From assembly GCA_949471785.1 (NCBI GenBank), contig CASWRE010000012.1, positions 1 through 64,000 of the forward strand: a stretch of 64,000 bases of DNA, read 5' to 3'. Position 1 is the stretch's first letter. Every line of letters begins with the position of its first letter. Origin of the DNA: an uncultured Lachnospiraceae bacterium (GTDB taxonomy: Bacteria > Bacillota > Clostridia > Lachnospirales > Lachnospiraceae). Below, piece by piece: positions 1 through 64,000 of this stretch. A program made the position numbers and the translations under genes. The notes under the pieces were generated by a model that saw nothing but the letters and a program-made list of their open reading frames with translations, ran no database searches and was not told where the DNA came from.

Positions 1-83
1 GACTATTCCTACATTTCCTTATAAAATCCTTGAAAATATAGGGATTCTTTGATTACATAATATTTTAATTAAGTAAAAAAACT

Positions 84-112
84 TTGTACACGGGTGATAT
101 TCATGATATAAT
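84..112 (+). promoter_or_regulatory. sigma-A-like promoter upstream of cysD (TTGTAC, 17 bp spacer, TATAAT)
   Basis: TTGTAC at 84-89, TATAAT at 107-112, 17-bp spacer, about 50 bp before the cysD start. Confidence 0.6.
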
Positions 113-159
113 CCATAAACGACAGAAACAGACCTGCTCTGTGAGAGACAGGTATATCA

Positions 160-1080
160 ATGGAGAAGGAGGTTGTACATTTGTTTGATCAGGAACATCT
201 GGATGTCCTTGAAGCAGAGGCAATCTACATTATGCGTGAAGTGGCTGCAGAATGTGAGAGACCAGTTATGCTCTATTCCATAGGTAAGGACAGTTCAGTA
301 ATGCTACATTTAGCTTTGAAAGCATTTTATCCGGAGAAACCGCCGTTTCCTTTTCTGCATATTGATACCACCTGGAAGTTCAAAGAAATGATAGCGTTTC
401 GTGACCGTATTTCCAGGGAAAACGGGATTGAGATGTTGGTTTACACGAATGAAGAAGGAGTACGGCAGGGGATAAATCCTTTTGATCATGGTGCGGCATA
501 TACAGATATCATGAAGACGCAGGCATTGAAACAGGCTCTTGCTTTGTATGGATTTACGGCGGCTTTTGGTGGTGGACGCAGGGATGAGGAAAAATCCAGG
601 GCTAAAGAACGGATATTTTCTTTCCGGAATACAGAGCAGGCGTGGGAGCCTAAAAACCAGCGGCCGGAAATGTGGAAACAGTATAATACGAAAATTCATA
701 AAGGCGAGAGTATCCGTGTGTTTCCCATATCAAATTGGACGGAAAAAGATATCTGGCAGTATATTGCCAGGGAGCATATAGAAATTGTCCCTTTGTATTT
801 TGCGAAGGTACGTCCGGTAGTATACCGGGAGGGAAATATCATTCTGGTGGATGATGATAGAATGCGCTTAGATCCGGGCGAGAAAATTGTGTATAAGAGC
901 GTGCGCTTTCGGACTCTGGGATGCTATCCTCTGACAGGAGGCGTAGAATCATCTGCAGATACTTTAGATGCGATTGTGAAGGAGACTCTGGGGGCGGTCA
1001 CTTCGGAAAGAACAAGCCGTGTCATTGACCATGAATCTGCCGGAAGTATGGAGCGGCGTAAACGGGAAGGATATTTTTAA
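160..1080 (+). CDS. cysD: sulfate adenylyltransferase subunit 2 (CysD)
   Basis: 306 aa; PP-loop-like [53 protein letters not shown]; followed directly by CysN. Confidence 0.95.
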
Positions 1081-1082
1081 AT

Positions 1083-2915
1083 ATGAAGGGATTATTGAAG
1101 TTTATTACGTGCGGCAGCGTGGACGACGGTAAATCAACGCTTATTGGGCATATGCTCTATGATGCCAAACTTCTTTATGCAGATCAGGAACGTGCATTGG
1201 AACTTGACAGTAAAGTGGGCAGTCGCGAGGGTAAAATAGATTATTCTCTTTTGTTGGACGGCCTTATGGCAGAACGCGAACAGGGGATCACGATTGATGT
1301 GGCATATCGCTATTTTACAACAGAGAGAAGAAGTTTTATCGTTGCGGACACGCCGGGTCATGAAGAGTACACCAGAAATATGGCGGTGGGTGCGTCTTTT
1401 GCGGAACTGGCAGTGATTCTGGTCGATGCGTCCCGGGGAATTATGACGCAGACGAGACGTCATGCCAGAATATGCGCATTGATGGGAATTCGGTATTTTC
1501 TGTTTGCAGTGAATAAAATGGATATCGTCCGTTATGATCGAAATATTTATCAGAAATTGGATAAAGAGATCCGGAAGCTGGCAGTGGATCTGGAATTAGA
1601 AGAGGTGCATGTGATTCCGGTTTCTGCTACTGAGGGCGATAATGTTACGCGCGTGTCGCCGCATATGCATTGGTATGAAGGAAAAACGTTACTTGAGTAT
1701 CTGGAAACCATCGACATCGAAGATGGGGCAAAGGAGCAGGGATTTGTTTTTCCTGTGCAGCGTGTTTGCAGACCCAGTCATTCTTTTCGGGGATTTCAGG
1801 GTGAGGTGGAATCCGGCAAGATCATGGTGGGTGAAGAACTGACGGCGCTTCCCAGCCGGGAAAAGGCGGTGGTGAAGTCTGTTTTAGTAACCGATCAGGA
1901 TAAAATGCAGGCTCGAAAAGGACAGGCAGTGACGCTTTCTCTGAATCGGGAGATTGATATATCCCGTGGATGTGTTCTTGTAAAAGATACGGATCTGGCT
2001 GTCTGCAGTATGTTTACATCGACCATATTATGGATGGATGACCGGGAATTGACCCAGGGAAAGAATTTTCTGCTTAAAATTGGCACAAAGATTGTTCCGG
2101 CATCTGTTATGGATATCAAATATCAGGTCGATATTCATACGGGAGAGCATTTGGCTGTCACCAGATTATATAAAAATGAAATTGCGGTCTGCGATATTTC
2201 TATGGCTGAAGAAATCGTATTTGATTCTTTTAAAAAGCATAAAAGCATCGGATGCTTCATTTTGATAGACCGCATGACAAATATGACGTCTGCCTGTGGT
2301 GTGGTGGAGCATCCCTTGAGAAGGTCGGAGAATCTTGTGTGGCAGAAATTGGATCTCACACGGGAGATCCGTGCAAAGAAAATGGGGCAGAAGCCCCTGA
2401 CCTTATGGTTTACCGGACTTTCTGGTTCAGGAAAGTCTGCGCTGGCGAATGAAATTGAGAAACGTCTGAGCGTCAGCGGACGATATACGATGCTCTTGGA
2501 TGGCGACAATGTTCGTTTGGGATTGAATAAAAATTTGGGTTTTGAACCGGAAGACCGCATTGAGAATATCAGGAGAGTTGCAGAAGTGGCAAAGCTGATG
2601 AATGATGCGGGGCTGATCGTTCTTACCGCGTTCATTTCTCCTTTTGAAGATGACAGAAAAAGGGCAAGAACCATTATCGGAACGGAGAATTTTGTAGAAA
2701 TATATGTGAGCACACCTTTGGAGGAATGTGAGCGCAGAGATGTGAAAGGGCTATATCGGAAAGCCAGAGAAGGAAAGATACCTAATTTTACGGGGATTTC
2801 AAGCCCTTATGAGGCGCCGGACCATGCAGATATAATAATTGATACTAGTAAGTATTCGTTGGATTTGTCTGTAGAAATAGTGTTAAAGAAGTTGGAAAAA
2901 TTTTCGGGACTATAA
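1083..2915 (+). CDS. cysNC: bifunctional sulfate adenylyltransferase GTPase subunit / adenylylsulfate kinase (CysN-CysC fusion)
   Basis: GTPase motifs GSVDDGKSTLIGHML, DTPGHEEYTRNM, NKMD; C-terminal APS kinase LWFTGLSGSGKSALANEIEKRL and LLDGDNVRLGLNKNLGF. Confidence 0.95.
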   Translation: MKGLLKFITCGSVDDGKSTLIGHMLYDAKLLYADQERALELDSKVGSREGKIDYSLLLDGLMAEREQGITIDVAYRYFTTERRSFIVADTPGHEEYTRNMAVGASFAELAVILVDASRGIMTQTRRHARICALMGIRYFLFAVNKMDIVRYDRNIYQKLDKEIRKLAVDLELEEVHVIPVSATEGDNVTRVSPHMHWYEGKTLLEYLETIDIEDGAKEQGFVFPVQRVCRPSHSFRGFQGEVESGKIMVGEELTALPSREKAVVKSVLVTDQDKMQARKGQAVTLSLNREIDISRGCVLVKDTDLAVCSMFTSTILWMDDRELTQGKNFLLKIGTKIVPASVMDIKYQVDIHTGEHLAVTRLYKNEIAVCDISMAEEIVFDSFKKHKSIGCFILIDRMTNMTSACGVVEHPLRRSENLVWQKLDLTREIRAKKMGQKPLTLWFTGLSGSGKSALANEIEKRLSVSGRYTMLLDGDNVRLGLNKNLGFEPEDRIENIRRVAEVAKLMNDAGLIVLTAFISPFEDDRKRARTIIGTENFVEIYVSTPLEECERRDVKGLYRKAREGKIPNFTGISSPYEAPDHADIIIDTSKYSLDLSVEIVLKKLEKFSGL

Positions 2916-3036
2916 GTATATATATTATATTAAATATATCTGCGGAAAGTTATTATGTTCAAGATTACAGAATGATAGAAAACTAATATGAAAGATATTG
3001 GCAGTGTAGTTATATGGAGGTAGTTTAAAACATTCA

Positions 3037-4209
3037 ATGAGAACAATCAAAGAAAAAAGAATTTTATTCAACTCCTGTGTGCAAGTGAAAAATACATTAT
3101 ATGCATTTACAAGTTTTGCCCATTTTATTGTTAAATTTGATTTGAAAACTAAAAAATTAGAGTTAGTTAAAGGATTGAAGAATTATAAACCATTTATCAC
3201 GCAGGACATAAAAAATGATGAGGAATCTATTTATGCTTTAGAATTGAATGGAAAGCGTATGTTGCAATATCATATTAGCAGCCATGAATGTTTCTATTTT
3301 AATATAGATTGTGATAAAAAAGGTTGGGGAAATTATGCCGCATTTGCAAAACGGGGAAATTATATTTATATTTTTCCTAAATACACGAATGCGTTAGTAA
3401 GGATTGATATGCAGGAGAATGCGGTATACAAGGAAACACAATTATACACGGAATCAAAGTATGCCGGGGAGGCTTTCCAAAAAGATGAGGATGCCTGTTT
3501 TGTCTGTGGGTGCCAGTGTATGGATACCGTCTGGCTTTTTCAGGATTGGAGCAATACACTCGTTGCGTATGATTTGAGTACATCCACATGGCAAAAATAT
3601 GAGATCCCCATGAAAGTAAGAAACTGTGTACATATCATACACTATAATGACGTGTTATATATTTTGAGCTCAGAAGGCCGTGTGTACACTTGGAATATAA
3701 ATGATTGTTCCATGGAGTTAATTACAGATTGTACCTCAGAGGAAGAAGAGAAGAATAAATTTTCAAGAATTGCTGTCACAGACAAAATGATAGTTATGCT
3801 TCCGGGGAGCGGAAAAGATATTGTTTGCATATCGCCGGATACTAAATGTACATGGATATATAGGGACTATCCCAAACAATTTCACTATTGTGCTCCCGAC
3901 TTTTGGAGTAAATATTGCGGATTTTGTGAAAATGAAGAAAAGTATTATTTTGCAATGCGGTCAGCAAATTATATTTTATGTATCGATAAACGAAATAGTG
4001 TGTTGCAATGGATAAAGCCGATTCCCTTTCCGAATGAAGAGGAATTTTTGATGTTTACTAAATATTATAAAAATAAATTGTTGTCAGAAGAAGATTGGGC
4101 ACTTAGAGATTTACTCGAATGTATAAATAGTGAAGATGATAAGGAAAAGAATAGTATTGACCGAATCTGCGGGGAAGAAAAAATATGGGGAGTACTGAAA
4201 AAATCATAA
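3037..4209 (+). CDS. uncharacterized protein, possibly beta-propeller/kelch-like
   Basis: 390 aa ORF with recurring hydrophobic/aromatic strand motifs (IYALELNGKRML, IYIFPKYTNALVRIDM, LYILSSEGRVYTWNI); no recognised catalytic motif. Confidence 0.6.
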   Translation: MRTIKEKRILFNSCVQVKNTLYAFTSFAHFIVKFDLKTKKLELVKGLKNYKPFITQDIKNDEESIYALELNGKRMLQYHISSHECFYFNIDCDKKGWGNYAAFAKRGNYIYIFPKYTNALVRIDMQENAVYKETQLYTESKYAGEAFQKDEDACFVCGCQCMDTVWLFQDWSNTLVAYDLSTSTWQKYEIPMKVRNCVHIIHYNDVLYILSSEGRVYTWNINDCSMELITDCTSEEEEKNKFSRIAVTDKMIVMLPGSGKDIVCISPDTKCTWIYRDYPKQFHYCAPDFWSKYCGFCENEEKYYFAMRSANYILCIDKRNSVLQWIKPIPFPNEEEFLMFTKYYKNKLLSEEDWALRDLLECINSEDDKEKNSIDRICGEEKIWGVLKKS

Positions 4210-5531
4210 AGGAAAGAGGATATAATAAGGAACAAGAGAAAGAAAAAATATATGTTTCAATATGGTGTATGGCCTATAATCACGAGCCGTATATAAAGGA
4301 TGCGATAGAAGGTTTCTTAGCACAAAAAACGGCTTTTAAATATGAAATAATTATCCACGATGATGCATCTACGGATAGAACAGTAGAAATTATAAAAGAA
4401 TATGAACAGAGATATCCATCAGTGATACGTGGAATTTATCAGGAAAAAAATCAGTATCAAAGTAATCCACAGAATTTAAAATGGCTCAGCAGCCTTAAAA
4501 TGAAGCATTGTAAGGGAAAGTATATTGCATTATGCGAAGGCGATGATTTTTGGATTGACTGTCATAAATTGCAAATTCAAGTGGACTATATGGAAGAACA
4601 TGCGGATTGCTCTTTATATATTCATAATGGAATAAAGTTAAATTGTCAAAATGGAACGGTGCAGGCAATTGAACCTTATGATGGAAAAAAAGAAAAAAAT
4701 ATTAGCGCAGAAGAGGCAATTATGCAATATAGAGGGCATCCGCCAACAGCGTCCATGCTTTTTAAAGCAGGATTGCTGAAAAGCCCGGATTTCTTTATGA
4801 CCACGCCAGTGGGTGATTATCCAACACAATTATTTTGTCTGACGCAGGGGAAGATCCACTATAGTAGTCGTATTATGTCGGTTTATCGATGGCTGAGTAA
4901 GGATAGTTATAATAGTGAAATGCTTAAAAGTAAGAAAAAGAAGTTCACGTTCAATTTGGGGATGGTTCGTTTTTTGGACCAATATGATCAATATACCAAT
5001 TATGAGTATCATGTATGGCTTGTTAGCAAAATTATGACTCATGTTTGTGGAGCTATAGCGGCTGCTGATTCTCAGATACCCTTGGCGGAATACTATAATA
5101 TATGTGAACAGCAGGGATTAGTAATGACGCCGGAATATAAGGTGTATTTAAAAGAAATGGAATGTCTGCGAAAACAACTGTTTGATGAAGAATATTGTTC
5201 AGATAAATTAAAAAAATTCACTGAAAAATACAAGAATATTGTTGTTATGGGAGCCGGCGTATATGGGGCAAAGCTGGCTGCTCAATTGGAAAATAATCAT
5301 ATAGATTTTCAGGGGTTTGCAGTGTCTCAAAAAGGAAAAAATGAAGAAATGTTAAAAGGTAAACAGATTTGGCAGCTTTCCGAGTTACCATTTACACAGG
5401 ATGACACAGGTGTAGTAGTGGGAATACTTCCATTTCATTGGGATAATATTATGCGTTCATTAAAAAAAGCAAAAATTAAACATTATATATGTCCATTTTT
5501 TTTAGAATATGAAAAGCAGGAGAAAATGTAA
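4185..5531 (+). CDS. glycosyltransferase family 2 with C-terminal Rossmann-like module
   Basis: VSIWCMAYNHEPYIKDAIEGFLAQKTAFKYEIIIHDDASTDRTVEII; C-terminal IVVMGAGVYGAKLAAQLENNHIDFQGFAVS. Confidence 0.85.
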   Translation: MGSTEKIIKERGYNKEQEKEKIYVSIWCMAYNHEPYIKDAIEGFLAQKTAFKYEIIIHDDASTDRTVEIIKEYEQRYPSVIRGIYQEKNQYQSNPQNLKWLSSLKMKHCKGKYIALCEGDDFWIDCHKLQIQVDYMEEHADCSLYIHNGIKLNCQNGTVQAIEPYDGKKEKNISAEEAIMQYRGHPPTASMLFKAGLLKSPDFFMTTPVGDYPTQLFCLTQGKIHYSSRIMSVYRWLSKDSYNSEMLKSKKKKFTFNLGMVRFLDQYDQYTNYEYHVWLVSKIMTHVCGAIAAADSQIPLAEYYNICEQQGLVMTPEYKVYLKEMECLRKQLFDEEYCSDKLKKFTEKYKNIVVMGAGVYGAKLAAQLENNHIDFQGFAVSQKGKNEEMLKGKQIWQLSELPFTQDDTGVVVGILPFHWDNIMRSLKKAKIKHYICPFFLEYEKQEKM

Positions 5532-5532
5532 A

Positions 5533-6244
5533 ATGATATTTCGATACAATTATCATAAAATAGAAGAGGATTACAATGTATTATTGAATAAAGATGTCAC
5601 TATATATTGTCGATCGGTTACCGCATTACAGGCGTATAGAAAATTCTCTAATCTCAATATTAATGTTATTGGATTTACGGATTCATATACGAATAAAGAG
5701 GGAGAAAAGTTTGCTGGTCTTCCGCTTTATACATTGGATTCATGACGGAGCTACAAGTCGTGATTTCTGCGCTTGGACAAATAGTATATATTCAAAAATA
5801 TACATGATGGAACCGGATTCATTAATGTATGAAATCATGAAAGAATACATAAATATTAATTCAATAAAAAATGCAATACCAATTAATTGCGGTGCATATT
5901 CCCGTACAGGGAAATTAAGATTTACAGAAGATTCTGAAACTGGATCATCCAAAATATCCGCAGATGGAGAAATAATTGTAGATGTAGTTTCGATAGATGA
6001 TATGTTGGAAGGTGGGGAAGCTACATTTATCAAAATGGATATTGAAGGTGCAGAAATGGAGGCATTAAAAGGCGCTGAGAAAACCATTAAATAATATAGA
6101 CCCAAACTGGCCATTTCTGTCTATCATAAAGAAGATGATTTGTGGGAAATACCGTATTATATTTTATCCAACTATCCATGGTATAAAATATATTTTCGCC
6201 ATTATGCGCTAACTACTAATGAAATGGTGATGTATGCTGTATAA
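5533..6244 (+). pseudogene. degraded FkbM-family methyltransferase with N-terminal Rossmann-like module
   Basis: N-terminal ORF stops at 5745; homologous text continues in another frame (IYMMEPDSLMYEIMKEY, INCGAYSRTGKLRF, VDVVSIDDMLE, FIKMDIEGAEMEALKGAEK), reaches an in-frame TAA at 6092-6094, then reads YRPKLAISVYHKEDDLWEIPYYILSNYPWYKIYFRHYALTTNEMVMYAV. Confidence 0.8.
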
Positions 6245-6303
6245 TATTTCTTGTTTGTGCTAATTATATTCTGATTGAAATTCGCCAAGGGAGTATATTT
6301 ACA

Positions 6304-7402
6304 TGTTTAGATTTTCTATTATAATTGTATGTCGTAACGCTGAAAAAATAATAAAAAGGACAATAGAAAGTGTTTTAGTCAAATATACCCATTTGTTGAA
6401 GTAATTGTTATTGACGGTGCGTCAGTAGATAAAACATTAGATATTCTAAATAAATATTCTGATGATAAAAGACTGTTAGTCTTCAGTGAAAAGGATTCAG
6501 GTATCTACAACGCTATGAATCGGGGTATTACAAAGGCCTCGGGCGATTATATCTATTTTTTAAATGCCGGTGATGTGTTTTATGATAAGGATGTATTATA
6601 TAAAGCCTCTGAATACATTATTACAGCAGATAAACCGGATATCCTTATCGGCAATTATATAGAAAAACGGCATGAAATATCAAAAATAGTGCATATGGAA
6701 GAGGGATGGGATTTGCGTGAAATCCTTCCTAAAGGAAGAGGGGTATGTCATCAGGCAGTTTTTGCGAAAGCGGCTTGCCTGCAGGGGGGGTTTAATGAAG
6801 AATATAGAATTGTTGCGGATTATGACTGGTTATGCAGGAAATTTTTAAGCGGATGCAGGATTGAATGGATTGACTTGATTATTTCGGAATATGACATATA
6901 TGGCGTGAGCAGTCTGGCGAAAAACTGGGTAGAAACAAAAGAGGAACGTCGCCGGATTGTTAAAGCATACTTTCCTGATATGGAAGAAAAAATTGATGAC
7001 GAGCTGGCGTTTCAATATGGACAGGCCAAGAATCAAAAAATGCAGGAATATTTGAGCGATATTTTGGCTTTGAAGCAAAGACATATCAGTCTGAGACAAT
7101 TTTTTAAAGAGCATTCTCTGTACGAGATATCTATTTATGGATTTCAATATCTGGGACAGAGGCTTTTGGAGGAACTGGAGGTTTCTGATATAAAAGTCAC
7201 TTGTGTGATTGACAGAGATCATTCGTTTCAGAATATGAAAGTTCCTTTGAAACATGCAGAGGATGAATTAGATGCCGTGGATGCTATTGTGGTCACACCG
7301 ATATTTGAATTTTACAGCATTAAGCAGGAGCTGCAGGATCGGACGCAAGCGGAAATTATATCAATAGAAGACATCATTAATAGCATGTATTCAGATATAT
7401 AA
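6304..7402 (+). pseudogene. glycosyltransferase family 2 with C-terminal Rossmann-like module, frameshifted near 6378
   Basis: MFRFSIIIVCRNAEKIIKRTIESVL in one frame, then QIYPFVEVIVIDGASVDKTLDILNKYSDDKRLLVFSEKDSGIYNAMNRGI in the frame of ORF 6515-7402; about 1 nt missing. Confidence 0.75.
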
Positions 7403-7459
7403 GATTCTTGGCAGAGTTGTAGAGAAATGCAAGTTTGTGGCTGCAGAAGGAGATAATGG

Positions 7460-8701
7460 ATGGAAAGGAATACACCGGTTGTTTCGGTGATTGTGCCTGT
7501 ATATTCAGTAGAAAGATATTTACAACAATGTATTGATAGTATATGCAAACAGACATACGAGAATCTGGAGGTTATCTTGGTTAATGACGGCTCTCCGGAT
7601 AACTGTGGAGAAATCTGTGATAGAAATGCTGTTTTAGATTCAAGAATCGTTGTCATTCATAAAGAGAATGGAGGATTATCCAGCGCTAGAAATGTCGGGT
7701 TGGATATTGCGAAGGGTGAGTATATAGCTTTTGTGGATGCTGACGATACTATACATCCTTGTTTTATCGAAAAATTACTTGAGATGTGTTTGCGGTATAA
7801 TTGTGATATTGCGCAGTGCGACTACTTAGCAGTTTCAGAGGATTCTCTTTCGTTACCGCTGAATCCATGGCAGGAAATATCGTTTTATGATGGCAGACAG
7901 GCTTTGCATGAATTGTGCAGAGGGGGCGTGAATGCTATTAAATATACGGTGGCTTGGAATAAAATATACAAAAGAAAATTGTTTAGGTATATCCGGTATC
8001 CGGTTGGTAGAATCCACGAAGATGAATTTACGACATACCAGGTATTTTGGAAAGCAAAGAAGATAGCCATAACCAGGCAATATTTGTATTACTATCTCCA
8101 ACGCAACACAAGTATTATGGGAAGTGGTTTTTCCATAAAAAGGCTGGATATTTTGGATGCCTTCAGAGAACGCCTGGCTTTTCTCCAAAAAAAGAAACTT
8201 AAGGAAAATTATTTTCAAACTTTGCAGGGGCTCGTTGGGCTGTTAGAAAAAAATTATTATTTATTACAAGAAAATGGCAAAGAGAATGAAGCGATATGCG
8301 CCCGATTGTTACAGGAAAAAGAAAGTTTGGAGAAATTTCTTCCGGCATCCCCGATGGAAAAAGAAGATAAAGTGATTCCATGGCCGTTACAGAAGGGGCG
8401 TTGTCCCCATTGTGTCAATGCAAAGATATTGTTATATGGTGCAGGAAAATGGGGACAGAGATATTACCGGTGGATCAAAGAGCATAGACAAGGGGTAATG
8501 GTTGGTTGGGTAGATAATGCCTGGTATAGTTTGCAGCAGGAGGGGCTGCCGGTATCTCCATTAGATGCATTGCTGAGGCTGTCGTATGATTATATTCTGA
8601 TAGCGATTACGAATAAGGCGGTACAGGAGGAGATTGTCCAAAACTTTCTATACTGGGGAATTCCGAAAGAGAAAATATTGTCTATTCCGTCAGATGAATG
8701 A
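7460..8701 (+). CDS. glycosyltransferase family 2 with C-terminal Rossmann-like module
   Basis: VSVIVPVYSVERYLQQCIDSICKQTYENLEVILVNDGSPDNCGEICD; C-terminal ILLYGAGKWGQRYYRWIKEHRQGVMVGWVDN. Confidence 0.9.
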   Translation: MERNTPVVSVIVPVYSVERYLQQCIDSICKQTYENLEVILVNDGSPDNCGEICDRNAVLDSRIVVIHKENGGLSSARNVGLDIAKGEYIAFVDADDTIHPCFIEKLLEMCLRYNCDIAQCDYLAVSEDSLSLPLNPWQEISFYDGRQALHELCRGGVNAIKYTVAWNKIYKRKLFRYIRYPVGRIHEDEFTTYQVFWKAKKIAITRQYLYYYLQRNTSIMGSGFSIKRLDILDAFRERLAFLQKKKLKENYFQTLQGLVGLLEKNYYLLQENGKENEAICARLLQEKESLEKFLPASPMEKEDKVIPWPLQKGRCPHCVNAKILLYGAGKWGQRYYRWIKEHRQGVMVGWVDNAWYSLQQEGLPVSPLDALLRLSYDYILIAITNKAVQEEIVQNFLYWGIPKEKILSIPSDE

Positions 8702-8739
8702 TGAAATAATAGAGGAAGATATATAGGACAATGTAAAAA

Positions 8740-9645
8740 ATGAAAACAATAAAAGTTAAATATGTTGATTTCTGGCCTGATTTTGATTATACCAAAGATG
8801 CGATTTACGAGGCATTGCTTTTAAGTAATCAATATAGTGTAGAAATATCGGATGAACCCGATTATATCATATATTCTACTTTTGGACATGAACATTTATT
8901 TTATGATTGCATCAAAATATTTTATTCAGGAGAAGATCAAAGTCCGGATTTTAACATTTGCGATTATGCTGTCAGTTTCGAATATATTCATTTTCTGGAC
9001 AGACATTTTCGGCTGCCGCTAATGTATCAACCCGGTTATCGTGTAGATTATAATAGAATGATACAGAAAGAGAAGAATTTTTTGCGCAAAAATAAATTTT
9101 GCTCTTTTGTATATTCGAATGCTAAAGCCGACGCATTCCGGGGAGAGTTTTGTGATCAGCTGGCTTTGTATAAGAAAGTGGACAGCGGTGGGAAATATAA
9201 AAATAATATAGGTGGAGCGGTTGTGAGCAAATATAAGTTCGAAAAGGAGTATAAGTTTTCCATCGCTTTTGAAAATGTCTCCCATCCGGGGTATATGACT
9301 GAAAAACTTATGCAGTCATTTGCTGCCGGATGTATACCGATTTATTGGGGTGATCCGCTGATTGGAGAGAGTTTTAATACGGACGCTTTTGTGAATGTTA
9401 TGGATTTTCCCAATGTACAGAAAGCTATTGAATATATCGTTTATCTGGATCAGGATGAGAAGGCGTATAATGCCATGATTGGAAAACCGGCGTTGAGAGA
9501 AAATAAGAAAATAGAAGTAGTGCAAAAGGAATTAATCCGGTTTGTAAATCATATTTTCGGACAGCCACTAAATGAGGCAAAGAGAACAACAGGGCAATAT
9601 TGGAATCGTAATTATGTAGAGTCAAAGCGGCGACAGGAGAAATGA
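8740..9645 (+). CDS. GT10-family (alpha-1,3-fucosyltransferase-like) glycosyltransferase
   Basis: GT10 C-terminal motif YKFSIAFENVSHPGYMTEKLMQSFAAGCIPIYWGDP. Confidence 0.9.
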   Translation: MKTIKVKYVDFWPDFDYTKDAIYEALLLSNQYSVEISDEPDYIIYSTFGHEHLFYDCIKIFYSGEDQSPDFNICDYAVSFEYIHFLDRHFRLPLMYQPGYRVDYNRMIQKEKNFLRKNKFCSFVYSNAKADAFRGEFCDQLALYKKVDSGGKYKNNIGGAVVSKYKFEKEYKFSIAFENVSHPGYMTEKLMQSFAAGCIPIYWGDPLIGESFNTDAFVNVMDFPNVQKAIEYIVYLDQDEKAYNAMIGKPALRENKKIEVVQKELIRFVNHIFGQPLNEAKRTTGQYWNRNYVESKRRQEK

Positions 9646-10853
9646 AAATGGTTGAAAAGTTTTCGCCGGATCAAAAGTTCAGCGCCTCGCTGATTAGCGT
9701 AATTATTCCCGTATATAATCTGGCCCCTTATATTCGTGATTGTATAGAGAGCATTCGAAATCAGACCTATGCCCAATGGGAAATGATTCTTGTCGACGAC
9801 GGCTCCACGGATGATTCTGGTATAATTTGTGATGAAGCGGCTTCTTGGGACTCCAGAATCCAGGTGATCCATCAAAAGAATGGGGGAGTCGTTGCGGCCA
9901 GGGGCAGAGGCCTTCAGGCCGCTTCCGGGAAATATATTTCTTTTGTGGACGGGGACGACCGGATAGAACCGAATATGATTGAAATGATGGCAGCGCATAT
10001 CGGCGGGGTCGATTTAGTTACGGTGGGAGTTTTTGAGCAGCTTTCACCGGATCAGACAGTGGAAAGATATGATGAGTTTCCGGAGGGACGCTACTCAGGA
10101 AATGAGCAACTTGGCGAGTTGTTAAAAAAGATGCTATATGATTCGGATAAGGAACGTCTGCAGCGCTTTACGCCCTGGTGCCATAACAAACTGTGGCGAA
10201 GGGAATTGCTGCGAAATGTGTATAAGGAAATCGATCCGCAGATAACTTTCGCGGAAGACGCCGTTCTCGTATACAAATACTTATTAAAATGCCGTTCTGT
10301 GGTTATCCTGCATCAATGTTTTTACCACTATCGCTATCGAAAAGAATCCGCTCTGCATAGGATGAATAACCGTATGCTGATGAATATCAACCGCGTATAT
10401 CTGGCGTTGGAAGCAGATTTCAGAGCGCACAGCCTCGCGGATTCCCTGCTTTTGCAGCTCCAAAAGTGGATTTTGATTATGGATATCTGGGCGATCAACG
10501 GTTATATGGGGTTTGACGAGCGGATTGGTATTCCGGAGTTTGTGATTGACACTTCCGGCCTGGAGAATAAAAGGCTGATTTTGTACGGCGCCGGGAGAGT
10601 AGGCAGAATGGCCTGTGGACAATTTAAGAAGTTCGGTTTTTCTGTAGTTTTATGGGTGGATCAAAATTATAGGCATTATCAGCGTATGGATATGCAGGTT
10701 GCTGCGCCTGAGGATATTTTGGACCGGGAATATGACGTCCTGTATATTGCGGTCAGTGAACGGACTGTGGCAGAAAAAATTAAAGCAGATTTACAGCAGA
10801 TGGGAATATCGCCCGGTAAAATCATTTGGAAAGAGCCTATGCGCATTTTTTGA
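9642..10853 (+). CDS. glycosyltransferase family 2 with C-terminal Rossmann-like module
   Basis: ISVIIPVYNLAPYIRDCIESIRNQTYAQWEMILVDDGSTDDSGIICD; C-terminal RLILYGAGRVGRMACGQFKKFGFSVVLWVDQ; 4-bp ATGA overlap with the upstream gene. Confidence 0.9.
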   Translation: MKMVEKFSPDQKFSASLISVIIPVYNLAPYIRDCIESIRNQTYAQWEMILVDDGSTDDSGIICDEAASWDSRIQVIHQKNGGVVAARGRGLQAASGKYISFVDGDDRIEPNMIEMMAAHIGGVDLVTVGVFEQLSPDQTVERYDEFPEGRYSGNEQLGELLKKMLYDSDKERLQRFTPWCHNKLWRRELLRNVYKEIDPQITFAEDAVLVYKYLLKCRSVVILHQCFYHYRYRKESALHRMNNRMLMNINRVYLALEADFRAHSLADSLLLQLQKWILIMDIWAINGYMGFDERIGIPEFVIDTSGLENKRLILYGAGRVGRMACGQFKKFGFSVVLWVDQNYRHYQRMDMQVAAPEDILDREYDVLYIAVSERTVAEKIKADLQQMGISPGKIIWKEPMRIF

Positions 10854-10905
10854 TGAAGGATCGTATTTTTGCCGGAACGATTGAGAAGAATTATGGAGAC
10901 AAATT

Positions 10906-12420
10906 ATGCCGGAAATGGGTTTAAAAATTAATGATAAAAATATCGTAATCTGGGGCGTGGGGGTTCTGCAGACGGATCTGGAAGGTCTGTATTCTTTCCC
11001 CAGCCTGTTATACTATGTGGACGACGACCTTCGGGAAGAAAATATGATCAGTGTGTCGCCGGATGAAATTTTTCCGTCTTCAAGACTGGAGAGGGAAGAA
11101 AGGGATCGCCTTCTGGTCATTGTATGCACACCGGATCAGGATGATGCGGTGGCCGGATTGAAGCGTATGGGGTATGGAGAAGAGAACTATATTCTGGGAG
11201 AGGAGCTTCTGGCTGCTCCATCCCTATATCATCGGATTTGCGCCCGGGAGATTTCTGTCTGGGGAACAGGTTATCTGTACGCCTCGTACGAGGATGAACT
11301 CCGCCGGTATGTACCGGATGTGACACGGTTTATCGTGACGGAAAAGAGAGAAGAATCGTTCCGTGGAAAAGAGGTCGTTTCTCTGAAAGAACTGCAGGAC
11401 GGCGCATTTGACTCGTATATCCTCGTCTCCACGATTTACTATAAGGAAATTTATAAAAGCCTGACGGCGCTGGGACTGCGTCCGGGAAAAGATTTTCTGC
11501 ACATAGAGACCATGCTTGCCATGGGGGCTCTGGCCGGCGGTGTGGACGGCACATTCCTGTTTGATGATCGGAAAAAGGACAGAGAGGACCTTCTGGTGGT
11601 TCTTGCGGGTTACAAAGAGTTTGTGTGGGACAGTGTTTTTGGCCGCTTAGAGGCTTTTGTGCCGGAACATGTGGATGTGTGCATTGTGACAAGCGGCTTG
11701 GTCAATCCGCGGCTTAGGAAAATGTGTGAGACGTATCAGTGGTCTTATATGAGTACGGATCGAAATCATGTATCTCTGGCGGTAAATCTGGCGATCTGGC
11801 ATCATCCGGAAGCGAGATATATTTATAAGATGGATGAAGACATCTTCCTGACGAAGGGAGTATTTGAGACGCTGAAAGCGACCTATGAAAAGGTGCAGCA
11901 GGAGAGCCGGTATGAGGTGGGCTTTGTCACGCCTCTGATTCCGGTGAACGGCTATGGCTATGTCCGGCTGCTGGAAATCTTTGGAGCGGATCAATTGTGG
12001 AAAGAACGATTCGGGGAACTCAAGTATACGATTGCCCTTCAGCACCACCGGACAATCCAGAAAAATCCGGAGGCAGCCCGGTTTATGTGGGGAGAAGGGA
12101 ATCCAGCCATGGAGAATCTGGACAGGGTGCAGGAGCGTTTGCAGGCAAGGGCATTTCAGTATTCGGTTTGTCCGGTGCGTTACAGTATTGGATTTATTTT
12201 ATTTCACCGGGAGAACTGGATTCGCCTGCGGGGATTTCCCGTGACAGTCAGGAATCTGGGGATGGATGAGACGGCTTTATGTGAATTCTGCATGATGCAG
12301 TCACGGGCCATGGTCGTGGCGGAGAATGCCGTGGTGGGGCATCTGGCTTATAATCCTCAGAATGAAGCCATGAAAGAGTACTATTATGCTCATAAAGAAA
12401 AGTTTCAGCTGTCTGTGTGA
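10906..12420 (+). CDS. glycosyltransferase-like protein with two N-terminal Rossmann-like modules
   Basis: IVIWGVGVLQTDLEGL and EISVWGTGYLYASYEDELRRYVPDVTRFIV modules; GT-A-like IYKMDEDIFLTKGVF. Confidence 0.65.
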   Translation: MPEMGLKINDKNIVIWGVGVLQTDLEGLYSFPSLLYYVDDDLREENMISVSPDEIFPSSRLEREERDRLLVIVCTPDQDDAVAGLKRMGYGEENYILGEELLAAPSLYHRICAREISVWGTGYLYASYEDELRRYVPDVTRFIVTEKREESFRGKEVVSLKELQDGAFDSYILVSTIYYKEIYKSLTALGLRPGKDFLHIETMLAMGALAGGVDGTFLFDDRKKDREDLLVVLAGYKEFVWDSVFGRLEAFVPEHVDVCIVTSGLVNPRLRKMCETYQWSYMSTDRNHVSLAVNLAIWHHPEARYIYKMDEDIFLTKGVFETLKATYEKVQQESRYEVGFVTPLIPVNGYGYVRLLEIFGADQLWKERFGELKYTIALQHHRTIQKNPEAARFMWGEGNPAMENLDRVQERLQARAFQYSVCPVRYSIGFILFHRENWIRLRGFPVTVRNLGMDETALCEFCMMQSRAMVVAENAVVGHLAYNPQNEAMKEYYYAHKEKFQLSV

Positions 12421-12478
12421 GGGAAAGAAAAGGTAATAGTTCAGATAAGCAGATCTGTTACAGGAAAGGAGTGCGTTA

Positions 12479-12877
12479 ATGAATCTGGAGAATAAAAACC
12501 TTAACCGTGACGGTTTCATCACGTTAAAGAGGTGGCTGGAGAACCGGAATGCAGGAAAGACATTTGTGGATTATTTCCATGAATATGGCTATCAGACCAT
12601 AGCGATCTATGACGCCGGGGAGCTGGGACAGATTTTGTACGGGGAGATCACAGGCTCCGATATAGCGGTGAAATATTTCGTAGACAGAAATGCGGAAGGC
12701 CTGCAAAATATCGACGGCATCCCCGTCATCCTTTTATCGCAGATCAAAGAGATGGATGAAGTGGACGCCTTGCTGGTCAGCCCCGTGGCTGATTATGATG
12801 CTGTGTGCCGGGTATTGAGCGAACTGTCGCCCCGGCTCCGTGTACTGGCATTCAAAGACGCTGTATATGAATTTTAG
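12479..12877 (+). CDS. small stand-alone Rossmann-like domain protein
   Basis: 132 aa; TIAIYDAGELGQILYGEITGSDIAVKYFVDRNAEGLQNIDGIPVILLSQI, matches the module attached to neighbouring GTs. Confidence 0.7.
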   Translation: MNLENKNLNRDGFITLKRWLENRNAGKTFVDYFHEYGYQTIAIYDAGELGQILYGEITGSDIAVKYFVDRNAEGLQNIDGIPVILLSQIKEMDEVDALLVSPVADYDAVCRVLSELSPRLRVLAFKDAVYEF

Positions 12878-12894
12878 ACAGGAGGTATGGTGGG

Positions 12895-14823
12895 ATGATT
12901 ACAACAGCCAGAACGACTTCCGGGGATTTTTTGGAAAACGGGATAGATAAGAGCTATGACGAAACTTTCGCCCTGATTTGTAAAAATATAGAATTTCAGA
13001 TCACAGACCGAAGGTTTGTCTATTTCATAGATGAAAATTATGTGATGGACACCACAAAGGGCACGCGTTATGAGAATCTGACGCCGGCCTATCAGAAGAT
13101 ATTGCATCAGGGTCTCGAACAGCTCAAGTATCGGGAGAAAGAGGTTACGAACAGATTCTGTCAAAGCTGTAACGCCCTTCTGGATGATTGGATGCTTTTG
13201 GCGGATCGGATCATGGATGCGCTGAGACAGTGTGATTTTGAGACAAAGAGGCAGGAGCAGTGGTTCAGGCGGCTGAAAGATTCTCCGGCGGAGGGGTTTG
13301 AGGAGGCTATCCAGAGAATGCTCTTTGTCAACCAGATGTTCTGGCAGACCGACCACAGACTGACGGGATTGGGCGCCTGGGATTCCTGGCTGCAGCCCTA
13401 TTATGAGGCGGACGTAGCCGCAGGCAGACTGGACAGGGCGGGGGCTCTGGAAATTCTGGAGGATCTGTACCGCATTTTGCATGAAAATTACCGGTATAAA
13501 AGTAACGTGCTGATGGGAGATACGGGGCAGATTTTCGTATTGGGCAGATCCGATGCGGAGGGAGGGTATTTTTGTAATGATCTGACGTATTTGTTTATAG
13601 AGGCCATGAAGAACGTGCAGCAGTCAGAACCGAAATGTCTGCTGAGGGTGAACAGGCATACGCCTAGGGATCTGGTGGAGCTTTCCCTTGAGTCCATTGC
13701 TACCGGTATCGGCGCGCCGCTGCTGGCCAATGACGACATGGTGATTCCCTGTCTGCTGGAGTTTGGCATTGAGGAGCAGGATGCCCGTGAGTATATGACT
13801 TCGGCTTGCTGGGAACCATTGATCGGGGGAAAGAGCGCGAGCCAGAACAACATGACGGCGCTGAATTATATGAAGGCCCTTGATAATCTGCTGAAAAGGG
13901 ATCGACTGGAAGAAATTCATTCTTTTGATGAGCTGCTGGAGCGTTACTTTATTTATTTGGAAAGGAATCTGCATGCCGTGAAACGGGTGCTGGCGGCCCG
14001 CCGTTTTCAGTATGATCCGCTGCTGTCTGTTTTTACGGAGGACTGCCTGGAAAAGAAAACGGATGTTTCCTGGGGAGGGGCGCGCTATCATGATGTGGGC
14101 GTCACGTCTGTGGCCATGGGAAATCTGGTGGACGTACTTTTGAATATAAAAGAATATGTGTTTGAACGGCAGGTCTATACGCTGTACGATGTGAAGAAAA
14201 TGTTGATTCGGAATTTTGAGGGGGAGGATGAACTGCTTGAGCGCCTGAGGGCAAGGTCTTCCCGGTACGGAACGGATGAGGAGGAGATCCTGAATCTGGT
14301 GAACCGTATCACGGCTTTTGTGTCGAAAGAAGTGGCAGGATACCGTTCTTACCAGGGCGGACGGATGAAGGCAGGACTCAGCGGTTCTGCCTATCTGGAT
14401 GCGGCAAAAGGATTTGGCGCGTCTTTTGACGGCAGGAAAGCCGGAGAGCCTTTTACCACCCATATCTCCAATGAAGATAATGACGGGTTTACGGAAATCA
14501 TGAATTTTGCTTCTCGGCTGGCATATGGCGCCGGAAGATTTAACGGCAATGTGGTGGATTTTATGGTCAATCCGGATTTTATCCATAACAATTGGGATAA
14601 ATTTGTGGATTTTCTTATGTTATGTATAAAAAAAGGCTTTTTTGAGCTGCAGATGAACGTGGTCAGCAGTAAGACTTTGCTGGAGGCCCGCAGATATCCT
14701 GAGGATTTTCCGAATTTGATCGTCCGGGTATGGGGATTCAGCGCCTATTTTAAAGATTTACCGGAAGATTACAAGGATGTGTTGATCGCCAGGGCTCTGA
14801 GGAACGAGGCCGTGTCGTCCTGA
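12895..14823 (+). CDS. non-canonical glycyl radical enzyme (PFL/diol dehydratase-like superfamily)
   Basis: 642 aa; NVLMGDTGQIFVLGRSDAEGGYFCNDLTYLFIEAM; active-site-like YMTSACWEP (Cys305); glycyl-radical-loop-like IVRVWGFSAYF (Gly614), 28 residues from the C-terminus. Confidence 0.92.
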   Translation: MITTARTTSGDFLENGIDKSYDETFALICKNIEFQITDRRFVYFIDENYVMDTTKGTRYENLTPAYQKILHQGLEQLKYREKEVTNRFCQSCNALLDDWMLLADRIMDALRQCDFETKRQEQWFRRLKDSPAEGFEEAIQRMLFVNQMFWQTDHRLTGLGAWDSWLQPYYEADVAAGRLDRAGALEILEDLYRILHENYRYKSNVLMGDTGQIFVLGRSDAEGGYFCNDLTYLFIEAMKNVQQSEPKCLLRVNRHTPRDLVELSLESIATGIGAPLLANDDMVIPCLLEFGIEEQDAREYMTSACWEPLIGGKSASQNNMTALNYMKALDNLLKRDRLEEIHSFDELLERYFIYLERNLHAVKRVLAARRFQYDPLLSVFTEDCLEKKTDVSWGGARYHDVGVTSVAMGNLVDVLLNIKEYVFERQVYTLYDVKKMLIRNFEGEDELLERLRARSSRYGTDEEEILNLVNRITAFVSKEVAGYRSYQGGRMKAGLSGSAYLDAAKGFGASFDGRKAGEPFTTHISNEDNDGFTEIMNFASRLAYGAGRFNGNVVDFMVNPDFIHNNWDKFVDFLMLCIKKGFFELQMNVVSSKTLLEARRYPEDFPNLIVRVWGFSAYFKDLPEDYKDVLIARALRNEAVSS

Positions 14824-14909
14824 GAGCGGAACAGACAGGGGTATCGGGATCAGAAACGCATGACAGAGGCCTGCAGGAAAAAAGCGCAGGACCTTGATGG
14901 GGAGATTTC

Positions 14910-17150
14910 ATGAAAAGAATAGGGGTTTATATCTGCAATTACAATGGAAAAGAATATTTGTTGAACTGTCTGGATTCACTTTTTCGGCAAACCCTGCAGG
15001 ATTTTGATGTCTGTGTGGTGGACAATGCGTCCACGGACGGATCGGCGGACGCGGTGCGGGCGTCATTCGGCAGCAGAGTTGAAGTGCTCTGTAACAGCGA
15101 GAACCTGGGAGGCTCCGGAGGCTTTGACAGAGGGCTTCGGACGGGGCTGGCCAGAGGGTACAGGTATATTGCCCTGCTTGACAATGACATTATTCTGGAC
15201 GATGGCGTGCTGGAACATATGACGGCTTATCTGGATGCCCGCGGGGATGTGGGCCTTGTCGGCTCTAAGGTCATGATTATGGATCGGCCGGATGTTCTCC
15301 AGGATTACGGGGATTATCTGGATTTTGGGGTGTACAGGGAAAAGTTCGGCTATGGCGGGCACAAAGACGACGGAAGTCTGCCGCTGGAAAACCTGTGCGA
15401 TTATGTGCCCAGCTGTGCGGTCATGGTCCGGGGAGATATTTTGCGGAGATCCGGGACGATGCCTGCGGACAATTTTATCTATTATGATGATATTGAGCTG
15501 TGTCATAAGATCCGGCTGGCGGGAGGGAAGATTGTCGCGCTGGGAAATGCGAAAGTCTGGCATAAGGGCGGTTTTCGTAAGGAGGAAGTGAGTACTTTCA
15601 GCAGATACTATTTTCTGCGCAACCGGCTTCATTTTTTTGCAAAGTATATAGCAGAAGAGGATATCGGGCGATTCATAGATACTATTTTGCAGGAAGTGTT
15701 TTCTCAACTGGCGGGATTTTATGGCAAAGGAATGGAAGAAATGTTTCACACAGCCATGTATGCCTTTGATGATTTCCTGCATCTGGTTCGGGGAAAAGCG
15801 GCGGAAGGAAAAATTTTACCGATCCGCCCCCGGAAGACGCCTTTGATGAGGGCTGTCGGGAAAAAACGGCCGGTTGTCATCAAATTCCGGGATAAAGATT
15901 CCGGCCGAGATACTCTGGACGCCTGGTTTGATCTGCTCAGGATACTCGCTGTCATTCAGAAAAGCGGGCCGCGGGATGAGATCGGGATATCGCTGGAGCA
16001 GTGCGGCTGTACGCCGGAAGAGTTTGAACAAAAGTTCCGTGAGGCCACAGGACAAAAAGAACAGGATTATCCGCTGCCGAAAATTTGCCTGGCAGAAGAG
16101 TGGGATGTTCTGCGGCGAATGACGCCGGGAACCGGGGACGATATAAATTCTGCAGTGACGTTGCGGATGTGCGGCCATGTAAAAAATGTAACTGTCCCGG
16201 TTCTTCCGGAGATTTATGTGGATAAATATGGTAATTGTATTACCAGTGGGGAAGAGTACCGGTTTTTTACGAATTTGGATACAAACGCACGCTTTTTTGC
16301 GGAAACTTATCGTCCGATCATGCTGCGGGCCGTGAGGAGCATAAGGAAAGATCCGGACGCCGGTGCAAAGATAAAAAATGGCGGTACTAAGCCGTTGATG
16401 ATTACCAATATCCAGCGTATGTGCTTTCATGACGGGCCGGGTATCCGGACGACGGTTTTTGCCAAAGGGTGCAGCCTGCACTGTCCCTGGTGTTCCAACC
16501 CGGAAAATCTGAGTTTTGCCGCGGAGCGTTATGAGAAGGACGGCGTCTGCGGCGTATACGGAAAAGCTTTCACTGCGGAGGAATTGGTAAAAGTTCTGAT
16601 CAAGGACCGGGATTTCTGGGGGGCGCAAGGGGGCGTGACCTTTTCCGGCGGCGAGGCTCTGATGCAGGCGGAGGCTCTGGAGGCAGTTCTTCGGGAGTTG
16701 AAAGGGATGGGCGTGCATACGGCTCTGGAAACGGCGCTTTTTGTGCCACAGGGGAATGTACGGCGGGTGCTGCCGTATCTGGATACTGTGATTGCCGATG
16801 TAAAGATTTTGGAGCCGGATGTGTGCAGAGAGATTCTCGGGGGAGATGTGGCGCGGTACAGAGAGAACGTGGATACCGTATATCGGAGCGGCAGGCTTGG
16901 CGTGTTCCGTGTTCCCTGCTGCGGGGAGTATACGCTTACCTCTGCCAATAAAGATTTGCTGAAAGAGTTTTTGAGGCAGTATCCCGATGTTCCGGTACAG
17001 ATTTTTGCCATCCATGGTCTGGGAGAGAAGAAATATCAGTCCCTGGGCCGTACCATGTGGCGTGGACAGGCCCTGGATCGGCGTGTTTTGGAGGAGTTTA
17101 GTTATGAGCTTATGGATGCAGGAATCAGGGCGGAAATTATACAGATTTAA
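14910..17150 (+). CDS. fusion of GT2 glycosyltransferase and glycyl radical enzyme-activating (radical SAM) domain
   Basis: N-terminal GVYICNYNGKEYLLNCLDSLFRQTLQDFDVCVVDNASTDGS and NLGGSGGFDRG, LLDNDI; C-terminal MCFHDGPGIRTTVFAKGCSLHCPWCSNPENLSF (CxxxCxxC) and GGVTFSGGEALMQ; a single 746-aa ORF. Confidence 0.93.
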   Translation: MKRIGVYICNYNGKEYLLNCLDSLFRQTLQDFDVCVVDNASTDGSADAVRASFGSRVEVLCNSENLGGSGGFDRGLRTGLARGYRYIALLDNDIILDDGVLEHMTAYLDARGDVGLVGSKVMIMDRPDVLQDYGDYLDFGVYREKFGYGGHKDDGSLPLENLCDYVPSCAVMVRGDILRRSGTMPADNFIYYDDIELCHKIRLAGGKIVALGNAKVWHKGGFRKEEVSTFSRYYFLRNRLHFFAKYIAEEDIGRFIDTILQEVFSQLAGFYGKGMEEMFHTAMYAFDDFLHLVRGKAAEGKILPIRPRKTPLMRAVGKKRPVVIKFRDKDSGRDTLDAWFDLLRILAVIQKSGPRDEIGISLEQCGCTPEEFEQKFREATGQKEQDYPLPKICLAEEWDVLRRMTPGTGDDINSAVTLRMCGHVKNVTVPVLPEIYVDKYGNCITSGEEYRFFTNLDTNARFFAETYRPIMLRAVRSIRKDPDAGAKIKNGGTKPLMITNIQRMCFHDGPGIRTTVFAKGCSLHCPWCSNPENLSFAAERYEKDGVCGVYGKAFTAEELVKVLIKDRDFWGAQGGVTFSGGEALMQAEALEAVLRELKGMGVHTALETALFVPQGNVRRVLPYLDTVIADVKILEPDVCREILGGDVARYRENVDTVYRSGRLGVFRVPCCGEYTLTSANKDLLKEFLRQYPDVPVQIFAIHGLGEKKYQSLGRTMWRGQALDRRVLEEFSYELMDAGIRAEIIQI

Positions 17151-17161
17151 AAGGATATATT

Positions 17162-17236
17162 ATATGATTTAGGTGTCAAAAGCTCCTATCGTCAAAAGGA
17201 TAAAATACAAATATCCTTTTGGCTCCCTAATCATAT
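17162..17236. repeat. nested inverted repeats (hairpin or terminator-like)
   Basis: Inner CAAAAGGATA (17193-17202)/TATCCTTTTG (17212-17221); outer ATATGATTTAGG (17162-17173)/CCCTAATCATAT (17225-17236), one bulge. Confidence 0.65.
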
Positions 17237-17274
17237 TATTAAATGAATTCCACATCCACCCCAACAAATTTTGA

Positions 17275-18444
17275 TTGGAGATTTTTATGCAGGACGCCGT
17301 ATTTTACCAACAGGAATATAAGAAACTACAACAATTAAGAACATCTCTTCAGCAGTACAAAACCCTCTATTTCTACGGAGCGGGTCTCAGGGGCGAGGAA
17401 ATGCTGGAAAGACAGAAGGAGGGCATCCCCTTCTGGCGCAGGCCAAAGGCCTTTCTGGTAACGGACAAAAAAGATGCTGCCATTGTAGATCCCGGCCGGC
17501 TGGATGGGATTCCAATTCTTGGCATTGACGAGATAGAAGAATTTCCGGACGATTCGGCGGTCCTGGTGGTTGCCATGAGCTTTTATCATAAGGAGATCAA
17601 GGAACGGCTGGCGCGTATGTCCTCTTGTTCTCATGTTTATTATCTGACAGACGCCATGGAGCAGCTGCTTACAAGGGAATTTTTGTCGGCCTATCTTTCC
17701 AGGTATCAGCTGCCTTTCGGATTTCTCCCCTTTGGGGAGAGGGAGTCTGTGGAACCGCATCTGTATGCGAACCGGCTGCATATTTACAGTGTGATGTGCG
17801 AGCGGGATGCAAAAACAGCGGCACATTTTTCGGCGGTTCCGTGGATATCTGATTTGCAGGGCGGAGCCTCCAAGGCAAACAAAAGGTTTGCTGCAATGGG
17901 GGACGATACAGGCGAAAATATTTCCGATCAGAATGCTTACTATAATGAGCTGACCGGACTGTATTGGGTGTGGAAGAATACAAACCATGAATTTTCCGGG
18001 ATCTGTCATTATAGAAGGCGATTTGAATCGGAGGCGGCGATGTTGCCACTTTTGCGGGGGGAGGCCGACGTGATTCTGCCCCTTCCCGTTGTAGTGGGAC
18101 AGAATCTTCGGAGTTATTACCAGCATTGGGGAGAGGCTGCTTATTATGAGACGATGCTTCGGATGATAGAGGAAAAATATCCCGCTTATTACAATACGGC
18201 CTGCTGGTGTGCCGCCCATCCCGTATTTCTGCCCAACAATATCTGTATTGTCCGGAGAGAGATTTTGGAGGAGTACTGTTCCTTCTTATTTGACATAGTC
18301 TTTTCTGTGGAAAAGGAAATGGCCGCCTGCCCTGGGAAGAAGCAAAGCAGGTGCTGGCTGTCGGAGCATGTGTCTACCATTTATTTTCTTCAGCACTGCA
18401 GAGACTATCGAATGCTTTTTTCTAAGATTGAGAGGTGCTGGTAA
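17275..18444 (+). CDS. DUF4422-type glycosyltransferase with N-terminal Rossmann-like module
   Basis: TLYFYGAGLRGEEML; DUF4422-like GDDTGENISDQNAYYNELTGLYWVWKNTNHEFSGICHYRRRF. Confidence 0.85.
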   Translation: MEIFMQDAVFYQQEYKKLQQLRTSLQQYKTLYFYGAGLRGEEMLERQKEGIPFWRRPKAFLVTDKKDAAIVDPGRLDGIPILGIDEIEEFPDDSAVLVVAMSFYHKEIKERLARMSSCSHVYYLTDAMEQLLTREFLSAYLSRYQLPFGFLPFGERESVEPHLYANRLHIYSVMCERDAKTAAHFSAVPWISDLQGGASKANKRFAAMGDDTGENISDQNAYYNELTGLYWVWKNTNHEFSGICHYRRRFESEAAMLPLLRGEADVILPLPVVVGQNLRSYYQHWGEAAYYETMLRMIEEKYPAYYNTACWCAAHPVFLPNNICIVRREILEEYCSFLFDIVFSVEKEMAACPGKKQSRCWLSEHVSTIYFLQHCRDYRMLFSKIERCW

Positions 18445-19635
18445 ATGGACGATCGGATAAGTATTATTGTCCCTGTTTACAACGCGGACAGGTTTTTGGA
18501 TAAATGCATTGAGAGTATCCGTAAGCAGACCTATAAAAACCTTGAAATTATCCTTATCAATGACGGCTCCACGGATCATTCCCTGGAAATATGCGAGAAA
18601 TACGCGGCAAGGGATGAGAGGATTGTGCTTCAAAGCCAGAGGAACCAGGGGATTGTAAAGGCCCGGCAGGCAGGAGTAAGGATAGCTGCGGGAAATTTTA
18701 TTGGGTGGGCGGATGCGGACGACTGGATGGAGCCTGACTACATAGAAAATCTGCTGCGGCTGCAAAGAGAGTCCGGAGCGGATATTGTGGCTGTCGCCCA
18801 TTTCTGTGATATCGGGAAGGACTGCACCCTGATAAAGAACAATCTGGAACCGGGGATATATGACCGGGAGCAGCTGGCGCCGGTTATGCTTTGCGCAGGG
18901 GAGTTTTTTGAATACGGGATTAATCCCCATCTGTATACAAAGTTTTTCCGGGCTTCGATTCTGAAGAAGACACAGCCTATGGTTGACTCTTATGTTATCG
19001 CGGGGGATGATGCCGCAGTCGTGTATCCCAGCCTGCTGATGGCGGAAAGCGTGTGCGTGTCGGAGCTGTCAGGCTACCATTACGTCCAGCATCCGGGCTC
19101 CATAACGAAGACCGGATTCTCAGACGAGCAGGGGAGAGTTAAGGCGCTGATCGCTTTTTTGGAAAAGGTTTTTCGGGAGGCTGGGGTGATTTCAGAGACC
19201 TTTTGGCAGCTCGTGGCATATGAAAACTATCTGCTTTCCTTACGGAAGATAGAAGTCTTTGATGCGCCTGGCGAAGATCGCATTCTTGCACCTTTTGGAG
19301 GCCTTCGGGCGGGGGAGCGGATTGTGCTCTATGGAGCGGGCGCACTGGGGCAGGGGCTCTATGCTTATCTTAAGAGGGATGGGCGGACAGAGATAGCCGG
19401 ATGGCTGGACAGGAGCTGCGAGGCCTACCGGGAGCAGGGCTTCCCCGTCGACTGCCCGGAGCGGTTAAGAGATAGAGATTGGACATATGATTACATATTA
19501 ATAGCCAATGCCACGGAAAGTACGGCGATGTCTATCAGGAATTTTTTACTGTCTGTGGGTGTGAAGGAAGAAAAGATAAGGTGGTTTACAGAGGAGTTCC
19601 GGGGAAAGACGCGATTCGGGAAGCTGCGTTTGTAA
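18445..19635 (+). CDS. glycosyltransferase family 2 with C-terminal Rossmann-like module
   Basis: ISIIVPVYNADRFLDKCIESIRKQTYKNLEIILINDGSTDHSLEICE; RIVLYGAGALGQGLYAYLKRDGRTEIAGWLDRS. Confidence 0.9.
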   Translation: MDDRISIIVPVYNADRFLDKCIESIRKQTYKNLEIILINDGSTDHSLEICEKYAARDERIVLQSQRNQGIVKARQAGVRIAAGNFIGWADADDWMEPDYIENLLRLQRESGADIVAVAHFCDIGKDCTLIKNNLEPGIYDREQLAPVMLCAGEFFEYGINPHLYTKFFRASILKKTQPMVDSYVIAGDDAAVVYPSLLMAESVCVSELSGYHYVQHPGSITKTGFSDEQGRVKALIAFLEKVFREAGVISETFWQLVAYENYLLSLRKIEVFDAPGEDRILAPFGGLRAGERIVLYGAGALGQGLYAYLKRDGRTEIAGWLDRSCEAYREQGFPVDCPERLRDRDWTYDYILIANATESTAMSIRNFLLSVGVKEEKIRWFTEEFRGKTRFGKLRL

Positions 19636-19744
19636 GTTTCAGCTTTCGGAAGAGACAGTGGACGAGCTCACAACAGTTATTGAACCTCCAGCCCAAAGTT
19701 GTTATACTAATAACAGCAGAGGGCTGTTTTTTCTGATATTTTGA

Positions 19745-19924
19745 AACTGTTCAGTACAGGCCGAAGCACTTGTTGCTGAGGCCGTAAAACATGATTCAAG
19801 TGTGCAAAATCCCATCGCCGCAGGGCGCTGAACGTCCAGTGGACGTTCGCTTAGCGCCGGTCGAAGCGAAGCGTAGACATTTTAATTGGATTTTGCATCG
19901 TAACTGTGAAGGTACTGAACAGTT
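19745..19924. repeat. MITE-like non-coding element with 13-bp perfect terminal inverted repeats
   Basis: AACTGTTCAGTAC (19745-19757) and GTACTGAACAGTT (19912-19924); nested TGCAAAATCC (19803-19812)/GGATTTTGCA (19888-19897) and AACGTCC-AGT-GGACGTT. Confidence 0.6.
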
Positions 19925-19984
19925 ACGATATTTTTAAGAAATATCGGCGGGCTGTAAAAGAGGCCATGAAAAGACGGTGCGGAT

Positions 19985-20718
19985 ATGGCAAGAACCGTGG
20001 GAATTGGGCATCAGGATTTCGAGCAACTGATTACGAATGATTATTTTTATATTGATAAAACGATGTTTATCAAAGAATGGTGGGAAAGAGGGGATTCTGT
20101 CACCTTGATTACCCGTCCAAGGCGTTTTGGAAAGATCCTTTTATCTGTCCCGCTATTATAAGAAAAAAGTGATCATCCTTTTGGATGAGTATGACACACC
20201 GATGCAGGAGGCCTATGTGAACGGCTATTGGGAGGAGCCGGTATGACGGATTTACATTCGGAAACAGAAGAGACATCTACAATCCATGGTCTATCTCAAA
20301 TTATCTGGACAAGAGGAAGCTTTCCGCCTACTGGGCCAACACCAGCAGCAACAGTCTGATAGAAAAGCTGGTGCGGGAGGGAAATCCGGATATCAAAATA
20401 GCTATGGAGGATCTTTTGCACGGGGGCTGCCTCTCTGCAAAACTAGATGAACAGGTCGTGTTTAACCAACTTGGTTATAGAGAAAGCGCTGTCTGGAGCC
20501 TTCTTCTGGCAAGCGGCTATCTGAAGTTGAAAAGCTATAGGATTCAGGCAGGAAGAACACAATGTGAGCTTGCCCTGACCAACGGAGAGGTCCGTGTGAT
20601 GTTTGAGGAAATGATAGCGGATTGGTTTTCTGAGTTTACGCCGGCGTATAACGCGTTTATCAAGAGTTCAAACAGGATATTTTTTGGAAATACCATCGTA
20701 TCGGAAAATGGGCCATAA
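19985..20718 (+). pseudogene. degraded AAA-ATPase-like / PD-(D/E)XK nuclease-like protein (PF09820/PF08011-type)
   Basis: MARTVGIGHQDFEQLITNDYFYIDKTMFIKEWWERGDSVTLITRPRRFGK, then a broken frame with KKKVIILLDEYDTPMQEAYVNGYW, then NPWSISNYLDKRKLSAYWANTSSNSLIEKLV and ORF 20371-20718. Confidence 0.85.
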
Positions 20719-20831
20719 TTGTTTTTAAAAAACAAAATTTTTTACTCCTGAAACGATGCATTTCTTTCTCCATAAATGGACACGCTATATAAAACGGATG
20801 GTAAAGATTTTGGGAAAGGAAGGCATAACGT

Positions 20832-22163
20832 ATGAAGAAAAGAATGAATCGGATGACGCTTCTGTGTACTGCGCTGTGTATCCTTTTATCCTGTGCGGGA
20901 TGCGGGAAAAAGGAAGATAAGGGTTCTGTCTATTATCTGAATTTCAAGCCGGAAAGTGCGACGGTCTGGGAGACGATTGCCGCGCAGTATACGGAAGAGA
21001 CGGGTGTGAAGGTCAAGGTGGTGACGGCCGCCGCCGGAACCTATGAGCAGACGCTGAAATCGGAGATTGCCAAGAAGGAAGCGCCCACCCTTTTCCAGAT
21101 CAACGGTCCGGTGGGGTATCAGGCCTGGAAGGATTACTGCAGCGATCTCAGGGACACGGAACTCTATAGCTGGATGATCGATCAGGAGCAGGCGATCAGG
21201 GACGGAGAGGGCGTATACGGTATTCCTTTCGCTCAGGAGGGGTATGGTATTATTTACAATGACGCGATTATGCAGCAATATTTCGCCCTGCCGGACAAGG
21301 CCGTGGATATCAGCTCTGCCCAGGATATTAAAAGCTTTGCCACGCTGAAAGCGGTAGTGGAGGATATGACGGCGAAAAAGGAAGCTCTGGGGATCGACGG
21401 CGTATTTGCTTCCACATCCTTAAAGCCCGGCGAGGACTGGCGCTGGCAGACACATCTGGCTAATGTGGCGTTGACCGCCGAGTACAGAGAGGACAATCTG
21501 ACGGCCCCCGACGAAATTAAATTTACCTACAGCGATAATTTTAAGCAGATGTTCGACCTGTACCTGAATAATTCCTGCACCGAACCTCAGATGCTGAGCT
21601 CCAAGTCGGTCAATGATTCCATGGCGGAGTTTGCTCTGGGCCGGGTGGCCATGGTACAGAACGGCAACTGGGGATGGAGCCAGCTCCAGGAGGTGAGCGG
21701 CAATACTGTATCTGAGGAAAATATCAAATTTCTTCCCATTTATATAGGGCTGGAAGGCGAGGAAAACCAGGGCCTTTGTATAGGTACGGAAAATTTTATG
21801 TGTGTAAATGCAAAGGCCAGTGAAGCCGACAGGCAGGCCACGATTGATTTTATGGAATGGCTGTTCAGCTCTGATGAGGGCAAGGTCCATGTGATCAATA
21901 ATCTGGGTTTCATCACTCCTTTCAACACTTTTACGGAGGAGGAGCGGCCCACGGACCCGCTGGCCCAGGAAGTGCTGCGCTATATGGGCGATGCGGACGT
22001 CAAAAATATCCCCTGGAATTTCACCACCATGCCCAGCCAGACCTGGAAAGATAATTTCGGCGCATCCCTGCTGGAATATGCCCAGGGCACGAAGAGCTGG
22101 GATCAGGTAGTGAGCGATATGACGGCAGACTGGAAGACGGAGAAAGCCCACGGGGCACAGTAG
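20832..22163 (+). CDS. ABC transporter extracellular solute (sugar)-binding lipoprotein
   Basis: Lipobox-like LLSCAGCGKK; family 1 solute-binding protein text; followed by two permeases. Confidence 0.92.
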   Translation: MKKRMNRMTLLCTALCILLSCAGCGKKEDKGSVYYLNFKPESATVWETIAAQYTEETGVKVKVVTAAAGTYEQTLKSEIAKKEAPTLFQINGPVGYQAWKDYCSDLRDTELYSWMIDQEQAIRDGEGVYGIPFAQEGYGIIYNDAIMQQYFALPDKAVDISSAQDIKSFATLKAVVEDMTAKKEALGIDGVFASTSLKPGEDWRWQTHLANVALTAEYREDNLTAPDEIKFTYSDNFKQMFDLYLNNSCTEPQMLSSKSVNDSMAEFALGRVAMVQNGNWGWSQLQEVSGNTVSEENIKFLPIYIGLEGEENQGLCIGTENFMCVNAKASEADRQATIDFMEWLFSSDEGKVHVINNLGFITPFNTFTEEERPTDPLAQEVLRYMGDADVKNIPWNFTTMPSQTWKDNFGASLLEYAQGTKSWDQVVSDMTADWKTEKAHGAQ

Positions 22164-22171
22164 GAGAGGAC

Positions 22172-23014
22172 ATGCAAAAATCTTATAAACGATATTTCCC
22201 GGTCTTTGTCCTGCCCACGCTGGCCGCCTTTTTAATTGCTTTCCTGGCGCCTTTTCTCATGGGGATTGTCCTGTCATTCTGCCGGTTTACCACAGTGGTG
22301 GACGCCCGGTTTGTGGGCCTGGACAATTATCTGCGGGCCTTTGGGGACGGCGAGTTCCTCCATGCTTTCTGGTTTACGGTGTTGTTTACGGTGGCGGCGG
22401 TGGTGACGATCAACGTGCTGGCCTTTGCGCTGGCTTATATCCTGACCCGGGGCATACGGGGTACGAACCTGTTCCGCACGGTATTTTTTATGCCCAACCT
22501 TATAGGCGGTATTGTACTGGGCTATATCTGGCAGCTTCTGCTGAACGGCGTGCTGGCCAGGTTTGGCGTTACGATCACTGCAGATCCGAAATATGGCTTT
22601 ATGGGGCTGGTGGTTCTGATGAACTGGCAGATGATCGGCTATATGATGATTATTTATATTGCGGGTATCCAGAATATTCCCGGAGATGTCATCGAGGCGG
22701 CCAGGATCGACGGAGCAAACCGCGCACAGACGCTGTTTCGCGTTACGATTCCCATGGTGATGCCCTCTGTCACGATCTGCCTGTTTCTGACGCTGACCAA
22801 TTCTTTTAAACTGTTTGACCAGAATCTGGCGCTGACGGCGGGGGCGCCGGGCAAGTCTACAGAGATGCTGGCTCTCAATATATACAGTACTTTTTACGGC
22901 CGCAACGGCTGGGAGGGCGCCGGCCAGGCCAAGGCCGTGGTATTTTTCCTGGTGGTGGCGCTGATCTCACTGACCCAGCTGTATCTGACCAGAACCAGGG
23001 AGGTGGAGAGCTGA
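22172..23014 (+). CDS. carbohydrate ABC transporter permease (MalF-type)
   Basis: EAARIDGANRAQTLFRVTIPMVMPSV EAA loop; multiple TM segments. Confidence 0.93.
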   Translation: MQKSYKRYFPVFVLPTLAAFLIAFLAPFLMGIVLSFCRFTTVVDARFVGLDNYLRAFGDGEFLHAFWFTVLFTVAAVVTINVLAFALAYILTRGIRGTNLFRTVFFMPNLIGGIVLGYIWQLLLNGVLARFGVTITADPKYGFMGLVVLMNWQMIGYMMIIYIAGIQNIPGDVIEAARIDGANRAQTLFRVTIPMVMPSVTICLFLTLTNSFKLFDQNLALTAGAPGKSTEMLALNIYSTFYGRNGWEGAGQAKAVVFFLVVALISLTQLYLTRTREVES

Positions 23015-23311
23015 TGACGCTTTTTCTTAAGGGCGAAACGGCCGCAAAAAGAGCCGGTACGGATCGGAAACCGGAAGGCGGGGCGGCATCGGCCGTTTAT
23101 ATTGAAATAGAGGAGCCTTTGCAAAAAACTGCATGGAGCGGAAACGGCGAGGAGGGAGCAGGGTGGCTGTTTATGCAGAAATGGAGAAATGAGCAGAGGA
23201 CGGCAGTGGAACAGAAATGAAAAGGAGGAGGCAAAAAATGGCGGTCTCTACTGTAAAAAAGGCATTTTCGGGGAAGCCGGAGCGGAAGGATGGCAGGGAG
23301 GGAGGGATTGG

Positions 23312-24184
23312 ATGGCGGCTCGCATGAAGACAGAGGAACGATCCCGGGAGTCGGAAGTGTCCCGGGGGACGGGGATTGTACTAACCGTGATTCTGACGAT
23401 CCTGGCGGTATTCTTTCTAATCCCGGTACTCCTGGTACTGATGAATTCCTTCAAAGGGAAATTTTACATCAGCGACGCTCCCTTTGTCCTGCCCGGGTCT
23501 GATACCTTCGTGGGACTGGAAAATTATATCGGAGGTATTGCTAAAACGCAATTTCTTTCGGCTATTGGTTATTCCCTGTGGATTACGGTTGCTTCGGTGG
23601 CGGTAATCGTGCTGTTTACGTCCATGACGGCCTGGTGGATTACCCGGGTGAAGGGGCTCTTCTCCAGCCTGCTCTTTTATCTGTTTGTGTTTGCGATGAT
23701 TGTCCCCTTTCAGATGGTAATGTTCCCCATGGTTAAGGTGGCCAATATGCTGTATCTGGATAATCCTGCAGGCATCATCCTGATTTATCTGGGGTTCGGC
23801 GCCGGGATGTCGGTATTTATGTTCTGCGGTTTTGTCAAAGCCATCCCTCTTTCCCTGGAGGAGGCGGCCATGATTGACGGCTGTGGTCCGATACAGATCT
23901 TTTTCCGGGTAGTCTGGCCGATCCTGCAGCCCACTGCCGTCACCGTGGCGATCTTAAATGCCATGTGGATCTGGAACGACTATCTGCTGCCCTATCTGAT
24001 ACTGGGAACCGATTACAAAACGATCCCCATAGCCGTTCAGTACCTTCAGGGTGGTTACGGTTCTATCGACATGGGCGCTATGATGGCTGTGTTAGTACTG
24101 GCTATCATCCCGATTATTCTGTTCTATTTGTTCTGCCAGAAGTATATCATCAGTGGAGTGGCCGCGGGAGCAGTGAAGGGGTAG
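23312..24184 (+). CDS. carbohydrate ABC transporter permease (MalG-type)
   Basis: EEAAMIDGCGPIQIFFRVVWPILQPT EAA loop; start chosen at 23312 inside ORF 23189-24184. Confidence 0.92.
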   Translation: MAARMKTEERSRESEVSRGTGIVLTVILTILAVFFLIPVLLVLMNSFKGKFYISDAPFVLPGSDTFVGLENYIGGIAKTQFLSAIGYSLWITVASVAVIVLFTSMTAWWITRVKGLFSSLLFYLFVFAMIVPFQMVMFPMVKVANMLYLDNPAGIILIYLGFGAGMSVFMFCGFVKAIPLSLEEAAMIDGCGPIQIFFRVVWPILQPTAVTVAILNAMWIWNDYLLPYLILGTDYKTIPIAVQYLQGGYGSIDMGAMMAVLVLAIIPIILFYLFCQKYIISGVAAGAVKG

Positions 24185-24281
24185 AAAGGGCATTCGTTTT
24201 CATTCCTCCGCAATATAGTGCAAGAACCTGCCAATCTAAGTATAGCCCTCTACTTTTATCCATGCTATAATACAAAAAAGC

Positions 24282-25340
24282 ATGGAGGAGGGTAATATGG
24301 ATTATCAGGATATTTTACAGGGGGCAAAGGACAATATGGGCCCCTGCAAAGCCTGTCCGGTCTGCAACGGCATGGCGTGCAGGAACCATATTCCCGGACC
24401 CGGAGCCAAGGGTGTGGGCGATGTGGCGATACGCAATTACCAGAAATGGCAGGAGATCCGCGTGAATATGGACACGATCTGCGAGAATCTTCCGGTGGAC
24501 GCTTCTTTTGAACTGTTCGGGGAGAGGTACCGTTATCCCATTTTTGCCGCTCCGGTGGGAGCCATGAAAATGCATTACGGCGACAAGTATGACGATCTGG
24601 AGTACAACCAGATCCTGGTATCCGCCTGCCGGGACGCGGGTATCGCCGCTTTCACCGGCGACGGGCTGAATGCCGAGGTGGTGCGTTCGGCGGCGAAGGC
24701 CATCGGGGCAAACGGCGGCCGGGGCATACCCACGATCAAGCCGTGGCACAGGCAGATGGTTTTTGAGAAAATTGATCTGGTCAAGGCGGCGGGAGCGAAG
24801 GTTATAGCCATGGATATCGATGCGGCCGGCCTGCCGTTTCTTAAAAACATGGACCCGCCTGCCGGCAGCAAGTCGGTGGAAGAGATGCGGGAGATTATTT
24901 CCTATGCGGGGCTGCCGTTTATTGTGAAGGGTATTATGACCGTGCGCGGAGCTGTGAAGGCCATGGAAGCCGGGGCTTCCGGTATTGTGGTGTCCAATCA
25001 CGGCGGCCGGGTATTGGATCAGACGCCGGCCACGGCGGAGGTACTCGCGGAGATTGCCCTGGCGGTGAAGAGCAAGATGAAGATTTTTGTGGACGGCGGA
25101 CTGCGTTCCGGCGTGGATATCTTCAAAGCCCTGGCGCTGGGCGCGGACGCGGTGCTGGTCGGACGGCCCTATGTGACGGCGGTTTACGGCGGCGGCGCCG
25201 AGGGTGTAAAGGTATTTACAGAGAAACTGGGCGTTGAACTTATGGATACCATGGCCATGTGCGGCGTCCATAAGCTGTCCGGGATCGACAGGACGATGAT
25301 TCATGGAGACGGGAACATGTTCGAAAAAAGCAGAATCTGA
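24282..25340 (+). CDS. FMN-dependent alpha-hydroxy-acid oxidizing protein
   Basis: [54 protein letters not shown]-terminal Cys cluster [12 protein letters not shown]. Confidence 0.88.
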
Positions 25341-25357
25341 TGAGAGGAGAAGATGAC

Positions 25358-26374
25358 ATGAAAATTCTGGTTACAGGCGGCGCCGGTTATATCGGCAGCC
25401 ATACGTGTGTGGAGCTTTTGAACAACGGCTATGAGGTGGTGGTGCTGGACAACCTGAGCAACGCCAGCGAGGAAGCGCTGAAACGGGTAGAGAAGATCAC
25501 GGGAAAGAGCCTGGCTTTTTACAAAGGGGATATGCTGGACCGTACATACTGCGAGAAGATTTTTGCCGAGCATAAGATCGACGCGGTGATCCATTTTGCG
25601 GGCTTAAAAGCCGTGGGCGAGTCGGTGCAGAAGCCCTGGGAGTATTATTATAACAATATTGCGGGAACGCTGGTGCTCTGCGACGTAATGCGCAAAGCCG
25701 GGTGTAAGAACATCGTGTTCAGTTCCTCTGCCACGGTATACGGCGATCCCGCTTTTGTGCCCATCACCGAGGAATGCCCCAAGGGACAGATCACCAATCC
25801 CTATGGTCAGACGAAGGGTATGCTGGAGCAGGTGCTGACAGACCTCCATGTGGGCGATCCAGAGTGGAACGTGGTGCTGCTGCGCTATTTCAATCCCATC
25901 GGCGCCCATGAGAGCGGCCTGATCGGCGAAGATCCCAAGGGAATCCCCAATAATCTGGTGCCCTATATTGCCCAGGTAGCCGTGGGTAAACGGGAATGCC
26001 TCCATGTGTTCGGCGACGACTATCCCACGCCGGACGGTACCGGTGTGCGCGATTACATCCATGTGGTGGATCTGGCCGTGGGCCATGTGCGGGCCCTGGA
26101 AAAGATGCAGGATACGAAGGGCGTGCTGGTCTATAATCTGGGCACCGGCAAGGGCTACAGTGTGCTGGATGTGCTCCATGCTTACGAGAAAGCCTGCGGC
26201 AAGACCCTGCCCTATCAGGTGGAGCCGAGACGCGCCGGGGATATCCCCACCTGCTATTCCGACCCCTCTAAGGCTGAGAAGGAGCTTGGCTGGACGGCGA
26301 AACGCGGTATTGAGGAAATGTGCGCCGATTCCTGGAAATGGCAGTCGATGAATCCGGACGGGTACGGGAAATAA
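25358..26374 (+). CDS. galE: UDP-glucose 4-epimerase
   Basis: [60 protein letters not shown]. Confidence 0.96.
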
Positions 26375-26440
26375 AAAACAGCCGATAGTCTTCTCTGCGA
26401 GTATGGAGAAACAGAGAACAGGGTCGTGCCCTGACAACAC

Positions 26441-26468
26441 AAAAGCCAGTCATTGTTGACTGGCTTTT
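26441..26468. terminator. bidirectional-type intrinsic terminator
   Basis: AAAAGCCAGTCA-TTGT-TGACTGGCTTTT, 12-bp perfect stem with flanking A/T tracts, between the convergent galE and 26518-29781 genes. Confidence 0.85.
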
Positions 26469-26517
26469 GTTGCGGCGCACTGCCGGGCGCCCCATTTTTG
26501 GCTTCGCCGAACTCACG

Positions 26518-29500
26518 TTACCTTACTCTTTTAAGTGTTTTCCATTTTCCATATTTTCCATAGTAAGTCACACCATTTACCTTTTTATAAGCGCGCATCC
26601 TTACTTTGAAAGTCTTGCCGGATCTCAGGCTTTTGAATGTTTTTGTTACAGATTTTTTGCCTTTGACGCTGACTTTCCTGGTCTTCCCGTTATGCTTATA
26701 TTGGATCTGGTATCCCGTGTTGTCTTTTGCCCCATTGCTGCCTTTGATGGTCACCCGTCCTTTTTTGCTGGATTTTAGTGATTTTACACTGGCGGTTCTG
26801 GGGATTACATAAAAGGTTGTTTTTTTGCTTGCTGCTTTATATTTGCTGGTCTCGGCAGCTTTTGCAGTAATGACTACTTTTCCGGCTCCGACAAACCTGA
26901 TCACGCCGGTGGTCTTTCCAACTTTTGCTATTTTTGAATTGGAGGAGCTGAAAGTAACGTTTGTCTTAGCTCCGGTGATCACCTGTGTCAGCTTGGAACC
27001 GGCGATTACTTGCAGCCGTTTCTTTTTTGAGTCGTATTTGCTTTTGAGTTTCTGAGATGCTTTGGGCTGTACTACAGGTGCAGGCGTTTTCGACGGCGTA
27101 TCGGCAGGTGTCGTCGGTGGTGTGACGGGGGTATCGCCTGCTTTTTTTACAGTTACGGTTATATTTTGGGTTATATTTTTGATCACATAGGTTCCGTTTC
27201 CATCGGGAGTCAATACAGTGTCTCCGGCTTTTACGATCAGCTTGCTGCTGTCAGTGCCTGTGTTTTTGATATAGCGGAAGGTGTAACTTTCCCCGTACCC
27301 GGCCCTTCCCGGCGCTGCATTTTGGCTTTCATCCAGCGTATACCCTTCTGCCTGAGGGATCGTGATCTGGAACTGGGTATAGGATGGGAACGTATAGCAA
27401 ATTGTCAGATCTCCATCACTGCCGATAGATTTTTCTGTAACCGTTTTTCCATTCACCGTAACTTCGGTGGAAGCTGTAAACTGATAGGCGACTTCGGCCC
27501 GCAGCACAGCCTTGAACTGGTGTTTTTTACCAAAGTCAGCAATCTTGTCGCCCTTTTCATCATTCAGCCAGCTGCAGCTGATGATATAGTATTGACCGGA
27601 TTTTATTTCTGTAAGATCCGGCAGGGCGTTTCCGGCAGACGGCTCATCCATCGAAAGAGCGATCTCAGAAACATCTTTTTTGTGAGCGTCGGCATGTCTG
27701 CTGATGGAACAGGTAATGTTCTGTTTGTATTCGCTGTCATTGATCAGGGCAATATAATAAATCCTGCCCCCAATCATTTCATAATCCAGATTTCCGTCCC
27801 ATGAATAGGCGTCGGCCAGTTTTTCGTTTGCAGCATTATAAATCCTTGCAATACTCCAGGTTTCACCTTTCCAGATGAATCGGTAGGCTGCGAACTCAGA
27901 AGGTGTAAACGAGAAGATCTGATAGGTCAGACCTTCGCTTAAAACAGTCTGTTTTTCTTCTTCTGCCGTCAGTTGTATGGAATCCTCCGCTGTAAAGTTC
28001 CGTTTTGCGCCAAATGCGCCCTCCACAGTATATCCCATATAGCTGACCGACACGGTCTTTGAATCGCTTAAGGAAGAAGTCAGTTCTTCGCCATAGCCTT
28101 CTGTATCAGGCACTGTAAGCGCGTCTGTATGTTCCGTTGCTTCCGCTGTCTGCGTTTTTCCATTCTTGTAAGCGATCTGAACCTTCATGCCATATAGATC
28201 AGCAGATTCTTCAAAGGGGTAGTATTCTGTCTTTTCCGGTTTTTGGAGGATCTGTATGGATGCTACGGGGTTTTCTTTGATTGTAATGGGGATCTCGGCG
28301 TTTTTCCCCATATAATGGATGACGATCGCATTCCCTGCTCCCGGCTGGATATTGCCGCCGTTTTTCAGTTTTACCCGAATCCAGTATCCGTTATATTCTT
28401 CGTCATAGTTATACCCATACTCTGTATACCATGTAACGGTTTCTTCCGTTCCATCGCTATACAGGATTTTTACGGAAACCCGTCCCTTTGGAAACTTCTC
28501 TGCCTGATATTGATAAGGCTCCCAGCCTTCCCATGGGTTCTCTTCGATGCTTATGGATTCCACGGGGCTGGGGCTATTAAATGTGACCGGAAATTCGGTC
28601 GTCTGCTCACCCCACGTATAGATGAGGGCATTATCATTTCTGCCTTTGTCTGCCCACCTTTTGCCAGATTCATCTGTGGTCGTATACTTCCAGCTGGCAG
28701 ACAGGGTTTTACCGAAGATCTCCGTTTTATATCCACCCTCTTCGACTGTTCCCGGGCGTTCCCAACCATTACTATAGATGGTCTTATATTCAGTACCTTT
28801 GATGTCCAACGCATTGACAGGTATCGGATCCGTTTCAAAATCGAACCATGTATTTTTCGAGGCTTTGGTCACCTCCAGCTTTCGCACTTCCAGTTCGGAA
28901 AGTGAAGATATGGTGGAACTCAGGCAACAGGTAAATTTTCCCGCAGTTCCCCAGTTAGCATGGGACACAACGAAATAATAAGTCGTGCCCGCCTGCAATT
29001 CCTGGGAAAGAAGAAAATTCCTTTTTTCGCCGCCGCTATTGCTTCCATCGATCGGTTTAGTAGCGTCCGCTGTATAAAGTTCGGCATAACTATCCACACT
29101 GGTGTCGCTGAAGCCGAAGAAATGGTAGGTTTTCGTTTCAGATGGACGAAAAGAATATATGCGGTATGGCTGAGCTGTTGTCAGCTCCGTGGGCTGATTT
29201 TCCTCATTCTCCATGGGAATAGCTTCTGTTTCCCAGTCTGGCTGATCAAGAGTGATCCTACAGAATGCATTTTGGTATTCAATTAGCAGGTCACGGCTGT
29301 TATCCCCAGAATCAACCAAGGATGCAACAACGGTCCCGCCCAGATCTTTCACTTCAAATTTGTCGGTGTGCTCGTTGATAGAAATTGTCGTTGTATCGCT
29401 ATTCGTATATGTAACGGAAAGTTCCATGCCGCAGAGGTCGATCTTTTCGCGGCCGCTGAAATACATGATTTTATCTGGGTTTTTCGTGACTGCTATTGAT

Positions 29501-29781
29501 TTTATGGAATCTACCGTACGCCCGGATAAGTTCTTCTGTTCGGAAAAATTTATCTGGGCATTGTTTTTTTCATATTCTGCATCCGTAGGTGAAAGATCTT
29601 CTGGATCCCCAGGGGGAATATCATCTGAGGCCGCCCCATTTCCGGAATCCTGCTTGGCGTCTTGCTTTATTTCCGACGCATAGCCGGTATCCGACGCAAG
29701 TATGTCAGGCGCTGCCGCTGTGGCAGACAACGATACCACAAGTGAGACGGCAAGTATTTTTTTTAAAATGCTCTTTTTCAT
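26518..29781 (-). CDS. large secreted surface protein with Ig-like repeats and C-terminal Fn3-like region
   Basis: Signal peptide MKKSILKKILAVSLVVSLSATAAAPDILA; repeated bacterial Ig-like motifs; C-terminal SSNSKIAKVGKTTGVIRFVGAGKVVITAKA and YQIQYKHNGKTRKVSVKGKKSVTKTFKSLRSGKTFKVRMRAYKKVNG. Confidence 0.85.
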   Translation of the reverse strand: MKKSILKKILAVSLVVSLSATAAAPDILASDTGYASEIKQDAKQDSGNGAASDDIPPGDPEDLSPTDAEYEKNNAQINFSEQKNLSGRTVDSIKSIAVTKNPDKIMYFSGREKIDLCGMELSVTYTNSDTTTISINEHTDKFEVKDLGGTVVASLVDSGDNSRDLLIEYQNAFCRITLDQPDWETEAIPMENEENQPTELTTAQPYRIYSFRPSETKTYHFFGFSDTSVDSYAELYTADATKPIDGSNSGGEKRNFLLSQELQAGTTYYFVVSHANWGTAGKFTCCLSSTISSLSELEVRKLEVTKASKNTWFDFETDPIPVNALDIKGTEYKTIYSNGWERPGTVEEGGYKTEIFGKTLSASWKYTTTDESGKRWADKGRNDNALIYTWGEQTTEFPVTFNSPSPVESISIEENPWEGWEPYQYQAEKFPKGRVSVKILYSDGTEETVTWYTEYGYNYDEEYNGYWIRVKLKNGGNIQPGAGNAIVIHYMGKNAEIPITIKENPVASIQILQKPEKTEYYPFEESADLYGMKVQIAYKNGKTQTAEATEHTDALTVPDTEGYGEELTSSLSDSKTVSVSYMGYTVEGAFGAKRNFTAEDSIQLTAEEEKQTVLSEGLTYQIFSFTPSEFAAYRFIWKGETWSIARIYNAANEKLADAYSWDGNLDYEMIGGRIYYIALINDSEYKQNITCSISRHADAHKKDVSEIALSMDEPSAGNALPDLTEIKSGQYYIISCSWLNDEKGDKIADFGKKHQFKAVLRAEVAYQFTASTEVTVNGKTVTEKSIGSDGDLTICYTFPSYTQFQITIPQAEGYTLDESQNAAPGRAGYGESYTFRYIKNTGTDSSKLIVKAGDTVLTPDGNGTYVIKNITQNITVTVKKAGDTPVTPPTTPADTPSKTPAPVVQPKASQKLKSKYDSKKKRLQVIAGSKLTQVITGAKTNVTFSSSNSKIAKVGKTTGVIRFVGAGKVVITAKAAETSKYKAASKKTTFYVIPRTASVKSLKSSKKGRVTIKGSNGAKDNTGYQIQYKHNGKTRKVSVKGKKSVTKTFKSLRSGKTFKVRMRAYKKVNGVTYYGKYGKWKTLKRVR

Positions 29782-29967
29782 ATATCGCTCCTTTCTTTTT
29801 TGGCCTTCCTTTCCATTCGGCTTTTTTCGTACGTCCCGGAAATCAGAGTAATATGACTGGTTCTGGCGTGATTTTTCTTATGGTCCGTATGTTTTTTCTT
29901 TATTCTATATCAGCAGAATATAGAATTAAAGTTAATTAAATTAATTAAGAAGGTATATCATGCCCAG

Positions 29968-30019
29968 GGTGGTGCGCAGTTGCATCATCTGTCTGACAGT
30001 ACACTACAGACAGGAGGGA
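29968..30019. repeat. 52-bp dispersed direct repeat, copy 1
   Basis: GGTGGTGCGCAGTTGCATCATCTGTCTGACAGTACACTACAGACAGGAGGGA; two mismatches to 32151-32202. Confidence 0.85.
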
Positions 30020-30106
30020 GGAGAAGAGTGATAAAAACTTCCGTTTCCTTGATTTGTGGCTAAATTTAGAATAAAATAAAGCCATAAAAAGGAGGCGGAA
30101 GTTTTT

Positions 30107-30391
30107 ATGCAGATTATTCCTATGCGTGATTTGAAAAATACAGTCGAGGTAGAGCGGCGCTGTGCTGAAGAAAACGGACCGGTCTATGTGACAAAAAACG
30201 GTTATGGACGTTTGGTTGTCATGGATATTGAGTATTATGAACGGACTATGCAGAAAATGTATGAAGCAAAGGCTGTCATGGAAGGCCTGAAAGATGTAAA
30301 AGCCGGACGGATTGTGGATGGAGAAAAGGCGATCAGCGATATAAGAAGAAAATACCATGGTGTAAGCAGGCGGAATTTCCCGGATGTATGA
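30107..30391 (+). CDS. Phd/YefM-family antitoxin (no toxin adjacent)
   Basis: MQIIPMRDLKNTVEVERRCAEENGPVYVTKNGYGRLVVMDIEYYE. Confidence 0.85.
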   Translation: MQIIPMRDLKNTVEVERRCAEENGPVYVTKNGYGRLVVMDIEYYERTMQKMYEAKAVMEGLKDVKAGRIVDGEKAISDIRRKYHGVSRRNFPDV

Positions 30392-30427
30392 GAAATTCCT
30401 CCTGCTTACATAGACGGTATAGATAGA

Positions 30428-32062
30428 TCAGTGCAGACCCGTATCGGGTATCCCCCGGCTTTTCTGATGTTCCAGCGCCGCGCCCACGAAACCGCCGAAC
30501 AGCGGATGGGGCCTGTTGGGTCGTGATTTCAGCTCCGGGTGGGCCTGGGTGCCGATGAAGAAGGGATGGCCTTTTAACTCGATCATCTCCACGATACGCC
30601 CGTCGGGGGACAGGCCGGCCAGGGTCATACCTTTTTTTTCCAGCACATGGCGGTAGGCGTTGTTCACCTCATAGCGGTGTCTGTGGCGCTCGTGGATTTC
30701 CTCTGTGCCGTAGAGCTGATAAGCCAGGGAATCCCTGTCCAGGATACAGGGGTAGGAGCCCAGGCGCAGGGTGCCGCCGATATCCTCCACGCCGTCCTGA
30801 TCGGGCATCAGGTCGATCATGGGATGGACGGTGCGTGGATCGATCTCGGCGCTGTGGGCGTCCGTGTAGCCGATGACATGGCGGGCAAATTCCACGATGG
30901 AAAGCTGCATGCCCAGGCACAGTCCCAGGAAAGGTACCCGATGTTCCCGGGCATAGCGGATGGCCGAGATCTTCCCCTCGATGCCCCGGTCTCCGAAACC
31001 GCCGGGAACGAGAATGCCGTCCACATCCCCGAGGAGTTCTGCGGCGTTTTCGTCGGTGACGGTCTCGGAATCCACCCATTTGATGGTGACGGAGACATGG
31101 CGGGAGATACCGCCGTGTTTTAAGGCTTCTACCACGCTGATATAGGCGTCATGGAGGGAGATATATTTGCCCACCAGGGCGACGGACACATTGCCGGTGG
31201 GATGGCGCAGGGCTTTGATCATGGCTTTCCAGTCTTCCAAATCGGGTTTCGGGCAGTCCAGGCGGAGGCATTCGCAGGCCGCCTCGGCCAGATGCTCTTC
31301 CTCCATGGCCAGGGGCGCTTCATAAAGATATTCCACGTCCAGGTTTTGCAGCACGTGATGGCTGGGCACGTTACAGAAGAGGGCGATCTTGTCCCGGATG
31401 GACTGGTCCACCGGCAGCTCTGAGCGGCAGACGATGATATCCGGCTGGATGCCGATGCCCTGCAGTTCTTTGACGCTGGCCTGGGTGGGTTTGGTCTTCA
31501 TTTCTCCGGAGGCCCGCAGGTAGGGCAGCAGGGTGACATGGATCAGAATAGCGTTTTCATGGCCCACATCGTGCTGGAACTGACGGATGGCCTCCAGGAA
31601 GGGCTGGCTTTCGATATCGCCCACCGTGCCGCCCACCTCGATGATGGCGATATGGGTATCGTCGGAGGAAAAATTGCGGTAGAAACGGCTCTTGATCTCA
31701 TTGGTGATGTGAGGGATCACCTGCACCGTGCCGCCGCCGAAATCGCCCCGCCGTTCTTTCTGCAGCACGGACCAGTAGACCTTTCCGGAGGTTACGTTGG
31801 AATATTTCCCCAGATTTTCGTCGATGAAACGCTCATAATGGCCCAGATCCAGATCCGTCTCGCAGCCGTCCTCGGTGACAAATACCTCGCCGTGCTGGAT
31901 CGGGTTCATGGTTCCCGGATCAATATTGATATAGGGATCGAATTTCTGCATGGTGACTTTGTAGCCCCGGGCTTTCAGAAGCCTTCCCAGGGATGCGGCG
32001 GTGATGCCCTTCCCCAGGCCCGATACCACGCCACCGGTGACGAATACATATTTGACTGACAT
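30428..32062 (-). CDS. pyrG: CTP synthase
   Basis: [69 protein letters not shown] extends to 32116 but MSVKYV at 32062 has an AGGAGG-type RBS. Confidence 0.97.
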
Positions 32063-32150
32063 AGAAACCTCCTGCTTATCTTTAGCAAATTTGTTCATGT
32101 ATGGCATAAATGCCATGTTTTAACCCAAAAAAAGATGCGACTGCGCCCAT

Positions 32151-32202
32151 GGTGGTGCGCAGTTGCATCATCTGTCTGACAGTATACTACAGTCAGGAGG
32201 GA
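32151..32202. repeat. 52-bp dispersed direct repeat, copy 2
   Basis: GGTGGTGCGCAGTTGCATCATCTGTCTGACAGTATACTACAGTCAGGAGGGA. Confidence 0.85.
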
Positions 32203-32239
32203 AATGCCAGTATTTTTTTCTGATTCGGGAATGGAGAAA

Positions 32240-32277
32240 GGGCCGCACAGTTTGTTTGGAGGAATGCTGTGCGGCCC
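32240..32277. repeat. 11-bp perfect inverted repeat (hairpin) upstream of pyrG
   Basis: GGGCCGCACAG (32240-32250) and CTGTGCGGCCC (32267-32277). Confidence 0.7.
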
Positions 32278-32436
32278 CAAATGAGTGTCCTGACTTGCTT
32301 TTTGATGTCATTACTGATATTCTAGCAACGGATCGTTCCGCCCGCAAGCCACCCCGGGGGATATTTTTTATGAAAATTTGTCTGTATCTGGCAGGCGGGG
32401 TGATCGGACATACAGTGATGGAGGAGTATAATTAAG

Positions 32437-32919
32437 ATGAATATAGAAATCATTCCCGCCTATGGCTATCCGCAGGAGGTTGGCGTGTTATTTTCTGAAT
32501 ATACGAAGATGTTGATTGACGGCGACAGTTCGTTCCGTGATTATCTGGCCGTCCAGCATTATGACGAGGAGCTGGCTCATCTGGAAATGAAATACGGACT
32601 GCCCTGGGGAAGGCTGTATCTGGCCCGCTGCGGAAAAGAGTGGGCGGGCTGTATCGGGCTGAGAAAAATAGACAGACAGAGCTGCGAGATGAAGCGTCTC
32701 TATGTCCGGCCGCGGTTTCGCGGACAACGGATCGGAAAAATCCTGGTCGAAAGGATCATCGCGGATGGGCGGGAGATCGGTTATGATCATATGCTGCTGG
32801 ATACGCTGCCTTTTTTGGAGAGGGCGGTTCATATGTATGAGGCGTATGGGTTTTATGAGATTGAGAGCTATAATGACAGCCCTATGGAGAAGGCTATATA
32901 TATGAAGCTGGATCTGTGA
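32437..32919 (+). CDS. GNAT-family N-acetyltransferase
   Basis: CEMKRLYVRPRFRGQRIGKILVERIIADGREIGYDHMLLDTLPFLERAVHMYEAYGFYEI. Confidence 0.92.
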   Translation: MNIEIIPAYGYPQEVGVLFSEYTKMLIDGDSSFRDYLAVQHYDEELAHLEMKYGLPWGRLYLARCGKEWAGCIGLRKIDRQSCEMKRLYVRPRFRGQRIGKILVERIIADGREIGYDHMLLDTLPFLERAVHMYEAYGFYEIESYNDSPMEKAIYMKLDL

Positions 32920-33074
32920 CTTTAAGGCGTCGGATAAAATCTGTCATGGAAACGGAAGATAGCAAAGAAGGTGTGTCGTCTGGCCCATTCTTAACGGTTC
33001 CTTACAAAAGCTGTAAGTGGTTTTTGGCTGCATCCGCTGATATACTGATGTCAGAAAAGAAGGAGGCACCTTTT

Positions 33075-33857
33075 ATGAATACGCAAAATCAAATTTTACA
33101 GGTGGATGGCCTGACGAAAACCTACGGAAAAGGCGGTAATAGAACAGAGGCGTTGAAAGGAATTACCTTTACCGTACTGGAAGGCGAATTTTTAGGCATT
33201 ATGGGCGCCAGCGGATCGGGAAAAACCACGCTGCTCAACTGCATCGCTACCATGCTGAGGCCCACGTCCGGCAAGATCGTTCTGCAGGGCAGGGATATTT
33301 CCGGCTTTCGCGGCAGTGCTCTTGCCGATTACCGCGGTAAGGAGATCGGTTATCTGTTTCAGGATTTCGAGCTGCTGGACAATCTGACGGCGAGAGAAAA
33401 TATTACCCTGCCCCTGGCTCTGCACGGCGTAACGGCAGAAAAAGCGGAAGCGGATATGGAAGCGCTTGCTGCCATGCTGGATATCGCCGGGACGCTGGAT
33501 AAATTCCCGTCACAGCTGTCCGGCGGGCAAAAACAGCGGGTGGCGGCGGCAAGAGCGCTCATCGGAAATCCGAGTATCGTGTTGGCCGATGAGCCGACGG
33601 GCGCTCTTGACAGCAAAAATTCCAAAATTCTGATGGATAAGCTGTCTGCGATCAACCGCGGGCAGGGCAAAACGATTATGATGGTCACCCATGACGCAGG
33701 CGCCGCAAGTTACTGTTCCCGTATTCTCTTTATCCAGGACGGAGGTATTTTCCATGAACTGCGCCGAAATATGCAGACGGAAACAACGGCGATGTTTTAT
33801 GAGCGCATCGTAGCCGTGATGGCACAGTTGGGAGGAGGCAGCGCAAATGTTCTTTAA
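33075..33857 (+). CDS. ABC transporter ATP-binding protein (BceA-like)
   Basis: GIMGASGSGKTTLLNCIATMLRPTSGKI; LSGGQKQRVAAARALIGNPSIVLADEPTGALDS. Confidence 0.95.
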   Translation: MNTQNQILQVDGLTKTYGKGGNRTEALKGITFTVLEGEFLGIMGASGSGKTTLLNCIATMLRPTSGKIVLQGRDISGFRGSALADYRGKEIGYLFQDFELLDNLTARENITLPLALHGVTAEKAEADMEALAAMLDIAGTLDKFPSQLSGGQKQRVAAARALIGNPSIVLADEPTGALDSKNSKILMDKLSAINRGQGKTIMMVTHDAGAASYCSRILFIQDGGIFHELRRNMQTETTAMFYERIVAVMAQLGGGSANVL

Positions 33858-35877
33858 ACAGGTACAACGTAATGCCGCCAAAAACCGAAAGGGAAACGGG
33901 CTGTTTTTCAGCTCCCTGATCATTGCCATTGTGGCCTTTTATACGCTGCTCTCCCTCGGAGATCAGGACGTTATGCGTTATCTTGCCACAGTCGAGAGCG
34001 ACGCAGTGGCGAAGCTGATGGCGCTGCTCCCCGTGGTGTACGCCGTTTCCCTGTTCTTTGTATTTTTTCTTGTTTATTTCGCCTGCAAATACCAGACGGA
34101 CAGCCGCAGGCGCGAGCTTGGTATGTATCTGATGCTTGGCATGAAGCGTAGTCGTATGTTTTTGATGCTATTTTGTGAAACGTTGTGGAGCAGCGTCATA
34201 TCCCTTCTTATCGGGCTTCCGGCGGCGTTGTTTTTGACAGAAGGGATCAGCCTTGCCACGGCGAAAGTGGTGGGACTGGGCATTATCGGCCATCATTTTT
34301 CTCTGTCGCTCCAGGCCATTTTCTGGACGGTCTGCGGATATGTCTTTGTGCAGCTTTTATCTATGCTGGTTATCTGCGTCGGCCTTAGCCGAATGGCCCC
34401 TGCAGATTTGCTCTGCTCAGGAGACGTCAAAAAGCAAAAGCTTTTGTCTGGTGGGAAAAGTACGGCGCTGTTTGCCCTCGGCGCCTGCTGTCTGCTTGCC
34501 GCCTATTATCTCGGTATATTTCGTATGCGCGGGCTGGATCTTATGACGCTGCTTGTCCTTGTCATTTTTGGAATTCTCGGTACCTTTCTTTTGTATCGCG
34601 GACTGGGCGGAATGCTCGGCGGGCGTATTCGCAGAAGGAACGCAAAAGCTGTGGGACTTTCTGTTTTTACCGCAAGGCAGGTGCAGGAGAACGTTCTGTC
34701 GCAGCATAAATCGCTGGCGGTGTCCTCATTGCTTCTGCTGATGGCGCTTTCCTGCATTTCCTACGGCATCTCCATGGTGACAGGACGCTCCACAAGCAGC
34801 CGCTCGGTCGATTTTTCGCTATTCGGTGAGGAGGAACAAATTGACGCTGCTCTGGAAAAAGACGGCGTCCGTGAAATGGTGAAGGAGACCTATCCTTTAT
34901 ATCTTTCTTCTGTAAAGGACGGATATTTCCGGGATGAAGAAAAAGCATTTGATACCGGGGAGATGGAAAAAGCCCTTGGCGCCATTGAGGGTTCAGAAAA
35001 TATCATCGAAAATCTTCATATTGAATATGTCATAGCAGAAAGCTCCTATAACCGCATCCTGAAAAATGTGGGCAAGGAGGAGCTGAAGCTTTCGGCGCAT
35101 GAGGCGGCAATCTATACTTCGATAGGCAATGACGGAGATTTCGGATCGATTCTGTCAAAAGCGACCGGATCAAAAATTTCCATCGGTATTGACGGTATTT
35201 CATACGATATCCGCCCCACGCTTTATATGGATAACGTTGTGGCGGATCGGGCAATTACTATTTATATGGCGCTGATCGTACCGGATGAGTTATTCCTGCA
35301 GCTTGCCGGAGAACCGAAAGCATACTGCCGTAACGTTAGCCTGTCCGATACGGTTGTAGAGGATATGGGACTGATGCAGGCGGTACAGAAAACAGACGCG
35401 CTGCTTGCGGATACAGGGATTGAGTACGACAGCTATCTCGGCGGAATCGGAAGAAATCTGTTCTACACGGTGGCGGCAAGCTATCTTTCGATCTATCTGG
35501 GCGTGCTGTTCTGGCTGATTGCCAACACCGTCATCGGACTGAAATATCTGATCGGCCAGCGTCGGACGAAACGCCGCTATGAAACGCTGACAATGCTTGG
35601 AGCCGACGCCCAGTCCATGTGCCATTCGGTGAAAAAGCAGATCGGAACATACTTTTTCCTGGTGCTTTGCACTGCGCTTGTCAGCAGCGCCGCGGCGATA
35701 TTCACCATGTTTACAAGTTTTACCAAACTGCCCGCGGGCGTTTCCGTGCAGACGGTGGCGCTGCTTTCGGCGGTTGCTCTGGTGATTTTTGCAGGCATTG
35801 AAATGCTGTATATCGGTATTGTCAAGCGGACGGCCGTCCGCGAGATATGCCGGATTGAAATAACCGATCGGAGGTGA
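33847..35877 (+). CDS. ABC transporter permease (BceB-like, FtsX-type)
   Basis: 676 aa multi-TM protein coupled to the ATPase, with RRRELGMYLMLGMKRSRMFLML and a large extracytoplasmic loop. Confidence 0.92.
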   Translation: MFFKQVQRNAAKNRKGNGLFFSSLIIAIVAFYTLLSLGDQDVMRYLATVESDAVAKLMALLPVVYAVSLFFVFFLVYFACKYQTDSRRRELGMYLMLGMKRSRMFLMLFCETLWSSVISLLIGLPAALFLTEGISLATAKVVGLGIIGHHFSLSLQAIFWTVCGYVFVQLLSMLVICVGLSRMAPADLLCSGDVKKQKLLSGGKSTALFALGACCLLAAYYLGIFRMRGLDLMTLLVLVIFGILGTFLLYRGLGGMLGGRIRRRNAKAVGLSVFTARQVQENVLSQHKSLAVSSLLLLMALSCISYGISMVTGRSTSSRSVDFSLFGEEEQIDAALEKDGVREMVKETYPLYLSSVKDGYFRDEEKAFDTGEMEKALGAIEGSENIIENLHIEYVIAESSYNRILKNVGKEELKLSAHEAAIYTSIGNDGDFGSILSKATGSKISIGIDGISYDIRPTLYMDNVVADRAITIYMALIVPDELFLQLAGEPKAYCRNVSLSDTVVEDMGLMQAVQKTDALLADTGIEYDSYLGGIGRNLFYTVAASYLSIYLGVLFWLIANTVIGLKYLIGQRRTKRRYETLTMLGADAQSMCHSVKKQIGTYFFLVLCTALVSSAAAIFTMFTSFTKLPAGVSVQTVALLSAVALVIFAGIEMLYIGIVKRTAVREICRIEITDRR

Positions 35878-35881
35878 TCCT

Positions 35882-36559
35882 GTGCCCGGGATTGTGATTG
35901 TGGAAGATGATATTTATCTGCGTGAGGAGCTGATCCATACACTGAAAAAAGCCGGCTATGACGCGGCGGCGCTCACGACGTTTGACCGCGCAGAGGAACA
36001 GATTGTCTCACTGCGGCCGGAGCTTGTCCTGCTCGACGTGAATCTGCCAGGAAAATCCGGCTATGAGTTGTGCAGACGTCTGAAAATGAAATCTGCCTTC
36101 CCAATTCTGATCCTGACGGCCCGGGATACCCTTTCGGACGAACTGACGGCGCTGGGGCTTGGCGCGGATGATTTTCTCACGAAGCCCTGTCATCCGGATC
36201 GCCTGGCCGCAAGGGCAGGGCGGCTTCTGCAGACTTACAACAGGCAGTTTCGCGCCCTGCTCCGGGTCGGCGCCCTGTCGCTGGATACCGACACTTACAA
36301 GCTGGTTTCGGAGGACGGATTTTTGATCCTTGCCGAGACAGAGGGAAAAATCATGCGGCTTTTGATGGAACAGTATCCGCATATTGTGGACAAAGGCGAG
36401 CTGTTTGCCGCCGTCTGGGGAACGGAGGAATTTGTGGACGAAAATATTCTGCAGGTCAATATGAGCCGCCTGCGCAAGAGCCTGGCGGAGATCGGTCTGA
36501 AGGAGATCGTCCGCAATATCCGGGGAAAGGGTTATGTGTTGGAGGTGGACGGCCTGTGA
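35882..36559 (+). CDS. response regulator (BceR-like, OmpR/PhoB family)
   Basis: IVEDDIYLREELIHTLKKAGY; LVLLDVNLPGKSGYELCRRLK; LTARD; winged-helix C-terminus VNMSRLRKSLAEIG. Confidence 0.94.
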   Translation: MPGIVIVEDDIYLREELIHTLKKAGYDAAALTTFDRAEEQIVSLRPELVLLDVNLPGKSGYELCRRLKMKSAFPILILTARDTLSDELTALGLGADDFLTKPCHPDRLAARAGRLLQTYNRQFRALLRVGALSLDTDTYKLVSEDGFLILAETEGKIMRLLMEQYPHIVDKGELFAAVWGTEEFVDENILQVNMSRLRKSLAEIGLKEIVRNIRGKGYVLEVDGL

Positions 36560-37551
36560 GAAAAGTGATCAGACGCTCCCGAAACTGGCTTATCCTGTTG
36601 CTGGCCACAGACGTCGTATTTCTGTTTGCGGCGTGGATCATGCGCCGCGAGGCGCTTCCGTATATGCTGCTGTTTCTCCTTCTGTTTACAGTGTTTGCTT
36701 TTGCGGCCGGGGTTTTTGCGGAGATTTGCCGCCGGCGAAAGGAAGACGCAGCTCTGCTGGACTTTCTCAGTAATCCCGGCGAACAGACAGAGGAAGCACT
36801 TCTGAATCTTTTTGAACATAGCGAGGCTTCCCGTATGCTTTACACGCAGTTCCTTGCCGACCTGTCGCTGATCAATGAGAAGACTGTGGAGCTGGCGGAG
36901 TATCGGGAATATATTGAGGCTTGGGTGCACGAAGCGAAAACGCCCTTATCGCTTTTCGCCTTAGTGCTGGGAAATCATAGAGATGAGATGTCGTCTTATG
37001 TGTACACAAGACTGAATTATACTTGGCGTCAGCTGAATGAGGATGTGGAGCGCATTCTGTACTATGCGCGCCTGCAGGCGGAGCATTCGGATATCAAATT
37101 TACCCGTTTTCGCCTGGATGAGTGTGTGACCGAAGTCCTTGCGGAGTATGGTACATTTACCGAGGAGAGGAAAATTTCCGTAACGGCCGAATTGCCGCCG
37201 ACAGAAGCGATATCCGACCGCAAGGTCGTCGCTTTTATGCTGTCGCAGATTATCGGCAACGCTGTGAAATACGCGGACGGAATTCACGGGGAAGCGTCTG
37301 TTTCCCTGCGGCAGGAAGGGGATAAAATCTATCTCGATGTCTGCAATAACGGCGACGGCGTGCCGCCGGAGGATCTGCCGTTTATTTTCGACAAGGGCTT
37401 TACAGGTAATCATCCGAATCGGCAAAAAGCCACGGGGATGGGGCTGTATCTTGTTCGGAAATATGCCGAGCTGCTGTGCGTGGAGGTACGGACGATTTCC
37501 GATATTCCGTATGACAGCGGATTCGGAATAGAAATGGTTTTTGTTTTATAA
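36556..37551 (+). CDS. sensor histidine kinase (BceS-like)
   Basis: WVHEAKTPLSLFALVL; LSQIIGNAVKYADG; FIFDKGFTGNHPNRQKATGMGLYLVRKYAE. Confidence 0.94.
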   Translation: MRKVIRRSRNWLILLLATDVVFLFAAWIMRREALPYMLLFLLLFTVFAFAAGVFAEICRRRKEDAALLDFLSNPGEQTEEALLNLFEHSEASRMLYTQFLADLSLINEKTVELAEYREYIEAWVHEAKTPLSLFALVLGNHRDEMSSYVYTRLNYTWRQLNEDVERILYYARLQAEHSDIKFTRFRLDECVTEVLAEYGTFTEERKISVTAELPPTEAISDRKVVAFMLSQIIGNAVKYADGIHGEASVSLRQEGDKIYLDVCNNGDGVPPEDLPFIFDKGFTGNHPNRQKATGMGLYLVRKYAELLCVEVRTISDIPYDSGFGIEMVFVL

Positions 37552-37617
37552 ATGAATTCTGACGGGCATAGAATCTATGCCCGTTTGTTCTGAACAATGT
37601 CGGCGGGATCAGCGGAT

Positions 37618-38946
37618 TTACTGGCCGCCATGATGCCGGAAACGATGGCGTTCCGAATGGTGATTTTCTGAAAGGTCGCCGTATGCTGAAGGGTCTGTGA
37701 TTTCCGAAGCGTTTTCATTCCCTGCAGCCATGGAGGAATCCGCCACATGGGAATAGGATTCATCCTGTAGGAGGCCGTCTGTATCGGAGGCATGGGAATA
37801 GGAGCCGTCTGCAGCGGGCGCATCAGGATAGGAGCCGTCTGTATCGGGTACACCGGAATAGGAGCCGTCCGTATCAGAATAGGCGTCATCTCCTACGTCT
37901 TCGGTTGTATCCGGAAGGTCGCCGTTTTCGGCCGTATCCGGTGAATTGTTGTCTTCGGCTGTATTCGGCAGGTTGCCGCCTTCGACCGTGTCCGGTGAGC
38001 TGTCGTCTTCGGTGGTATTTGTATCGCTCAGCCGGGGATCGGCGGCGATGGGGTTGGCGGCGCAGACGAAAACGACGGCAAGGCAGAGAAGGGCCGAGAG
38101 CAGAGCGGCAACGGGGCGGGGCGGTTTCCAGTGCAGAATGTGCAGGACTCTTTTCTTGATATCGGTTTCTCCGAAGGCCAGAGGGCCGGGGGAGGGGAAA
38201 CGGCCGCGCAGGGCAAAGGAGAGCAGCGCTTCGCTGTAATCACCGGAGGCATGTTCTTCCCGGCCCAGCACATGCTCGTCGCAGCTCATCTCCATATCCT
38301 TGCAGCACAGATGGAAAGCGAGCCAGCATAACGGGTTGAACCAGTGCAGGGACAACAGCAGGTAAGCGGCCATTTTCAGGATATGGTCGCAGCGTTTTAC
38401 ATGATAATTTTCATGGAGCAGGACGTAGTGCAGAGTCTGACTGTCCAGATAGTAGGGGATATAGATTTTCGGACGGACTATTCCCAGGATAAAAGGAGAG
38501 TATACATATTCCGACTGGAACACGTTATCTTCCAGGCGAACGGCCGTGCGTAGTCTGCAGGTCAGACGGATATAAGAGATCAGGCCATAAGCCGCAAGGG
38601 CGGCCGCGCCGGCAAGCCACAGAACAGCCCCCAGGATAAGCCACATCTGTGGAGACGCGGGATTCCGGAGCGCGGCGGGAAGGCCGGACGCGGGGGCAAT
38701 ATCCGCCAGAGCTGCCGACGGATCGGCGGCCAGGGACGGGAATATTCTCGGGAGTCTCAGACGGAACAGGCTGATGGTCGATGAAAAGGACACGGGGCAG
38801 CAGAGCCGGAACGCTACGACGCCCCATAAAAAATAGGAATACTTTTTTGGAGCTTTACGCAGCAGAAGCCGTACGATGAGTACGGCTAAAATGCTGTAAC
38901 CGGCGGTCAGGCTCATAGAGAGCATTGACAGGAACAGATTGCTCAT
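37618..38946 (-). CDS. M56 family metallopeptidase (BlaR1-like) with low-complexity repeat tail
   Basis: YVLLHENYHVKRCDHILKMAAYLLLSLHWFNPLCWLA; tail with repeated SPDTxExGxLPDT and SYSxxxDTDGSY. Confidence 0.9.
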   Translation of the reverse strand: MSNLFLSMLSMSLTAGYSILAVLIVRLLLRKAPKKYSYFLWGVVAFRLCCPVSFSSTISLFRLRLPRIFPSLAADPSAALADIAPASGLPAALRNPASPQMWLILGAVLWLAGAAALAAYGLISYIRLTCRLRTAVRLEDNVFQSEYVYSPFILGIVRPKIYIPYYLDSQTLHYVLLHENYHVKRCDHILKMAAYLLLSLHWFNPLCWLAFHLCCKDMEMSCDEHVLGREEHASGDYSEALLSFALRGRFPSPGPLAFGETDIKKRVLHILHWKPPRPVAALLSALLCLAVVFVCAANPIAADPRLSDTNTTEDDSSPDTVEGGNLPNTAEDNNSPDTAENGDLPDTTEDVGDDAYSDTDGSYSGVPDTDGSYPDAPAADGSYSHASDTDGLLQDESYSHVADSSMAAGNENASEITDPSAYGDLSENHHSERHRFRHHGGQ

Positions 38947-39058
38947 GGGATGATAGCCTCCTGAAAATTTACGAAAATAATGGCGGCGGGCAGTCCGGGT
39001 GGCCGCGGAAACAATGACAAAACAGGTATTGCCGGGGATGTGCTCCGACCGTCGGACG

Positions 39059-39640
39059 TCAGTAGGATGTTACGGTAGAGTGTCCGTAATAGTATTTGCC
39101 GTTATGCTTGTGCTTCTTTGTTTTTTTGCAGTTGTTCACGGTACACTGGCTGTAGACCTTGCCGCTTCCGGCGTGGCCATAATAGTATATGCCGCTGTGT
39201 TTATGCTTTTTAGTCTTTTTGCAGCCGCTTACGGTGCATTGGCTGTAGGTGATCCGGCAGCTGGAATGACCGTAATAGGTTTTGCCGTGATGCCTGTGTC
39301 TTTTAGTCTTTTCGCATCCGGCCACGGTGCATTGGCGGTAGGCGCTGCCTGAGCCGCAGTGTCCGTAATAGGTTTTGCCGTGATGTCTGTGCAGGCCGGT
39401 TTTCTTACATTTTTCTACGGTACACTGACCGTAGGTGATGCATTTTCCGGTGTGGCCGTAATACTGACGGCCGCTGTGGGTATGCGTTCCTGTCCTCCGG
39501 CAGCTGGACATATTGCATGGATGCTGCGCCGCATGAGATGAGCCATGGTGGCCGCCGCCATGATGCCCGTGGGCGGTAACAGTCACAGGCGCCTGCAAAA
39601 GAAGAAGGATGAGGGCGGTAAAAAGAAGAATTTTTTTCAT
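39059..39640 (-). CDS. secreted Cys/His-rich tandem repeat protein
   Basis: Signal peptide MKKILLFTALILLLLQAPVTVTAHG; about five repeats of CTVxxCKKTxxHxHxGxxYYGHxGxxxxYxQ. Confidence 0.85.
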   Translation of the reverse strand: MKKILLFTALILLLLQAPVTVTAHGHHGGGHHGSSHAAQHPCNMSSCRRTGTHTHSGRQYYGHTGKCITYGQCTVEKCKKTGLHRHHGKTYYGHCGSGSAYRQCTVAGCEKTKRHRHHGKTYYGHSSCRITYSQCTVSGCKKTKKHKHSGIYYYGHAGSGKVYSQCTVNNCKKTKKHKHNGKYYYGHSTVTSY

Positions 39641-39647
39641 GATACGG

Positions 39648-40007
39648 TTACCTCCTGTGCTGGTCAATCAGTTTTTTAAGTTCCAGGGCTTCCTGCCCGG
39701 AGATGGCTTTCCCGTCAAAAAAGGAAGTGAGAAACTGGGGCAGGGAACCTCCGAAGGTGTGATCCACAAAATGTCTGCTGGCAAAAGCCTGTACCTGCTC
39801 CTTGGGGATGCACGAGGAAACGACGGTGTCCTCATTCCGTGCCAGGCCTTTTGTGCAAAGCTTTTTCAGCGTTGTGTAGGTGGTGGATTTTTTCCATCCC
39901 AGAATTTCGGAACAGTGATCCACCAGACTGCGGGACGTGAGCGGTTCGTAATCCCAGATGACACACATAAAACGGTAATCACTTTCACATAATTTTAGTA
40001 ATTCCAT
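39648..40007 (-). CDS. BlaI/MecI-family transcriptional regulator
   Basis: MELLKLCESDYRFMCVIWDYEPLTSRSLVDHCSEILGWKKSTTYTTLKKLCTKGLA. Confidence 0.9.
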   Translation of the reverse strand: MELLKLCESDYRFMCVIWDYEPLTSRSLVDHCSEILGWKKSTTYTTLKKLCTKGLARNEDTVVSSCIPKEQVQAFASRHFVDHTFGGSLPQFLTSFFDGKAISGQEALELKKLIDQHRR

Positions 40008-40019
40008 AGAGTCCTCCTT

Positions 40020-40075
40020 TGGTCGGCGATTACCGACCACGAGTATAGTCTATAACAACCGACCGGCTTTGTCAA
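40020..40075 (-). promoter_or_regulatory. promoter with overlapping GGTCGG operator half-sites for the 39648-40007 regulator
   Basis: Minus strand TTGACA (40070-40075), 17 bp, TAGACT (40047-40052); TGGTCGG-N6-CCGACCA at 40020-40039; further CCGACC at 40059-40064. Confidence 0.6.
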
Positions 40076-40097
40076 GGGTGAAAAAGTAAAAAATAGG

Positions 40098-40124
40098 GTA
40101 ACTGTGAAGGTACTGAACAGTTAC
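40098..40124. repeat. 27-bp dispersed palindromic repeat, identical to 19900-19926
   Basis: GTAACTGTGAAGGTACTGAACAGTTAC. Confidence 0.85.
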
Positions 40125-40241
40125 AAAATCAGAAGTTTGTGATCGGAAAATAAATCCGGCGTCAATCAAAAATCATTTTCTATATAAACTGAGACAATTT
40201 CCTTGTAAAACAGCGAAGGATCTGGTAAGATAAAAACGAAC

Positions 40242-40673
40242 GTGACTACAAAATTAGACAATACGGTGATAAGGGAAAGGATGAAGCATATGTTTGGGAA
40301 AAGGATTCTCAGCGAGTGCGAAGAAGTAATTATGAAAGCGGTGTGGGACGCGGGGGAAGATATATCCATCCCCGATCTGATCACGGTACTTCGGGAACAG
40401 TACGGGAAAGACTACCAGAGGACGACGGTGGTAACATTTTTGTCCCGGTTGGCCGGTAAGGACTATGTGGAAACATTTCGCAGAGGCCGACTGTCCTATG
40501 CCCGCCCGTTAAAAAGTGAAGAAGAATATAAGTCTTATCTTGCCGGAAGAGAGTTGAATCGGTGGTTCAGGGACGACGCTTCGGATTATGTGTCTTCTCT
40601 TTTGAAAGAAAGAGGGATATCTAAGGAGGAAAAGGAGAAAATCAGGAGGCTGCTGGATGAACTGGACGATTAA
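40242..40673 (+). CDS. BlaI/MecI/CopY-family transcriptional regulator
   Basis: LSECEEVIMKAVWDAGEDISIPDLITVLREQYGKDYQRTTVVTFLSRLAGKDYVETFRRGRLSYARPL. Confidence 0.93.
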   Translation: MTTKLDNTVIRERMKHMFGKRILSECEEVIMKAVWDAGEDISIPDLITVLREQYGKDYQRTTVVTFLSRLAGKDYVETFRRGRLSYARPLKSEEEYKSYLAGRELNRWFRDDASDYVSSLLKERGISKEEKEKIRRLLDELDD

Positions 40674-42033
40674 TCTGATGGGCTGCATGGCGCTTACCGC
40701 ATTGACCGGCGGCATTTTTCTGGCGGCCTGGCTGTGTCTGAAATGGGCTGCGGAAAAGCGGGGGTATATTGAATTTCTGTACAGGGCTTTATGGCCGGCG
40801 ACGCTTTTTTTCCTGGTCCCGGCCGCCTTCCTCTGCTGTCTGTTCCGGGCCCGGACGGGGGAATATGCGGGGACGGGGGCCTGGCCCGGCTGCTTTTCCC
40901 CGTCTATAAAGATGATGGGAGAAAGGGCCGCGGGGGTCTGGCTCTGCGGAGCGGCTCTGCTGCTGCTTTTGTATGGCGTGGATTTTTTGCGGTACCGCTA
41001 TCAGATCAGGAATAAGATCCGGTGCGGTGGGATGAAATACGCCGTCTTCTGCCGGACGCTGGAAGAACTGGGTCTGTCGGAGGGAAAAGTAGGATTGTAT
41101 GAATCCTATCACGTGAGGACGCCGATGGTCACGGGTCTGTGGCGGCCGAAGGTGCTCCTGCCGGCGGGGGAATATGGAGAAAAGGAGCTGCAGGTCATTT
41201 TTCTCCATGAATTGAGCCATTACAGACAAAAAGACTTGTGGCTGAAAAGCATCCTGCGGATGGCCGTGATTTGGCAGTGGTTTAATCCTGCCGTATGGGT
41301 ATTGAGGATGCTGGTATGGCGTTGGAGCGAGTATGCCTGTGACAGCTGTGTATGCAGGAAAACGGGAAAAGCAGGAGAATATTTTGGTGTGATTCTGTCC
41401 CTTACAGAGCCTGCCAGGGGATGGACAGATGGCGGCAGGTCGCTGCTGCTTGCCCATAAGCATGAATTAACCCGGAGAGTGGAAAAAATGAAAAAATGTT
41501 TCAAAAAGGAATTGCCGAAAATGAGGTGGGTATACGGCTTATGTACGGCCCTGCTGTTGTGCGGCACGGTATCGGTCTATGCGTCTTCGGAGGGGCTGCT
41601 TGCCGGATATGACAGATGGTATGAAGAGACGGATGTGGCTCTTGAGGAGGAAGGGCAGCCCTTTGAGGAGATGACGGAATATGAGGAAACCGGGGACAAC
41701 GGTCTGGTCGAGGAAATGGATGAATCGGCGGCGTTGCAGCCCGGGGCGAGATCCGGGAATATGGAGTGGACGGTAAAGGCCGACAAACGGAAGACCAGCG
41801 CGGGCTTTTCGGCGAAATCGGGACAGACCATCGAAATAACGGTGATACTTTTGCCAACGGATCTATCTACTAATGTCGGTATTATTGAGCCGGACGGAAC
41901 GCGAAGATATGTGACTGGCAAAAGAGCGGTTTCCCATGATTTCAAATTGGACCAAACTGGTACATATAAAATCTTTATTGAAAATAAGAATTCAAAATCG
42001 ATTAAAGCAACTGTTTCATATGCCGTAAAATAG
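40657..42033 (+). CDS. M56 family metallopeptidase (BlaR1-like) with C-terminal beta-sandwich-like domain
   Basis: VIFLHELSHYRQKDLWLKSILRMAVIWQWFNPAVW; C-terminal SGQTIEITVILLPTDLSTNVGIIEPDGTRRYVTG...TGTYKIFIENKNSK. Confidence 0.92.
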   Translation: MNWTINLMGCMALTALTGGIFLAAWLCLKWAAEKRGYIEFLYRALWPATLFFLVPAAFLCCLFRARTGEYAGTGAWPGCFSPSIKMMGERAAGVWLCGAALLLLLYGVDFLRYRYQIRNKIRCGGMKYAVFCRTLEELGLSEGKVGLYESYHVRTPMVTGLWRPKVLLPAGEYGEKELQVIFLHELSHYRQKDLWLKSILRMAVIWQWFNPAVWVLRMLVWRWSEYACDSCVCRKTGKAGEYFGVILSLTEPARGWTDGGRSLLLAHKHELTRRVEKMKKCFKKELPKMRWVYGLCTALLLCGTVSVYASSEGLLAGYDRWYEETDVALEEEGQPFEEMTEYEETGDNGLVEEMDESAALQPGARSGNMEWTVKADKRKTSAGFSAKSGQTIEITVILLPTDLSTNVGIIEPDGTRRYVTGKRAVSHDFKLDQTGTYKIFIENKNSKSIKATVSYAVK

Positions 42034-42280
42034 TGGGTTAAAAAAATGTTTTCTATCTTTTTTGGAAACTGAAAAGTTTGTGATATTAGTTATACACGAA
42101 AAGCAGGATTGATCGAATGCTTCGGCCTTTCCCAGTGCGCAATGGGTGATATTGTTCAGACCGGATTCGTTCTTTCAATAAAAAGGGATTCTTGCCGGCT
42201 TTGAGCAATGGCAGAGGCAGGATGCAAAAAACAAATGGCATGTGCGGATAACCCGCATGCCAAGAAGGGAGAAATAAGAA

Positions 42281-42700
42281 ATGAAAAGAATCATGAGTAA
42301 CATCGCATTGGTTTTGACAATGGCCGTTTTGTTTTCCGTCAATGTGTCGGCTGCCATCAAAGATCCAATAACTAAGACGATTGATCTGCCGAAAAATCAA
42401 AAATGGGTGTCCTGCTCGGCAACGAGAACTGGAGACTATGATTTTTGCTATGCCAAGTGTCAGTCTGTTTATTCAACGACATCATCGGATAATTTTACGC
42501 GGATTCAGGCGCGGGTAGTGAATTCATCAGGAACTCGTATATCAGTAGATAGTAAATACATATTGAGTGAGAAGGACGCAGGAAGCGCGGTAATGAACAT
42601 AAAAAGAGGTTATTTAAGCGCAAAAAGTATTAAATTCCAATTTCGTGGAAACAAACCGGAGTATGCGGCCCGGGCAAAAGTATTCTACAATGTAATGTAA
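42281..42700 (+). CDS. small secreted protein of unknown function
   Basis: 139 aa; signal peptide MKRIMSNIALVLTMAVLFSVNVSA; upstream of ABC transporter genes. Confidence 0.7.
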   Translation: MKRIMSNIALVLTMAVLFSVNVSAAIKDPITKTIDLPKNQKWVSCSATRTGDYDFCYAKCQSVYSTTSSDNFTRIQARVVNSSGTRISVDSKYILSEKDAGSAVMNIKRGYLSAKSIKFQFRGNKPEYAARAKVFYNVM

Positions 42701-42752
42701 AAATGTTTTCCGGAGCCGGGGGATTTCCCGGCTCCGGAGAAAAGAGGGTAAG

Positions 42753-43601
42753 ATGACGGAAAAAAAATATGGTTTTATATCCATGGTCAGATATCAGTGC
42801 GCTGTTCAGATCAGGCGGAAAGAAACAGTAATTGTATTTTACGTAGTATCTCTTTTTGTTTTTATGAATTTTGTGACAAATGTTTTTTCATTTTGGGGCA
42901 AAGATGTGATGGAAATGTACCACCCAATGAAATTACTGCTGCTGGGCAGCGACAGCGGGGCGGCGGGCTTTTATTTTTTGCAGTGTTATCCGATACTGGT
43001 CTCCATCCCGGCGGGTTTTTCTTTTTGGAAGGACAGGATGTCCGGAGAGGTGGTTCTGCAGGTGGCCCGTACCAATAAAAAGGATTACTTTTTTGGAAAG
43101 GCAGCGGCTGTATTTTTGGTATCTTTCTGTGTGTTTGCCCTTCCTCTGCTTACAGAAATTGCGCTCAACTGCTTGGCTTTCCCGCTGCATGCAACAGGAG
43201 ATACAGTGGGCGAAAGTGTATATGATCCATACTATATAGAAACAGTAAAACAGTATATGTTCAGCGGATTATATATCTGGTCTCCCTATGCGTATGCGAT
43301 AGCTTTTGTCCTGTTATTTGGCATGATATCCGGTGTTCTGGGAGTGTTGACCATGGCGGTATCCACTTTTTCGATTCGGTTTAGGGTCATTTTACTGATG
43401 CCTGCGTATTTTCTGCTGTATGGAACCGGCCATGTGGGAAAGCTTCTGCATCTTCCCTTTGACACGGAATATTTCCTTTACCTGGGTATGTACTCGGGGG
43501 GAAGGCTCAGTGCGGCGGCCATGTTCGGGCTGATGGCCGTGCTGCTTTTGGGTTCTGTCGGGGTGATTCATGTTAGGGCAAAAGAGGATCTGTTGAGATG
43601 A
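42753..43601 (+). CDS. ABC-2 type membrane protein (permease)
   Basis: Multi-TM; in the same gene string as the ATPase at 44435. Confidence 0.75.
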   Translation: MTEKKYGFISMVRYQCAVQIRRKETVIVFYVVSLFVFMNFVTNVFSFWGKDVMEMYHPMKLLLLGSDSGAAGFYFLQCYPILVSIPAGFSFWKDRMSGEVVLQVARTNKKDYFFGKAAAVFLVSFCVFALPLLTEIALNCLAFPLHATGDTVGESVYDPYYIETVKQYMFSGLYIWSPYAYAIAFVLLFGMISGVLGVLTMAVSTFSIRFRVILLMPAYFLLYGTGHVGKLLHLPFDTEYFLYLGMYSGGRLSAAAMFGLMAVLLLGSVGVIHVRAKEDLLR

Positions 43602-44431
43602 ACGATATAGGGAAATGCCTTTTGGGGGCGGGAATATGGGGAGGCTATAAAGGGGTCAGTATGCTGGGAAGCGAAATGCTTGCGGAACAGCAGACGGTTC
43701 GTGGCGCGGAGCTTTTGCTTTTCACTAATTTTGGACTGGAACTGCCGGTGCAGCCGGTATATCTGATCATGTTGTCTCTGGAGATGCTGCCTTTTTTTCT
43801 GTTCCAGATGCTGTTTGGCATACGGATTTACAGGCACTATTGTACGGCCAGCGTATACTTTTTTTCCCGTTGTACACATAAAGTCCGTTGGTTTGTAAAA
43901 GAAGCGGCGGCTTTATACGTGCTGGCTGTACTGTATGCGTTTACAATGCTGTCTGTCGGTTGCCTGATTTTCGGCGGGGCAAGGGTCGTCCGATGGGATA
44001 TCGGCGGGGCCGTGATGTTTGTATATGAACTGGCACTGGTGTCACTGTGGCTGTTTTTGACGACCGTAACGGTAAATCTGCTGGCCATCCGATGGGAGAG
44101 CGGTACGGGTTTTGGCGCGGTTGCCTGTATGCAGCTGGGATGTATTGCGCTGTTAAATATTTGGAACACAATTCTGCCTCTGGAAGATGTGGCCGATGCA
44201 GAACGGAACGCGGCATTACTGCGGATCAATCCCATATCCCATTTGGTTCTTTGCTGGCACAGCAGCAGTATGGAAGGAATCAATCAATATATCGATCAAT
44301 ATGGAATTTATTTTGATTTAAATGAATCGGTGATTGTACTTTTCCTGCTTTCTTTAGGAGTGTGTATAGCCGGAGGATATATGGTTAAGAACCAGGAAGT
44401 GATCCTGACCAACCGTGAGGAGGGGAGATAG
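43598..44431 (+). CDS. ABC transporter-associated membrane protein
   Basis: Multi-TM; overlaps 42753-43601 and precedes the ATPase. Confidence 0.7.
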   Translation: MNDIGKCLLGAGIWGGYKGVSMLGSEMLAEQQTVRGAELLLFTNFGLELPVQPVYLIMLSLEMLPFFLFQMLFGIRIYRHYCTASVYFFSRCTHKVRWFVKEAAALYVLAVLYAFTMLSVGCLIFGGARVVRWDIGGAVMFVYELALVSLWLFLTTVTVNLLAIRWESGTGFGAVACMQLGCIALLNIWNTILPLEDVADAERNAALLRINPISHLVLCWHSSSMEGINQYIDQYGIYFDLNESVIVLFLLSLGVCIAGGYMVKNQEVILTNREEGR

Positions 44432-44434
44432 ACG

Positions 44435-45076
44435 ATGGAATTAGCAGTGAAAAATATCACGAAGACAATAAAAGGCAGGGAAATCCTTTCGGACATTACC
44501 ATGACGCTGTATTCCGGAAAGGTGTACGGTTTTGTCGGGCGGAACGGGTCGGGAAAGACTATGCTGTTTCGGGCCATTTCAGGATTGATGGGCATTGATG
44601 CGGGTGAAATCTGCCTGGACGGCCGGGTACTGCACAGAGATATGGATATCCTGCCCCATATGGGGATTATTTTGGAAAATGCGGGATTGTATCCCGAATA
44701 TACGGGCGTCCGGAACCTTCAGATCCTGGGGAAGCTTACCGGGGTAACTCCGGAAGCCATACGGGAGGCCATTATACGGGTGGGGCTTGACCCGGACGAT
44801 AAGCGTACCTATCAGAAATATTCACTGGGAATGAAGCAGCGTATCATCATTGCCCAGGCCATCATGGAAAAGCCGGACATCCTGCTTTTGGACGAGCCCA
44901 CCAACGCCCTGGATGAGAGCGGCGTAGAACAGATCCGGAAAGTGGTCGGGGAGGAAAAGGAGAGGGGGGCTCTGGTATTGCTGGCAAGCCATAATAAAGA
45001 GGATATCAGGCTTTTGGCGGATGAAATATTTTTGATGGAAAGCGGCAGGCTTCGGAAAGGAGATGGCGGACAGTGA
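44435..45076 (+). CDS. ABC transporter ATP-binding protein
   Basis: GFVGRNGSGKTMLFRAISGLM; YSLGMKQRIIIAQAIMEKPDILLLDEPTNALDESG. Confidence 0.95.
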   Translation: MELAVKNITKTIKGREILSDITMTLYSGKVYGFVGRNGSGKTMLFRAISGLMGIDAGEICLDGRVLHRDMDILPHMGIILENAGLYPEYTGVRNLQILGKLTGVTPEAIREAIIRVGLDPDDKRTYQKYSLGMKQRIIIAQAIMEKPDILLLDEPTNALDESGVEQIRKVVGEEKERGALVLLASHNKEDIRLLADEIFLMESGRLRKGDGGQ

Positions 45077-45753
45077 AAAAATGGAGGGATTTATCTGCGC
45101 TTTTGTATATGCCCCTTGCGATCATGGCTGTCGCGGCAGTCGTTTTGGGATTGGCCGGCCGGCGAAGCCATACGGATTACGGGGCGATGCCCAACTGCAT
45201 AGAAATGTTCCAGCCGGCGGAGATACCGGAAAGTTTTGCGGTTTCTGTATCGGAACGACTGAAAACTGAGCTTCCTGAAAGCAATATCGTTTTAAAAGTG
45301 CGGGCGACGGGAGAACAGAAATATATGTTTCAGATTTTTCAGCAGGGGGCGCAGGTGACGCAGATATTCAAAGGCCCAGAGGATCTGCAGGATCAGGTAA
45401 TCTGGCTGACTGATTCCTCATGGAGGCTGTATCCGGATGGGATGCAGGCAGATACGGGATTTGTGAATTTGATGCGGGAGGGAAAGGAGTATCTTGTTTT
45501 CCTGGACGGGGAAATGGATACGACTGCGGCGCGGCAGGACCGCCCGGTATATAGGGCGCTGGAACATTCTTTAATCGCCCCGGTTTTTTGTTATGAAAAT
45601 TTTGAAAATGTGGCCGTGGAGCCGTCGGACGAGGAATGTACGTATGTGCCGTATGAACCGGTAAAGGATAATGAATTTTTTGCCGTCACAGAAAAAGGGA
45701 TAGAGGCCATGGAGGATTTGAAACACAGTATGCTGGCTTTATACGGCGGGTAA
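45073..45753 (+). CDS. membrane-anchored/secreted protein of unknown function, translationally coupled to the ABC ATPase
   Basis: N-terminal TM LLYMPLAIMAVAAVVLGLAG; ATGA-type overlap. Confidence 0.7.
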   Translation: MKKWRDLSALLYMPLAIMAVAAVVLGLAGRRSHTDYGAMPNCIEMFQPAEIPESFAVSVSERLKTELPESNIVLKVRATGEQKYMFQIFQQGAQVTQIFKGPEDLQDQVIWLTDSSWRLYPDGMQADTGFVNLMREGKEYLVFLDGEMDTTAARQDRPVYRALEHSLIAPVFCYENFENVAVEPSDEECTYVPYEPVKDNEFFAVTEKGIEAMEDLKHSMLALYGG

Positions 45754-45947
45754 ATCCATGCCCGGCTGCGGTCTTGGCGTGCAGCTATGCGTTTATATTT
45801 GATTCTGCGCTTGACAGAATTTTCCCCACCCTTTAGAATGGAACACAGGTTTTGATAAAGAGAAGGCCGTCAGGCAGAAAGGTTTGAAAAAAACCGGCTG
45901 CCTGGTCGGCTGATTTTGTGTGGAGAGAATTTTGCGGGGTACGGCGG

Positions 45948-48900
45948 ATGAAAAACTGGAAAGAGGCGTTTTCTCCGGCCACATTGAATATGGGGCGGGA
46001 GTTGTATAAAAGCGGCAGCGTGGTGAATCTGGAGCAGACGGATAAAGGCTATGAGGCCTTTGTCCGGGACAGGGCAGGCTATGCGGTGAAGATCGGCATG
46101 AAGGGCGACGTGGTAAAAAGTATGGCCTGCAGCTGTCCGGTGGCCGGCGGAAAGGGAAACTGCAAGCACATTGCCGCGGTGATTTATGCCGTGCAGCAGA
46201 AGCTCCGCAGAGAGCGGAAAGCCCGGTCGGCAGAGGTAGAGGAGCAGACAAATCAATACAGCTATTTCCAGATGGATGAGCTGCAAAATAAGCTGGGCCT
46301 TGCGGCATCGGATCTTAAAAAGGCCCAAAAGCTGGCGGACGGCGGCTTTGTCCATCTGGATTCGGCGGAGCTGGGCTATACGGAATATGAGGACGCGATG
46401 GTCTGTGTGGTCAGGGGAACATTTGTCAAAAAGAATGTTCATTACGGCGTGTCCCTCAGTATGACGGCCGACCGGGTGCTGACGAAATACTGCGACGTGG
46501 CGGGTTGTAAGTGCGGCGCTTATACCTGGTATGGCAAGAACGAGAAAACCTGCGAACATCTGGCGGCGCTGTTTTTTCTTTTTAAGAAGTATGCGGTTGA
46601 AAACCGTCTGGGCGACGCTACAGATAAGGCGGGAACGCTGATTATCCGCTCTTTTCAGGACAGGCGGGCCGTGGGTGTGGCTGCCAGGGCAGAAGCCCGG
46701 GAACTGCCGCTCCTGGTGCGTCCCCGGGTGGTGCAGAAGGCGGATGGATTCTGGCTGTCCTTTAAGGTGGGAGAGAAGGGCGGGCGGCTTTATCTGATCA
46801 AAAAAATGGAAGAATTTACGGAGCTTGTGGCAACGGGCGGCAACGGGCTCTACGGTTCCACGGCGGTATTTAACCACAGCCTGGAGAATTTTTCGGAGGA
46901 CAGCAGGAAATATATTTCTTTTATTCAGGAAATCGTCAGTGATGAGAAGGAATTTATCCGCCGTTATGTGGATAATTACGGCGGGTACAGGGGGAAAAGC
47001 GGAGTCGGCCAGCAGATCCAGCTTTCGGGCCGGCGGCTGGACATTTTTTATGAGCTGTGCGCCAATGGGGAAGCGGAATATGAAGACCGCACGGTAAAGC
47101 CGGTGAAGAAGGGTTCGCTGGTCTGTGCGGAGGGCAATCCCCGGCTGGAGCTGACCATACAGAAGTATGAGCATGCGGCGACCCATGCGTTTCAGGGTAT
47201 CGAGGTGTCCGGAGAAGTGCCGGCGCTGCTCTGCGGGCAGCAGCATCGGTATTATCTGGAAGATCTGCATCTGTACCGGCTGGAGAAGGATTTTGTCGAG
47301 CATGTGGAGCCGCTGCTGTCGGGCGCCAGATCTCATGCCTTGTCCTTTAAGGTGGGGCGGCAGAAGCTGGCCGCTTTTTATTATACGGTGCTGCCGACGC
47401 TGCGGGACTATGTGGAGATCCGGGAGAAGGACGCCGGGGTGGTGGAGCAGTACCTGCAGCCGGATGTGCGGTTTATCTTTTATCTGGACGCGGTGGATCA
47501 GGATGCGGTCTGCCGTGCCGTGGCCGTGTACGGGGAAGAACAGGTTCCTCTTGCCGATCAGAACGGCCGCCTGCAGGCGGATGTTTTTCGCGATTATTAT
47601 CGGGAATCAGAAGCCCGCGATACGGTAGAACAGTATTTTCCGAAGCTGGATGAGAAGAGCGGGGAATACCATTGCGGTGAGGATGAGGAAGCGGTTTATC
47701 GGGTGCTCAGTGAGGGTGTGCAGGCGCTGATGGCTATGGGAGAGGTACAGAGTACAGATCGCTTTAAGCGGCTGAATGTGTCCCGCAGGACGAAGGTGAC
47801 CGTGGGGGTATCCCTGGAGAGTGGCCTCCTGAATTTGGATATTTCTTCTGAGGATATTTCTCATCAAGAGCTTCTGGAGGTGCTGGCCAGTTATCGGATG
47901 AAGCGCCGTTTCCATCGGCTGAGGAATGGAGATTTTCTCTCGCTGGAGGATGACAATCTGGCCATGCTCAGTGAGATGATGGATGCCCTTCATATGACGC
48001 CGAAGGAGTTTGTGAAGGGCAAAATGCAGATTCCTGCTTATCGGGCGCTGTATCTGGACCGGATGCTGGAGGAAAACGATCATGTGTACAGCAACCGGGA
48101 CAGTCGTTTCAAACAGCTGATTAAAGAGTTCAAGGTGGTATCTGATGCGGATTTTGAGGAACCGCCCACACTGCAAAAGGTGCTGCGCAGATATCAGAAA
48201 ACGGGATTTCGATGGATACGCACCCTGGAGGCCTGCCGTTTCGGCGGAATCCTGGCCGATGATATGGGACTGGGTAAGACGCTGCAGGTGATTACGGCCC
48301 TGCTGTCTCTGAAGCTGGAGGGTCATCTGAAAACATCCCTGGTGGTCTGTCCGGCCTCTCTGGTGTATAATTGGGGAGAGGAATTCGCCCGATTCGCGCC
48401 GGAGCTTTCGGTGTGTCTGGTGACGGGCAATCAGGAGGAGCGCGGCAGGAAGCTGTCGGAATATGCGTCCTGCGATGTACTGGTGACCTCCTATGACCTG
48501 CTGAAAAGGGACATTGTCTCCTATGAGGGCATAAACTTCGGTTATGAGATCATTGATGAAGCCCAGTATATTAAGAATCATACGACGGCGGCGGCCAAGG
48601 CGGTGAAATTGATTCACAGCGATACCCGTTTTGCCCTGACCGGCACGCCGATTGAGAACCGGCTGAGCGAACTGTGGAGTATTTTTGATTATCTGATGCC
48701 GGGATTTCTCTATCGCTATGAGACATTTAAAAAGGAGTTTGAGACGCCCATCGTGCGCAGCAGCGACGAAAAGGCGGCCGAGCGGCTGCGGAAGATGACA
48801 GGCCCATTTATTCTGCGGCGTTTAAAAGGAGATGTGCTCAAAGATCTGCCCGACAAGCTGGAGGAGATCCGGTATGCCCGGTTTGAGGAGGAGCAGCAGC

Positions 48901-49568
48901 GGCTGTACGACGCTCAGGTGGTGCATATGCGCCAGACCCTGGCCGAGCAGGCCCCCGAGGAATTCCAGAAAAATAAACTGGAGATTCTGCGGGAGCTCAC
49001 CAGGCTGCGCCAGATCTGCTGCGACCCGTCCCTGTGCTTTGAGGATTATAAGGGAGGCTCCGCCAAGCTTGCGGCATGTCTGGATCTGGTGGAGAGCGCC
49101 GTGGAGGGAGGGCATAAGATCCTGCTGTTTTCCCAGTTTACCACGATGCTGGAGCGGATACGTCGGGCTTTTGAGGACAGAGGAATCACCTACTACGAGA
49201 TTACCGGAAGTACGCCGAAAGAAAAACGGCTTTCCCTGGTGCGTCAGTTTAATAAAGACCAGGTGCAGGTGTTTCTGATTTCTCTGAAGGCCGGCGGCAC
49301 GGGACTGAACTTGACGGGAGCGGATGTGGTGATTCACTATGATCCCTGGTGGAATGTGGCCGTGCAGAATCAGGCTACGGACCGGGCCCACCGGATCGGT
49401 CAGACGAAAGTGGTGTCGGTGTTTAAACTGATTATGAAACATACCATTGAGGAAAAGATCTGCCAGCTGCAGGAGAGCAAACAGAATCTGGCAGATCAGA
49501 TCCTAAGCGGAGACATGGCCGGTATCGGAAGCATGAGCAGGGAGGAATTGCTGGAGCTGCTGATGTAA
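45948..49568 (+). CDS. SNF2-family DEAD/DEAH helicase with N-terminal SWIM zinc finger
   Basis: SWIM-like CSCPVAGGKGNCKHIAAV; GGILADDMGLGKTLQVITALL; DEAQYIKN; FSQFTTMLERIRRAF; ATDRAHRIGQTKVVSVFKLI. Confidence 0.95.
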   Translation: MKNWKEAFSPATLNMGRELYKSGSVVNLEQTDKGYEAFVRDRAGYAVKIGMKGDVVKSMACSCPVAGGKGNCKHIAAVIYAVQQKLRRERKARSAEVEEQTNQYSYFQMDELQNKLGLAASDLKKAQKLADGGFVHLDSAELGYTEYEDAMVCVVRGTFVKKNVHYGVSLSMTADRVLTKYCDVAGCKCGAYTWYGKNEKTCEHLAALFFLFKKYAVENRLGDATDKAGTLIIRSFQDRRAVGVAARAEARELPLLVRPRVVQKADGFWLSFKVGEKGGRLYLIKKMEEFTELVATGGNGLYGSTAVFNHSLENFSEDSRKYISFIQEIVSDEKEFIRRYVDNYGGYRGKSGVGQQIQLSGRRLDIFYELCANGEAEYEDRTVKPVKKGSLVCAEGNPRLELTIQKYEHAATHAFQGIEVSGEVPALLCGQQHRYYLEDLHLYRLEKDFVEHVEPLLSGARSHALSFKVGRQKLAAFYYTVLPTLRDYVEIREKDAGVVEQYLQPDVRFIFYLDAVDQDAVCRAVAVYGEEQVPLADQNGRLQADVFRDYYRESEARDTVEQYFPKLDEKSGEYHCGEDEEAVYRVLSEGVQALMAMGEVQSTDRFKRLNVSRRTKVTVGVSLESGLLNLDISSEDISHQELLEVLASYRMKRRFHRLRNGDFLSLEDDNLAMLSEMMDALHMTPKEFVKGKMQIPAYRALYLDRMLEENDHVYSNRDSRFKQLIKEFKVVSDADFEEPPTLQKVLRRYQKTGFRWIRTLEACRFGGILADDMGLGKTLQVITALLSLKLEGHLKTSLVVCPASLVYNWGEEFARFAPELSVCLVTGNQEERGRKLSEYASCDVLVTSYDLLKRDIVSYEGINFGYEIIDEAQYIKNHTTAAAKAVKLIHSDTRFALTGTPIENRLSELWSIFDYLMPGFLYRYETFKKEFETPIVRSSDEKAAERLRKMTGPFILRRLKGDVLKDLPDKLEEIRYARFEEEQQRLYDAQVVHMRQTLAEQAPEEFQKNKLEILRELTRLRQICCDPSLCFEDYKGGSAKLAACLDLVESAVEGGHKILLFSQFTTMLERIRRAFEDRGITYYEITGSTPKEKRLSLVRQFNKDQVQVFLISLKAGGTGLNLTGADVVIHYDPWWNVAVQNQATDRAHRIGQTKVVSVFKLIMKHTIEEKICQLQESKQNLADQILSGDMAGIGSMSREELLELLM

Positions 49569-49585
49569 GGGGGCCGCTGCTATAT

Positions 49586-50920
49586 TCAGATATACCGGTA
49601 TTTCTTTCCGTTTTTCATCAGGAAACCAATCGTTACGGTCAGAGACAAAAGTTCCGAGGTAAGGAGGGCCAGCCAGATGCCGTCCAGGCCCAGGAAAACG
49701 GGCAGAAGCAGGACGCAGACAGACTGGAAGACCAGGGAGCGCAGGAAGGAGATCACTGCGGACACGAGGCCGTTGTTCAGCGCGGTAAAAAAGGCGGAGC
49801 CGTAGATGTTGAAACCGCACAGCAAGAAGGCGATAGAGTAGATCCGGAACCCCCGAACGGTCATGGCGTACAGTTCGGCGTCGTAGCCCACGAAGATGCG
49901 GGATACGGGGGCGGAGAGGATCAGGGACAAAAGGGTCATGGCTATGCCGCCCAGGCCCATCAGCGTCAGGCTTTTTCCAAGCAGGCTTTTCAGCTCAGCC
50001 GTGTGGTCGGCGCCGTAGTGGAAACTGACGATGGGGGCGCTGCCCACCGCATAGCCCAGGAAGATGGCGGCGAAGATAAAGCTGATGTAAGCGATGACGC
50101 CGAAAGCGGCTACGCCGTCCTCTCCGGCCAGCCGGAGAAGCTGGAAGTTAAACAGGATGGTGACGATGGAAGAGGCCACGGAGCTCATCAGCTCGGAGGA
50201 GCCGTTGAGGCAGGTATTGGCCAGTATATGTCCATAATATTTTGTCTTACAAAAACGCAGCAGGCTCCTGTTTTCCCTGGAAAAATAGAACAGGGGAATG
50301 ACGCCGCCCACGATCTGGCTGGCAGCTGTAGCCAGGGCGGCTCCGGCCAGGCCCCAGGAAAAGACGGCCACGAACAGGGCGTCCAGGAGGATATTCGCAC
50401 AGCCCGAGGCCACGGTCACGGCCAGACCCAGTTTGGGCTTTTCTGCCGTGACGAAAAAGCTCTGAAACACGTTTTGCAGCATAAAAAAAGGAAGGGCCGT
50501 CAGTGTGATCCGGCCATAGAGGACGCAGTTATCCAGCATTTCTCCGGAGGCGCCCAGGAGTACGGCGATGGCGGGCAGAAAAAGCTGCCCGGCCAGGGTA
50601 ATGATGAATCCGCCGATAATCGTCACCCAGACCAGCATGGTAAAATAGCGGTTAGCTTCCTCGTGCTTTTGCTCGCCCAGTGTCCGGGCCACGATGGCCG
50701 TGCCGCCCGTGCCGATCATGAAGCCCAGCGCCCCGGTAATCATCAGCAGCGGATAAATCAGATTGATGGCGGCGAAGGGAGTCTTTCCCGCATAATTAGA
50801 TACAAACAGTCCGTCCACTACGCTGTAGATGGATGTAAAGATCATCATGGTGATGGATGGCAGGACAAAGCGCAGGAGCTTACTGTAGGTAAAGTGTTCG
50901 GATAAACGGATTTGTTTCAT
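49586..50920 (-). CDS. MATE family efflux transporter
   Basis: LPSITMMIFTSIYSVVDGLFVSNYAGKTPFAAINLIYPLLMITGALGFMIGTGG; start at 50920 preferred over the ORF start at 51067. Confidence 0.94.
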   Translation of the reverse strand: MKQIRLSEHFTYSKLLRFVLPSITMMIFTSIYSVVDGLFVSNYAGKTPFAAINLIYPLLMITGALGFMIGTGGTAIVARTLGEQKHEEANRYFTMLVWVTIIGGFIITLAGQLFLPAIAVLLGASGEMLDNCVLYGRITLTALPFFMLQNVFQSFFVTAEKPKLGLAVTVASGCANILLDALFVAVFSWGLAGAALATAASQIVGGVIPLFYFSRENRSLLRFCKTKYYGHILANTCLNGSSELMSSVASSIVTILFNFQLLRLAGEDGVAAFGVIAYISFIFAAIFLGYAVGSAPIVSFHYGADHTAELKSLLGKSLTLMGLGGIAMTLLSLILSAPVSRIFVGYDAELYAMTVRGFRIYSIAFLLCGFNIYGSAFFTALNNGLVSAVISFLRSLVFQSVCVLLLPVFLGLDGIWLALLTSELLSLTVTIGFLMKNGKKYRYI

Positions 50921-51051
50921 GTTTACGGGTCCTCCTTTCTTTTTTGCATATTTACGGGAAATATGCGGTTTGCCTGTCTGAGGGTATGTCCTATGATTAA
51001 AGCACAGGTGAGGATGATAGTCAAGCGTGAGTTCCGGAAAGGGGTGCGGAT

Positions 51052-51894
51052 GTGGAAAGCTATACAAGGGAAATTCTTTATCACTATACGGACTTTCAGG
51101 CGTTGGACGGTATCCTCCGCTGCGCGCAGCTGCGGGTAAATAATGTCCTGAACATGAATGACGCGGCGGAGATGCGCTTTTTTATGACCGGGTTGTGTCA
51201 CGCGGTGGTGAAACGGCTGGAAGACGAGGGAGATTGTGAATGTGCCCGGAAAGTCCGGGAGCTTTTCCGGGAGGAGCAGGAAAAAGAATTCTTTTATTCC
51301 GCCTATGCGGCCTGTTTTTCCCTGTACCGGGACGACGCGGCCCAGTGGGAACGGTACGGGAATAAGGGGCGGGGCGTGTGCATCGGATTCAGAGGCGAAT
51401 TTCTGGAGAAAATGGCGGAGGGGGAGTTGTCCCTCCAGATGGTTTTCTATCAGGAGGATATGACGGAGCACAGGCTGGTGGATGTATTCTATCTGCTGGT
51501 AAAAGGGGAAAAGAATCTGTCGGTGGACAATCCCCTGATAAAAGGAGCGATGAAAGCGGCCTGGATTCAGTCGGTGGTCTTTAAGCATCCTTCGTTTTCC
51601 TCGGAGAATGAGGTTCGCCTGGTGGTTTTCCCTTTTGAGAAGAGATATTTTGACGTCAGGCCCTGTTATCATGTGACCACAGACCGCATCAAGAAATATT
51701 ATCCCCTGGATCTTCTGGCTATGTGCCGGAGAGCGGGCATCGGTCTGGAGGATCTGGTATCAGAGATCATTATCGGCCCGGAATCCACCCAGTCGGCATT
51801 TATTCTGCAGGATTATCTCCGGGATAACGGGCTGCGGAAGCTTGCGGGAAAGGTGACTTTATCGGAGTGCCCTCTGCGTAAGACGACGATGTAA
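51052..51894 (+). CDS. DUF2971 domain-containing protein
   Basis: LYHYTDFQALDGILRCAQLRVNNVLNMNDAAEMRFF; FYSAYAACFSLYRDDAAQWERYGNKGRGVCIGF. Confidence 0.85.
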   Translation: MESYTREILYHYTDFQALDGILRCAQLRVNNVLNMNDAAEMRFFMTGLCHAVVKRLEDEGDCECARKVRELFREEQEKEFFYSAYAACFSLYRDDAAQWERYGNKGRGVCIGFRGEFLEKMAEGELSLQMVFYQEDMTEHRLVDVFYLLVKGEKNLSVDNPLIKGAMKAAWIQSVVFKHPSFSSENEVRLVVFPFEKRYFDVRPCYHVTTDRIKKYYPLDLLAMCRRAGIGLEDLVSEIIIGPESTQSAFILQDYLRDNGLRKLAGKVTLSECPLRKTTM

Positions 51895-51903
51895 TTTGAA
51901 AAA

Positions 51904-53691
51904 TTATAAAAGGTCATTCAGAATCTCAACCGCAATTTCCGAAGCCCTGCGGCCGGTGGAATGTTCAGAATTTTGCAGATTGACGGCGAAACAGTAAAGA
52001 TCTTCGTGATTCTCGACAAATCCTATAAACCACCCATTGCGATTCTGCCCGTTAACAAAACCGGTGCCGGTTTTGCCGTAGAGTTTTCCCGCGGGAATGT
52101 CGGAAATAAACAGGGCATTTTTTACGGCCAGAATATTCTGCTCATCAAACTCCCATTTGTTTTCCAGCAGATTCGCCAGCAGCATGACCTGTTCAACCGG
52201 TGAAATTTTCAGAGAGGATTCCGCCCAGTACTGCGTGGCTCCGCCGGTCAGATCACAGTTGCCGTAGGAAATCCGGCGATAATAGGCGTACAGGGCGGAG
52301 AGGCCAAGCCGTCTGTCCAGATTCTGAAAGTACCAGTTCACGGAATCCGCCATGGCGGTGGAAAGCGTCTGATCCCGGTTCCAGGAATCAAAATACTGTC
52401 TGGTTCCGTCCCATGGGATCAGGGAAGAATCGGGGGAGATCACATGCTCCTCCAGGGCAAAGAGCCCACTGTAGATCTTGAAAGTAGAATCCGGGGAAAC
52501 CCGCCGCTCGGCCCCCTCTTTATTATAAATATGATACCGATTGCGGGATACGTCATAGAGGACAAAGGACCCCTCCGCGCTGTCAAAATAGGGGGCGGCG
52601 TCCAGAAATTCCCGGTTTTCGGCGTCCAAATGAAAAGACGCGTTTTGAGACGCATGGGCCGTCAGCAGGGGCGCCAGGCCGTACACGGGCAGTACGGCAA
52701 GAAGGATTATGCCCATGCTCTTGCATTTTTGAAAAAAGGAATCGCTTTTATAGTTTGCGATGGCTGTAATCCTCTGTCGGATCGCGGCTTTTTGGTCTCC
52801 CATGGCGGACAGGGGGGAGAAGAAGCTTCCTTTTTGCATATGCCCGGTATATCTCAGGATGGTGGAGCCGTATTGCAGGCATTTTTCCCTGCCAATGACA
52901 GATATCACGGAATGATCGCAGGCGATCTCCCGGTCTTTTTGCAGCTGGCGAAAACCGTACCAGATCCAAGGATTGAACCAGTACAGGACCCCCAGCAGGC
53001 AGACGAGATCGTTCAAAAGAGCGTCCCTGTGCCGGTAGTGCTGCAGCTCGTGCAGGAAAATATAGCGCACATCTTCATCGGACAGCAGGATATCCAGATC
53101 CTGAGGGATAATCACGGTGGGCCGAATCCAGCCGTAGGAGACCGGGGTGGGGATGTGGCAGGAGGCATACAGCCGGACGTGCCACCGGATGTGCAGCGCC
53201 CGCCGGCAGGATAAAAAATGGCGGTACAGTTCAGGCTCTGTCCGGTCGGTGACGGCGTAAGCATGTTTCCGCAGGAAATAGATTTTCAGGATTGTGCGGA
53301 GGGTGTACAGGGCGGCGGCAGCAATGCCTGCAAGCCATGTGCCCCATAATACAGATGGCAAAACAGTATGGGACGAAGCTATGGCCGTCGAAAGATCCGT
53401 CAGGCCCGCAAGAGACGCCGCCGGGTGGACGGCCGTATTTCCCGCCGGGACAGGGGCGGAAAGACCGGCGCCGTGGCCGAACCATTGCCGTATCCACAGA
53501 AAGAAGTTTCCGGGGGCAAAAATTTGGCAGGGCCAGAAGGGCAGGAGCAGGGAGAAGACAAAAATGTACCATATGCGGTATTGAGCCGTTACGGTCATGT
53601 GCTTTTTAAAAAGACGCTTTCCCGCCAGGATCAGGGCGAGCAGCAGACTGATTAAACCGTTGCAGATTAAAAAATGCAGGGGAAATGTCAT
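51904..53691 (-). CDS. blaR1: BlaR1 family beta-lactam sensor/signal transducer (M56 peptidase plus class-D-like penicillin-binding sensor)
   Basis: FLHELQHYRHRDALLNDLVCLLGVLYWFNPWIWYGF; sensor motifs SPDSTFKIYSGLFAL and LYGKTGTGFVNGQNRNGWFIGF. Confidence 0.93.
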   Translation of the reverse strand: MTFPLHFLICNGLISLLLALILAGKRLFKKHMTVTAQYRIWYIFVFSLLLPFWPCQIFAPGNFFLWIRQWFGHGAGLSAPVPAGNTAVHPAASLAGLTDLSTAIASSHTVLPSVLWGTWLAGIAAAALYTLRTILKIYFLRKHAYAVTDRTEPELYRHFLSCRRALHIRWHVRLYASCHIPTPVSYGWIRPTVIIPQDLDILLSDEDVRYIFLHELQHYRHRDALLNDLVCLLGVLYWFNPWIWYGFRQLQKDREIACDHSVISVIGREKCLQYGSTILRYTGHMQKGSFFSPLSAMGDQKAAIRQRITAIANYKSDSFFQKCKSMGIILLAVLPVYGLAPLLTAHASQNASFHLDAENREFLDAAPYFDSAEGSFVLYDVSRNRYHIYNKEGAERRVSPDSTFKIYSGLFALEEHVISPDSSLIPWDGTRQYFDSWNRDQTLSTAMADSVNWYFQNLDRRLGLSALYAYYRRISYGNCDLTGGATQYWAESSLKISPVEQVMLLANLLENKWEFDEQNILAVKNALFISDIPAGKLYGKTGTGFVNGQNRNGWFIGFVENHEDLYCFAVNLQNSEHSTGRRASEIAVEILNDLL

Positions 53692-54077
53692 GATTCGTCG
53701 TCGCTCCTTGTCCGGGAATTTATGATTTCATGCAGATCTTTCAGGTCCTCGTCGGACAGCTCCGCGTGGGCCAGCAGGGAGGAAAGCATGGGCGCGATTT
53801 CTCCGCCGTAAAATCGGTTGAGAAATGTATGATTTTCCTGCTGCAGATAGCTTTCCCGGGAGATAAGCGGGGAATAGTGGTACATCCGTCCCTGTTTTTC
53901 GTAAGAGATCGCTCCTTTGGCCGCCAGCCTGGACAGCAGCGTGTGAATGGTTTTCTGGTTCCAGCTGTGGGAACGCCGGGCGCGTTCCGTGATTTCGTTG
54001 GTGCTGAGCGGATATTCCGCCCAGAGGATTTTCATGATTTCATATTCGGCTCGGGAAATCTGAGGGATTTTTTTCAT
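53688..54077 (-). CDS. blaI: BlaI/MecI-family repressor
   Basis: ISRAEYEIMKILWAEYPLSTNEITERARRSHSWNQKTIHTLLSRLAAKGAISYEKQGRMYHYSPLISRE. Confidence 0.94.
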   Translation of the reverse strand: MKKIPQISRAEYEIMKILWAEYPLSTNEITERARRSHSWNQKTIHTLLSRLAAKGAISYEKQGRMYHYSPLISRESYLQQENHTFLNRFYGGEIAPMLSSLLAHAELSDEDLKDLHEIINSRTRSDDES

Positions 54078-54096
54078 GGTATTTTGTACCTCTTTC

Positions 54097-54112
54097 TACT
54101 ACTTTTGTAGTA
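54097..54112. promoter_or_regulatory. BlaI-type operator palindrome
   Basis: TACTAC-TTTT-GTAGTA immediately upstream of blaI; resembles BlaI/MecI operator dyads. Confidence 0.75.
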
Positions 54113-54183
54113 TTTATTATAGGACGAAGGATGGTGAGCGTCAAGAATTTATCGACGTATAGTTTCCTTCTGTGCTATAATGT

Positions 54184-54214
54184 GGTAACCGTTCAGACAA
54201 GCTGAACGGTTACC
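54184..54214. repeat. intergenic palindrome with GTTCAG/CTGAAC core
   Basis: GGTAACCGTTCAG-ACAAG-CTGAACGGTTACC, 13-bp perfect arms. Confidence 0.85.
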
Positions 54215-54249
54215 TGCGATATTGTAAGAGTTAACAGAAAGGGACGTAT

Positions 54250-56958
54250 TTGATGGAGAATACATCAGAAAATAAACTGGGTGATAAACAGAAAAAGCAT
54301 ATCGTCGCTGGCCTTCTGGCCCATGTAGACGCCGGAAAGACTACCCTGTCCGAGGGGATGCTGTATCTGTCCGGCGCGCTGCGCACTCTGGGCCGGGTAG
54401 ACCACCAGGACGCGTTTCTGGATACGGATGTGATGGAGAGGGAGCGGGGGATTACGATCTTTTCCAAACAGGCCAGGCTGACCTATAAAGATATGGAAGT
54501 GACGCTGCTGGACACGCCGGGCCATGTGGATTTTTCTGCAGAAATGGAGCGGACGCTGCAGGCGCTGGACTATGCCGTCCTGGTAGTAAACGGCAGCGAC
54601 GGCGTACAGGGCCATACGGAGACGGTGTGGCGGCTGTTGAAACGGTACAGGATACCGGTCTTTCTGTTTATCAATAAGATGGATCTGCAGGGAAATGACA
54701 GACAGGCACTACTTTCGCAGCTTACGGAAAGGCTTTCGGACGGCTGCGTGGATTTCGGCGGGGAGAGGGATGAGGCGTTTTATGAAACGGCGGCTATGTG
54801 CGACGAGGAGGCCATGGATACTTATCTGGAAAACGGCAGACTGACGGACGGACAGCTTGCGGCTCTCATTGCGGCCAGGAAACTGTTTCCCTGCTACTTC
54901 GGGTCGGCATTAAAGCTTACGGGAGTAGAGGCGTTTTTAGACGGGCTGGCGGTCTATACGCTGCGCCGGCAATGGCCGGAGGCGTTTGGCGCCAGGGTGT
55001 ACAAGATCGCCCGGGACAGCCAGGGCAGCCGCCTGACTTATATGAAAATCACCGGCGGAAAGCTGCGGGTGAAGCATTTGCTTTCGAACCGTGGGTCAAA
55101 GGGAAGAAACGGCCGTACGCTGTCGGAGGAGGAGATCTGGGAGGAGAAGGTCGATCAGATCCGGCTTTATTCCGGGGCAAAGTATCAGACGGCGGAGGCG
55201 GTTCCGGCGGGTACGGTATGCGTGGTCACGGGCCTGTCTCACACATTTCCGGGGGAAGGGCTGGGTGTGGAGCGGGAGACGGCGTTTCCGGTACTGGAGC
55301 CTGTTCTTACCTATAAGATATTGCTGCCGGAGGGCTGCGATGTCCATAAGACCCTGGCTGATTTGCGGCAGCTGGAGGAGGAAGATCCGCAGCTCCATAT
55401 CGTATGGCGGGAGCGTCTTCAGGAGATTCATATACAGCTTATGGGGGCAGTGCAGCTGGAAATTTTGCAGCGAATGATCGCTGACCGTTTCGGCATTCGG
55501 GTGGGATTTGGAGCCGGGAATATCGTCTATAAGGAAACTATTGAGACTTCCGCGGAGGGTGTGGGACATTTTGAGCCTTTGCGTCATTATGCAGAAGTAC
55601 ACCTCTTGCTGGAGCCGGGGGAGGCGGGCAGCGGTCTGGTATTTGCCACGGCCTGCAGTGAGGATGTCCTGGATTTGAACTGGCAGAGGCTGATTCTGAC
55701 CCATCTGGAGGAGAGAGAACATCCGGGAGTGCTCACGGGCGCTCCCATCACGGATATGCGGATCACGCTGCTGACGGGAAGAGCTCATGTGAAGCATACG
55801 GAGGGCGGCGATTTCCGTCAGGCCACCTATCGGGCCGTGCGGCAGGGGCTGATGCAGGCAAAGAGTGTCCTTTTGGAGCCCTGGTATGATTTTCGTCTGG
55901 AATTGCCCCAGGAACAGGTGGGGCGGGCCATGGCGGATGTACAGCGGATGGGCGGCACGGTCTGTCCGCCGGATATGACCGTGGATACGGCGGTGCTCAC
56001 AGGTTTCGCGCCGGTGGCCGGGATGAGCGGGTATATGGAGGAGATCAATGCCTATACCCGGGGCAGAGGACGGCTTTTCTGTACCATGAAGGGTTATCGG
56101 CCCTGCCACAATGCCGACGAGGTGATCAGGGCCATGGGCTATGATCCCGAGGCGGATACAGAGAATCCGCCGGATTCCGTGTTCTGCTCCCATGGCGCGG
56201 GAACCATCGTCAAATGGAATCGGGTGCGGGAATATATGCATGTGGACAGCGGCTGGAAGCAGCCGCAGGAAAAGAAAGCGGAAGAACGGATTCCGGAAGC
56301 TCCTTCGGCGGCCCGGCCGGCGGGAGGATCGTCCTATTACGGTTCCTGGAAGGAAGACCGGGAGCTGGAGGAGATCTTTCGCCGTACGTTCGGAGAACAG
56401 AAAAAGCGGGTAATGTCTTCGTACGGCGAGGTCGGCTACGGACGGACGAAACCCGCGGCAGAATCGTCCGGCGTCTGTCGCCCTCCCAAGGAGCCCATGA
56501 AAGAATACCTGCTGGTGGACGGCTACAATATCATTTTTGCCTGGGATGAGTTAAAATCAGTGGCCCGGGAGAATCTGGACGGGGCCCGATATAAGCTGAT
56601 GGATCTGCTGTGCAACTATCAGGGATTCCGCCAGTGTACCCTGATCTGCGTGTTTGACGCCTATAAGGTAAAGGGAGGGACGGGCTCTGTGGGGATGTAC
56701 CACAATATTCATGTGGTCTACACTAAGGAGGCGGAGACTGCCGACGCCTATATTGAGAAGACGACCGCCGAGATAGCGAGAAAGAACCGCGTCCGTGTAG
56801 CCACCTCGGATGCTCTGGAGCAGATCATCGTCATGGGACACGGCGCGGTCCGGGTTTCAGCCATGGAACTCCGGGCGGAACTGATCCGCGCCGGAGCGGA
56901 GATGGCGGAATTTTTCATCGATAAGAAAGAAAAGTTCAGTAATCGGCCGTTTGCTTAG
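54250..56958 (+). CDS. TetM/EF-G-like translation factor GTPase fused to C-terminal YacP/Rae1-like NYN nuclease domain
   Basis: AHVDAGKTTLSEGM, DTPGHVDFSAEMERTLQALDYAVLVVNGSDGVQGHTETVW, FINKMD; C-terminal EYLLVDGYNIIFAWDEL, CTLICVFDAYKVKGG, ADAYIEKTTAEIARKNRVRVATSDALEQIIVMGHGAVRVSAMEL. Confidence 0.93.
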   Translation: MMENTSENKLGDKQKKHIVAGLLAHVDAGKTTLSEGMLYLSGALRTLGRVDHQDAFLDTDVMERERGITIFSKQARLTYKDMEVTLLDTPGHVDFSAEMERTLQALDYAVLVVNGSDGVQGHTETVWRLLKRYRIPVFLFINKMDLQGNDRQALLSQLTERLSDGCVDFGGERDEAFYETAAMCDEEAMDTYLENGRLTDGQLAALIAARKLFPCYFGSALKLTGVEAFLDGLAVYTLRRQWPEAFGARVYKIARDSQGSRLTYMKITGGKLRVKHLLSNRGSKGRNGRTLSEEEIWEEKVDQIRLYSGAKYQTAEAVPAGTVCVVTGLSHTFPGEGLGVERETAFPVLEPVLTYKILLPEGCDVHKTLADLRQLEEEDPQLHIVWRERLQEIHIQLMGAVQLEILQRMIADRFGIRVGFGAGNIVYKETIETSAEGVGHFEPLRHYAEVHLLLEPGEAGSGLVFATACSEDVLDLNWQRLILTHLEEREHPGVLTGAPITDMRITLLTGRAHVKHTEGGDFRQATYRAVRQGLMQAKSVLLEPWYDFRLELPQEQVGRAMADVQRMGGTVCPPDMTVDTAVLTGFAPVAGMSGYMEEINAYTRGRGRLFCTMKGYRPCHNADEVIRAMGYDPEADTENPPDSVFCSHGAGTIVKWNRVREYMHVDSGWKQPQEKKAEERIPEAPSAARPAGGSSYYGSWKEDRELEEIFRRTFGEQKKRVMSSYGEVGYGRTKPAAESSGVCRPPKEPMKEYLLVDGYNIIFAWDELKSVARENLDGARYKLMDLLCNYQGFRQCTLICVFDAYKVKGGTGSVGMYHNIHVVYTKEAETADAYIEKTTAEIARKNRVRVATSDALEQIIVMGHGAVRVSAMELRAELIRAGAEMAEFFIDKKEKFSNRPFA

Positions 56959-56988
56959 CGGCCGCCGTCAGCGGTTCATACTGTTTTT

Positions 56989-58452
56989 TTATTGTTTCTT
57001 GGGCTTGGCGAAAACATTGACGCCGATATAGGTCAGGATAGCCAGCGCAATACACATCCACACGCCGAACAGTATCGGCGATTTGCCCGCGAACATATCG
57101 TAATAGCCTTTTAAGTAGATGACTACCACGATAATCGGAAGGATATACACCATATGGAACCGAACGGCAACGGGGAATTTCATGCCTTCGCCGGCGTTGG
57201 CTTCCCGGATAAAGTTGTCCCAGCCCCAGCCGTTTTTGCGCACGCAGAAGAACAGGTACACCAGGCTGCCCAGGGGCAGGAAGTTATTGGAGACGAGGAA
57301 GTCCTCCAAATCCATAATGGTACTGCCCTCGCCAAGAGGCTGTAGGCCGGACAGGACGTTGAATCCCAGCACGCAGGGCATGGATAAAAGGATCATGGCG
57401 ACGATATTTACGGCCACTGCCTTCCGGCGGCTGCAGCCGGTCAGATCCATGGCGAAGGAAGTGATATTCTCAAACACCGCGATTACCGTGGACAGGGCGG
57501 CGAAGGAGAGGAACAGGAAGAACAGTGTTCCCCAGATACGGCCTCCGGCCATATGGATGAATATGTTGGGGAGCGTGATGAAGATCAGGCTGGGTCCGGC
57601 TCCCGGTTCCACTTGGTAGGCGAAGCAGGCCGGAATAATGATGAATCCGGCAATCAGAGCGACCAGGGTATCCAGGGCGCAGATGCTGACAGCTTCACCG
57701 GGAATGGAACGTTTCTTATCCAGATAGCTCCCGAAAATGGCCATGGCGCCGATTCCTAAACTTAAGGTAAAGAATGCCTGGCTCATGGCGGCGAAGACCA
57801 CGTTGCCGATGCCCTGCTCCATCATTCGTCCAAAATCCGGTACGAGATAGAAGTGGAGACCAGCGCCTGCGCCGGGCAGGGTGCAGCTGTGCACGGCCAG
57901 TATGCCCATCAGAAGCAGCAGGGTGATCATCATGATCTTGGTCAGCCGTTCCACGCCCTTCTGCAGCCCGATGGCACAGATGCCGAAGGACAGCAGGATC
58001 ACCAGGACTGTCCAGAAAGTGAGCGTTCCCGGCTGACTGAGCATTTGCGAAAATTCTCCGGCTACGGCGTCGTTATCCATGCCGGCGAAGCGTTCCGTGG
58101 CGGACAGATAGCAGTAGTACAGCATCCAGCCGCCTACCATGGTGTAAAACATCATCAGCATATAGTTGCCGACAAGGCCGATGAGCTTTAAATTGTGCCA
58201 GCGCGTGCCCGCCGGTTCCAGCTTGTCGAAGCTTCTGGCCACGCTTTTCTGGCTGCTGCGGCCTACGCTGAATTCGCAGACCATGATCGGCAGGCCCAGG
58301 ATCACCAGGAAGACCAGATAGATTAAGATGAAAGCGGCGCCGCCGTACTGGCCTGCCAGATACGGGAACTTCCATACATTGCCGATACCTACCGCACATC
58401 CCGCCGACACCAGAATGAAGCCGAGACGGGAAGCAAAATGTTCTCTTTGCAT
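56989..58452 (-). CDS. sodium-dependent transporter, NSS family
   Basis: FASRLGFILVSAGCAVGIGNVWKFPYLAGQYGGAAFILIYLVFLVILGLPIMVCEFSVGR; start at MQREHF. Confidence 0.95.
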   Translation of the reverse strand: MQREHFASRLGFILVSAGCAVGIGNVWKFPYLAGQYGGAAFILIYLVFLVILGLPIMVCEFSVGRSSQKSVARSFDKLEPAGTRWHNLKLIGLVGNYMLMMFYTMVGGWMLYYCYLSATERFAGMDNDAVAGEFSQMLSQPGTLTFWTVLVILLSFGICAIGLQKGVERLTKIMMITLLLLMGILAVHSCTLPGAGAGLHFYLVPDFGRMMEQGIGNVVFAAMSQAFFTLSLGIGAMAIFGSYLDKKRSIPGEAVSICALDTLVALIAGFIIIPACFAYQVEPGAGPSLIFITLPNIFIHMAGGRIWGTLFFLFLSFAALSTVIAVFENITSFAMDLTGCSRRKAVAVNIVAMILLSMPCVLGFNVLSGLQPLGEGSTIMDLEDFLVSNNFLPLGSLVYLFFCVRKNGWGWDNFIREANAGEGMKFPVAVRFHMVYILPIIVVVIYLKGYYDMFAGKSPILFGVWMCIALAILTYIGVNVFAKPKKQ

Positions 58453-58614
58453 ACGTACCCCCTTGGGACAAAACGTCCGTTTTTTCTGTAAAAATGTCCG
58501 CCTGAACAGCAGGAAACCTGCAGATGTACAGGCGGAAATTTTTCTCTCGCAGGTTATGGTATCATATCGGCGGGAATTTTGCATTATTTTTATGAAAAAT
58601 GTTCAGAATTTTAT

Positions 58615-58812
58615 AAAGTCCGTAAGAACGTGTAAATTAGGCCAAGAGGGAATCTGCCCCTCGCCGAAGGCGACTTGGGATGGGCAGATTCCATAACAGT
58701 GAAGCCCAGGACTTTGCACTTGCTGCAAAGTCCGTAAGAACGTGTAAATTAGGCCAAGAGGGAATCTGCCCCTCGCCGAAGGCGACTTGGAATGGGCAGA
58801 TTCCGTAACAGT
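58615..58812. repeat. tandem hairpin-forming direct repeat (two copies, about 86 bp, period 112 bp)
   Basis: AAAGTCCGTAAGAACGTGTAAATTAGGCCAAGAGGGAATCTGCCCCTCGCCGAAGGCGACTTGGRATGGGCAGATTCCRTAACAGT at 58615 and 58727. Confidence 0.9.
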
Positions 58813-58836
58813 TCAGCCGGAAGGCTGAACTGTTAC
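58805..58836. repeat. intergenic palindrome with GTTCAG/CTGAAC core
   Basis: GTAACAGTTCAGCC-GGAA-GGCTGAACTGTTAC, 14-bp perfect arms. Confidence 0.9.
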
Positions 58837-58972
58837 AGTGGGACAACAAAAATTAGCATTGACTTTTTTATCTCGATTGCATATCTTAAATTAACGCGGT
58901 CTATGGAAGCCTTTTTCTACCTTTTTATGGCAGGAAATTTATTTCCCATGGGGAAACGAGGAGGTTTTGTTT

Positions 58973-59884
58973 ATGAGAGTTCAGGCACAAAATGAACCGA
59001 TACCCGCCGGAACGGTGGAAAAGACGGTGATGCGTATATCCACGGTAAGCATAGTGGTCAATCTGTTACTATCGGCGGGGAAGCTGCTTGCCGGTATTCT
59101 GGCTCGGTCCGGAGCGATGGTTTCCGACGCCGTCCACAGCGCGTCGGATGTGTTCAGTACGATAATAGTGATGGTCGGCGTTCATCTCTCGGAGAAAAAG
59201 GCTGATGAGGAGCATCCTTACGGCCATGAGCGGATGGAGTGTGTAGCCGCCCTTCTGCTGGCCGTGGTGCTGGCTCTGACCGGCGGAGGCATTGGTATTA
59301 GCGGCATAAGAAATATCAGCGCAGGCAGTCATGCCGGGCTGGCGGTTCCCGGCCGCCTGGCTCTGATCGCTGCCGTTTTATCTATCGTTGTGAAAGAGTG
59401 GATGTATCATTACACGGTTCGCGCTGCCCGGAAGATCCGTTCCGCGGCCCTGAAAGCCGACGCCTGGCATCATCGTTCCGACGCCCTTTCTTCCGTGGGC
59501 GCCCTGATCGGTATTGTTTTTGCGCGCCTGGGTTATCCGGTTATGGATTCTGTAGCCAGCGTTGTCATTTGTCTGTTTGTTCTGAAAGCCGCGTATGACA
59601 TTTTCCGGGATGCTGTGGACAAAATGGTGGATCATGCCTGTGATCCCGGCATTATCGATCAAATGAGGGAGACCATCATCGGCACGGAGCAGGTGCAGGG
59701 GGTGCGCTGGATGAAATCCCGTCTTTTCGGTTCGCGGATTTATTTGGATGTGGCCATTGAGGTGGAGGGCGACATGTCCCTGACCGCCGCCCATGAGGTG
59801 GCTGCCGTCGTCCACCACCGGATCGAACAGGAATATCCCGATGTCAAACACTGTATGGTACATGTGGACCCTGTTGGGGAGTAA
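58973..59884 (+). CDS. cation diffusion facilitator (CDF) family transporter
   Basis: GAMVSDAVHSASDVFSTIIVMVGVHLSEKKADEEHPYGHERME; KADAWHHRSDALSSVGALIGI. Confidence 0.95.
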   Translation: MRVQAQNEPIPAGTVEKTVMRISTVSIVVNLLLSAGKLLAGILARSGAMVSDAVHSASDVFSTIIVMVGVHLSEKKADEEHPYGHERMECVAALLLAVVLALTGGGIGISGIRNISAGSHAGLAVPGRLALIAAVLSIVVKEWMYHYTVRAARKIRSAALKADAWHHRSDALSSVGALIGIVFARLGYPVMDSVASVVICLFVLKAAYDIFRDAVDKMVDHACDPGIIDQMRETIIGTEQVQGVRWMKSRLFGSRIYLDVAIEVEGDMSLTAAHEVAAVVHHRIEQEYPDVKHCMVHVDPVGE

Positions 59885-60098
59885 ATCATACCAGTTCAGT
59901 CTGTCTGAACCGTTCTATAAAAATCGTAACAGCAGGTTTCTCGCCCCTTTTCTTTCCGGTTGACTTTTCTCCACCCATATGATACTTTAGTGAATAAAAG
60001 AGTCAAAGGATAAAGCGTTAAAAAGAATACAAAAAGTAACAGTTCAGACGAAGGCTGAACGATAGAAAGATCACGAGGGAAAGAGAGGAACGAAAGAG

Positions 60099-61733
60099 AT
60101 GCCCGTAATGGAATTTCTGGAGAGGAATGCAAGATTATATCCGGAGGAGGTGGCCCTGGTGGAACTGAATCCGGATGAGAAGGATACCAGGAGAACCACA
60201 TGGAAAGAGTCGGAGCTGATGCAGCCCACCGGTTTTACGCCCTATCGCCACGAGATTACCTGGAGCGTATTTGATGAGAAGGCTAACCGCTTTGCCAATC
60301 TGCTGATCAGCCGCGGAATTCGTAAGGGAGATAAAGTTGCCATACTGATGTACAACTGTCTGGAGTGGCTTCCTATTTATTTTGGCGTATTGAAAAGCGG
60401 CGCCATTGCGGTGCCGTTTAATTTCCGCTATGACGCGGAGGAGATCCTGTACTGCGCCGAGCTGGCCGAGGTGGATATGCTGGTGTTCGGTCCGGCTTTT
60501 ACAGAACGTATCCAGTGCCATGCAGAGCGTCTGTGTAAGGGCCGCCTGCTGATCTATGTGGGGGACAACTGTCCGGATTTTGCGGAGAGCTATCATGAAC
60601 TGGTGGCCGACTGCTCCAGCCAGCCCCCCCATGTGGAGATTACCGATGAGGATTACGGCGCTATTTATTTTTCGTCCGGAACGACAGGTTTCCCCAAGGC
60701 CATCCTGCATAAACACCGGAGCCTGACCCAGGCGGCTGAGATGGAGCAGAAGCATCACGGTACGGGCCGGGAGGATACCTTCCTGTGTATTCCGCCTCTT
60801 TATCACACCGGGGCGAAATTTCACTGGATGGGCAGTCTGGTGGCGGGAAGCCGTTCCGTACTGCTGAAGGGAACCAGGCCGGATACCATCCTGTCCGCCG
60901 TTTCCCGGGAACATTGTACGATTGTCTGGCTGTTGGTGCCTTGGGCCCAGGATATTCTGGACGCCCTGGACAGGGGAGAGTTAAAATTATCAGACTATGA
61001 ACTGGATCAGTGGCGGCTGATGCACATCGGCGCACAGCCGGTGCCGCCTTCTCTGATTAAGCGCTGGAAAGAATATTTCCCCGCCCATGACTATGATACC
61101 AATTACGGCCTCTCTGAATCCACCGGACCCGGCTGTGTGCATCTGGGCGTGGAAAATATACATAAGGTGGGGGCTATCGGCGTACCGGGCTACCGCTGGG
61201 AGTGTAAGATCATAGATGAAAACGGCGTTGTCGTAAATCAGGGAGATGTGGGCGAGCTCTGTGTGAAGGGGCCGGGACTGATGACCTGCTATTATAATGA
61301 CGAAAAAGCCACGGAAGAGGTTTTAAAGGACGGGTGGCTTTTGACCGGAGACATGGCCATGCAGGATGAGGACGGTTTCTATTTCCTGGTGGACAGGAAG
61401 AAAGACGTGATCGTAAGCGGCGGAGAGAATATTTATCCGGTACAGATTGAGGATTTTCTTCGGCGCTTTGAAAAGATTAAGGACGCCGCCGTCATCGGCC
61501 TGTCCGACCGCCGGCTGGGTGAGAAAACAGCGGCGATCATCGAGATTAAAGAGGGCATGGACTGTACGAAGGAGGAGATTCAGGAATTTTGCCAGGGTCT
61601 TCCCCGCTACAAACGGCCCAGGGAAATTATTTTTGCGGAAATTCCCCGCAACGCCACCGGGAAAATTGAAAAACCGAAATTGCGCAGGCAGTATGGCGCG
61701 GAGAATCTGGTGGCCAGAGAGAACAGGGCGTGA
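60099..61733 (+). CDS. AMP-dependent acyl-CoA synthetase/ligase
   Basis: IYFSSGTTGFPKAILHKHRSL; YGLSESTGPGC; GWLLTGDMAMQDEDGFYFLVDRKKDVIVSGGENIYPVQIE; RNATGKIEKPKLR. Confidence 0.94.
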   Translation: MPVMEFLERNARLYPEEVALVELNPDEKDTRRTTWKESELMQPTGFTPYRHEITWSVFDEKANRFANLLISRGIRKGDKVAILMYNCLEWLPIYFGVLKSGAIAVPFNFRYDAEEILYCAELAEVDMLVFGPAFTERIQCHAERLCKGRLLIYVGDNCPDFAESYHELVADCSSQPPHVEITDEDYGAIYFSSGTTGFPKAILHKHRSLTQAAEMEQKHHGTGREDTFLCIPPLYHTGAKFHWMGSLVAGSRSVLLKGTRPDTILSAVSREHCTIVWLLVPWAQDILDALDRGELKLSDYELDQWRLMHIGAQPVPPSLIKRWKEYFPAHDYDTNYGLSESTGPGCVHLGVENIHKVGAIGVPGYRWECKIIDENGVVVNQGDVGELCVKGPGLMTCYYNDEKATEEVLKDGWLLTGDMAMQDEDGFYFLVDRKKDVIVSGGENIYPVQIEDFLRRFEKIKDAAVIGLSDRRLGEKTAAIIEIKEGMDCTKEEIQEFCQGLPRYKRPREIIFAEIPRNATGKIEKPKLRRQYGAENLVARENRA

Positions 61734-61786
61734 CAGACGGGATGTACCGCCGGTTTTTGGCCGGTTGAATGTGGAGGGAGGCGTCC

Positions 61787-62083
61787 ATGGCAAAGGTTGT
61801 TAAAAAAGAACATGTGACGGAGATGTATGAAGCGATTATGAAGCTGCAGAGCGCGGAGGAATGTCAGCGTTTTTTTGAGGATCTGTGTTCCCCCACGGAG
61901 CTGTCCGCCATGGAACAGCGGTATGCGGTGGCTTCTTTGCTGCAGCAGGATAAAGTGTATCTGGAAATCCTGGAAGAGACCAGCGCTAGCACGGCTACCA
62001 TAAGCCGTGTGAAACGGATGCTGAATTATGGGACAGGCTGCCTGTCTACGGTAATGGAACGCTTAAAGGAGGATAGGCAATGA
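61787..62083 (+). CDS. YerC/YecD family TrpR-related protein
   Basis: SAEECQRFFEDLCSPTELSAMEQRYAVASLLQQDKVYLEILEETSASTATISRVKRMLNYGTGCLSTVMERL. Confidence 0.93.
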   Translation: MAKVVKKEHVTEMYEAIMKLQSAEECQRFFEDLCSPTELSAMEQRYAVASLLQQDKVYLEILEETSASTATISRVKRMLNYGTGCLSTVMERLKEDRQ

Positions 62084-63813
62084 AAGAGTTGATGCTGGGA
62101 AATAAGGCCGTGGCCCGCGGATTGTATGAAGCGGCCTGCGCTGTGATCTCCAGTTATCCCGGGACGCCCAGTACGGAGATAACCGAGGAGGCGGCGCTGT
62201 ATGACGAGATTTACTGCGAATGGGCGCCTAATGAAAAGGTGGCTTTGGAGGTGGCCCATGGGGCCAGTCTCGGGGGCTTAAGGAGCGCCTGCGCGATGAA
62301 ACACGTGGGTCTGAATGTGGCGGCCGACCCGCTGTTTACGATCTCTTATCAGGGCCTGAACGCGGGGCTGGTGATCTGTGTGGCCGATGATCCGGGGATG
62401 CATTCCTCCCAGAATGAGCAGGATTCCCGGCATTACGCCCGGGCGGCTAAAGTTCCGATGCTGGAGCCGGCGGATTCCGAAGAAGCCCGCCTTTTTACGA
62501 TAAAAGCCTATGAGCTTTCCGAGAAATTCAATACGCCTGTCTTTGTGAAGATGTGTACCCGGGTGGCCCACTCTCAGAGTGTGGTGGAGCCGGGACAGCG
62601 GGTCTGTCCGCCTCGGGCGCCTTACGTAAAGGATCAGGGAAAAGTCATGATGACGGTCAATTCCCGCAACGCCCATGTGCGGGTGGAGGAACGGACCAGG
62701 GCTCTCACGGCTTATGCCGAGGATTGTGAGCTGAACCGGGTGGAGATGGGGGATACGGCCCTTGGCATTATTACTTCTTCGACGTCCTATCAGTATGCCA
62801 AAGAGGTATTCGGCGATAAAGCCAGTATCCTGAAACTGGGAATGACTTGGCCTCTTCCCGAAAAGCTGCTTCGCGATTTCGCGGGGAAGGTGGACCGGGT
62901 GGTAGTGCTGGAGGAGCTGGACCCGATCATTGAGGATCACTGCCGCAAGCTGGGCATCGCGGTGTCCGGCAAAGAATTGTTCCCCATTTGCGGTGAGTTT
63001 TCCCAGAATCTGGTGCGGGCCTGTATGGGGCAGGAGGAGCCGAAAACGCTTTCCATTGCCGATGCCATTCCGCCCCGCCCGCCGGTGATGTGCGCCGGGT
63101 GTCCTCACAGGGGTATTTTCTATACCTTGAAGAAACAGAAATGCATGGTTTACGGTGATATCGGCTGCTATACGCTGGGAGCGGTGGCGCCCTTAAACGC
63201 TATGGATCTGAATGTGTGTATGGGAGCTTCCTGTTCCGGTCTTCACGGTTTTAACCTTGCCATGGGCGCGGAGGGAGAACGGCACAGCGTGGGGGTGATC
63301 GGAGATTCCACGTTCATTCATTCCGGCATTACGGGTATTACGGATATTGCTTACAATATGACCAATTCCACGATTATTATTCTGGATAACTCCATCACCG
63401 GCATGACCGGCCATCAGCAGAATCCTACGACCGGGAAGAATCTGCGGGGAGAACCTGCGGGGAAAGTGGATCTGGAGGCTTTGTGCCGTGCCGTCGGATT
63501 CCGTCGGGTGCGGGTAGTCGACCCCTATAATCTGGCCCGGGTGGACGCGGTGTTGAAAGAGGAACTGGCGGCTGCGGAGCCGTCTGTCATCATCAGCCGC
63601 CGTCCCTGCGTCATGATCAAAGGGACAGTACATAAAGCTCCTTTAAAAGTCAACACGGAGAAATGCGCAGGCTGTAAATCCTGTATGCGCATCGGTTGTC
63701 CGGCTATTGCCGTCAGGGACAAAAAAGCCGTGATCGATACGACGCTGTGCGTGGGCTGCGGTGTGTGTACGCAGATGTGCAGGTTTGACGCGTTGGAAAG
63801 CGGGGAGGTGTGA
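62080..63813 (+). CDS. iorA: indolepyruvate ferredoxin oxidoreductase subunit alpha
   Basis: [98 protein letters not shown]-terminal ferredoxin [15 protein letters not shown] and [11 protein letters not shown]. Confidence 0.96.
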
Positions 63814-63817
63814 GCGA

Positions 63818-64000
63818 ATGGATACGAAAAATATAATGATCGTGGGCGTGGGCGGTCAGGGAACCCTCCTGGCCAGCAAAGTGCTGGGCCATGTGCTGCT
63901 GGGCCAGGGTTATGACGTGAAGGTATCCGAGGTTCACGGCATGAGCCAGCGGGGCGGCAGCGTAGTGACTTATGTGCGTTATGGCGAAAAAGTATACTCT
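63818..64000 (+). CDS. iorB: indolepyruvate oxidoreductase subunit beta (runs off the window)
   Basis: [61 protein letters not shown]. Confidence 0.92.

Follow-up and report, generated by a model that had tools for sequence, protein, structure and literature searches.

The window, a 64,000-nucleotide stretch of DNA from an uncultured Lachnospiraceae bacterium, holds a gene for a glycyl radical enzyme (GRE) within a glycan locus, followed by a gene that fuses a GT2 glycosyltransferase to a GRE activase. The features of this part of the window are listed below.

8740..9645, + strand: GT10, alpha-1,3-fucosyltransferase-like (PF18025, PF00852)
9642..10853, + strand: GT2 glycosyltransferase (Pfam)
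10906..12420, + strand: 504-aa protein without a Pfam match; homologs adjoin the GRE cluster in 6 loci
12479..12877, + strand: Rossmann-like protein, 132 aa, without a Pfam match; directly upstream of the GRE in 8/8 loci of the window's subclade
12880..12885, + strand: Shine-Dalgarno sequence AGGAGG of the GRE gene, 9 nt upstream of the ATG
12895..14823, + strand: GRE, eliminase type, 642 aa (open reading frame, Pfam, AlphaFold2 model, tree, alignment)
14910..17150, + strand: fusion of GT2 glycosyltransferase and GRE activase, 746 aa (Pfam, NCBIfam, model, Foldseek)
14910..15779, + strand: GT2 (GT-A) domain of the fusion, GlfT/rhamnosyltransferase-like (PF00535, E=1e-21; top Foldseek match GlfT2, over residues 46-250)
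16392..17150, + strand: radical-SAM activase domain of the fusion, of PFL-activating-enzyme size and without a ferredoxin-like insert (TIGR02494 above cut-off; PFL-activating enzyme 3c8f, TMt 0.86)
16470..16493, + strand: CxxxCxxC [4Fe-4S]/AdoMet motif of the activase (C521, C525, C528; sequence)
17275..18444, + strand: DUF4422 protein (PF14393)
18445..19635, + strand: GT2 glycosyltransferase (Pfam)

The GRE reading frame is uninterrupted over its 642 codons, exactly as an earlier note on this DNA had placed it. Pfam finds PF02901 (PFL-like, E=9e-70) and PF01228 (Gly_radical, E=8e-12), and an AlphaFold2 model based on a 25-sequence alignment is confident (pLDDT 91.3, pTM 0.91). Foldseek matches this model to GRE eliminase crystal structures, namely those of 1,2-propanediol dehydratase, glycerol dehydratase, PflD and CutC. 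A PFL-like barrel and a C-terminal Gly radical domain are thus present by Pfam, model and Foldseek alike. The GRE is the sole PF02901 gene found in its own genome, which is 84.5% complete. Compared with five close homologs, the gene shows a dN of ~0.2 against a dS that has reached or nearly reached saturation, which indicates purifying selection. A scan for promoters and terminators returned counts slightly above those of shuffled sequences.

The catalytic residues described in the earlier note are all in place. Cys305 lies in a C-x-E-P motif (Cys305-Trp306-Glu307-Pro308) and Gly614 in the loop IVRVWG614FSAYF; both residues are invariant within conserved loops of the family alignment, and Glu307, two residues past the catalytic cysteine, is found in 20/20 members. 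C-x-E is a conserved eliminase feature according to PMC8473560, and the motif together with the predicted fold supports assignment of the GRE to the C-x-E eliminase type, the reading that the note had reached. The adjacent-Cys pair of pyruvate formate-lyase, which the note had found missing, is replaced by a single cysteine, and TIGR01255 gives 36 bits against a cut-off of 994. Trp613 and Ala304, in positions that it had called unusual, are a family trait: like Trp306, they are invariant in 20 members and absent from the 12 characterised-type GREs aligned, and the sister clade has them too. The protein is also shorter than typical GREs, its N terminus falling ~95 aa short of that of PflD.

Glycosyltransferases had been placed on both flanks of the GRE, and this stands only in part. 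The direct upstream gene (12479-12877) encodes the small Rossmann-like protein; the downstream gene does contain a glycosyltransferase, and also the cognate radical-SAM activase with its CxxxCxxC motif, which had been missed. In the fusion, the GT2 domain spans residues 1 to ~290 and the activase residues 495-746, and the model shows two confidently predicted domains with a poorly ordered stretch between them. Foldseek identifies GlfT2 (4fix) for the GT2 half and PFL-activating enzyme (3c8f) for the activase half. The activase adjoins the GRE in homologous loci. Two near relatives (loci L002 and L006) encode this GT2 type and the activase in two separate genes that adjoin and nearly overlap, so the fusion joins neighbours. 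It was found in one genome, that of the window, and could have arisen from a single-base assembly error. A second, distinct fusion, also seen in one genome, is the 988-aa protein of L040, in which the GRE itself is joined to a GT2 of this type. No GT2-activase fusion was found described in the accessible portions of the open-licence literature searched.

A ferredoxin-like, Cys-rich insert is missing from the activases of L002-L007, L030-L032, L034, L035, L037, L038, L041, L042 and the window, and is kept in those of L029, L033, L036, L039, L040 and the sister clade, which suggests repeated loss. Elsewhere in the window, three GT2 proteins (7460-8701, 9642-10853 and 18445-19635) end in a Rossmann-like domain similar to the free-standing 132-aa protein. 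At 5594-7402, two pieces appear to be genes that are broken or truncated: one of 166 aa is FkbM methyltransferase-like, and the other is GT2-like, its match to the profile starting only at position 70. Four loci have members of one AAA-ATPase_like/PDDEXK_9 family close to the GRE: the window (20371-20718, a short piece), L002 (9453-14681, three copies), L006 (14231-15982) and L029 (14436-16013).

The GRE family and its genomic context

With 100/100 support, the tree unites the 20 full-length homologs, which come from Lachnospirales and other Clostridia, in a single clade; PflD and YbiW of E. coli, CutC, HypD and HpfG fall outside both this clade and its sister. The GRE also scores below every NCBIfam equivalog cut-off by a wide margin, and so lies within no characterised GRE group, in line with the reading of the earlier note. 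Searches of genome contigs recovered homologs with 62-74% identity in six Lachnospiraceae MAGs, and homologs are always confined to a small minority of the sampled Clostridia genomes. In the family sample, 11/396 genomes have a match at E<=1e-75, counting the window's own genome and one whose match is a sister-clade GRE, and a phylum-wide sample of 398 genomes contains no member apart from the own genome. The one same-genus genome listed has no homolog, viral contigs hold no relative, and plasmids carry only distant GREs (26-29% identity among the matches listed). In L031 (G364:C51), the homolog at 5646-7022 is interrupted and lacks the Gly loop, so the gene appears to be broken in this one carrier.

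The family is consistently found among glycan genes, as the glycan reading of the earlier note would require. A glycosyltransferase and/or Wzx flippase gene is present in 21/21 family loci versus 1/22 comparison GRE loci, and no homolog in a non-glycan context was seen among the 21. The comparison set combines GREs of the sister and PflD-like kinds with further GREs from the carrier genomes; a single one of the 22 has a GT2. GT2 and/or Wzx lie within 9 kb of the GRE in 20/21 family loci, the remaining one (L029) having a WbsX glycosyltransferase. Counted uniformly, this gives 20/21 versus 1/22 (Fisher p=5e-10), a value to be read with the fact that the GT2 and Wzx profiles were built here and partly seeded from family loci, which possibly favours the family. 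Seeding alone does not account for a fold difference this large.

One glycosyltransferase type stands out. Type-A GT2, the subtype of the fusion, is fused to the GRE or activase or lies at +-1 gene in 10/21 loci, a position in which other GT2s never occur; in loci outside the subtype-profile seed, the counts are 7/11 for type A and 0/13 for other GT2s (p=0.001). A Wzx homolog accompanies the GRE and activase in 11 loci of the second subgroup. Neighbour clustering shows that the genes recurring in at least six loci are glycosyltransferases, activase and Wzx, along with the 132-aa and 504-aa proteins, which are mainly in the window's subclade. No sugar-specific companion from which the substrate could be read emerged as conserved from this clustering, and no follow-up enzyme (reductase, aminotransferase) is conserved across the loci, although one might be anticipated if the product is a keto-sugar. 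That no further sugar enzyme is conserved suggests that the substrate is a common precursor or a lipid-linked unit. Galactofuranose was considered and not adopted, as UDP-galactopyranose mutase is present in 3 loci only. In L032, a GRE locus with LicD, a 669-aa protein (2558-4567) combines NTP-transferase, cytidylyltransferase-like and PEP-mutase domains and probably serves phosphonate decoration of the glycan of that locus.

The active site and substrate pocket

The residues that define the active site are the following.

13075..13077, + strand: Asn61, equivalent to CutC Asp216 and HypD His160 at the common beta-1 substrate-contact site; Asn throughout the family and sister clade (alignment)
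13519..13521, + strand: Asp209, in place of the beta-3 Phe389 of CutC; family-invariant (alignment)
13633..13635, + strand: Lys247, invariant in the family and sister clade; Asn, Ser, Thr or Trp in other aligned GREs
13807..13815, + strand: Cys305-Trp306-Glu307, the thiyl radical Cys, the unusual Trp and the catalytic Glu of the C-x-E motif (alignment)
13846..13848, + strand: Asn318, equivalent to CutC Thr502; Asn is family-invariant (alignment)
14731..14736, + strand: Trp613-Gly614, the radical Gly preceded by Trp; this position is Ala in all other eliminases compared except the sister clade

The pocket was mapped by alignment to CutC, using active-site residues given in PMC12451663 and PMC8473560, the latter also describing the beta-1 substrate-contact site of GREs. 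CutC Cys489, Glu491 and Gly821 align with Cys305, Glu307 and Gly614, whereas the residues of the CutC substrate pocket differ. The beta-1 position is Asp in CutC, His in HypD and Gln in IslA, and is occupied by the invariant Asn61 in the family. CutC Phe389 is replaced by the invariant Asp209 and Thr502 by Asn318, while Phe395 and Leu698 have no counterpart. In place of Met487 stands Ser (Ala in one member), Tyr506 is mostly a small or polar residue (with one Phe), and Ile700 is Gly, Ser or Ala. Val490 beside the cysteine and Ala820 beside the glycine are both Trp. Lys202, Lys247 and Lys492 are invariant, as are W306, W613, N61, D209 and N318, five residues not seen in PflD, YbiW, CutC, HypD or HpfG. 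The pocket residues are unlike those of any characterised subfamily compared. Judged from the alignment, it appears to have lost an aromatic lid and gained polar groups, and would be larger and more polar than the CutC pocket.

The sister clade (AACWE and VRVWGWSGYF motifs; L043 and L045-L047) joins the family at 100/100. It shares both Trp residues, Asn61, Asp209 and Lys247, but lacks His196, Lys202 and Asn318, and several of its loci are sugar-uptake loci; no GT2 or Wzx lies near the sister GREs. In L047, the sister GRE is accompanied by an RpiR regulator, an ADP-PFK/GK-like kinase, a class II aldolase and a sugar ABC transporter. The sister enzyme looks like an apparently uncharacterised radical enzyme of sugar degradation. 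A sugar ABC system also lies beside the sister GRE of L043, and L101, with its sister GRE at 8866-10947, contains ABC-transporter-like genes.

Proposed function and alternative readings

Given the glycan locus, the activase and the type-A GT2 partner, we favour, with modest confidence, the reading that the GRE is a dedicated glycyl radical eliminase of surface-glycan assembly. Among eliminase types, it is probably a dehydratase. The simplest reading of its reaction would be dehydration, or another C-O cleavage, of a sugar or polyol unit used by the partner GT2. The sugar or polyol substrate proposed in the earlier note gains support from the nearest relative PflD, from the sugar-catabolic contexts of the sister clade and from the remodelled pocket, though the substrate and the reaction are both ones that we infer.

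In C-x-E eliminases, hydrogen is taken from a carbinol carbon and the neighbouring group is expelled. Here, the activase, fused to GT2 in the window, would put a radical on Gly614, from which it would move to Cys305. The Cys305 thiyl would abstract hydrogen from a hydroxyl-bearing carbon of the sugar or polyol unit, with Glu307 acting as the base for that hydroxyl. The ketyl-type radical would then expel the neighbouring C-O group, most likely as water, to leave a deoxy-oxo unit, after which hydrogen would be returned from Cys305 and the radical to Gly614. The GT2 that is fused or adjacent would then act on the product or on a glycan bearing it, and the adjacent Wzx would probably see to export in many loci. 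Candidate substrate classes are nucleotide sugars, sugar phosphates and lipid-linked sugars; a nucleotide- or lipid-linked substrate would suit both the opened pocket and the glycosyltransferase fusion.

Other readings were weighed against this one. The substrate might be not a sugar ring but a glycerol or ribitol derivative, either the polyol phosphate or the CDP-polyol, which would be built into a polymer or added as a teichoic-like substituent. Five loci (L003, L005, L029, L032 and L034) do contain genes of cytidylyltransferase-like, LicD or IspD/TarI-like type, and glycerol dehydratase and other characterised GREs for small polyols match the GRE in fold. However, those genes are present in a minority of the 21 loci, where the common companions are glycosyltransferases, activase and often Wzx, and we regard this reading as improbable. 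To the same degree improbable is that the Cys/Glu/Gly core performs some other radical chemistry on the glycan, such as uronic acid decarboxylation, isomerisation/epimerisation or C-N cleavage. The C-x-E motif is also found in GRE arylacetate decarboxylases, and the pocket residues resemble no characterised subfamily compared, but PflD, the closest relative by sequence, cleaves a C-O bond in a sugar phosphate, and no uronate-forming dehydrogenase is conserved in the family loci.

Less likely still is an ordinary catabolic or small-molecule GRE that came by chance to lie within a variable glycan locus. Glycan loci do collect unrelated genes, and the sister clade looks catabolic; the contrast between the 21/21 family loci with glycan genes and the 1/22 comparison GREs nevertheless speaks against coincidence, as do the fusion and the recurrent adjacency to one GT2 type. 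A decayed enzyme without activity, which the short N terminus and the interrupted copy in G364 might suggest, is very unlikely given the invariant catalytic residues in 20 members, the dedicated activase, the purifying selection and the confident, complete predicted fold.

Returning to an eliminase of glycan assembly, we suggest more tentatively that these anaerobic gut bacteria may use a glycyl-radical route to deoxygenate or otherwise rearrange a surface-glycan unit, with the GRE physically coupled to the glycosyltransferase that uses it. The family would be a GRE subfamily not described before, found in a biological setting that is new for these enzymes; in the accessible portions of the open-licence literature searched, no GRE in glycan assembly was found described, and the compared GREs with known substrates belong to catabolism or central metabolism. 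If true, the glycyl-radical route would be the oxygen-sensitive equivalent of the NAD-dependent nucleotide-sugar dehydratases and would yield sugars that have not been described so far. A link between a GRE clade and glycan assembly would also bring radical chemistry into polysaccharide biosynthesis. It would lead one to expect that surface antigens of gut Lachnospiraceae depend on oxygen, and it would provide an enzyme with which sugars could be selectively deoxygenated. As the fusions name the partner glycosyltransferase, the substrate question is directly testable.

Comparison with known systems

PflD is the best sequence match of the GRE both in the PDB and among the NCBIfam equivalogs. 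This 1,5-anhydromannitol-6-phosphate lyase (E. coli; S. dysgalactiae, PDB 8id0 and 8yjo), which cleaves its substrate at a C-O bond according to PMC12441222, has the same fold and the same Cys, Glu and Gly. It was compared alongside YbiW, a 1,5-anhydroglucitol-6-phosphate lyase. Both share only ~25% identity with the GRE and form separate clades, and NF007437 gives the GRE 227 bits against a cut-off of 1109, placing it outside the PflD/YbiW group. At the active site, the beta-1 His is replaced by Asn, the Phe of PflD or Ser of YbiW by Asp209, and both catalytic loops carry Trp in the GRE. Their loci have a PTS/aldolase context, whereas that of the GRE is glycan assembly.

CutC, HypD, the glycerol and 1,2-propanediol dehydratases, IslA and HpfG have the C-x-E core and the fold in common with the GRE. 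Their substrate-contact residues, however, are not kept, and the GRE falls below the NCBIfam cut-offs where models exist (CutC, HypD, HpfG/HpsG and the aryl decarboxylases among the equivalogs). The two halves of the 746-aa fusion, for their part, match the galactofuranosyltransferase GlfT2 and the PFL-activating enzyme.
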